DNA of 33,946 nt from a bacterium HR30 (lineage in GTDB: Bacteria > Desulfobacterota > Binatia > HRBIN30), in assembly GCA_002898795.1 (NCBI GenBank), contig BEIG01000026.1, positions 1-33,946 on the forward strand, in the 5' to 3' direction. The translations under genes were made by a program, and so were the position numbers. The notes under the pieces are model-generated. The model saw only the letters and a program-made list of their open reading frames with translations, had not been told where the DNA came from and did no database searches. Positions 1 through 33,946 of this stretch are shown here, one piece after another (the first letter of the stretch is position 1; the number at the start of each line of letters is the position of its first letter).

Positions 1-251
1 CTGGCGGTGACGAGACGAAAGAAGCCCGCAAGGCGCAAGTTGGCCACGACGCTCATCATCCCGAAGAGAAAGACGATCGTACGGTAATCCACGGCGCTTG
101 CCGCGGCAGCGAAGGAAATGGAGACGGAGAGCAACAAAACGGCCGCACCCATGACGACAATACCCGTGCGGTCGAAGAGGAATGGAGGAAGACGGCCCAG
201 AGCCAGGAGCCCGTAAACGACGGCGAAGACTGCAAACGTGAACTGGTCCAT
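1..251 (-). CDS. ArsB/SLC13-like membrane permease, N-terminal part
   Basis: This is the first 83 codons of an integral membrane protein that runs off the left edge. Translation from the ATG at 251 opens with MDQFTFAVFAVVYGLLALG, a hydrophobic helix. Then come the short loop RLPPFLFDRTG, a second long hydrophobic helix, and a third segment with TIVFLFGMMSVVANLRLAG. The loop between helices 1 and 2 and the FLFGMMSVVANL segment resemble the N-terminus of ArsB/NhaD and SLC13-type ion or anion permeases (established family pattern). The substrate cannot be read from this fragment. It begins 8 bases after the stop of the upstream small gene and is probably co-transcribed with it. Confidence is good that this is a real membrane protein and moderate for the family. 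Confidence 0.6.
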   Translation of the reverse strand, partial: MDQFTFAVFAVVYGLLALGRLPPFLFDRTGIVVMGAAVLLLSVSISFAAAASAVDYRTIVFLFGMMSVVANLRLAGFFRLVTA

Positions 252-259
252 AGGGCGTG

Positions 260-559
260 TTACGGCGGCGAGAACACCGGCACACCGTGGCGCTTGAGCC
301 AGCGTTGCCAGTAACCGAGCGATCGCAGCGAGTACGGCTCCTGTTCCACAATTTGCCAGCCTGTGCCGCGGTTGACAGCATAGCCCACGCACAACACGTC
401 GCCTTCGAGGACGAACACGAGCGAGGCGAGAACGCGAGCCTCCTCGTCGAGCGCGTACACCGTTCCGGCGGTTACGAGTCGCTCACCCGCGGTCAGGCGT
501 GGCAACACGCCGAGATCCCGCAAAATGCGCTCCGACTTGGCCGAGATGGTGCGTTTCAT
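260..559 (-). CDS. Small conserved-looking protein of unknown function
   Basis: A 99-residue soluble protein that I do not recognise. It starts MKRTISAKSERILRDLGVLP and has no signal peptide, membrane helix or metal motif. The middle (about residues 25-65) alternates hydrophobic residues as in beta strands (TVYALDEEARVLASLVFVL), and the C-terminus is basic and aromatic (SLGYWQRWLKRHG). It lies 42 bases downstream of the acyl-CoA dehydrogenase stop and ends 8 bases before the permease start, so it looks like an operon member. No function can be assigned. The tight operon spacing and a composition consistent with coding argue that it is a real gene. Confidence 0.55.
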   Translation of the reverse strand: MKRTISAKSERILRDLGVLPRLTAGERLVTAGTVYALDEEARVLASLVFVLEGDVLCVGYAVNRGTGWQIVEQEPYSLRSLGYWQRWLKRHGVPVFSPP

Positions 560-601
560 GGGAGCGGTGCGTGTCGGTTCGCCCCGCCGGACTTGAGCCT
601 C

Positions 602-1768
602 CTAACGAATCGCATCGAGGCCCGTGATGTCACGCCCGACAATGAGCGTGTGCATGTCGAAGGTGCCCTCGTACGTGTTGACGGTTTCCAGGTTCAGCAT
701 GTGACGGATAACCGGATACTCGCTTACGATGCCGTTGGCCCCAAGAATGTCGCGGGCCAAACGCGCAATTTGCAGCGCCTGATACACGTTGTTGCGCTTG
801 GCAAGGGAGACTTGCTGCGGGCGCAGCTTACCTTGGTCCTTCAGTTGCCCGAGCCGGTAGGCCAGCAACTGTCCCTTGGTGATTTCGCTCAGCATGAAGA
901 CAAGCTTTTGCTGAACCAATTGATAGCCGGCAATCGGCCGCTCGAACTGATGACGTGTTTTCGCGTACTCGAGCGCAGTGTGATAACACGCCATCGCCGC
1001 GCCGAGAGCGCCCCACACAATACCGTACCGTGCTTGCGTGAGACACGAAAACGGGCCGCGAAGGCCCTCCGCTCCGGGCAGCATGTTCGCTTCTGGCACA
1101 CGCACGTCGTCGAGGATCAGTTCGGACGTAACCGATGCCCTTAGGGAGAACTTGCCTTTGATGTCGCGAGCGGAAAAGCCTGGGCGGTCGGTTTCCACGA
1201 GAAAACCTCGGATCCCGTCGGGAGTCTTCGCCCAGATCAGAGCGAGGTGGGCCAGTGTGCCGTTCGTGATCCAGCGTTTCGTGCCTTGGATCACCCAGTG
1301 CGACCCATCGCGCCTGGCTTTGGTTTCCATCCCACCCGGGTCGGAGCCGTGGTCTGGTTCCGTGAGGCCGAAGCAGCCAATCACCTCGCCCTTGGCCATC
1401 TTGGGCAGCCACCGTTGTTTTTGTTCCTCGGAGCCAAAGGCATAAATGGGGTACATGCAAAGCGAACCTTGCACGGAGACCATCGAACGCAGGCCGCTGT
1501 CACCACGTTCTAGCTCTTGGCAAATGAGTCCATAGGCGATGTTGTCGAGGCCGGCACAGCCGTAACCCTGCAGGTTTGCGCCGAACAGGCCGAGCTCGGC
1601 CATACGGGGAATCAGGTGCCGCGGAAACTCCTCGCGGGCGTGGTAAGCCTCGATCACGGGCAAAGCTTCGTTTTCGACGAACTCTCGCACCGTGCGTTGA
1701 ATCAGGCGTTGTTCGGGGGTGAGCAGTTCGTCGAGCGCGTAATAGTCTACTCCGGAAAATCGCTGCAT
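602..1768 (-). CDS. gcdH: Acyl-CoA dehydrogenase, glutaryl-CoA dehydrogenase type
   Basis: This is an FAD-dependent acyl-CoA dehydrogenase of 388 residues, the usual length for glutaryl-CoA dehydrogenase. That enzyme oxidises and decarboxylates glutaryl-CoA to crotonyl-CoA in lysine, tryptophan and benzoyl-CoA-type degradation. Seen in the sequence: the FAD/substrate segment CFGLTEPDHGSDPGGM, the KRWITNG motif, ARDILGANGI near the C-terminus, and NTYEGTFDMH with the catalytic base expected at Glu367. The EGT context and the spacing to the C-terminal GRDITG match the GcdH subfamily better than short-chain dehydrogenases. The ATG at 1768 is chosen because GGAGGG lies a few bases upstream; a longer reading to 1852 has no such site. 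It follows the glycosyltransferase gene by 93 bases. A decarboxylating versus non-decarboxylating role cannot be decided here. Confidence 0.88.
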   Translation of the reverse strand: MQRFSGVDYYALDELLTPEQRLIQRTVREFVENEALPVIEAYHAREEFPRHLIPRMAELGLFGANLQGYGCAGLDNIAYGLICQELERGDSGLRSMVSVQGSLCMYPIYAFGSEEQKQRWLPKMAKGEVIGCFGLTEPDHGSDPGGMETKARRDGSHWVIQGTKRWITNGTLAHLALIWAKTPDGIRGFLVETDRPGFSARDIKGKFSLRASVTSELILDDVRVPEANMLPGAEGLRGPFSCLTQARYGIVWGALGAAMACYHTALEYAKTRHQFERPIAGYQLVQQKLVFMLSEITKGQLLAYRLGQLKDQGKLRPQQVSLAKRNNVYQALQIARLARDILGANGIVSEYPVIRHMLNLETVNTYEGTFDMHTLIVGRDITGLDAIR

Positions 1769-1861
1769 CGTGAGATTCCCTCCCAGGGTTGGTAAGCTCG
1801 TTATCGCAAACAGTGAGAGGTCGTGCCAATCCGATGCTGCTAGGCCCGCCATCGGAGCAGC

Positions 1862-3496
1862 TTAACGCCACCCTTCGATCACCGTGAGCCGCAGGTTTTC
1901 CCATGGATTGATCGTTCCCGCTGGGGGTAGTTCGACGCCCCAGATTTCCTCTGCATGGTCGCGCAGAAGGGCGGCCACCTGCATTTCCCACGCGTCAAGA
2001 TAAGGGCCGGCGCGCCAGCCCGTGACCGGGTGCGGCCCACGAGGCATGGTTGGAGCCGGCGCGCCCGGTGGTGGCGCAGTCAAGTCGCCAACGAGCCACA
2101 CACGGCCGCCGGCTTGCAAGGTTTTTTGAATCCGCAACCGCTCCTCGGCCGTGCCATCGTCTCCCAGAGCGATTTTGGCGCGAATCTGTAAGTGGTAATG
2201 GAAGCGGTGGTCGGGTAAGTCGGGTAGGGTTATCCAAGGTGCCGCCCCTCGGTAGTACCTTGCGAAGCTCAAGCCGCAGTACCAAGGTGCAACGACAACC
2301 AAGTCGTTGGATTTGGCCTGTCGCTCGATTACGTTGGCTATGAGGTCGACATTGGTCATGCGCACGGCCACCAAGGGCCAGCTTTGCCAGGCCACGACCG
2401 CCCCACAGGCGGCGATCGCTGTGAAGGCCAGAGCTTGCACGCTTTGGCGACGCGTTGTGAGCCAACGATGCAAGGCTGTGTCACTCGCGAGTGCCAACAG
2501 TGCATTGAGGGAGAGGTAGTGCCACTGCTGGCTCGGCAAGCGAGCGACTTGCCAAAAGTAAACCAGCATCATGGCCACGGTGAAGGCTGCGGCTAGTGCG
2601 AGAACACACGAGGGATAACGACCTGGACTGCGTCTGACGCACTGCCATAAAGTGGTGCTCGTGCACAGCAGTGCGCCCAGCCAAAGGGGGAGGAGGGCAG
2701 CCACGGATGTGGTGCCAAGGCTCTCCCACCAAACCGCCGCGATGGCCGCGAGTTGCACGGGGCGCTGCTCGGCGGAACCTACTTCGAGCGCGTATCGGAT
2801 CCACGACCAGCACAGCCCCAACGATGCCGCGGTGAGGCCAAAGGCAACGGCAAGCAGTGCGCAGGTGCGTACCCATTGGCCTTTGCTCCGCCAACTGGAG
2901 AGTGCCGCGGCAGTGTGCGTAGCGGCGAGCAGAACCCCGTTGGCAAAGTTGCTTTGCAGCGCTGCAATGTTGGCCAACGCGAGAGCCGTGGCCCGAAGGA
3001 GCGATGGTGCCTGCACGAAGCGCACCAGCATGGCCGTGGCGATCAGGAACGCGGCAGCTCCAAGCCCATAGCCGCGAAACATCGTGCCATAGACAACCGC
3101 GGATGGGGCGAGTGCATAGAGTACGAGGCTGACTAGCGGGACGGCCAAGCCGGATGCCCGCGCCGCCCACCACAACGCTCCGAGCTGTGCCCACGCAGCA
3201 AGCAGTCCAAAAAGCCGCAGGTGGTAGTCGTGTGTCCAGCCTGCGTTCGCCAAAATCCAGAGACAGACGTCCCACACGAGAGGAAACGAGTCGTACTGTG
3301 CGTGTTGCTGTATGGCGGCCCAAGTTCCGAGCCCGGCCAAGTTGGCGCTGTTGGCTTCGTCGCGCCACAGTGGCCCCGCGTGCTGAAAGAAATGCCACTG
3401 CAATGCGACAGCGGCGAAAGTGAGGGCAACGGCAATCGCTAGTTTGTACACCCTGAGGCGAAGCGAGGGTTCGTGCGGAGTTCGATCCTGCAGCAT
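1862..3496 (-). CDS. GT-C/GT39-like multi-pass membrane glycosyltransferase
   Basis: A 544-residue integral membrane protein with about ten hydrophobic segments and a soluble C-terminal part of roughly 170 residues. The first extracytoplasmic loop carries LWRDEANSA (residues 43-51). This is the acidic Asp-Glu motif placed as in GT-C glycosyltransferases of the ArnT/PMT (GT39) type, which take sugars from polyprenyl-phosphate donors (family knowledge). A conserved-looking LRLFGLLAAW follows in the next loop. The C-terminal domain has NDLVVVAPWYCGLSFARYY, resembling the periplasmic domain of this family. Donor and acceptor are unknown. The gene heads the minus-strand run towards gcdH. The start at 3496 is the first ATG with a clear transmembrane segment following, and its ribosome site is not strong. 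Confidence 0.7.
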   Translation of the reverse strand: MLQDRTPHEPSLRLRVYKLAIAVALTFAAVALQWHFFQHAGPLWRDEANSANLAGLGTWAAIQQHAQYDSFPLVWDVCLWILANAGWTHDYHLRLFGLLAAWAQLGALWWAARASGLAVPLVSLVLYALAPSAVVYGTMFRGYGLGAAAFLIATAMLVRFVQAPSLLRATALALANIAALQSNFANGVLLAATHTAAALSSWRSKGQWVRTCALLAVAFGLTAASLGLCWSWIRYALEVGSAEQRPVQLAAIAAVWWESLGTTSVAALLPLWLGALLCTSTTLWQCVRRSPGRYPSCVLALAAAFTVAMMLVYFWQVARLPSQQWHYLSLNALLALASDTALHRWLTTRRQSVQALAFTAIAACGAVVAWQSWPLVAVRMTNVDLIANVIERQAKSNDLVVVAPWYCGLSFARYYRGAAPWITLPDLPDHRFHYHLQIRAKIALGDDGTAEERLRIQKTLQAGGRVWLVGDLTAPPPGAPAPTMPRGPHPVTGWRAGPYLDAWEMQVAALLRDHAEEIWGVELPPAGTINPWENLRLTVIEGWR

Positions 3497-3596
3497 GTTG
3501 TCAGCCGCTCATGGCATGGTTTGCGGCTCGAACAAAGCCTCGTGCTCTGGAAGCCACTATCGCCTTGGCCACGATCGCTAGTTATGCTGGCGCGTT

Positions 3597-4733
3597 ATGG
3601 AGCGGCTTTGGTTTGGTGCCGTGTTGTTGTGGTGCGTGGTGACGCTCGGAGGGAAGGTTGGCGCAAGCTGCGTAGGCGATTGCAATGGTGACGGTACCGT
3701 GACCATTGATGAAATTGTCCGTGGAGTGAACTTGGCGTTGGGCAATGCCCCGATTGCTGCGTGCCCGAGCTTCGATCGCGACCGCGATGGTTCGGTCGCG
3801 GTCGACGAAATCATTGCTGCGGTCAATGCCCTTTTGAGCGGCTGCGAAGTGGGAGGCACTCCAACTGCCTCGCCCTCTAGCTCGGTCACCTCGTCGCCAA
3901 CGCCCACCCCTACGGCCACCCCTTCCTTCACGGCAACTCGACGGCCCAATCGCGCACCGACGCTTGCACCGGCGATTTGGTATCGAGCTTATGCCGATTT
4001 CCCTATTGCTTTGCCACTCGGGGTCAGTGACCCGGATGGCGACTTGGTACACTGCACTGCTTCGAATTTGCCGACAGGGGCCGAGCTGGACGATGCGACT
4101 TGGACCATTCGATGGACTCCTCAAGTCACCGACTTGGGCAATCACGAACTTCTGGTCGAGTGTCGCGACGATGCCGAGCCACCGGCTACTGCGGTCTCGC
4201 AGGTTGTCTTTACCGTCTATGGCTCTGATGCGTGCTCGATTCCAGCTTGCGACCCTGGCACGGGTTGCTCGCGCGCACTCGCATCACTCGAAGCACCATG
4301 CTGTAGCGGGCAAGCGGGTGTCACGCCTCCTGTGCCCAACTTGCCCTGCCCGGCTGGACGCATGGTGTGGATTAGCGAAGACATTGATGGGGGCTTCCGG
4401 CCACTCAGCGATTGCGACCTCAAGTACGTGCGCAACAATGCCCAGTCCTCGGCCGAGGTGCGCTTTAAGTTTCGCGGCCGTTGCTTCAGCCTCGACGACC
4501 GCATCGTGGTGTCGGCCCGAATGGAGACGAGGGAGCGCACACCGGTGATCGATGGTCGTCGCCGTGTGCAGTTCTACGAAGCGGGCCAAGACCTGGTCGA
4601 GTCGCGCAGCGTGCCGTTCGAAGTGCGCCCGCCAACGCCGTTTTCGACATGCAAGATGCAGAGGCCAACCTTGTGGTCACGCTTACAGACGGCCAGTTGC
4701 AAACGCATACACAGTCGCTGCGGTTGCGTTTGA
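3597..4733 (+). CDS. Exported protein with N-terminal dockerin-like EF-hand pair and Ig-like domain (apparent frameshift near C-terminus)
   Basis: A signal peptide (about residues 1-23, MERLWFGAVLLWCVVTLGG) leads into two EF-hand/dockerin-like loops, GDCNGDGTVTIDEIV and FDRDRDGSVAVDEII. Each is followed by a helix ending in Cys. A Thr/Pro/Ser linker (about residues 85-115) connects to an Ig/cadherin-like domain containing SDPDGDLVHC and WTIRWTPQVTDLGNHEL, typical of He_PIG-type folds. A Cys-rich C-terminal domain follows. The last 32 codons in this frame are low-quality. The +2 frame instead reads NAVFDMQDAEANLVVTLTDG and stops at 4759. One missing base around 4629-4634 would restore a natural C-terminus ending FTPVPEP. 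The protein is probably cell-surface or secreted, its ligand is unknown, and it pairs with the next gene. Confidence 0.75.
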   Translation: MERLWFGAVLLWCVVTLGGKVGASCVGDCNGDGTVTIDEIVRGVNLALGNAPIAACPSFDRDRDGSVAVDEIIAAVNALLSGCEVGGTPTASPSSSVTSSPTPTPTATPSFTATRRPNRAPTLAPAIWYRAYADFPIALPLGVSDPDGDLVHCTASNLPTGAELDDATWTIRWTPQVTDLGNHELLVECRDDAEPPATAVSQVVFTVYGSDACSIPACDPGTGCSRALASLEAPCCSGQAGVTPPVPNLPCPAGRMVWISEDIDGGFRPLSDCDLKYVRNNAQSSAEVRFKFRGRCFSLDDRIVVSARMETRERTPVIDGRRRVQFYEAGQDLVESRSVPFEVRPPTPFSTCKMQRPTLWSRLQTASCKRIHSRCGCV

Positions 4734-4852
4734 CCTTTACGCCCGTGCCGGAACCTTGAGGACCGCAAGGCTAGGTGTAGCCACGACAAGCATTGCCAAA
4801 GGCGTCGTGGGTGGAGTAGCCTTGGTGCACTTCGACCAGCGAGGTCTCGGGT

Positions 4853-6901
4853 ATGTGCGAGGCGTCGGTCCGAGGTGCGTGCCGGCGGCTTCAGCGGTGT
4901 CGAAGGGTTCTCGTTGCGGCTGTGGCGGACACTGCGCTGACGGCACTGGAGATCCTATCCCCGGCATGGGCGTCGTGGACGTTTACCGAGGTGCACGAGC
5001 AAGCGGGGCTGGTTTACGAGCATCGCTACGCTGAACCCGTATTGGCGGATTGGAGTGCGGGGGGTGTCGCTGCAGGGGACTACGACCGTGACGGCTGGGT
5101 CGACTTGTACGTCGTGCGTGGTGATGCAGGGCCGAATTTGCTGTTTCGAAACCGCGGTGATGGAACGTTCGAGGAACGTGGGGAATCGGCTGGGGTCGCC
5201 GTCCGTGGCGCCCGCAGCGTGGGTCCCGTGTTCGTGGATTTTGACGGTGATGGATGGCTCGATCTCTTCGTGCCCGCTTTGCTTTGCGAGAACAAAGTTT
5301 CGTACTGTGACGACGAACGTGCGCCTCGCTTGGGAGCCGTGAAGATGTTTCGCAACCGCGGCGATGGCACCTTCGCTGACGTTACGGAGCAGAGCGGTTT
5401 ACGCTTCACCCGCGATTCCTTTTCCGCCGCGTGGGGCGACTACGACCTCGATGGCGACCTCGATCTCTTCGTTACCCACTGGGGCGACAATCGCCCCGCG
5501 GGCTCTTCGGAACACCTTTGGCGCAACAACGGAGATGGCACGTTTACCGATGTGAGTGTGTCGTTGGGGATTTCTGCCGCGTATATGTTCATTACCGGGG
5601 AGATCGGCGACTTGAGTTTCACGCCGAACTTTGCCGACATCGACAGCGACGGTTGGCCGGATTTGCTCGTGGCCGGGGATTTCCGGCAAAGCAAAGTATT
5701 TCGCAATTGGAATGGTGAGCGCTTCACCGATGTGACGACACCGGTGATTTCCGACGAAAACGGCATGGGCGCTGCCGTAGGAGATTACGATAACGACGGT
5801 GATCTCGATTGGTTTGTTTCCTCTATTTGGGATCCGGATCAGGACAACAGGGGAAACAACTGGTACATTTCGGGCAACCGGTTGTATCGAAATCGCGGGG
5901 ACGGGTCGTTCGAGGATGCCACCGACGAGGCCGGTGTTCGGGCCGGCTACTGGGGTTGGGGTGCAACCTTCGCCGACCTCGACAACGATGGTTGGCTCGA
6001 TTTGTACCATGTCAACGGCTGGCGGACGGACGATCCGAATGCCTACGAGTTTCACCACGACCCTGCAGTGTTGTTCCGAAATGGGCAGAAAGGCGCGTTC
6101 GAGGAAATTGCCGAACGGGTCGGGGTAGCGGATCGGGGGCAGGGTCGCGGGCTGGTGGCCTTCGATTACGATCGGGATGGTGATCTCGACCTTTTCCTAG
6201 CCAATATTCAGGGTCTGCCGGCGCTCTACCGAAACGAGCTTTCTCGAGAAAGCAACTTCGTTTCGGTGCGGTTGATTGGTCCGTCACCGAACACTGAAGG
6301 CATCGGGGCCCGAGTTTGGATCGAAGCAGGGGGGCTAAGGCAAATGAGAGAGCTTCGTGTGGGGAGTAACTTTGTGTCGCAGGATCCTGCCGAGGCGCAC
6401 TTCGGGCTGGGGTTTGCAGCGCAGGTGGATCGATTGAGGGTGCGTTGGCCCAACGGACAAGAACAAGAGTGGCAATCTCTTCCTGCCAATGCCTGGGTGG
6501 TCGTTCGGCAGGGCGAGACTCAGTTGAACATGGTGACTCGAACTCCAACAGGCCCTCCGCCAGCGACCGAGCCGGCCAGCTTGCCGAGTGCGACCCCAAC
6601 GTGGCTGAGTCCCACTAGCACACCAAGCCCCACAAGTTCGCCAACGCAAACAGCTACGCTCAGTGCGAGTCCGACGCCGTCGAGTTCACCGACGCCAACA
6701 CCGGTGTTTTGTCCGGGCGATTGCGACAGCAGTGGCGACGTCCACATCGAAGAGGTCATCCGCTTGGTGCGCATCGCTCTGGGGGAGGCAAAAGTTGCGA
6801 GTTGCCGGGCTGTCGCGGCGCAGGGGCTTGACACCGTCACGGTCGACTTGATCGTACGGGCTGTTCACGCTGCGCTACTTGGTTGCGGAGGGCGGGCGTA
6901 G
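4853..6901 (+). CDS. Exported FG-GAP/VCBS repeat protein with ASPIC/UnbV domain and C-terminal dockerin-like pair
   Basis: A 682-residue exported protein. After an N-terminal signal region ending near SPAWA, it has seven calcium-loop FG-GAP/VCBS repeats, including DYDRDGWVDLYVV, DFDGDGWLDLFV, DYDLDGDLDLFV, DIDSDGWPDLLV, DYDNDGDLDWFV, DLDNDGWLDLYH and DYDRDGDLDLFL. They predict an integrin-alpha-like beta-propeller. Then comes an ASPIC/UnbV (CRTAC1-type) domain with GIGARVWIEAGG and VRWPNGQEQEW, a Thr/Pro/Ser linker (about residues 560-620), and a terminal dockerin-like pair beginning CPGDCDSSGDVHIEEVI. The second loop of that pair lacks several calcium ligands. The linker and dockerin style match the preceding gene, so the two probably share a location or anchoring system. 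The start codon is uncertain because no strong ribosome site precedes 4853. Function beyond calcium-stabilised surface binding is unknown. Confidence 0.85.
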   Translation: MCEASVRGACRRLQRCRRVLVAAVADTALTALEILSPAWASWTFTEVHEQAGLVYEHRYAEPVLADWSAGGVAAGDYDRDGWVDLYVVRGDAGPNLLFRNRGDGTFEERGESAGVAVRGARSVGPVFVDFDGDGWLDLFVPALLCENKVSYCDDERAPRLGAVKMFRNRGDGTFADVTEQSGLRFTRDSFSAAWGDYDLDGDLDLFVTHWGDNRPAGSSEHLWRNNGDGTFTDVSVSLGISAAYMFITGEIGDLSFTPNFADIDSDGWPDLLVAGDFRQSKVFRNWNGERFTDVTTPVISDENGMGAAVGDYDNDGDLDWFVSSIWDPDQDNRGNNWYISGNRLYRNRGDGSFEDATDEAGVRAGYWGWGATFADLDNDGWLDLYHVNGWRTDDPNAYEFHHDPAVLFRNGQKGAFEEIAERVGVADRGQGRGLVAFDYDRDGDLDLFLANIQGLPALYRNELSRESNFVSVRLIGPSPNTEGIGARVWIEAGGLRQMRELRVGSNFVSQDPAEAHFGLGFAAQVDRLRVRWPNGQEQEWQSLPANAWVVVRQGETQLNMVTRTPTGPPPATEPASLPSATPTWLSPTSTPSPTSSPTQTATLSASPTPSSSPTPTPVFCPGDCDSSGDVHIEEVIRLVRIALGEAKVASCRAVAAQGLDTVTVDLIVRAVHAALLGCGGRA

Positions 6902-7030
6902 GGGAGAGTTGCTGAGCGAACTTGTGGCTCGTTGGCGCTCGTGCGGAGCGCAATGGAGCCGAGGCAGTGGGCATTACCGCAAGTGGTTGTCCGAGCGAGG
7001 GTCGCGAAGTGGCTCGCTACCCCCAAACGG

Positions 7031-7085
7031 CCCGAGGCCGCCCCCGAGGGCCTCGGGCCTACTGTGTCCGGCCTGGGCCGGTTTT
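7031..7085 (+). terminator. Tandem stem-loops after the FG-GAP gene, second followed by T-run
   Basis: CCCGAGGCC at 7031-7039 pairs perfectly with GGCCTCGGG at 7049-7057 across a 9-base loop. A second stem, CCGGC 7068-7072 with GCCGG 7077-7081, has a 4-base loop and is followed directly by TTTT (7082-7085). The second has the geometry of an intrinsic terminator for the plus-strand gene ending at 6901. The pair separates two convergent genes, and the first stem could serve both directions. Confidence 0.5.
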
Positions 7086-8173
7086 CAGCGGGCCTCACGT
7101 TGCCTTCGCGCTCCCGCTCGGACTGGGGCTTTGTTTAATCCCGCCGAGGGAGAGGGCAACGTGACTTTGTCACCTGGGGACAAACTTTCTTTCGGTGGTG
7201 GCAAGTAGCGGCGCAATGCGAGCTGGAGCTCGTTGGCGATTGCGCTGCGCAGTCCCTCAGGGGACAGGACCTCCACGTAAGCCCCGAGCTGAAGCAGGAA
7301 ACGCTTGATTTCTTCGCTTGCTTCGACGGTCAGTTCTACCTCCACGGCTCCGCGGTCCACGCGCCGAATTTGCTGGCTGGCATGGAGTTGTCGTTCTGCC
7401 ACCCACCGGGCGAGGGGCGGATGCACACGGAAGCGCACGGTTTGCACATTGGCTTCGCGCCAGACACGGAAGGCGTCGCGCAAGAACGCGTTTGCATCGA
7501 ACTCGAGCGGAGGAGAAAAGGTTTGGTTGGTGAGGCGGACGTTCTCGAATCGGTGCACGGCGAAAACGCGGATCGCTTTGCGTAAGTGGCACCACGCGAA
7601 AAGGTAAAGCCCTTCCAGCGTAGGATCGAAGTAAAGTCGGTATGGGTCCAGTTCCCGCATGGTCGGTTCCGGTCGGTTCAAGCCCCAGTACACAGCGCGC
7701 ACGGTCCGGTATTGCTGAATCCCGGCACAAAGCGTTTCTAACTTGGGCAAATGGGGTCGGTAATCCACAGCGAAGGCTGAACGCGTTTGCAGCAGCGCGC
7801 GATAGTAAGGAAACAGTTCCCCCTGGGGGCCGTTTCCGCCGACGAGGCGCGCGTACAATTGGTCGAATGCGCGTCCCAACGGCGTACTTCGCAATGGCCG
7901 CAAAAAATCCCGAGCGGTGTGCAGAGCGAGGATTTCTTCAGCCTGTAACGGGAAGGGCAGTTGCGCCTGCCAGTCTTCCGCAAGTCGCCACCGACCTTGG
8001 GCAGTTCGTTCGATCGGAAAGCCCACACGCCGTAACGCCTCCAGGTCGCGGTAAACCGTACGCAAGCGGATGCCACGCCGCTCTGCGAGTACCTGCGCCG
8101 GAACTCCGCGAGGAGAGCGCACGAGTTCCATGAGCAGTTGGTAGATCCGAGTCACCTGATCGCCGCGCGGCAT
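7085..8173 (-). CDS. WYL-domain transcriptional regulator with DeoR/HTH_11 N-terminus
   Basis: A YafY/PafC-type regulator of 362 residues. Residues 1-60 form a winged helix (QVTRIYQLLMELVRSPRGV, then RTVYRDLEALRRVGFPIE). The middle holds the WYL fold with DPYRLYFDPTLEGLYLFAWC and the basic IRVFAVHRFENVRL, and a WCX-like C-terminal extension follows (TVEASEEIKRFLLQLG). WYL domains sense nucleotides or single-stranded nucleic acid in characterised members (family knowledge); the ligand here is unknown. The ATG at 8173 (MPRGDQVTRIYQ) fits the family. An ATG at 8185 adds four residues, and a longer open frame upstream looks non-coding. The last 32 residues, after YLPPPK, do not resemble the family and read through the intergenic hairpin region. 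No obvious target gene lies beside it. Confidence 0.82.
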   Translation of the reverse strand: MPRGDQVTRIYQLLMELVRSPRGVPAQVLAERRGIRLRTVYRDLEALRRVGFPIERTAQGRWRLAEDWQAQLPFPLQAEEILALHTARDFLRPLRSTPLGRAFDQLYARLVGGNGPQGELFPYYRALLQTRSAFAVDYRPHLPKLETLCAGIQQYRTVRAVYWGLNRPEPTMRELDPYRLYFDPTLEGLYLFAWCHLRKAIRVFAVHRFENVRLTNQTFSPPLEFDANAFLRDAFRVWREANVQTVRFRVHPPLARWVAERQLHASQQIRRVDRGAVEVELTVEASEEIKRFLLQLGAYVEVLSPEGLRSAIANELQLALRRYLPPPKESLSPGDKVTLPSPSAGLNKAPVRAGARRQREAR

Positions 8174-8379
8174 CGCTCGCCACATACCCCATCGCCGACT
8201 GGAGGCGCAAGCAGCTTTTGAAGCCCGTTGCTCGGTTGCGGGCTGCAGGTGGGGTGCGGAAGGGAAGCCGTCGAGCGAACGAAGGAGGCGACAGTCTCGG
8301 GAGGCAAAGATTCGAGTTACTGGTTGCGGCAAGGTAGGGGCTGCACGCGCAGCACACGCTTGGGCGCCGCAACCGCAAA

Positions 8380-8413
8380 CGTCTAGGGGCGGGTTCGAGC
8401 CCGCCCCTAGACG
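8380..8413 (-). terminator. 14-bp perfect hairpin downstream of the ferredoxin gene
   Basis: CGTCTAGGGGCGGG (8380-8393) is perfectly complementary to CCCGCCCCTAGACG (8400-8413), leaving a 6-base loop TTCGAG. It begins 20 bases after the ferredoxin stop on the minus strand and is followed there by TTTGCGG, a short T-run. Its position and strength suit a terminator for the Rrf2-ferredoxin unit. A repeated palindromic element is the alternative. Confidence 0.6.
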
Positions 8414-8432
8414 CGCTCCGGCCTTTTCTGGG

Positions 8433-8786
8433 TCAGCCGGTGTACCCCCACTTTCGCTTGTTTGCTTCGACTTGCTCCGGAGTTGGTTTGGGCTTTTGTT
8501 CGTGTTTCTTAACCTGAAATTCCCCGCTGTGCTCGCGAATTTCGTAATTGAGGGCAATGTCGCTCTTGAAAATTTCCGGTACAGCCGATTCTTCGAAAAT
8601 CGCTTGCCACGGGCATTCCGGTTCGCAGGCGCCGCAATCGATGCATTCGTCGGGGTGGATGTACAGTTGGTTGGGAAAATGCTCGCGGTTGGAACCGACG
8701 TATTCGTAAATGCAGTCCACGGGACAAACAGATACGCACGCCGTGTCTACACAGTCGATGCAAAGTCGCGTGATGATGTACGCCAT
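8433..8786 (-). CDS. fdxA: 7Fe ferredoxin ([3Fe-4S][4Fe-4S], FdI/FdxA type)
   Basis: A 117-residue electron carrier. The nine cysteines C9, C12, C17, C21, C25, C48, C51, C54 and C58 align with Azotobacter FdI. By that homology C9/C17/C58 would bind a 3Fe cluster, C21/C48/C51/C54 a 4Fe cluster, and C12/C25 would be free. The motifs [17 protein letters not shown] and [12 protein letters not shown] are plain. An insertion of about eight residues (around [11 protein letters not shown]) lengthens the loop between the halves relative to FdI. A Lys/Pro-rich C-terminal tail ([13 protein letters not shown]) follows. GGAGGAGAGG directly precedes the ATG. The gene lies 24 bases downstream of the Rrf2 regulator and shares its transcript, so it is probably under Rrf2 control. 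Its redox partner is not evident in the window. Confidence 0.9.
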
Positions 8787-8810
8787 CCTCTCCTCCTTCC
8801 TTCTAGCGGC

Positions 8811-9263
8811 TCAATGTTCCGCAAGTTGATGTTTTTCTTGGAGCCGCGGGACGAGCCCGTAGCGATCGGCAATAGCCTGAATTGTGATTTGTTCCAGGTA
8901 CTGGGCTAATAATTGTTGCGCACCGCGCCAAATGTGAATTTGCGTACAAACCGGAGCGAAGCAGCAGGCTTCGTCTTCCTCGTTGACACAGTCAATCAAG
9001 CAAAGAGGACCTTCTACGCTCTCGTAGACTTCGCGCAAGGTAATGTCGCTCGCAGGCCTACCGAGTCGAAAGCCTCCCCTGGCGCCAGGCACCGAGGTCA
9101 GCAAGCCAGCCTCGACCAAGCTGCGCAGGATTTTGGAAAGAAACGGTGCCGGAATATTCTGCCGGACCTGAATTTCCCGGCGTGGAACAAATCGCCCCTG
9201 GGGCTGGGCCGCGACGTAGCAGAGCGCCCGCACCGCATAGTCGACCCGGCGCCCCACGTTCAT
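8811..9263 (-). CDS. Rrf2-family Fe-S transcriptional regulator
   Basis: A 150-residue Rrf2 regulator. The N-terminal winged helix starts MNVGRRVDYAVRALCYVA. The recognition region IPAPFLSKILRSLVEAGLL and the wing SVPGARGGFRLGRP match the family. The cluster loop carries C88, C92, C100, C101 and C106; the core spacing C92-x7-C100-x5-C106 is close to IscR/NsrR/RirA arrangements. Members sense iron, Fe-S supply, NO or redox state (family knowledge). Which signal applies here cannot be told. The ATG at 9263 has CCGGAG about eight bases upstream; the longer open frame to 9380 runs into its own promoter. It is first gene of a two-gene unit with the ferredoxin and probably autoregulated through the palindrome at 9371-9388. 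Confidence 0.87.
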   Translation of the reverse strand: MNVGRRVDYAVRALCYVAAQPQGRFVPRREIQVRQNIPAPFLSKILRSLVEAGLLTSVPGARGGFRLGRPASDITLREVYESVEGPLCLIDCVNEEDEACCFAPVCTQIHIWRGAQQLLAQYLEQITIQAIADRYGLVPRLQEKHQLAEH

Positions 9264-9370
9264 GATCGAACTCCGGTGGGAAAAACGGCTTCGAGTCACA
9301 GCAGCTCCGCAGTGTTCCTTTTCATATTTGCGCGTCCTTGGCGGCGTGCGCTCGAGCGCCCGAGCCAAAG

Positions 9371-9408
9371 AAGTAAGCATGACTACTTAAACGTGTGGCG
9401 GACTCCAA
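9371..9408 (-). promoter_or_regulatory. Sigma70-like promoter of rrf2-fdx with overlapping palindromic operator
   Basis: On the minus strand TTGGAG (9408-9403) and TAGTCA (9385-9380) are 17 bases apart, a standard -35/-10 arrangement. An imperfect 18-bp palindrome with half sites AAGTA/TACTT around a central CATG occupies 9371-9388 and covers the -10 box. This is the expected architecture for repression by the Rrf2 protein encoded about 110 bases downstream. A second, perfect 12-bp palindrome, GCGCTCGAGCGC, lies at 9348-9359 in the leader. Binding by the Rrf2 protein is inference. Confidence 0.5.
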
Positions 9409-9409
9409 G

Positions 9410-10297
9410 TCAACGTAAGCCGTGAGCCACCGCTTCGGCCACTCGAACCGCGTCGAGCGTGGCCGCCACATCGTGGGTGCGCACCATGGCTGCACCATGA
9501 AGCACGGCGATGGTGGCTGCGGCCAGCGAGGCTGCCAGCCGTTCGTTCGGGTCCGCCCGTCCCGTGATTTTACCTAGGAAAGATTTCCTGGAGGCGCTGA
9601 CCAAGAGCGGTCTCCCAAGCCGGCGAAAGCGCCGGAGGTGTCGAAGAATGATTAGGTCGACTTCATACCACGGAACGGCAGCGCTTCGGTAAAAGCCAAT
9701 GCCTGGGTCGAGAACTAAGCGATCCGCGGGTACTTGGGCTTGTCTTGCTCTGTTGCGGCAAGCGCGCAAAAGCCGCTCGATCATGGTTAAAGGCGACCCC
9801 CGTTCTTTTCCTCGAGGCTGGGCCATGAGGATTAGCCCTTTGGCTTGTCGGGCGACTTCCGGCATTTCTGGGTCAGCGGTGAGACCGCTAACGTCATTTA
9901 AAATTTGCGCGCCGGCGGCTAGCCCAGCGGCAGCCACCGTGGCGCGTTGCGTGTCGATAGAAATGGGAAGGTCAGTTTCCTCGCGTGCCACCTTGACGGC
10001 GGCAACCAGCCGGCGCTGTTCCTCCTCGGCATCGATCCACCCAGCCCGATAGGGTGCCGTGGACATGGCACCGAGATCGATGAGCGACGCACCTGCATCG
10101 GTTGCCTCCCGGACTCGTGCGGCCAAAGCCTTCTCACTTTGAGCCACGGAGCCAAGGAAAAATGACTCAGGACTTACATTGATGGCTGCCATGACGCGCG
10201 TGGGAAAGCCATCGCCCACCTCCAGGCCAGCGAGATTGGCGTAAATCCGGGGGCGTGGTTTACTTCCCTTTCCACTCGGGTTTGCGCTTTTGGGCAA
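9410..10297 (-). CDS. Dihydropteroate synthase-family protein, archaeal-like variant
   Basis: A TIM-barrel pterin-binding enzyme of up to 295 residues. DHPS motifs are clear: AAINVSPESF (pterin site Asn), SIDT, NDVSG, LDPGIGF, SASRKSFLG and VRTHDV. Two segments depart from bacterial FolP. The loop usually reading GGESTRPG is GAMSTAPYRAG, losing the conserved Arg, and the LMHMQG segment is LMAQPRG. SPESFxxGSV with MSTAPY is, from memory, the style of archaeal DHPS homologues. The enzyme may therefore condense a pterin pyrophosphate with an aromatic amine for folate or for a methanopterin-type cofactor; this is inference. The first usable start is a TTG at 10297, overlapping the end of the enoyl-CoA hydratase gene by 38 bases. 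The nearest ATG would remove about 35 residues and probably part of the fold, so the exact start is uncertain. Confidence 0.75.
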   Translation of the reverse strand: MPKSANPSGKGSKPRPRIYANLAGLEVGDGFPTRVMAAINVSPESFFLGSVAQSEKALAARVREATDAGASLIDLGAMSTAPYRAGWIDAEEEQRRLVAAVKVAREETDLPISIDTQRATVAAAGLAAGAQILNDVSGLTADPEMPEVARQAKGLILMAQPRGKERGSPLTMIERLLRACRNRARQAQVPADRLVLDPGIGFYRSAAVPWYEVDLIILRHLRRFRRLGRPLLVSASRKSFLGKITGRADPNERLAASLAAATIAVLHGAAMVRTHDVAATLDAVRVAEAVAHGLR

Positions 10298-11039
10298 ACG
10301 CCATCACTCCTTCCATTAAATCTTCGGAACGAAACAGCTCGCCAATGAGCGAATACGAGCGGCTCATTGCCTCTTCCAAAGGAAGTCCCTGGCTTTGCAT
10401 AGCGACTTGCTTGGTGGCGCGGACCGAAATGGGCGAGCATTCTAGAATCTCGTTGGCCCATCGTTCCGCAGCGGCCCGGAGCTCGCTCGCGGGAACCACT
10501 TCGTTGACGATGCCCCAGCGGTGTGCTTCTTGCGCCGTCATGTGTTTACCCGTGAGCATGTAGCCCATGGCAATTTTCAGTGGCAGGTGGCGAGGGAGCC
10601 GCTGCATGCCACCGGCGAGCGCGGCTAAGCCGACCCGGGGTTCGGGAAGCCCAAAACGGGCGTGCTCGGCGGCAACGATGATGTCGCACGCTAAGGCAAT
10701 CTCGAAACCCCCGCCAAGCGCGAAACCATTGACCGCAGCAATCACCGGCTTGAACAAATCGAACCTCGCGGTGATGCCACCGAAACCGCCGCTGCCAACC
10801 TGAATGTTGCCCATCCCTTGCGAGGCGGAATACTTGAGGTCATTGCCCGCCGAAAACGCCTTGTCTCCTGCGCCGGTAATAACGGCGACCCATGCATCGG
10901 CATCGGCGGCAAAGTCGTCGAATGCTTGGGACAGTTCCAAGTTTGCCGGTGGATGGAGGGCATTCATGACCTCAGGTCGGTTGATCGTGATCCACACGAT
11001 TCTCCCGGACTTTTCGTAACGGATAAACTCAAACGGCAT
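10260..11039 (-). CDS. Enoyl-CoA hydratase/isomerase family protein
   Basis: A crotonase-fold protein of 259 residues. Both catalytic glutamates are present: Glu113 in GGGFEIALACD and Glu133 in FGLPEPRVGL. The oxyanion-hole segments KAFSAGNDLKY (around residue 65) and the ALGGG stretch are also present. This supports hydration of a 2-enoyl-CoA. The GMQRLPRHLP and LTGKHMTAQEAHRWGIVNEVV segments resemble carnitinyl-CoA dehydratase/CaiD-like members, but the substrate cannot be fixed. The ATG at 11039 is preceded by GGAGG about six bases away; the longer frame to 11120 is not supported. Its 3' end overlaps the DHPS-like gene, suggesting translational coupling. Confidence 0.88.
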   Translation of the reverse strand: MPFEFIRYEKSGRIVWITINRPEVMNALHPPANLELSQAFDDFAADADAWVAVITGAGDKAFSAGNDLKYSASQGMGNIQVGSGGFGGITARFDLFKPVIAAVNGFALGGGFEIALACDIIVAAEHARFGLPEPRVGLAALAGGMQRLPRHLPLKIAMGYMLTGKHMTAQEAHRWGIVNEVVPASELRAAAERWANEILECSPISVRATKQVAMQSQGLPLEEAMSRSYSLIGELFRSEDLMEGVMAFAQKRKPEWKGK

Positions 11040-11411
11040 TCGTTGCCTCCCTGTGCGTAAAAAACTCGCTTGCCCAAAGGGCGAGCGGTGGACGCAGTAT
11101 GCGCGAGGTGCGCCTTCCACTCAAGCGTGGGTGCCGCCTCGGAAAAATCGCTGAGCCTTTTGCCGGTGGTGGCTTGCTCGCGGCTTTCGCCCAGAGTGCT
11201 GCTTCAGAAGCACGCCGGGCCCTTGCGTTCTATGCCAGAAAAGCTGGTGGGACAAAGAAGTTGTTCCACTGCGCCCAACAGGTACTCGCTCAAGATGCCT
11301 GGTTTCGCTTCCTTCTTGTCGCCACCACCCTTTGCTTGCCGCCGCGTTGGAGCGAGCTTCCGTCCCTACAACGATCGAGCGCGCTGCGCATGGGCCAGGG
11401 CAAGGAGCTTC
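11040..11411. other. Intergenic gap with no supported gene
   Basis: About 370 bases separate the enoyl-CoA hydratase start from the micro-ORF after transketolase. Open frames exist on both strands, but none has a family match, a signal sequence or a good ribosome site. The hydratase promoter should lie here. I could not pick out convincing -35/-10 boxes or a terminator hairpin. Confidence 0.4.
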
Positions 11412-11495
11412 CTAAGGCGTCAGTAGGTAGAGTAAGTCCAACGCCACGAAGGAACCCAGCACGGCACCGATGATTGCCCACACAAGGCGGCGCAT
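11412..11495 (-). CDS. 27-residue single-span membrane micro-protein after transketolase
   Basis: ATG at 11495 opens a frame encoding MRRLVWAIIGAVLGSFVALD followed by LLYLLTP and a TAG stop. The N-terminus has two arginines, then about 18 hydrophobic residues form one membrane helix with a GxxxG-like small-residue face (IIGAVLGS). It starts 8 bases after the transketolase stop, so it could be translated by reinitiation or coupling. A GAG-containing segment within the end of the upstream gene could act as a weak ribosome site. No family is recognised. Chance occurrence of such a hydrophobic frame is possible, but the spacing and positive-inside N-terminus favour a real small protein. Confidence 0.4.
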   Translation of the reverse strand: MRRLVWAIIGAVLGSFVALDLLYLLTP

Positions 11496-11503
11496 TCTCG
11501 GGC

Positions 11504-13522
11504 TCACGACTGCAACACCTCTCGCACAACCTGAGCAATATGTTCTGCGGTGAAGCCAAATTTTTCCACGTTCACTTCGCCTGGGGCCGAGGCTCCAAAT
11601 CTCTCCATGCCAATGACCCGGCCTTCCTCTCCCACCCAGCGTTCCCAGCCCAAAGGAACTGCCGCCTCGACGGCAACACGGGCAGTGATTGTTCGGGGAA
11701 GCACGTGCTCGCGATAGGCTGCATCTTGTTTGGCGAAAATCTCCCAAGACGGCATGGAGACCACACGCACCGCAAGGCGGTGCGATGCCAAGATCTTTTG
11801 TGCGGCAAGGGCTGGGTGCACCTCGGAACCCGAGGCGATGATGATCGCCCGGGGTTCCGCGGAACGAGGTTCGCTCAGGATGTAAGCGCCGCGTCTCAAC
11901 TCGCTTGCGGCGGCAAGACCCGTACGGTCGAGAACGGGCAGCTTCTGGCGGGAAAAAATCAGCGCAACGGGTCCTTCGCGGTAACTCATAGCCCAGCGCC
12001 AGGCTTCGGCTGCCTCGTTGGCGTCGCACGGGCGAATGACCACCAGGTTCGGAATGGCTCGCAAGGCAGCGAGGTGTTCGATGGGTTGATGGGTGGGTCC
12101 ATCTTCGCCGACGGCAATGGAGTCGTGAGTCCAGACGTAAATCACCGGCAGGTGACTCATTGCCGCTAGCCGCACGGGCGGCCGCATGTAGTCGGAGAAA
12201 ACGAGAAAGGTGGCCACATAAGGGCGAACCCCACCGTGGTAACAGAGGCCGTTAGCAATGGCGCCCATGGCGTGCTCTCGCACCCCAAAATGCAGGTTAC
12301 GCCCTGCTCCCGTTTGACCGTCGAAGGATTCTTCCCCTTTCAACGCCGTGTTGGTGGATACGGAGAGGTCGCCGTCTCCACCCAGGAGAAACGGCACCCG
12401 CCGGGCAATCGCATTGAGCACCTTCCCCCCGGCCACACGGGTAGCCATGGGTTCGGTGGAAGCAAAGAAGGGAATGTCGCGATCCCAGTCGGGCGGCAGT
12501 TCTCCCCTCAAGGTGCGGTGCCATTCTTCGGCAAGCTCTGGGTAGGCGTGTGCGTAAGCGGTAAAGCGCTCGTCCCATTCCTGTTGTGCCCGGGCACCCC
12601 TTTCCACCGCGGTCCGGAAGTGCGCGAGCGCAGCCTCGGGAACGTAAAAGGTTCGGTCGGGATCCCAACCAAGAGCTTGCTTGGTGAGGCGAACCTCTTC
12701 TTCACCCAGCGGGCTCCCGTGAGCTTCATGTGTTCCGGCCTTGTGCGGGGAACCGTACCCCAGCGTGGTGTGGACGATGATCAGCGCGGGACTCGAGGTG
12801 TCGCTTTCCGCTTCGGTGAGTGCCGAGTCAATCGCCGCCGTGTCGTGGTTCCCGTCAGCGACTTCGAACACCCGCCAGCCATAGGCACGGAAGCGGGCAG
12901 CTACGTCTTCGCGAGAAAAGGTGAGGCTGGTGGGGCCATCCAAAGAAACTCCATTGCTGTCGTAGAGAAAGATCAGCTTACCGAGCCGCAAGTGGCCGGC
13001 CAACGAGGCGGCTTCTGCACACACGCCTTCCATCATGTCGCCGTCCGACAAAAGCGCATACGTGCGATGGTCCACGATGCAGTGGCCGGGCCGGTTGAAG
13101 CGATGGGCCAGCACCCGTTCCGCAATGGCCATGCCGACTGCGTTCGCTGCCCCTTGCCCCAGTGGCCCGGTGGTCGCTTCCACACCTGGAGTCAGGCGGA
13201 ACTCCGGGTGGCCCGGGGTGATACTACCCCATTGGCGGAAAGACTGAAGGTCTTCGAGCGTTACGTCGTATCCGGTGAGAAACAGCAGGGCATAGAGCAA
13301 CATGCTGCCGTGACCAGCCGATAACACGAAACGGTCGCGGTCAGGCCACAAGGGATTGCGTGGATTGTGCCTTAGGTGGTGCTGCCAAAGCACGTAAGCC
13401 ATCGGTGCCGCCCCGAGCGGCATGCCGGGATGTCCGGAGTTCGCCTTTTGCACGGCATCGATAGCGAGCGTACGAATGGTGTTGATACAGAGTCGTTCCA
13501 ACTCGGGGTCGATGACACTCAC
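11504..13522 (-). CDS. tkt: Transketolase
   Basis: A thiamine-diphosphate enzyme of 672 residues, the normal full length, transferring two-carbon units in the pentose phosphate or Calvin pathways. Seen: [20 protein letters not shown] with the conserved His31, [28 protein letters not shown], and the ThDP pyrophosphate motif [11 protein letters not shown] ending in the downstream Asn ([11 protein letters not shown]). Also seen are the pyrimidine-domain [15 protein letters not shown] with its catalytic Glu and [20 protein letters not shown]. The start is taken as the GTG at 13522 ([10 protein letters not shown]) because GAGGAG lies about nine bases upstream; a longer frame to 13684 reads through the spacer. 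It lies 177 bases downstream of citrate synthase, which may give it its own promoter, and the 27-residue membrane ORF follows. Confidence 0.95.
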
Positions 13523-13699
13523 GCGCGTATTCTCCTCGACGAAGAAGATAGAAACCGCTTTCCAAAAGCGTGTCTGCCCGTCTCTAGCCCAAGGGCTCGG
13601 GCCATGCACGCGCCAGAGCGTATTCGCCCGGCAAGCAAGGCTTGGGGATCCAGTCCGCCGCACTGCTCGCCGGGCGCAATACAAACTGAGGGGAGCTGG

Positions 13700-15031
13700 T
13701 CAAATCGCCTCGCTCACCGCATCCTCCCGTTGGGTGGGCTCTGGCCGTTCTTCGATCGGAATGTAATGACGCTCGGGTTCGCCAATGTAAATCTGGCGGG
13801 GCCGTGTGATTTTCTGCTCGGGGTCGCGCACAAGCTCCGCCCACTGTGCCATCCATCCGGCAGTTCGCGGAATGGCGAAAAGAACAGGGAACATGGTGAC
13901 CGGGAAGCCCATGGCCTGGTAGATGATGCCAGAGTAGAAGTCGACGTTCGGGTAGAGTTTGCGGCTGATGAAGTAGTCGTCTTGCAAGGCAATTCGCTCC
14001 AGTTCAAGGGCGATGTCGATGAGCGGGTTTTTCCCGGTAACTTCGAAGACCTCGTAGGCGATTTTCTTGATGATCTTGGCCCGAGGATCATAGTTTTTGT
14101 ACACGCGGTGACCGAAGCCCATCAGCCGCCCCTCGCCCGATTTGAACTTTTTGATGTACTCAGGCACGCGGCTTACCGATCCGATTTCCATGAGCATGCG
14201 GATCACGGCTTCGTTGGCCCCGCCGTGCAGGGGCCCGTACAGGGCAGCTACGGCGGCAGCCACGGCGGAGTACGGATCGACCTGCGAGCTGGCCACGCTG
14301 CGAAGCGCATTGGTGGAGCAGTTTTGTTCGTGGTCGGCGTGGAGGATGAAAAGAACGTCGAGCGCGCGCTCGAGCACGGGGTCGGGCTTGTATTTGAGTT
14401 CGGTCATTTTCCACAGCATGGACATGAAGTTCCCCGTGTAGCTCAAGTCGTTGTCGGGATAGACGTACGGTAGCCCGCGCATCTTTCGGTACGCCCAAGC
14501 AGCAATCGTGGGGATTTTTCCGATGAGCCGGCGGGTCTGCAGACGGCGCGACTCCAAATCGTGGATGTTTTTTGCATCTGGGTAAAACGTGGACATGGCC
14601 CCGATGGTGCCCACGAGGATGCCCATGGGGTGGGCGTCGTAGCGGAAGCCCTCGATGAAGGTCTTGATGTTCTCGTGGACCATCGTGTGATTGGTAATGT
14701 TCTGCCGCCATGCGGCGAAGTGCTTGACGTCGGGCAGTTCCCCTTTCACGATGAGATACGCGGTCTCGAGGTAATTGCTCTTTTCTGCCAATTCCTCGAT
14801 CGGGTAGCCGCGATAGCGCAAAATGCCCTTTTCCCCGTCGATAAAGGTAATGCGGCTCTTGCACGTGGCCGTGTTCGTGAGCGCCGGATCGTACGAGAGC
14901 AAGCCCGGATCCTCGTCGTTCACCTTGATTTGTTTCAGATCCGCTGCCCGAATCGCGTTATGCTCGATAGGAATTTCGTACTGCTTACCCGTGCGATTAT
15001 CGATAATCGTCAATGTGTTTCTGCCGGTCAT
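13700..15031 (-). CDS. gltA: Citrate synthase (type II, GltA-like)
   Basis: A 443-residue citrate synthase condensing acetyl-CoA and oxaloacetate at the entry of the TCA cycle. The N-terminal beta domain (LTIIDNRTGKQYEIPIEHN) marks the hexameric, NADH-sensitive type II group of Gram-negative bacteria. Active-site elements are HADHEQNCST (residues 231-240), YGPLHGGANEAV with His269, GFGHRVYKNYDPRA (306-318) and VDFYSG with Asp364. GAGGAGG precedes the ATG at 15031; longer readings upstream are not coding-like. The gene is divergent from the GH3 gene, with a 133-base region between them that contains a 7-bp stem at 15102-15119. Confidence 0.96.
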   Translation of the reverse strand: MTGRNTLTIIDNRTGKQYEIPIEHNAIRAADLKQIKVNDEDPGLLSYDPALTNTATCKSRITFIDGEKGILRYRGYPIEELAEKSNYLETAYLIVKGELPDVKHFAAWRQNITNHTMVHENIKTFIEGFRYDAHPMGILVGTIGAMSTFYPDAKNIHDLESRRLQTRRLIGKIPTIAAWAYRKMRGLPYVYPDNDLSYTGNFMSMLWKMTELKYKPDPVLERALDVLFILHADHEQNCSTNALRSVASSQVDPYSAVAAAVAALYGPLHGGANEAVIRMLMEIGSVSRVPEYIKKFKSGEGRLMGFGHRVYKNYDPRAKIIKKIAYEVFEVTGKNPLIDIALELERIALQDDYFISRKLYPNVDFYSGIIYQAMGFPVTMFPVLFAIPRTAGWMAQWAELVRDPEQKITRPRQIYIGEPERHYIPIEERPEPTQREDAVSEAI

Positions 15032-15164
15032 GGCACCGCACCTCCTCTGCTGCATTATGGCTTGAGCGGAGAAAGGCGCAATTGCCTCCGGAGAGGTTTT
15101 TGCCGCTTGTGGAAGCGGCGCGGGTGTCTTGCGGGGGAACGCGTTGGAGCGTAGGGGCCGTTGC
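15032..15164. promoter_or_regulatory. Divergent control region between citrate synthase and the GH3 gene
   Basis: This region must hold both promoters. The clearest structure is GCCGCTT (15102-15108) and AAGCGGC (15113-15119), a perfect 7-bp inverted repeat with a 4-base loop. No T-run follows it on either strand, so an operator or leader hairpin is more likely than a terminator. The boxes themselves are not clear to me. Confidence 0.3.
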
Positions 15165-17036
15165 ATGAAATGCACGGTTGGCCGCGGTCGGACGCTTGCC
15201 CTCGTGCTGGTGGTGGCGTTTGCGGCTTCCTGTGGAAGCGACGGCGAGCCCGCGGGTGGGAGGGCAGAGTTAAGCCAGTTCGACCCGCGAGTGAATGCTT
15301 TGCTCGAGCGCATGACCCTCGAGGAAAAAGTGGGGCAAATGACCCAAGCGGAGATCGACAAGCTTGCCAGCTTGGAGGAAATTCCCGAACTGGCCTTGGG
15401 CTCGTTGCTCAACGGAGGCGATGCCGACCCGAAGGACGGAAATAGCGTCGAGGCTTGGGCGCGCATGTACGACGACGCCCAACGTGCAGCTTTGCGAAGC
15501 CGCCTTGGTATCCCGCTTTTGTACGGTGTGGATGCCGTGCACGGTCATAGTAACGTCGTCGGCGCCGTCATTTTTCCGCACAACATTGGGCTCGGGTGCA
15601 CCCGGAACCCAGCCCTCGTCGAGGAAATTGCTCACATCACCGCTAAGGAAATGCGGGCCACGGGCATGCACTGGACTTTTGCTCCGGTACTGGCCGTTGC
15701 TCGCGACGAGCGGTGGGGCCGCACCTATGAAAGTTTTTCGGAAAACCCAGACGTGGTTGCAGAATTGGCTACAGCCGCGGTGCGGGGATTTCAGCGCGGG
15801 GGTCTCGCTCATCCCGAGGCGGTGCTGGCGACCGCGAAACATTTCCTCGCTGACGGAGGAACCCAATTTGGTACTTCGACTCCACCGCTGATGCTCATTG
15901 ACCAGGGGGACGCCCGCATCGACGAAGGCGAGCTTCGCGCCATTCATTTGCTGCCCTATCGACGGGCCCTTCAAGCTGGAGTTGGCAGCATGATGGCCTC
16001 CTACAGCAGTTGGAATGGTGCCAAGGTGCACGGTCACCGGTACTTGCTGACGGAGCTTCTCAAGAATGAACTCGGGTTCGAAGGCTTTGTCGTTTCGGAT
16101 TACTTGGCGATCGATCAGTTGGATCCTGACTACAAGGAAGCGGTGCGCCGGGCGATCACAGCAGGGATCGACATGGGCATGGTCGCTCATCGCTACCGGG
16201 AGTTCATCCAGGTGCTGCTGGAACTGGTGCGGGAGGGCGCGGTACCCATGGAACGAATCGAAGACGCTGTCCGCCGCATCCTCCGGGTGAAATTTGCCAT
16301 GGGCTTGATGGATCGCGACGCCAGGTTGTGGTCCAACCCGGCGCTTCAGGCCTTAGTGGGTTCGCCGGAGCACCGCGCCGTGGCTCGACGTGCCGTGCGG
16401 GAGTCACTGGTTTTGCTGAAAAACCAAAATCGGCTTTTGCCGCTCCGGAAAGATTTGGGACGGCTGCACTTGGCGGGCGTGCACGCGGATAATTTGGGGT
16501 ACCAATGCGGCGGTTGGACGATCACTTGGCGTGGTGGAAGCGGGCGAATTACCGAGGGCACCACCATCTTAGAGGCCGTGCGGGCGGCGGTATCGCCTAC
16601 CACCACGGTGACTTACAGCTTCGACGGTAGTGGCGCTGACGGAGCGGATGTCGTCGTCGCGGTCATTGGCGAGCGGCCCTACGCCGAATATACGGGTGAC
16701 CGTGCCGACCTCAGCGTGGAATCGCGCCAAGTGGAGATGATCCGGACGCTGGCCCGCAGTGGTGTTCCGCTGGTGGTGGTTCTGGTGACCGGGCGGCCCC
16801 TGATTTTGGGTGATGTCTTCGAGCTTGCGGATGCGCTTCTGGTGGCGTGGCTTCCGGGAACGGAAGGGCAGGGAGTGGCGGATGTACTATTTGGCGATGC
16901 CGCGCCCGTGGGAAAGCTGTCGTTTTCGTGGCCGCGTTCTATGGAGCAAGTTCCGGTCAATGTTGGCGATCCAGTGTACGACCCACTGTTCCCATTCGGT
17001 TTCGGATTGACGTACGATCGGGAAACCGGGGGCTGA
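15165..17036 (+). CDS. Glycoside hydrolase family 3 beta-glucosidase-like lipoprotein
   Basis: A 623-residue GH3 enzyme that cleaves beta-linked glucosides or related oligosaccharides. The N-terminus MKCTVGRGRTLALVLVVAFA ends in a lipobox with Cys23 (AASC), so it should be a membrane-anchored lipoprotein. The TIM-barrel domain has TLEEKVGQMTQAE, the sugar-binding Lys225-His226 (TAKHFLADGG) and the nucleophile Asp312 in GFVVSDY. The alpha/beta sandwich follows, with ESLVLLKNQNRLLPL, and the protein stops soon after PFGFGLTY. There is no fibronectin-type III tail, as in shorter bacterial exo-glucanase-like members. The ATG at 15165 gives a proper signal peptide; an ATG 36 bases upstream would not. 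Substrate specificity cannot be read. It stands alone, divergent from gltA and upstream of recG. Confidence 0.9.
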   Translation: MKCTVGRGRTLALVLVVAFAASCGSDGEPAGGRAELSQFDPRVNALLERMTLEEKVGQMTQAEIDKLASLEEIPELALGSLLNGGDADPKDGNSVEAWARMYDDAQRAALRSRLGIPLLYGVDAVHGHSNVVGAVIFPHNIGLGCTRNPALVEEIAHITAKEMRATGMHWTFAPVLAVARDERWGRTYESFSENPDVVAELATAAVRGFQRGGLAHPEAVLATAKHFLADGGTQFGTSTPPLMLIDQGDARIDEGELRAIHLLPYRRALQAGVGSMMASYSSWNGAKVHGHRYLLTELLKNELGFEGFVVSDYLAIDQLDPDYKEAVRRAITAGIDMGMVAHRYREFIQVLLELVREGAVPMERIEDAVRRILRVKFAMGLMDRDARLWSNPALQALVGSPEHRAVARRAVRESLVLLKNQNRLLPLRKDLGRLHLAGVHADNLGYQCGGWTITWRGGSGRITEGTTILEAVRAAVSPTTTVTYSFDGSGADGADVVVAVIGERPYAEYTGDRADLSVESRQVEMIRTLARSGVPLVVVLVTGRPLILGDVFELADALLVAWLPGTEGQGVADVLFGDAAPVGKLSFSWPRSMEQVPVNVGDPVYDPLFPFGFGLTYDRETGG

Positions 17037-17200
17037 GCGAGCACTCCGATAACCTGTCGGTTGAGCTAGAGGTCGCCATGAGATGGTGCTTGGCAACGTT
17101 GCCAACGAAGCTTGCGGGGCCCTGTATGGGGATTCGCCCTCGCCGAGCATGAGCGTAACAATGGAAATGGTTCTAGAAATGCGCCAAAGTACCCACCGTT

Positions 17201-19705
17201 ATGCACGAGCACAGGCAGACGACGGGGGGCGGTAAGCCGTCCACGTCGGGGGCAGGGTCAAGCTTGGTCGCAGAGGAGCTGAAGCAGTTTTTGCGAGCGG
17301 TTGCGGCGCCGTTGCGCTTTCTTGCCCAAGCGCCACCCGAGGTTGCGGCCCGCACGGAGTTCCCGGCAGCGGAACTAGCGGCGCAAGGGCGTAAGTTCTT
17401 GCCGAGCTTGGCTACGGCAGGGCAGCGCGGCGCTTTGAGCGCGCTTTGCGCGGCATTGGAGCGTGTGGCCGCCGTACCCGCGAGTGAGCGGTTGGAAATG
17501 GTTGCCCGATGCCGGGTCGAGCTCAGTGCTCTGGAAGCAGCACTGACTGCCGCCGCCACGGCTGCCAAGTACGTGCGGTTTACTGGGAACCTCGAGGAAA
17601 GCTTTCAATTGCTCTCACGCCCGGTGCAATTTTTAAAAGGGGTCGGTCCTCAGCGTGCGCAGGATCTGAGACGGCTGGGCATCGAGACTGTGGAAGATCT
17701 CTTGTACCACCTGCCGTTTCGTTACGAAGACCGTCGGCGAGTGACGCCAATCCGAGCGTTATCCATCGGGGCAACGGCAACGGTTGTCGGTGAGCTCGTG
17801 AGTTTAGAGGAGCGGTACGTCGGGCGTGCACAACGGCGCGTGCTGCAAGGGGTGCTGCGTGACGAGAGCGGCTCGCTGGCGCTGGTATGGTTCCAACAGA
17901 TCCCGTTTTTCAAGGGACGGCTCCGGGTGGGCGAGCGATACCGGGTTTACGGGCGTGTCGAAGGCGCGTACCGGTTTACGCTGCAAATGGCCCATCCGGA
18001 CGTAGAGCCCGAAGACGAAGCCACGGCGAGCGAGTCTCGCGTGTTGCCGATTTACCAAAAGCCAGGGCGGATGGCCGTGGTCACCATGCGTCGCATTGTG
18101 CAGGCCACGGTGCGCGACTTTGCCCGCCAACTACCGAGTGTGCTGCCGGAAGAAGTCGTTCGGGACATGGGGGTGATCGACTTGGCTGCCGCCATGCACC
18201 AACTCCATTTGCCGGACAACTCCGCAGACGTCGAAGCGCTCAACTTGTGCCGTTCGCTGGCGCACCGCTCGCTTGTTTTCGACGAGCTGTTTTTCCTGCA
18301 GCTCGGCATGCAGTTGCGCCGCCGCATGGTGGAGCGGGAGTCGAGTTTGGTATTCGAGGATGGCGGTACGTTGACCGCCGAGTTTTTGCGCCGGCTACCG
18401 TTTTCACTTACGGCAGCCCAAAAGCGAGTCATGGGCGAAATCGTCGAAGATCTGCGGCGAGGGCATCCCATGCATCGGCTGGTGCAGGGCGACGTCGGAA
18501 GCGGCAAGACCGTGGTCGCCCTCTATGCTGCTCTGGTGGCAATTGCAAACGGTGCCCAGTGTGCCTTCATGGCGCCAACGGAACTGCTTGCCGAGCAGCA
18601 TTATCGTACGATTGCGCGGCTCACCGATGGGCTACCGGTGACGACTGCTTTACTTACGGGTGCGCTGCGACGCAGCGAGCGCGAGCCGTTGCTTGCCGGT
18701 ATCGCAGACGGACGAGTGCATCTGGTTGTTGGCACTCATGCCTTGATTCAAGAAGGAGTTCGGTTCGCCAATCTAGGGTTAGGGGTGATAGACGAGCAGC
18801 ATCGCTTTGGGGTTCTCCAGCGCGCAGCATTGCGCCAGCTCGGATGCCGTGCGGAAACTAGCCCCCACATCTTGCTGATGACAGCGACGCCGATTCCCCG
18901 AACCCTGACGATGACCCTTTACGGAGACTTGGACGTATCGATCCTCGACGAGCTGCCGCCGGGTCGAAAGCCGGTAAAGACGCTGCTCAAGGGCGAGGCA
19001 GACCGAGCCGAGGTGTACAAGCTCGTGAAACAGGAACTGGACCGAGGACGGCAAGCGTACATCGTGTACCCGCTTGTCGAAGGCAGCGACGATTCCGATT
19101 TGCGTGACGCCACTTCGATGGCGCAGGAACTGGCGCGTACCGTTTTCGATGGGTATCGGGTGGCTTTGGTCCATGGACGGATGAAGCCAGCGGAGAAGGA
19201 TGCCGTAATGCGGCGCTTCCAAAGTGGGGAGGTGCAGTTGCTGGTAAGCACCACCGTCATCGAGGTTGGGATCGACGTACCCAATGCCACCGTCATGGTC
19301 GTGGAACATGCCGAGCGCTTTGGCTTATCGCAGTTGCACCAGTTGCGTGGCCGTGTGGGCCGGGGTGGCGATGATTCATACTGTGTTTTGCTTGCGTCGT
19401 ATCGCAGGGGCGATGACACGGAGAGGCGTTTGCAGGCGATGAACATTACCGATGGTTTTCAGATCGCGGAGATCGATTTGGAGTTGAGAGGACCGGGGGA
19501 ACTGTTGGGCACGCGGCAGGCGGGCGTGCCGGATTTCCGCGTGGCGAACATCGTCCGTGATCGCGCAGTGCTGGAACAAGCGCGTGTCGCCGCGCAACAG
19601 TGGCTCCAGCGCGATCCCGAGCTGCGTTTGCCTGAGTCGCAGCTTTTGCGTGCCGTTCTAAAACACCGCTGGGCGAATCGCTTGGAGCTAGCGCTCGTTG
19701 GATAA
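17201..19705 (+). CDS. recG: ATP-dependent DNA helicase RecG
   Basis: An 834-residue RecG, which remodels stalled forks and Holliday junctions. It has about 140 extra N-terminal residues (Ala-rich, helical) compared with E. coli RecG. This longer form is common in deltaproteobacteria-like groups (from memory). After the extension come FLKGVGPQRAQDLRRLGI and the wedge OB-fold. The helicase motifs are SLTAAQKRV, Walker A GDVGSGKT (430-437), APTELLAEQH, the DEQH box (531-534), MTATPIPRTL, STTVIEVGIDVPNA and QLRGRVGRGG, and the terminal RecG-specific LRGPGELLGTRQ segment is present. The ATG at 17201 is taken as start. No neighbour points to a repair operon; the cytochrome gene follows after 22 bases. 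Confidence 0.96.
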   Translation: MHEHRQTTGGGKPSTSGAGSSLVAEELKQFLRAVAAPLRFLAQAPPEVAARTEFPAAELAAQGRKFLPSLATAGQRGALSALCAALERVAAVPASERLEMVARCRVELSALEAALTAAATAAKYVRFTGNLEESFQLLSRPVQFLKGVGPQRAQDLRRLGIETVEDLLYHLPFRYEDRRRVTPIRALSIGATATVVGELVSLEERYVGRAQRRVLQGVLRDESGSLALVWFQQIPFFKGRLRVGERYRVYGRVEGAYRFTLQMAHPDVEPEDEATASESRVLPIYQKPGRMAVVTMRRIVQATVRDFARQLPSVLPEEVVRDMGVIDLAAAMHQLHLPDNSADVEALNLCRSLAHRSLVFDELFFLQLGMQLRRRMVERESSLVFEDGGTLTAEFLRRLPFSLTAAQKRVMGEIVEDLRRGHPMHRLVQGDVGSGKTVVALYAALVAIANGAQCAFMAPTELLAEQHYRTIARLTDGLPVTTALLTGALRRSEREPLLAGIADGRVHLVVGTHALIQEGVRFANLGLGVIDEQHRFGVLQRAALRQLGCRAETSPHILLMTATPIPRTLTMTLYGDLDVSILDELPPGRKPVKTLLKGEADRAEVYKLVKQELDRGRQAYIVYPLVEGSDDSDLRDATSMAQELARTVFDGYRVALVHGRMKPAEKDAVMRRFQSGEVQLLVSTTVIEVGIDVPNATVMVVEHAERFGLSQLHQLRGRVGRGGDDSYCVLLASYRRGDDTERRLQAMNITDGFQIAEIDLELRGPGELLGTRQAGVPDFRVANIVRDRAVLEQARVAAQQWLQRDPELRLPESQLLRAVLKHRWANRLELALVG

Positions 19706-19727
19706 ATGAGACGCAAGCGTCGTTGAG

Positions 19728-20633
19728 GTGGAGCAGGTGGTGGCGAGGACTTGGTTGCTGCTGCAAGCCGCTGTGGTCGTGGCAGCTCTTGGCGTTCGTG
19801 AGTCGAACGCCATGGAACGAGGCGACGCGGAGCGAGGCCGCACGTTATTTGCATTAGCTGGGGGATGTGGCTGCCACACCGCGAAGGACGGTCCCGTCGG
19901 AGCCGGAGGCGGTGAAGTGCCGACACCGTTCGGCAAGTTTTACGGCACGAACATTACTCCTGACGTAGAGACCGGCATCGGCACGTGGAGCGACGAAGAA
20001 ATCATTGCGGCCATTCGCGACGGAGTGGCACGCGGCAAGGGAGTGGAGTCGCCGGCCATGCCCTACTACTGGTACTCGGGCATGACCGACGCTGACGTTC
20101 GTGACTTGGTGGCCTACTTGCGCACGTTGCCAGCGGTGCGAAAGGAGAATCGTCCCCACGAGGGAGAGTTGCCCTTCGCGCGCCTGGCTTACCGGCTGTG
20201 GCGCACGCTGTTCGCCCCTCGCTTCGACCGTGTGCGCGAGCGCCCCACGGATCCCATTGCGCGAGGCCGTTATTGGGTGGATCACGTTTCCCTTTGCGCG
20301 GATTGCCATACCCCGCGAAACTTCGTAGGGGCGATTCGGTTCGATCTCTATTTGGCGGGCAGCCTGCAGGGGCCAGGTGGCGACAAGGTGCCAAATATTA
20401 CGCCCCACGAAACGGGGATCGCATCTTGGGATGAGGATGACCTGGTGCAGCTCCTTCGCACGGGTTTCACGCCGGAGTTCGACAACGTGCAAGGTTGGAT
20501 GGCGGAAGTGGTGGAAGGGAAGGGCGGCGGTCCGGGCTACCGAGATGCTCCGGAAGAGGAGTTGCGAGCGATCGCCCGGTATTTACGTACCGTGAAACCC
20601 ATTGCCCATAAAATCGAATCCGAGCGGGAGTAA
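19728..20633 (+). CDS. Exported diheme c-type cytochrome with a CXCH first heme site
   Basis: A 301-residue periplasmic electron carrier built of two homologous cytochrome c domains. It starts at a GTG and has a signal peptide (WLLLQAAVVVAALG, cleavage near SNA). Domain 2 has canonical heme ligation C190-x2-C193-H194 (CADCHTPRN). Domain 1 instead reads GGCGCHTA, that is C47-x-C49-H50, one residue short of CxxCH. Both domains share the NITPxxETGI motif. This is typical of the diheme cytochromes that serve periplasmic sugar or alcohol dehydrogenases (family knowledge). Possible distal methionines are in PAMPYYWYSGM and GWMAEV. No dehydrogenase sits next to it. A second cytochrome gene follows 81 bases later, suggesting a small electron-transfer unit. 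Confidence 0.85.
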   Translation: MEQVVARTWLLLQAAVVVAALGVRESNAMERGDAERGRTLFALAGGCGCHTAKDGPVGAGGGEVPTPFGKFYGTNITPDVETGIGTWSDEEIIAAIRDGVARGKGVESPAMPYYWYSGMTDADVRDLVAYLRTLPAVRKENRPHEGELPFARLAYRLWRTLFAPRFDRVRERPTDPIARGRYWVDHVSLCADCHTPRNFVGAIRFDLYLAGSLQGPGGDKVPNITPHETGIASWDEDDLVQLLRTGFTPEFDNVQGWMAEVVEGKGGGPGYRDAPEEELRAIARYLRTVKPIAHKIESERE

Positions 20634-20714
20634 AGGCGGAAAGTGCAGTTTGGTTATTGACTGTGGGGGGCCGGTCACGTACCTGCTCTGGCTTCGAACA
20701 GAAGGGAGGCATCG

Positions 20715-21152
20715 ATGGGTTGGATCGTTGTGGGTTTGCTTGTGGCTAGTGCTGCCCTAGCGCACGAAAGGAAAGAGGGGCTTCCAGAAGGCCCGATTCG
20801 GGAGCGGCACGAGCTGATGGAACGCGTTGGCAAGCAAGCGAAGATCATTGGTGATGCGTTAAAGACAGGCAAGCTCGAACCTGTGGGACCCGCTGCAGCC
20901 AAAATCGCAGAGGAAGCGAGCAAGGCATTGCCCTTGTTTCCAGAAGGTAGCACGCATCCCCGTTCGCGGGCGAAGCCAGAGATTTGGCAGCAGTGGCCGG
21001 AATTCGAGAAGTTGATGGGACAGCTGCAGGCCGATGCCAAAGCTACAGTGGCTGCAGCACAAGGTGGTGGCGATGTCCGCGCGGCGGCAAACAAGATGTT
21101 TGGCAACTGTAAAAGTTGCCACGATCGCTTCCGCTTGCCGGAGAAAGAGTAG
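20715..21152 (+). CDS. Cytochrome c'/c-556-type monoheme cytochrome
   Basis: A 145-residue exported four-helix-bundle cytochrome. A short signal peptide (MGWIVVGLLVASAALA) precedes the mature part. The heme site lies at the extreme C-terminus, C132-x2-C135-H136 in GNCKSCHDRFR, the hallmark of the c'/c-556 family. A Met in the first helix (RHELMERVGKQ) falls where c-556 members have an axial ligand, so a six-coordinate low-spin form is possible (inference). GGGAGG lies six bases before the ATG. Family members shuttle electrons or bind NO. The role is unknown here, but pairing with the diheme cytochrome upstream suggests partners. Confidence 0.88.
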   Translation: MGWIVVGLLVASAALAHERKEGLPEGPIRERHELMERVGKQAKIIGDALKTGKLEPVGPAAAKIAEEASKALPLFPEGSTHPRSRAKPEIWQQWPEFEKLMGQLQADAKATVAAAQGGGDVRAAANKMFGNCKSCHDRFRLPEKE

Positions 21153-21297
21153 CTGCACGCGATTTCGGGCGTTGACCGTAGGGAGGGCAATTGTTGGTGA
21201 TGTTCCCTCCCGAGCAAGCTGAAGTCTTCGCGTTTCCCTTGCAGGGCGGTGGGCACTGTGTTAGCCGAAGCCGGTCGCACGGTGGTGCGATACTTGG

Positions 21298-21370
21298 TCC
21301 CCGGTAGCTCAGTCGGTAGAGCGGTCGGCTGTTAACCGATTGGTCGCTGGTTCGAATCCGGCCCGGGGAG
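21298..21370 (+). tRNA. tRNA-Asn (anticodon GTT)
   Basis: A complete 73-base cloverleaf. Acceptor TCCCCGG pairs with CCGGGGA, discriminator G at 21370. The D arm is GCTC...GAGC. The anticodon arm is GTCGG-CTGTTAA-CCGAT with anticodon GTT. The T arm is GCTGG-TTCGAAT-CCGGC. CCA is not encoded. Reading the opposite strand produces the familiar spurious peptide GRIRTSDQSVNSRPL, which also marks a tRNA here. Confidence 0.97.
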
Positions 21371-21413
21371 CTATTCGTGAGTGGCAGGCTCGCAAGAAAT
21401 CGCAAGGAAAAGG

Positions 21414-21446
21414 GCCCCGCTCGGTTGCCGGTGCGGGGCTTCTGCT
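21414..21446 (+). terminator. Stem-loop terminator after tRNA-Asn
   Basis: GCCCCGC (21414-21420) pairs with GCGGGGC (21433-21439), extended by G-T pairs on the outside. It is followed by TTCTGCTT. It lies 43 bases after the tRNA end and is in the right place and orientation to end the tRNA transcript. Confidence 0.6.
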
Positions 21447-22548
21447 TACTCGGGCTCATGGTGTCAAGCTTCGCGGTGTTGCCTTTAACCGCGCACGGCC
21501 GATCTCCGGTTTTGCACGATCGAATTGATACGCCAGGGCTGCGCTGAAAGGACCACCCATCTCTCCGCCCTCGTGCAGATCGAAGGCGAAGCGCGGGGAC
21601 AGACTTGGCTTTTTGTCTTGGGCGGTTCGAGCTCCGCGTACCGGAGCAATCGAGTTCTCTCGGGCGTCCTAACGGCATTACGTTACACCGCCTGAGTGAC
21701 CATTGCGGCTGTTTTCATTCGGCCTCGGTAATGAGGGGACGTTGGCTAGTCTTCGTGGGGCTACGCTGCCTTTAACTGTCCGTTGCAACGACCTACCTCG
21801 GAGGCGCCAATGATCGTGGGGCCAAGGAGCCAGGGCTAGTGCGATCGGTGCTCCCAGCGACGTTCCGTAAGCGGGGCGGGCAAGAGCACGGCTCTGTGTC
21901 TTTTGCCCACGGTCTTTCGCCTAGCGTCCTTGGTTTGGCAAAGCGGGGGTTCAGCGGCGAGACAGTGTCGAACGGGGGAGTGGTTGAACTGCCAGTGGTG
22001 CGCAAAAGTTTGTCTGGATGAGAAGCAGCGATGAATTGGCTACCGCAGCAGATCGATCGTGGCGCGGTGGTCATGTGCCGGCGGGTTGAGGAAAGTACAT
22101 TGCGAGTCGGCGTTCCGCACGGCTCGTTGGCCAGACGTCACGCGAATTGCACGAGGCGCTGCTCCCGCCGTCCACCCGAGGTCCGACGGCGCATAGCTCC
22201 TCGACCGGACGGCGTAACTGCACAACGAGGAAGGCGCGAACACGCCGGCCGAGTATACGCTTACTCACAGTTGGCTGGGCCCTCTCGCCACCCGGACCCT
22301 CTGCCGTCTTCTTCAGAGGACTCCTCCGGTTTCGCTATGGCTCCTCCGTACCCGACTTGTGAACTCGGAGTGGCCCATTTGTTTTCGGCTCATGGTTTGC
22401 TTCATCACCTGGTACCCGACAACTCTTCGGTGCCTCGTCCAACGTAGTCGGTAACCGGCAATGCTCGGCAGATCACGACAAAATTCGGGTGTGGCTCAAA
22501 GCCGGAGCAAGACGGTCTTCCGGTTGGTCCTTGCGGCCGTGAGCGGCT
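21447..22548. other. Gene-poor stretch between tRNA-Asn and the acylase gene
   Basis: About 1.1 kb without a convincing gene. Open frames of 60-140 codons exist on both strands but have no ribosome sites, motifs or compositional support. The only protein-like piece is a start-less minus-strand frame from 21668 to 21456 (contains FAFDLHEGGEMGGPFSAALA), perhaps a gene remnant. A long imperfect hairpin occupies 22123-22229 and is listed separately. A weak stem CCGGA/TCCGG at 22502-22523, 26 bases after the acylase stop, could end that transcript. The rest shows nothing I can name. Confidence 0.4.
22123..22229. ncRNA. Candidate structured RNA or long imperfect inverted repeat
   Basis: Nested pairing spans 107 bases. 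CTCGTTG 22123-22129 pairs with CAACGAG 22223-22229. CAGACGTC 22132-22139 pairs with 22211-22220 (AA bulge, one T-G pair). CGAGG 22152-22156 pairs with CCTCG 22199-22203. GCT 22158-22160 pairs with AGC 22195-22197. CGCCGTC 22166-22172 pairs with GACGGCG 22185-22191 closing a 12-base loop. That gives about 30 pairs in register inside an otherwise empty region. Strand, transcription and function are unknown, and GC-rich DNA can form such structures by chance. Confidence 0.25.
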
Positions 22549-25383
22549 TCACCGGGGCGAGGGGATGAACCGGACCTTCCGGCGAGCAGCTTGCGCCACG
22601 TCGTTACGCTGGAACCGAAAGGCAAAGGTTTCTCCGTGGATCCATGCGGGTACCCAGTCTCCAAAATGGATTTCCGGCTGGATGCGATTGAACCGATTGT
22701 CGTCGGCAGTGCCGCCTGGATCGCCATTGTTGCCGCCGGGCAAAACGTTCCGCGCCCGGATGCCACGGGGGTCGAGCTCGACGACGAAACGCATCGAAGC
22801 GCCGCCGGAGAAGTCGAAGTTGTCGCTGTTCAGGCTAAAGCCGGCAGGGTTGACCGTCTCGCGGAACCCAGGGGCGGCAAAGGGACCTAGGTCGAAAATA
22901 TTGAGCCCAGCCTGCCCCAGGAAGTGCTGAAAGCGCACTCGGTGAATGCGCCCCCAGAGCCATTGGTTCTGGTCGTTAGTGGAGAATTTGCCCTGTAGGA
23001 ATTCAAGCCCGTCGCGGAGTGCGCGGAGCAAAATTTCATCGCGCCGCTCACGCTCGGGGGTGTTGCGATCGTCCCACAGGGAGCTTTCACCGGTGGCGTC
23101 TTTCGTGTGCACGACAAATCCGGCATCCGTGCGTTCTTCGTCTTCCAAGAGGTGCAAGAGGGCACGCGTGGCATCGTCTCCTCCGGGCACGCCAATTCCC
23201 GTGCCGGCGAAGTCGTCGGCCAAGGTGAGGCGGCTCAAGCGGGTCAGGAATCCGGCGAAGATGGAGGTGGCGACAGCGTCCTCTTTCTCCTCATCGGTAA
23301 TCGGTCGGGAGCGCTGCGGCATGTCATTCCGTTCATCCGCGGGGTCGACACCCGCGGGGGTATCGAACGGCGGCGAGCCATCCCGTTCTTCTCCCCACTG
23401 CCGTAAGCGATCGAGGGCTTCTGCCATTTCTCGGGTCACGAGTTCCGGCCGCCGCTCTGCTGCAGCGAACAGGAACCGAAGAAACCTGGCCGCTTCCTTC
23501 GAGCTGTGGTCGTACTGGAAGCGTGCCATATCTTCCAAATGCAGCTTTCCCGGACCGCTACGGGTGATGGCGTTGGTTAGAAGCTCTGTGGCCCGCTGGG
23601 CGCGGAAGCCGTTGGCGAACTGATACCCAAGGTACACGTCGTCGTTGAGTGGGTCGTTGTCCAACGTTCCACCAACTTGATCGTTGTTGGCGGTGACAAG
23701 AAAACCAGCCGCGGGATTGACCGCTTGCGGGATTTTTTCGCTGGGGAGCCAGAGAGTTCGACCTTGGGCATCGGTTAACCACTCAGCTTCGCCCGTACCT
23801 GGTAGGGGCAGGTACGGAACCACGCCCTGGGGTCGCTGCGGTATCAAAACCTGAGTGGAATAAGCGATATTCCCCTCGATGTCGGCCCAAATCCAGTTTT
23901 GCGCTCCTACGCCAAAGTTTCGCAAAGCGTTGCGGAAGTCGTTCACGTTGCGCGTTCGCATGAGGTCGAACAGGAAGCGTGCATCGTTGGTGATCTCGTG
24001 CCCGGTCCACCGCACTGTCATGCCCGTGGCTGCAAGCCCAACCACGCCGTCGTTAAGGTTGGGATCGGCCACGTTCGGCCCGTGGTGAGGCACCACTTCG
24101 ATCACGAGCACAAACGGCTGTGGACGACCACGCATGGCGATAGGCTCTTCGATGCGCAACACGGGCACGCGGTTACCACGAAAGCGGACCGTTCGTGGCG
24201 AGGGCGGATAATCTGCGGGTGTTTCGAATTCCTCCACGTACACGTCCGTGACATCGTACCCCGCCGTGGTGGCGCCCCAAGCACCGTTGCGATTGTGCCC
24301 CAAAATCACACCCGGAAGCCCTGGGAAGATCACCCCGATGACGTCCTCCTGGGTTTCGGCAATCGCGAGATGCAGCATGTGCCACACGGGCGGGTTGAAC
24401 AGCGCTAGGTGGGGGTCGTTAGCCAAAAGCGCATGTCCGCTCTGGCTGAACCTCGGCGACACGATCCAATTGTTGCTCCCTGCACCGCGGCTGCGACGAC
24501 CAAACGGCAGAGCAGCCGCAAGCTCGTCGAACATGGCCGAGAGTTCTTCCAAGACGCTGGGCGGCGGCAGCAAGAGCCGATCCTCGATTCGCGGCGAAAC
24601 GTGGTTGGCCAACCGTGGCACCCTTGGAGGAAGCACTGTGGTTGGTGCCGAGGGCGCGAAGCGGTAAACGTCACGAAAAACAGCCTCAGGCAAATTCTGC
24701 TGCGCCCGAGCCCATTGGATTTCCTCGCCCGAGGTGTCGGAGAGACTAAAAGCCTGGAGGCGGGCCACGGCGAGACTATCTGCCGGTTCCCACGGGCTGA
24801 GCTGCTCGGCGGTGAATCCCAAGACTCCGACCAACGTGTACTCAGGCGGCAGGTGGGCACCGTTTCGGCCTGCCTTGAGGTCCGTTAGCCACGCATTCAC
24901 GCCAGCACTGTAGGCCTCCAGGAGGTGGGCCACTTCAGGGTCCTGAGCTTGCACGTACTCCCACATCGCTTGGTGCAGTCGCCGGCCGTCGCGTGTGGTG
25001 AAAAAGGTCCGCATTTGCACGTCGGTCGTCAGCGAAAGTCGGCCGAAGAGCTCACTGAGGCGGCCAGTGGCGAACCGGCGGATAACATCCATCTCCCAAA
25101 AGCGTGCTTGCGCAGTGAGGTAGCCTTGTACGTACAGCGCTGAGGCGTAGTTGGGCGCGTACACGTGCGGCATCCCTAAGTCGTCGAAAACGACGTCGAC
25201 TATGCCACCAAGACCCGCAACCTCGATCGTGCGTTCGGTCGGTAGCGCGGCGATCGGATCCTGCGTCCCTTCGCCATCGTCGCCACAGCCGCTTGCCACT
25301 ACCACGGCGACAGCGAGTGCTAGGAGAAGTGAGCCGGATGAAAGGAGACGCTTCGCAAAGAGAAAAGATCGTTCGTGGCTCAT
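22549..25383 (-). CDS. Penicillin acylase-family (S45 Ntn-hydrolase) lipoprotein
   Basis: A 944-residue amidohydrolase of the penicillin G acylase/acyl-homoserine-lactone acylase superfamily. MSHERSFLFAKRLLSSGSLL and the following hydrophobic run end in a lipobox with Cys33 (ASGC), implying a lipid-anchored envelope enzyme. The autocatalytic Ntn nucleophile is expected at Ser303 in RGAGSNNWIVSP. It would split an alpha chain (about 34-302) from the beta chain. Beta-chain landmarks NDPHLALFNPPVWHMLHL and NRNGAWGATTAGYDVTDVY are present. At 944 residues it is longer than typical members (about 750-850). Substrates could be lactone signals, beta-lactams or other N-acyl amides. The ATG at 25383 is chosen for the lipoprotein signal; the open frame upstream of it is an overrun. 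It is divergent from the CMD-like gene. Confidence 0.88.
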   Translation of the reverse strand: MSHERSFLFAKRLLSSGSLLLALAVAVVVASGCGDDGEGTQDPIAALPTERTIEVAGLGGIVDVVFDDLGMPHVYAPNYASALYVQGYLTAQARFWEMDVIRRFATGRLSELFGRLSLTTDVQMRTFFTTRDGRRLHQAMWEYVQAQDPEVAHLLEAYSAGVNAWLTDLKAGRNGAHLPPEYTLVGVLGFTAEQLSPWEPADSLAVARLQAFSLSDTSGEEIQWARAQQNLPEAVFRDVYRFAPSAPTTVLPPRVPRLANHVSPRIEDRLLLPPPSVLEELSAMFDELAAALPFGRRSRGAGSNNWIVSPRFSQSGHALLANDPHLALFNPPVWHMLHLAIAETQEDVIGVIFPGLPGVILGHNRNGAWGATTAGYDVTDVYVEEFETPADYPPSPRTVRFRGNRVPVLRIEEPIAMRGRPQPFVLVIEVVPHHGPNVADPNLNDGVVGLAATGMTVRWTGHEITNDARFLFDLMRTRNVNDFRNALRNFGVGAQNWIWADIEGNIAYSTQVLIPQRPQGVVPYLPLPGTGEAEWLTDAQGRTLWLPSEKIPQAVNPAAGFLVTANNDQVGGTLDNDPLNDDVYLGYQFANGFRAQRATELLTNAITRSGPGKLHLEDMARFQYDHSSKEAARFLRFLFAAAERRPELVTREMAEALDRLRQWGEERDGSPPFDTPAGVDPADERNDMPQRSRPITDEEKEDAVATSIFAGFLTRLSRLTLADDFAGTGIGVPGGDDATRALLHLLEDEERTDAGFVVHTKDATGESSLWDDRNTPERERRDEILLRALRDGLEFLQGKFSTNDQNQWLWGRIHRVRFQHFLGQAGLNIFDLGPFAAPGFRETVNPAGFSLNSDNFDFSGGASMRFVVELDPRGIRARNVLPGGNNGDPGGTADDNRFNRIQPEIHFGDWVPAWIHGETFAFRFQRNDVAQAARRKVRFIPSPR

Positions 25384-25513
25384 GGTTGTTCCCTTACCCA
25401 GTCGCTCCCGCGTCGCGCAACCTGGTCGGCAAACTTTCTTCGTGCTCGGAGTCAAAACCGGCTGCCCGAGGAGTAGTTGACCGCTGCTGAAGCAACGTGA
25501 TAGCCACCAACAC

Positions 25514-25840
25514 ATGGCAGCCGCAGAGCAAGGAACACCGAAGCCACCAAAAGCGTATGAAGAGTTCGTCCAGCGCTTTCCTAAACTGGGCCAAGCGTGG
25601 GACGCCATTGCAGAAGCAGGCAACGAAGGGCCATTGGACCCCAAAACTCGCCGCTTGATCAAGTTAGCGGTGGCCGTGGGTGCGATGCGTGAAGGGGCGG
25701 TGCGGGCCAGTGTCCGAAAAGCCTTGGCGGCAGGAGTTGCGCCGGCAGAACTCGAACAGGTAGTGGCTCTAGCAGCGGGTACCATTGGGCTGCCTGCAGC
25801 GGTGGCGGTATTTACGTGGATGCGCGAAGCCGCCGAGTGA
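25514..25840 (+). CDS. Carboxymuconolactone decarboxylase-like (AhpD fold) protein lacking the CxxC
   Basis: A 108-residue helical protein of CMD/AhpD type. The KTRRLIKLAVAVGAMREGAVRA helix and the KALAAGVAPAELEQVVALAA segment match the family repeat. The usual redox CxxC/H site in the first helix is replaced by AMREGAVRA, and there is no cysteine in the protein, so alkylhydroperoxidase-type chemistry is unlikely. It resembles gamma-carboxymuconolactone decarboxylase-like members of unknown activity. It lies 130 bases from the divergent acylase start and 158 bases ahead of the CoA-transferase, with no strong ribosome site visible. Confidence 0.75.
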   Translation: MAAAEQGTPKPPKAYEEFVQRFPKLGQAWDAIAEAGNEGPLDPKTRRLIKLAVAVGAMREGAVRASVRKALAAGVAPAELEQVVALAAGTIGLPAAVAVFTWMREAAE

Positions 25841-25998
25841 CGGCAGCGCAGCGTGGCCGAGGCATCCAAGGAGTAAAGCGAGGAAAGAGTTTGAGTTGGC
25901 TGCCTCGCGCCGGTTGTGGTTCCTGACCGGAGAGGTGAAAAAAGGATCTTCTCGCGGGAGCTGCGCGCGGATAAGAGGTTGGGCCGACGAGGTTGCAG

Positions 25999-27333
25999 AT
26001 GGCGCGCACGAATCATCGAGACCCCAAAAGCATTTACCGGGACAAGCTCCGCACGGCAGCAGAAGCAGCCCAGCTCGTGCAACGCGAAGACACCCTGGCC
26101 GTGCCAATTGCTACCGGACAACCTACGGCTTTTCTCACGGCTCTCGGCGAACGGGACGACTGGATCAATCTCGTGATCTTCTCGGCCTTGATGATTCGGC
26201 CCTATGCCGTGTTGCAAAAGCCGGGCGTGAGGCTGATCTCGGGCTTTTTTGGTCCCATCGAGCGGATGCTGAAAGCAGCCGGTGCCCGAGTGGATTACTT
26301 GCCAGCGGACTTCCTGGGTTGGGAGCGATACGCTCGGCTCGTCCCTCCGCGTGTGATGGCGTCGGCGTTCGCTCCGATGGACGATCACGGATACCTCAAC
26401 TTCGGCCTTCACTCCGGTGCCACGTTCCATGCATTCGTGGCGGCGGCGCGCGACCCGAATCGGCTCGCGATTGCGGAGGTGAATACGACAATGCCCCAAG
26501 TGTGCGGGTTGGCACGGTTCGGCGGCCATCGGATTCACGTTTCGCAGGTTGATTGCATCATCGAAACCAACGACCCAGTGTTCGAACTTCCTGATGAACC
26601 GGTGGCGGATCAAGACCGGGCCATTGCCGAGTACGTCGAGCGCCTGATCGATAACGGAGCCACACTGCAGATTGGAATTGGTGGGGTCCCGAACATCGTC
26701 GCGAAATTGCTTGCCGAGGGGAAGAAGGGGGACTTTGGCATCCACACGGAGATGCTCGTCAACGGCATCATGCACTTACACCAAGCCGGCAAGGTGACGA
26801 ATCATAAAGGTGTGTTCGATGGCTTTTCCGTGGCCACTTTTTGTGCTGGCAGCCGACAGTTGTATGACTGGGTGCACCGGAACCCCGAAGTGCGGATGTT
26901 GCCAGTGACTTATGTAAACGATCCGGCGATCATTCGTCGTAACCGGGCGATGGTGAGCATTAACGGCGCGCTAGCCATCGACTTGAGTGGGCAAGTCATG
27001 GCCGACACCATAGGCCCACGACAGTATTCGGGGGTCGGCGGACATGAACTTTTTGTCATTGGCGCGCACGACAGCGAAGGGGGCAAGAGCTTTATTTGCT
27101 TGCATTCTACAGCGAACTCGGGCGGGGAGCGTGTTTCCACCATTGTCGCGAGTTTCGCGCCCGGTACGCCAACCACAACGCCCCGGCATCACGTGCAATA
27201 CGTGGTAACCGAGTTTGGCGCGGTGAATCTGTCCTTGCTGACCGACGCAGAGCGTGCCCGCGCATTAGTCGAGATTGCCCATCCTGATTTTCGCGATGAG
27301 CTCCGAGAGGCGGTGCGCAGGCGCTTTGGGTAA
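25999..27333 (+). CDS. Acetyl-CoA hydrolase/4-hydroxybutyrate CoA-transferase family protein
   Basis: A 444-residue class I CoA-transferase. The catalytic glutamate that forms the glutamyl-CoA thioester is expected at Glu251 in GIHTEMLVNGI. The C-terminal VGGHELFVIGAHDSEGGKSFICL and the GGVPNIVAKLLAEGKKGDFG segments match 4-hydroxybutyrate or acetate CoA-transferases. It would move CoA between acyl-CoA and a free acid such as acetate, butyrate or 4-hydroxybutyrate, and the exact pair is unknown. The ATG at 25999 has GAGG six bases upstream; a TTG two codons earlier is less likely. With gcdH and the enoyl-CoA hydratase elsewhere in the window, it fits organic-acid catabolism. Confidence 0.88.
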   Translation: MARTNHRDPKSIYRDKLRTAAEAAQLVQREDTLAVPIATGQPTAFLTALGERDDWINLVIFSALMIRPYAVLQKPGVRLISGFFGPIERMLKAAGARVDYLPADFLGWERYARLVPPRVMASAFAPMDDHGYLNFGLHSGATFHAFVAAARDPNRLAIAEVNTTMPQVCGLARFGGHRIHVSQVDCIIETNDPVFELPDEPVADQDRAIAEYVERLIDNGATLQIGIGGVPNIVAKLLAEGKKGDFGIHTEMLVNGIMHLHQAGKVTNHKGVFDGFSVATFCAGSRQLYDWVHRNPEVRMLPVTYVNDPAIIRRNRAMVSINGALAIDLSGQVMADTIGPRQYSGVGGHELFVIGAHDSEGGKSFICLHSTANSGGERVSTIVASFAPGTPTTTPRHHVQYVVTEFGAVNLSLLTDAERARALVEIAHPDFRDELREAVRRRFG

Positions 27334-27352
27334 CTTTGGGCGCGAAGCTCGG

Positions 27353-27371
27353 GCCGCACGGTGTGTGCGGC
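27353..27371 (+). terminator. Weak hairpin after the CoA-transferase gene
   Basis: GCCGCAC (27353-27359) and GTGCGGC (27365-27371) form a 7-bp stem with a 5-base loop, 20 bases after the CoA-transferase stop. No T-run follows, so termination is uncertain. It may instead be a leader structure for the zinc-ribbon gene. Confidence 0.3.
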
Positions 27372-27412
27372 GCAGGCTGCTAGGTTCCGGTGCGTGAGAG
27401 GAGGACGAAAGG

Positions 27413-27574
27413 ATGCAGTATCTCTGTCCGCGTTGTGGCCGCTCGTTCCGGGTAAAACCCCCTGAGGGTACCTGCCCCCAGTGCAATGCTGCATTGGTTT
27501 CGGAAAGCGAGAGCCATGACGGTGAGCGCGAGTCTCGAGAGGGCCAACCGCTACCTCCGAGACGGAGATTGTGA
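27413..27574 (+). CDS. 53-residue zinc-ribbon micro-protein
   Basis: A small gene with a strong ribosome site (GGAGGACGAAAGG directly before the ATG). The protein begins MQYLCPRCGRSFRVKPPEGT and continues CPQCNAAL. Two CPxC knuckles (C5/C8 and C21/C24) form a rubredoxin-like zinc ribbon. The C-terminal half is charged and low-complexity (SESESHDGERESREG) and ends in basic RRR. Such ribbons bind zinc and often nucleic acid or protein partners (family knowledge). It precedes the ECF S-component by 117 bases on the same strand and may share its transcript. Its function is unknown. Confidence 0.6.
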   Translation: MQYLCPRCGRSFRVKPPEGTCPQCNAALVSESESHDGERESREGQPLPPRRRL

Positions 27575-27691
27575 TGCGGCTTCCGTGGGGCGCCTCACGA
27601 AGGGAAAAAGCTCGGGGGGCTCGCGCAGATCGTTGGGCGTACGCAGAAGCTGGCCGGGCTCTGAGCCGTTAGCTGCGACGAGGGCAGTAGC

Positions 27692-28474
27692 ATGCGCGAA
27701 CTGATTGCCATGTGGCGGAACACGCGCATGGTGGTGTTCACGGCGCTGACGGCGTCGCTGTACGCGGCGATTTTGATTCCGTTCAAGGTCCTGCCCATCA
27801 TTCCGGGTGTCACAGAGCTGCGGCCTGCGAATGCGATTCCGGTGGTGTGTTCGTTCTTGTTCGGACCGGCTGCGGCGTGGGGTGCAGCAATTGGCAACGT
27901 GATCGGGGACTTTTTCGGCGGTTTTGGTCCTGGAGATCTTTTCGGTTTCGTGGGCAATTTTCTTTACGGCTTTTTGCCTTACCGGACGTGGGAGCTGTTG
28001 ACCCAGCGGCGCCCGGTCTTGCGTGGGCCCATGGATTGGCTTTTGTTCACGGCGGTGGTGGGTTTGGCCAGTGGAGCGTGTGCGTTGGTGATCGGCTGGG
28101 GACTGAATGTGTTGGGCTTTGTGCCGTTTCGGGTGCTGGGGAACATTGTATGGATCAACAACATGCTGGCCAGCATGTTGTTGGCTCCGTTTTTGTTGGC
28201 GGTGGTGTATCCGCGAGCAGAGCGGGGTGGTTTGACGTACGGGCAGGTGTTGGGGCGGCGGGAGACGGGTAGGGTGGGATTGGCTTACGTGGGTTTGGGG
28301 TTAGTGGTGGGTGCGGTTGGTGTGGGGATGTGGTTGGGTAACGGTTTGTCGAGCGGTAGCGTGCGTGTGCCGTGGGTGGGGGAGGGCGTTGCAGGGGGGA
28401 CCGGCGCATGGGCGGTGGGTTTGGGGTTAGCTCCGGTGTTGGTGGTGCTTTTGCTGGGGATGGTGTTGCTGTAG
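27692..28474 (+). CDS. ECF transporter S component (substrate-binding membrane subunit)
   Basis: A 260-residue polytopic membrane protein. The first helix ends with ALTASLYAAILIPFK, followed by PGVTELRPANAIPVVCSFLFGPAAAWGAAIGNVIGDFFGG. That architecture is typical of energy-coupling-factor S components that hand vitamins or metals to the EcfT/EcfA engine. It sits immediately before the ATPase gene (1-base gap) and upstream of EcfT, completing the cassette. Most S components have about 170-210 residues. This one carries about 70 extra C-terminal residues rich in Gly/Val/Leu that predict two more helices. The substrate is not deducible: no biosynthetic neighbour is present and I recognise no riboswitch in the 117 bases ahead. 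The coding strand at the 3' end is very G/T-rich with quadruplex motifs. Confidence 0.78.
   Translation: MRELIAMWRNTRMVVFTALTASLYAAILIPFKVLPIIPGVTELRPANAIPVVCSFLFGPAAAWGAAIGNVIGDFFGGFGPGDLFGFVGNFLYGFLPYRTWELLTQRRPVLRGPMDWLLFTAVVGLASGACALVIGWGLNVLGFVPFRVLGNIVWINNMLASMLLAPFLLAVVYPRAERGGLTYGQVLGRRETGRVGLAYVGLGLVVGAVGVGMWLGNGLSSGSVRVPWVGEGVAGGTGAWAVGLGLAPVLVVLLLGMVLL
28252..28399 (+). other. Two G-quadruplex motifs in the 3' part of the ECF S-component gene
   Basis: On the coding strand, 28252-28278 has five runs of three or more G separated by loops of 4, 4, 2 and 1 bases. 28374-28399 has four runs (GGG, GGGGG, GGG, GGGGGG) separated by 1, 1 and 7 bases. Both satisfy the usual G3+N1-7 consensus and would also be present in the mRNA, just ahead of the ATPase gene. 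Folding is inference. Confidence 0.45.
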
Positions 28475-28475
28475 C

Positions 28476-30182
28476 GTGGATGGGCCGAGCCAATTTGCGG
28501 TGTACCTGCGCGGGGTGAGTTTCACGTACGCGGGAGGGGCTTTGCCTGCGTTACGTGGGGTGGACCTGGTGGTGAGGCGGGGGGAGATGGTGGTGGTCAT
28601 GGGTGCAAGCCGCGCGGGCAAGAGCACCTTGGTCAAAGTGTTGAACCGAACCATTCCCTCCTTTCAGCCGGGCTCGTTGCAGGGGGAGATTTGGCTATTG
28701 GGGCAACGCTGCGAACAGGAAACCGTGGCCGACTTTGCTGGGCGCATCGGACTGGTGGCGCAAGATTTCGAGGCCCAGTTATTTTCGACCTCGGTAGAGT
28801 GCGAGGTCGCCTTTGCTCTGGAGCAGTTTGGGGTCAGCCCACCGGAAATGCGCCAGCGGGTGCACGCGGCGTTGCGGTCAGTTGGTCTGGAGGGATTCGA
28901 GGAGCGCGACCCGGCGACGCTCTCGGGTGGCGAGAAGCAGCGCTTAGCCATCGCAGCGATGCTGGCGTTGGAACCCGAGTTGTTGGTGCTCGATGAACCG
29001 ACGACGGACTTGGACCCGCTGGGCAAAGAGGAGGTGCTAGCGGTGTTGGCTGGCTTGCGGCGAGAGGGCCGAACCCTCGTGGTCGTGGAGCACGAAACTA
29101 TCGCCGCGGAAATGGCTGACCGGGTCGTATTCCTGGCCGAAGGCCGTGTGCTGGCCGACATGCCCGCGCAGGCTGCGTTACGCAGCCCTGAATGGTTCCG
29201 GTGCTGTGCAGTGAGACCTCCAGACCTGGCGGTGCTTGCACACGGTCTGGGCTGGGCCGAGCCAGTGCGGAGTGTAGAGCAGGCTGCGGCACGGGTACGG
29301 GAACGTCTGATGCCGGTGCAAAAGGATGATCGTGCTGCGGGGCAGCAGCAGGGCGAGGCATCGGGGCACGACGTTTTGCTCGTGGCCGAGAAGCTGTCGT
29401 TGCGCTACGAAGCGCATGCCCCTCCTGCCTTGGCCAACGTGTCGCTGACAATTCGCACCGGGGAGTTTCTAGCGCTGCTGGGGCACAACGGTTCTGGGAA
29501 AACGACGCTGGCGAAGTGCTTGAACGGCCTTCTGCGGCCTTCGGACGGTGAGGTACGCTGGAAGGGCGTGCCCATTCTCAGCATTCCGTTGGCCGAGCGG
29601 GCTGTGGCCGTAGGATACGTGTTTCAGAACCCCGACCATCAAATCTTCGCTGACCGGGTTTGGGACGAAGTGGCCTTCGGGCCGCGTAACTTGGGCTTAT
29701 CCGAGCAAGCCGTGGCCGAGCGAGTGCGGCAAGCTCTGGGGGCCGTGGGTTTGCTGGAACGATGCGACGACGATCCCTTTTGGCTCACGAAGGGCGAGCG
29801 TCAGCGGCTTGCAGTAGCGTCGCTTCTTGCGCTGGAGCCCCAGGTATTGATTCTCGATGAGCCAACGACTGGTCTCGACTACAACGAGCAGCGACAAACG
29901 ATGGAACTCATCTGTCGGCTGCACCGGCAGGGCATGACAGTCATCATGATTACGCACACAGCTTGGTTGGTTGCGGAGTACGCCGAGCGAGTTGTGTTGC
30001 TCCATCGGGGTGAGCTTTTGTTCGACGGGCCTACGCACGAGCTTTTCGCACGGGACGATTTGATGAACGCCGCCCGATTTCGAGTGCCCGACATCGTTCG
30101 CCTGGGCCAGCGCTGTGGTGTGCGGGTACGTTCGGTGGAAGAGCTAGTGCGGATGGTGGGTCGGCGGAGCGAAGATCGATGA
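28476..30182 (+). CDS. ECF transporter fused double ATPase (EcfA1-EcfA2 in one chain)
   Basis: A 568-residue protein with two ABC ATPase domains, the fused arrangement also seen in YkoD-like systems. Domain 1: Walker A GASRAGKST (43-51), signature LSGGEKQ (149-155), Walker B LLVLDEPTTDLDP. Domain 2: Walker A GHNGSGKTT (336-344), signature LTKGERQ (437-443) in place of LSGGQ, Walker B VLILDEPTTGLD. The two domains would form an intramolecular dimer powering EcfT and the S subunit. The start is a GTG one base after the S-component stop, and the stop overlaps the EcfT start as ATGA, so the three genes are translationally coupled. The substituted second signature suggests asymmetric ATP sites. 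Naming is by architecture. Confidence 0.92.
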   Translation: MDGPSQFAVYLRGVSFTYAGGALPALRGVDLVVRRGEMVVVMGASRAGKSTLVKVLNRTIPSFQPGSLQGEIWLLGQRCEQETVADFAGRIGLVAQDFEAQLFSTSVECEVAFALEQFGVSPPEMRQRVHAALRSVGLEGFEERDPATLSGGEKQRLAIAAMLALEPELLVLDEPTTDLDPLGKEEVLAVLAGLRREGRTLVVVEHETIAAEMADRVVFLAEGRVLADMPAQAALRSPEWFRCCAVRPPDLAVLAHGLGWAEPVRSVEQAAARVRERLMPVQKDDRAAGQQQGEASGHDVLLVAEKLSLRYEAHAPPALANVSLTIRTGEFLALLGHNGSGKTTLAKCLNGLLRPSDGEVRWKGVPILSIPLAERAVAVGYVFQNPDHQIFADRVWDEVAFGPRNLGLSEQAVAERVRQALGAVGLLERCDDDPFWLTKGERQRLAVASLLALEPQVLILDEPTTGLDYNEQRQTMELICRLHRQGMTVIMITHTAWLVAEYAERVVLLHRGELLFDGPTHELFARDDLMNAARFRVPDIVRLGQRCGVRVRSVEELVRMVGRRSEDR

Positions 30183-30952
30183 AATTGAGCATTTATGTAG
30201 TGGCCAACACACCTCTGCACCGGTTGCACCCGGTGGTAAAGGTCGTCGGGATATTTTGTTTTTTTGTAGCCGCCTTTACGGCTGGAAGCCCGATCCAGAG
30301 TCTCCCGTTGGCAGCGGTGGTTGGGGCGCTTCTCTGGTTGGGTGGGGCATTGGCGAATGTGTGGCGGTTTCGGTGGTTTCTTGCGCTGGTGTTTTTCATG
30401 ACGTTTTTGGTGTGGAGCCTGTTTTTCCACAGTGAGGCGCCATGGTTTGCTTGGGGCCCGGTCCGTTTAGGGTACGACGGCGTTCGGTTCGCTTTGGCGA
30501 CTGCGTGCCGGCTGACGACATTTTTCGCCGTGGGTCTTTTGTTTCTTTCGACTACTCGCGTGGAGGAATTTGCCGACGCTCTCGGAATGATCGGTGTGCC
30601 AGCAAAGCTAGGGTTCGTCATGACCTTGGCGTTTCGACTCGTCCCGGCATTTGTCGACGCGGCGTTGTCCGTTGTGCAAGCGCAACGTTGCCGTGGCTTT
30701 GACTTCGATCGTGGCAATTGGCTTGAGCGGGTGCGTCACTACCTGCCGGTTATCGTGCCTGTTTTCATCGGGGCATTGCGCCGCGCTGATTTGATGGCCA
30801 TGGCGCTCGAGGCGAGAGGCTTTCAGCTTCCGGGCCCGCGCACGAGCTATCGCACTTACGCTTGGGGTTGGGGCGACGCAATTGCCCTTGTGGGCTCAGT
30901 GATGTTGGCCGGAACGTGGCTGCTTTGGGCTCGGTTTGCCGGGGGAAACTAA
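30179..30952 (+). CDS. ecfT: ECF transporter transmembrane coupling subunit EcfT
   Basis: A 257-residue membrane protein with about five to six helices, the energy-coupling subunit of the ECF importer. The two conserved cytoplasmic motifs contacting the ATPases are seen as AQRCRGFDFD and ALEARGFQLP (XRG/ARG type). The N-terminal HRLHPVVKVV is also characteristic. The ATG overlaps the preceding stop (ATGA at 30179-30182). Together with the S and fused A subunits it makes a complete importer. Convergent glmU ends 80 bases away, and no clear terminator is visible between them. Confidence 0.92.
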   Translation: MKLSIYVVANTPLHRLHPVVKVVGIFCFFVAAFTAGSPIQSLPLAAVVGALLWLGGALANVWRFRWFLALVFFMTFLVWSLFFHSEAPWFAWGPVRLGYDGVRFALATACRLTTFFAVGLLFLSTTRVEEFADALGMIGVPAKLGFVMTLAFRLVPAFVDAALSVVQAQRCRGFDFDRGNWLERVRHYLPVIVPVFIGALRRADLMAMALEARGFQLPGPRTSYRTYAWGWGDAIALVGSVMLAGTWLLWARFAGGN

Positions 30953-31032
30953 AAGGGCGAGGCGCCAGCCCAATAACCCGATCTAGAAACGCACGTAGGA
31001 CAAACGCCGTACGCCCCTGGTGGAGGTCGAAC

Positions 31033-32463
31033 TCATTCTTCCTGGTCAGTGGATTCGTCCTTCGCTGGGCCTTGTTGCGCTTCGCGCGAGCGACGGGCCT
31101 CCACCCACCCTGGTCTTTCTTTTTGGGTCCTGGGGTTGTACACGAGTGCCCCTGGCGTGACGTTCTTTCGCACGGTGGTGCCTGTGGCGATGTAGGCATC
31201 GTCGCCAATGGTCACGGGCGCCACGAGTTGCGAGTCGCTTCCAACCTGTACGCGGGCTCCGATGACGGTTTTATGTTTGCGAAAGCCATCGTAGTTGCAG
31301 GTAATGGTGCCTGCGCCAATGTTGGTTTCCTCGCCGACTTCGACATCACCCAGGTAGGCTAAGTGATTAGCTTTCACCCCCGCTGCCAATACCGCGTTCT
31401 TCGTTTCGACAAAATCCCCAATGTGGACTCGTGGACCGAGACGCGTTCCGGGCCGGAGTTGCGCAAACGGCCCGACTACGACTTCGTCTGCCAGTTCCGC
31501 ATCCTCCATGACCACGCCGAATTTAACGTGGCACTGACGGCCGATGCGCGAGTTAACGATGCGCGCGCTACCGTCGAGGCGCGTGCCCTCACCTACGGTG
31601 GTGCGTCCGTACAGGATGACGTTGGGGCCGATGGCAACGTCAGGAGCCAGCTCCACCAAGGGACCAACGTACGCCGTGGCAGGATCCACAAAGGTGACCC
31701 CATGGAGCATCCAGTGACGGGTGATTCTTTGGCGCAGAAGCGCCTCGCACCGTGCGAGATCGCTGGGATCACTCACTTGAGCGACCTCCTCGCCCAACGC
31801 GGTCGTTGCCCCCACACGGAGGCCAGCAGCGCGAGCTAAGGCCACCACATCCGTGAAGTAAAGTTCCCCTTGGGCATTGTCCGGGCGCAAGCGGGCAAGC
31901 AAACTCCGAAGCACGGGTGCCTGCCCGCAGTACACACCGACGTTGACCTCGCGAATGTTCCGTTCTGCCTCGGTCGTGTCGCGTTCTTCGCGAATCAGCA
32001 GTACGTTGCCATCCTGGTCGCGCACGACCCGGCCGAAACCCTTGGGGTCGTCGACGAATTGTGTGAGAATCGTTACGGCCGCCTCTTGCACCTCATGGAC
32101 CGCAACGAGGCGATACAATGTGTCGGTATGAAGTAGGGGCAAATCGGCAGGAAGGATGAGGACCACTCCGTCGTAGCCGGCTAACGCGTCGAGTCCGGCC
32201 TTGACCGCATCGCCCGTGCCGCGCGGGTGTTCCTGAACAGCAAACTGTGGTCGAAACGGTGCACATACCTCGCGAACGTCTCCCGCGTTCGGTCCGACCA
32301 CAACCACGAGCGGTTGAGCGCGAACTGCCTGGAGTAGGCGAAGCGGATAGGTGAGGAGCGGCTCTCCCCCTAAGTGGTGGAGGACCTTTGGTCGCTGCGT
32401 ACGCATCCGCGTTCCGCGGCCCGCGGCGAGTACGATCGCCGCGAGGTTGTTCGATGTAGCCAT
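31033..32463 (-). CDS. glmU: GlmU: bifunctional GlcNAc-1-phosphate uridyltransferase / GlcN-1-phosphate acetyltransferase
   Basis: A 476-residue enzyme making UDP-GlcNAc for peptidoglycan and LPS. The N-terminal uridyltransferase has VLAAGRGTRM (11-20), RPKVLHHLGGEPLL, the QEHPRGTGDAV stretch and LPADLPLL. The C-terminal half is a left-handed beta-helix acetyltransferase, with hexapeptide turns such as IGPNVILYGRTTVGEG and the active-site LAYLGDVEVGEETNIGAGT and CNYDG segments. The basic C-terminal tail is typical. AAGGAG lies 8 bases before the ATG at 32463. The gene is divergent from the LysR regulator. GlmS is not in the window. Confidence 0.96.
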   Translation of the reverse strand: MATSNNLAAIVLAAGRGTRMRTQRPKVLHHLGGEPLLTYPLRLLQAVRAQPLVVVVGPNAGDVREVCAPFRPQFAVQEHPRGTGDAVKAGLDALAGYDGVVLILPADLPLLHTDTLYRLVAVHEVQEAAVTILTQFVDDPKGFGRVVRDQDGNVLLIREERDTTEAERNIREVNVGVYCGQAPVLRSLLARLRPDNAQGELYFTDVVALARAAGLRVGATTALGEEVAQVSDPSDLARCEALLRQRITRHWMLHGVTFVDPATAYVGPLVELAPDVAIGPNVILYGRTTVGEGTRLDGSARIVNSRIGRQCHVKFGVVMEDAELADEVVVGPFAQLRPGTRLGPRVHIGDFVETKNAVLAAGVKANHLAYLGDVEVGEETNIGAGTITCNYDGFRKHKTVIGARVQVGSDSQLVAPVTIGDDAYIATGTTVRKNVTPGALVYNPRTQKERPGWVEARRSREAQQGPAKDESTDQEE

Positions 32464-32700
32464 AGGAACTCCTTAAGTTGCTCAGGCGTAAAGTTATGCA
32501 ATGTTCGCATGAATCAATGCTCACTGAAGATGTACGTTTTTACATAGTAGAGCCGTCATTTGTCTAGCCGCCAACGGACGACCTGCTCCTATAGCCCAGA
32601 CGGCGACGACCGGTTAGGTCGCACCAGAAGCGCGGTGGTGGCGTATAAGAGAGCATCGGGCTTCGTTGACTTCTCCATGAGGTCGACTAACATTGCGTGC
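32464..32700. promoter_or_regulatory. Divergent glmU / LysR control region
   Basis: This 237-base region must carry both promoters. An AT-richer core at about 32490-32560 contains TTGATT followed by TAACTT on the minus strand for glmU (spacing short of ideal). CAATG is repeated around TTCGCATGAA, which could be part of a LysR-type box. None of these is strong enough to fix boxes with confidence. Confidence 0.3.
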
Positions 32701-33600
32701 ATGCACATCGAGACGCTCAAGGTGTTCTGCGACGTTGTGGAGACGGGGAGCTTCTCTCAAGCAGCCGCACAGAATTTCATTACGCAGTCGGCGGTAAGCC
32801 AGCAACTGCGCAACTTGGAGACGAAATACCAATGCCGGTTGTTGGAGCGGAGTCGTTCTGGAGCAAAGCCAACCCCTGAAGGGGCTATTTTGTACCGAGC
32901 GAGCCGCGAAATTCTGGAGCGATACCGGCAGATCGAAACGGAGCTGCAGGAAAGCGCGAAGATTGTTTGTGGCCCGTTGCGCGTAGCGATTGTCTACAGC
33001 GTGGGTTTGCATGAGCTTCCGCCCTACCTGAAGGAGTACTTACGTTTGTATCCTCAGGTCAACGTGCATGTGGAGTACTCGCGCCCCAACAAGATTTACG
33101 AAGACACAATCGCGGGCCGAATCGATCTGGGCATTGTTGCCTACCCGTCGAAGCACCCGCAGATCCAAATCGTGCCATTTCGTGAAGACAAGCTTGTGGT
33201 GGTCTGCCCACCGGACCACCCGCTTTCGAATCAGAAACGGGTAACCCTATCCAGGCTCGATGGTGAGACCTTCGTGGGGTACGAACGCGAGGTCGCCACG
33301 CGACGTGCGCTGGACCAATTATTCCGCGATCGCCAGATCCAGGTGCGGTACGTCGGAGAGTACGACAACATCGAGACGATCAAGCGAGCGGTAGAGATCG
33401 GGCAAGGAATCAGCATTGTGCCTCTGGCTTCGGTGAGGCACGAGGTGGAGCACGGCACAATCAAAGTCGTTCACCTTGCCGACGAAACGATTCTTCGCCC
33501 ACTCGGGATCGTGCACAAAAAGGGTCGCCACTTGTCCCCGGCGGCAGTGAAGTTCATCGAAGTGCTGAAGCGGCCGGACCTGCAACAATTGCACGAGTAG
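32701..33600 (+). CDS. LysR-family transcriptional regulator
   Basis: A 299-residue LysR regulator. The HTH is at the N-terminus (MHIETLKVFCDVVETGSFSQ, then TQSAVSQQLRNLE). The effector domain is of CysB/CbbR-like type 2 periplasmic-binding fold (GPLRVAIVYSVGLHELPPYL, GRIDLGIVAYPSKHP, VEIGQGISIVPLASV). The effector is unknown. The ATG at 32701 places the HTH normally; an in-frame ATG at 32677 would add eight residues. It is divergent from glmU, the usual geometry for a LysR target, but glmU being controlled is only a possibility. It ends 13 bases from the convergent acylase fragment. Confidence 0.92.
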   Translation: MHIETLKVFCDVVETGSFSQAAAQNFITQSAVSQQLRNLETKYQCRLLERSRSGAKPTPEGAILYRASREILERYRQIETELQESAKIVCGPLRVAIVYSVGLHELPPYLKEYLRLYPQVNVHVEYSRPNKIYEDTIAGRIDLGIVAYPSKHPQIQIVPFREDKLVVVCPPDHPLSNQKRVTLSRLDGETFVGYEREVATRRALDQLFRDRQIQVRYVGEYDNIETIKRAVEIGQGISIVPLASVRHEVEHGTIKVVHLADETILRPLGIVHKKGRHLSPAAVKFIEVLKRPDLQQLHE

Positions 33601-33613
33601 GGTGGCAGGATCA

Positions 33614-33946
33614 TCAGCCTGGTGGCACGAGGATGTGCTCGACGGGGTCGGGGATTTCGTGCGGTTGCCAGAGCGCCGATTTGAAGTACGCAAAGCGACG
33701 CCAATCATCGGTGCAGGAAGCGAAGTAGCGGCTGTTGGGGTTTCCGCTAGGTCCGGAGGAGTGTGCAAAGTACGCCTCTTCAGGTTTCGCTAGGTCGCAG
33801 ACGAATCGGCTGGTTGCACCGACCAAGGCACGAAGACCTTGGCCCAGCGGACAGGCCACGCTGGGGCTGACGGTGTAGAGATCTCCGGGCAAGCCATCGT
33901 CCATCGCTCGGAACCAGCGGCCCACGAAGCGGAGTTCTCCCAGCCA
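33614..33946 (-). CDS. C-terminus of a second penicillin acylase-family protein (partial)
   Basis: This is the last 110 codons of a minus-strand gene entering from the right edge, open to the window end. SSGPSGNPNSRYFASCTDDW matches the C-terminal signature of S45 acylases, which usually read G(Q/N)SGNPxSPHF followed by a Trp-containing helix. The upstream DLYTVSPSVACPLGQGLRAL and ATSRFVCDL segments fit the preceding strands of the beta chain. The terminal DPVEHILVPPG is family-like. It is a different paralogue from the full-length acylase at 22549-25383. The N-terminal part, nucleophile and signal peptide lie outside the window. Confidence 0.72.
   Translation of the reverse strand, partial: WLGELRFVGRWFRAMDDGLPGDLYTVSPSVACPLGQGLRALVGATSRFVCDLAKPEEAYFAHSSGPSGNPNSRYFASCTDDWRRFAYFKSALWQPHEIPDPVEHILVPPG

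Follow-up and report, generated by a model that had tools for sequence, protein, structure and literature searches.

A methanogen-like dihydropteroate synthase that probably serves folate synthesis in bacteria of the class Binatia

Does a bacterial dihydropteroate synthase (DHPS) with archaeal-like substrate loops make folate, or does it feed another pterin cofactor? The question is raised by an open reading frame at positions 9410-10297 of the window, the whole 33,946-nucleotide stretch of DNA analysed here. The earlier note on this DNA had proposed that the organism may use a different amine acceptor or make a tetrahydromethanopterin-type cofactor. We consider it probable that the reading frame is folP, encoding the one DHPS detected in this genome (G000), and that it serves ordinary folate synthesis by way of a methanogen-type variant of the enzyme, called here the STAPY form after its loop 2.

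The folP reading frame (9410..10297, minus strand; assigned by profile matches) is intact, with a TTG start, 295 codons and no internal stop. Its product passes the TIGR01496 DHPS equivalog model (211.2 bits, cut-off 162.6) and matches Pfam Pterin_bind at 181.3 bits (cut-off 25.5). The TTG, whose choice as start codon is uncertain, sits 38 bases within the reading frame of the enoyl-CoA hydratase directly upstream (10260..11033, minus strand, stop codon 10260-10262). A start downstream of residue 19 would be unlikely, because the structure model places two strands at residues 19-28. This predicted structure, built from a 5-sequence alignment with a mean pLDDT of 84.1, has a TIM-barrel fold and resembles solved DHPS (Foldseek, top E 2.3e-21); residues 79-84 in loop 2 have a pLDDT <50. 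Downstream of folP lie genes for a Rrf2-type regulator (8811..9275, minus strand) and a ferredoxin (8433..8786, minus strand) whose top matches are FdxA models, under their cut-offs; like the hydratase, both were assigned by profile matches. The hydratase, folP, the regulator and the ferredoxin stand together in four genomes of family f1 (G001, G002, G004 and G005), and only parts of the set occur in G003 and G006 of the same family. None of the three neighbours was seen beside folP outside f1 in the stretches examined.

Residue numbers below are those of K. pneumoniae FolP (282 residues, as E. coli 1aj0) unless stated otherwise. The window protein bears the motifs NVSPESFFLGSV, GAMSTAPYRAG and LILMAQPRG, in which SPESF, STAPY and LMAQP take the place of the TPDSF, STRPG and LMHMQ of canonical FolP. 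The loop 1 motif INVSPESFFLGS (10148..10183; canonical [LI]NVTPDSFSDGG) contains Ser24, Glu26 and Ser32 and keeps Phe28. Loop 2, DLGAMSTAPYRAG (10040..10078; canonical GGESTRPG), has Ala63 for Arg63 and keeps Thr62 and Pro64, and the loop 3 segment LILMAQPRG (9809..9835; canonical LMHMQG) has Ala140 for His140. The α6 segment LDPGIGFYRSA (9680..9712) keeps Phe190, which is missing from the methanogen-type DHPS compared. All these segments lie on the minus strand and were placed by sequence and residue mapping. The pterin-site residues Asn22, Asp96, Asn115, Asp185, Lys221, Arg255 and His257 are kept in the window protein and in all 19 other STAPY proteins. What the earlier note had described in the protein, namely kept pterin-binding residues, an altered STAPY loop, an LMAQPRG segment and an SPESF opening, was thus found as described.

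A search of 58 related genomes, that of the organism itself included, returned a DHPS over cut-off in 57. Each of the 15 genomes that represent the window's order (G000-G014, own included) and each of the five of family f8 (G018, G024, G031, G038 and G051) carries the STAPY form, which is absent from the remaining 37 DHPS (28 canonical, 8 of an SSxP form, and a fragment of the SSxP form in G020). This distribution shows that the STAPY motif is not a chance variant. G033 gave no DHPS match, though it is rated 99% complete and has FolK and FolC. Each of the 15 order genomes has one TIGR01496 match, to which G011 adds a 27.4-bit match in a 986-residue frame. The nearest named relative of the window protein, 80% identical across residues 1-295, belongs to a Candidatus Binatia MAG (class Binatia, phylum Ca. 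Binatota). A scan of viral contigs found no relative. The second canonical folP that the earlier note had suggested looking for was not found in G000 (assembly 95.8% complete) and was rejected as a candidate: the two PF00809 matches of this genome are the 9410-10297 DHPS and MetH. Two variants were observed elsewhere in the class. The SSxP form (L036, L037, L059, L061, L062, L064, L067 and L068), on a long branch in 8 Binatia genomes, has Ser62, His, Ala, Asn or Arg at residue 63, and M-G-[LF]-F-L at 188-192. G039 and G025 carry a second DHPS-like gene (L070 and L071, with SITP in loop 2) alongside a canonical DHPS.

For archaeal DHPS, the search covered 60 genomes from the phylum to which a named Methanoregula MAG belongs; 49 of these gave a match and 33 a match over cut-off. 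It yielded 30 loci, and the matches outside them include second DHPS copies in G080, G090, G100, G108 and G115. The labels methanogen-type and haloarchaeal-type are our own, given by name for L004-L006 and L085 and by tree and motif for the rest. The methanogen-type comparators are thus Methanoregula L004, Methanomicrobiales L005 and L006, and further genomes of the same phylum. They share with the STAPY proteins SxESF, mostly STAP, MA instead of MH, and RTHDV or RTHDI. The canonical form, or one close to it, is seen in haloarchaeal-type DHPS and in a further small set of archaeal proteins (L092-L095, L098); the haloarchaeal-type count is 7 canonical out of 7, second haloarchaeal copies lying outside this count, and the plasmid-borne haloarchaeal DHPS L082 is non-canonical.

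In a quick tree of 82 rows, the STAPY (20 rows) and methanogen-type (19 rows) proteins were joined with an SH-aLRT of 98. In a careful tree, computed under a site-mixture model after removal of six motif stretches, each of the two forms one clade and the clades are sister groups, joined at 100/98 (unrooted). Since the join holds after this removal, the grouping is independent of the striking motifs. The archaeal likeness that the earlier note had pointed to was therefore borne out by the kind of tree it had proposed, in which the protein lies outside canonical bacterial FolP. The 82 rows were drawn from 109, window protein included; the 27 left out are duplicates (L001, L045, L075-L078), near copies (L115, L116), truncated L098, fragment L074, the odd L070, L071 and L082, and 14 of the 28 canonical Binatia rows. 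When the tree was rooted with remote MetH-like and archaeal DHPS-like outgroups, the join was supported at only 89/69. AU tests rejected a grouping of STAPY with canonical Binatia DHPS, only at p 0.041, and retained STAPY with SSxP (p 0.47). These tests used 54 of the 82 rows, to which 9 outgroup rows were added for the rooted tree; of these 9, the one from G000 was profile-scanned and is MetH. The groups cannot be told apart by identity alone: STAPY proteins are on average 38.0% identical to methanogen-type and 36.8% to canonical Binatia DHPS, and the window protein 35.3% (best 40.7%) and 36.9% (best 42.0%), respectively. From the trees, STAPY DHPS appears to belong to a lineage otherwise represented in this comparison by methanogen-type archaeal DHPS.

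The STAPY type may have come by transfer from archaea or may be an old form replaced elsewhere. The second origin, in which the methanogen-like enzyme was inherited within Binatia, STRPG is derived and there was no archaeal transfer, is a genuine possibility that we hold to be somewhat doubtful. It accords with the position of the outgroup root, between the two sides of the tree, and with the f8 rows, which form one clade within STAPY separate from the f1-f4 rows. However, the outgroups are remote and the root weak, and the canonical or SSxP DHPS of other Binatia families mean that such descent needs replacements within one class. This alternative concerns the origin of the gene and is compatible with the folate explanation. 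We regard it as unlikely that the methanogen likeness reflects convergence or long-branch attraction, the protein being a canonical bacterial FolP in which Arg63 and His140 had been lost independently. The modest AU p values and the overlapping identities leave room for this, and V41, F202 and G234 (window numbering) are common to canonical and not to methanogen-type DHPS; yet P32, R34, S42, E44, A77 and A159 (window numbering) are common to methanogen-type and rare in canonical DHPS, and the 100/98 join was obtained under a site-mixture model with the motifs removed. Archaeal contamination of the assembly might be suggested by a scan of the genome collection with exact 8-residue patterns, which found five loci, the four distant ones archaeal. 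It was rejected, its probability being negligible, in view of the same type in 20 genomes from two Binatia groups, the 80% identity to a named Ca. Binatia MAG, and neighbours conserved in some members of family f1.

To which amine the enzyme is suited was considered from residue tallies in which canonical Binatia DHPS are represented by 28 rows and methanogen-type DHPS by 21, with at most 4 residues listed per position per group. Ser24, Glu26, Ser32 and Ala140 are common to all STAPY and all methanogen-type DHPS (Ala140 in 21/21 of the latter), and Ala59 occurs in 19/20 and 19/21. Ala63 replaces Arg63 in all 20 STAPY proteins, which lack the STRPG typical of canonical loop 2, versus 13 of the 21 methanogen-type proteins, the remainder having Trp (6) or Gly (2). 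Arg63 is common in DHPS but not universal, SSxP forms likewise occurring without it. According to passages of PMC6057106, the pocket for pABA in S. aureus DHPS consists of Phe17, Pro53, Phe172 and Lys203, and the amine of pABA is bonded by Thr51. With motifs and constant offsets as the guide, these residues correspond to 28, 64, 190, 221 and 62. Phe28, Thr62, Pro64, Phe190 and Lys221 are kept in 20/20 STAPY proteins. Methanogen-type DHPS keep the other four but never Phe190 (0/21), having Arg (10), Lys (6), Leu (3) or Ile (2) instead. They also have Trp191 in 21/21, where STAPY proteins have Tyr, Phe or His, and PGD at 145-147, which is not the usual state in STAPY. Phe190 is found in haloarchaeal-type (7/7), other canonical-like archaeal (5/5), canonical Binatia (28/28) and plasmid-borne reference DHPS (10/10, one of them Sul4). 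Position 190 and its surroundings may thus help to select pABA or a bulkier archaeal amine. Residue 190 cannot decide alone, because it is Leu in 5/8 SSxP DHPS, which come from other Binatia with FolK in their genomes; for the same reason, loss of Phe190 alone is no marker of methanopterin.

Gene content was used to ask which cofactor the organism makes. Methanogen DHPS use β-RFA phosphate as the amine. Profile searches found Fae in none of 29 genomes (two methanogens as positive controls), Mch in none of 58 (two methanogens and Haloferax as positive controls), and β-RFAP synthase over cut-off in none of 58 (two methanogens, Haloferax and Sulfolobus as positive controls). For β-RFAP synthase there were three weak matches of 19.7 to 21.5 bits, the best in G000 scoring 20.4 against a cut-off of 113.5. 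Haloferax uses folate, as stated in part of PMC8305020, and has Mch and β-RFAP homologues, so that such homologues would not prove methanopterin; their absence speaks against methanopterin use. The methanopterin reading of the earlier note was accordingly not supported, Fae, Mch and β-RFAP synthase being absent. Conversely, FolK (127.7 bits), FolC (407.1), MetH (1204) and TrpE (571.6) score over cut-off in G000; FolK is present in 58/58 genomes, and FolC over cut-off in 53/56, including all 15 of the order and the five of f8. A PabB-like reading frame of 445 residues at G000:C54 scores 318.4 bits with TIGR00553, under the cut-off of 328.4. It is followed, with a 4-base overlap, by a class IV aminotransferase frame in a pabB-pabC-like arrangement; this PabC-like neighbour scores best with D-amino-acid transaminase models and is also under cut-off. 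Each of the 15 order genomes has two chorismate-binding matches of at least 205 bits. Because the pABA-packing residues are kept and the genome has a pabB-like gene next to a pabC-like one, each under its cut-offs, the other amine acceptor proposed for the window organism is not favoured.

None of the five genomes of family f8 gave a PabB-type match. Four of the five have one chorismate-binding match and G051 (84% complete) has none; in the single-contig G031 the only one is a TrpE-clade3 fusion (1140.6 bits; L134, 4218-6518, minus strand). CADD is an alternative pABA enzyme. It was found over cut-off in one f8 genome (G018), and no control genome exceeded the CADD cut-off. Missing PabB is not specific to STAPY, because four f5 genomes (G015, G029, G043 and G049) pair a canonical DHPS with one chorismate-binding match, also with no CADD over cut-off. 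In three f12 genomes (G022, G048 and G055; L138-L140), a canonical DHPS occurs with one chorismate-binding match and CADD over cut-off, as if CADD replaced PabB; the CADD frame of G055 contains an internal TAA. An absent PabB match is thus weak evidence of another amine.

We therefore weighed whether STAPY DHPS takes a non-pABA arylamine, such as a decarboxylated or ribosylated aminobenzene, towards a folate-like or methanopterin-like cofactor. Ser24, Glu26, Ala140 and mostly Ala63, common with methanogen-type DHPS, would fit this, as would the f8 STAPY genomes with at most one chorismate-binding match (the TrpE fusion in G031) and CADD over cut-off in just one of five. Against it stand Phe190 in 20/20 with PGD 145-147 not usual, FolC and MetH in G000, the missing β-RFAP synthase, Mch and Fae, and PabB absence in the canonical-DHPS f5 genomes; we judge it very unlikely. 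The broader idea that a DHPS lineage of archaeal methanopterin synthesis serves a bacterial one-carbon cofactor with an amine other than pABA, without the known methanopterin genes, is more improbable still. If it were true, the cofactor would best be sought in f8, where STAPY coincides with the lack of a recognisable PabB and with CADD over cut-off in 1/5.

In the favoured folate explanation, FolK would supply hydroxymethyldihydropterin pyrophosphate and the PabB-PabC-like pair pABA; STAPY DHPS would couple the two into dihydropteroate, to be passed to FolC. The enzyme would combine loop changes of the methanogen lineage (Ser24, Glu26, Ser32, Ala140, mostly Ala63) with a pABA pocket proper, the substitutions of the variant (Glu for Asp26, and Ala for both Arg63 and His140) lying in the loops. 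STAPY DHPS is presumed to be catalytically competent, and its conserved pocket suggests that it uses pABA. Some points count against the folate explanation: Leu190 in 5/8 SSxP DHPS, the PabB-like score under its cut-off, Ala63 in 20/20, f8 without a PabB-type match, identities that do not separate the groups, the rooted join of 89/69 and the modest AU p values.

STAPY DHPS is a variant form of a familiar enzyme, in a lineage where it was not expected. With canonical FolP (TIGR01496) it shares the predicted TIM barrel, the pterin-site residues and the pABA pocket Phe28, Pro64, Phe190 and Lys221; it differs in having Glu at 26 (canonical Asp), Ala at 63 (Arg) and Ala at 140 (His), in its shortened loop 3 and in its placement outside the canonical clade. 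A bond from Arg63 to pABA is predicted in a portion of PMC6787355. Loss of this residue should alter pABA or sulfonamide binding, and an Arg63-less enzyme raises the question of how widely the usual account of loop 2 and of sulfonamide binding applies. Sul1-Sul4 share with STAPY the DHPS family and a divergent pABA region, and the insensitivity of Sul1-3 works via a Phe-Gly in α6, as described in sections of PMC10328974. A mobile sulfonamide-resistance gene was rejected: the window protein is far under the Sul cut-offs (Sul4 133.9 bits versus 600), and all plasmid matches among the at least 5000 listed are under 60% identity.

A search by title and abstract, with most subscription journals outside it, found no report of methanogen-type DHPS in bacteria, and we claim no priority. 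Haloarchaea use folate and methanogens methanopterin, to go by parts of PMC8305020, and in our comparison the form of DHPS seems to follow the carrier (haloarchaeal-type canonical in 7/7, methanogen-type not, with L082 as an exception). Binatia would break this pattern, with a methanogen-type enzyme in a seemingly folate-based organism. STAPY DHPS thereby bears on the parting of the folate and methanopterin pathways and offers a natural test of the residues that choose between pABA and the archaeal amine, position 190 being a candidate.

Two other regions of the window were observed in passing. At 22549-26775 (minus strand), a reading frame of 1408 residues has a penicillin amidase domain spanning only residues 526-1394. 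At 27692-30952 (plus strand), QueT-like, ABC ATPase and CbiQ genes stand in series and resemble an ECF-type transporter.
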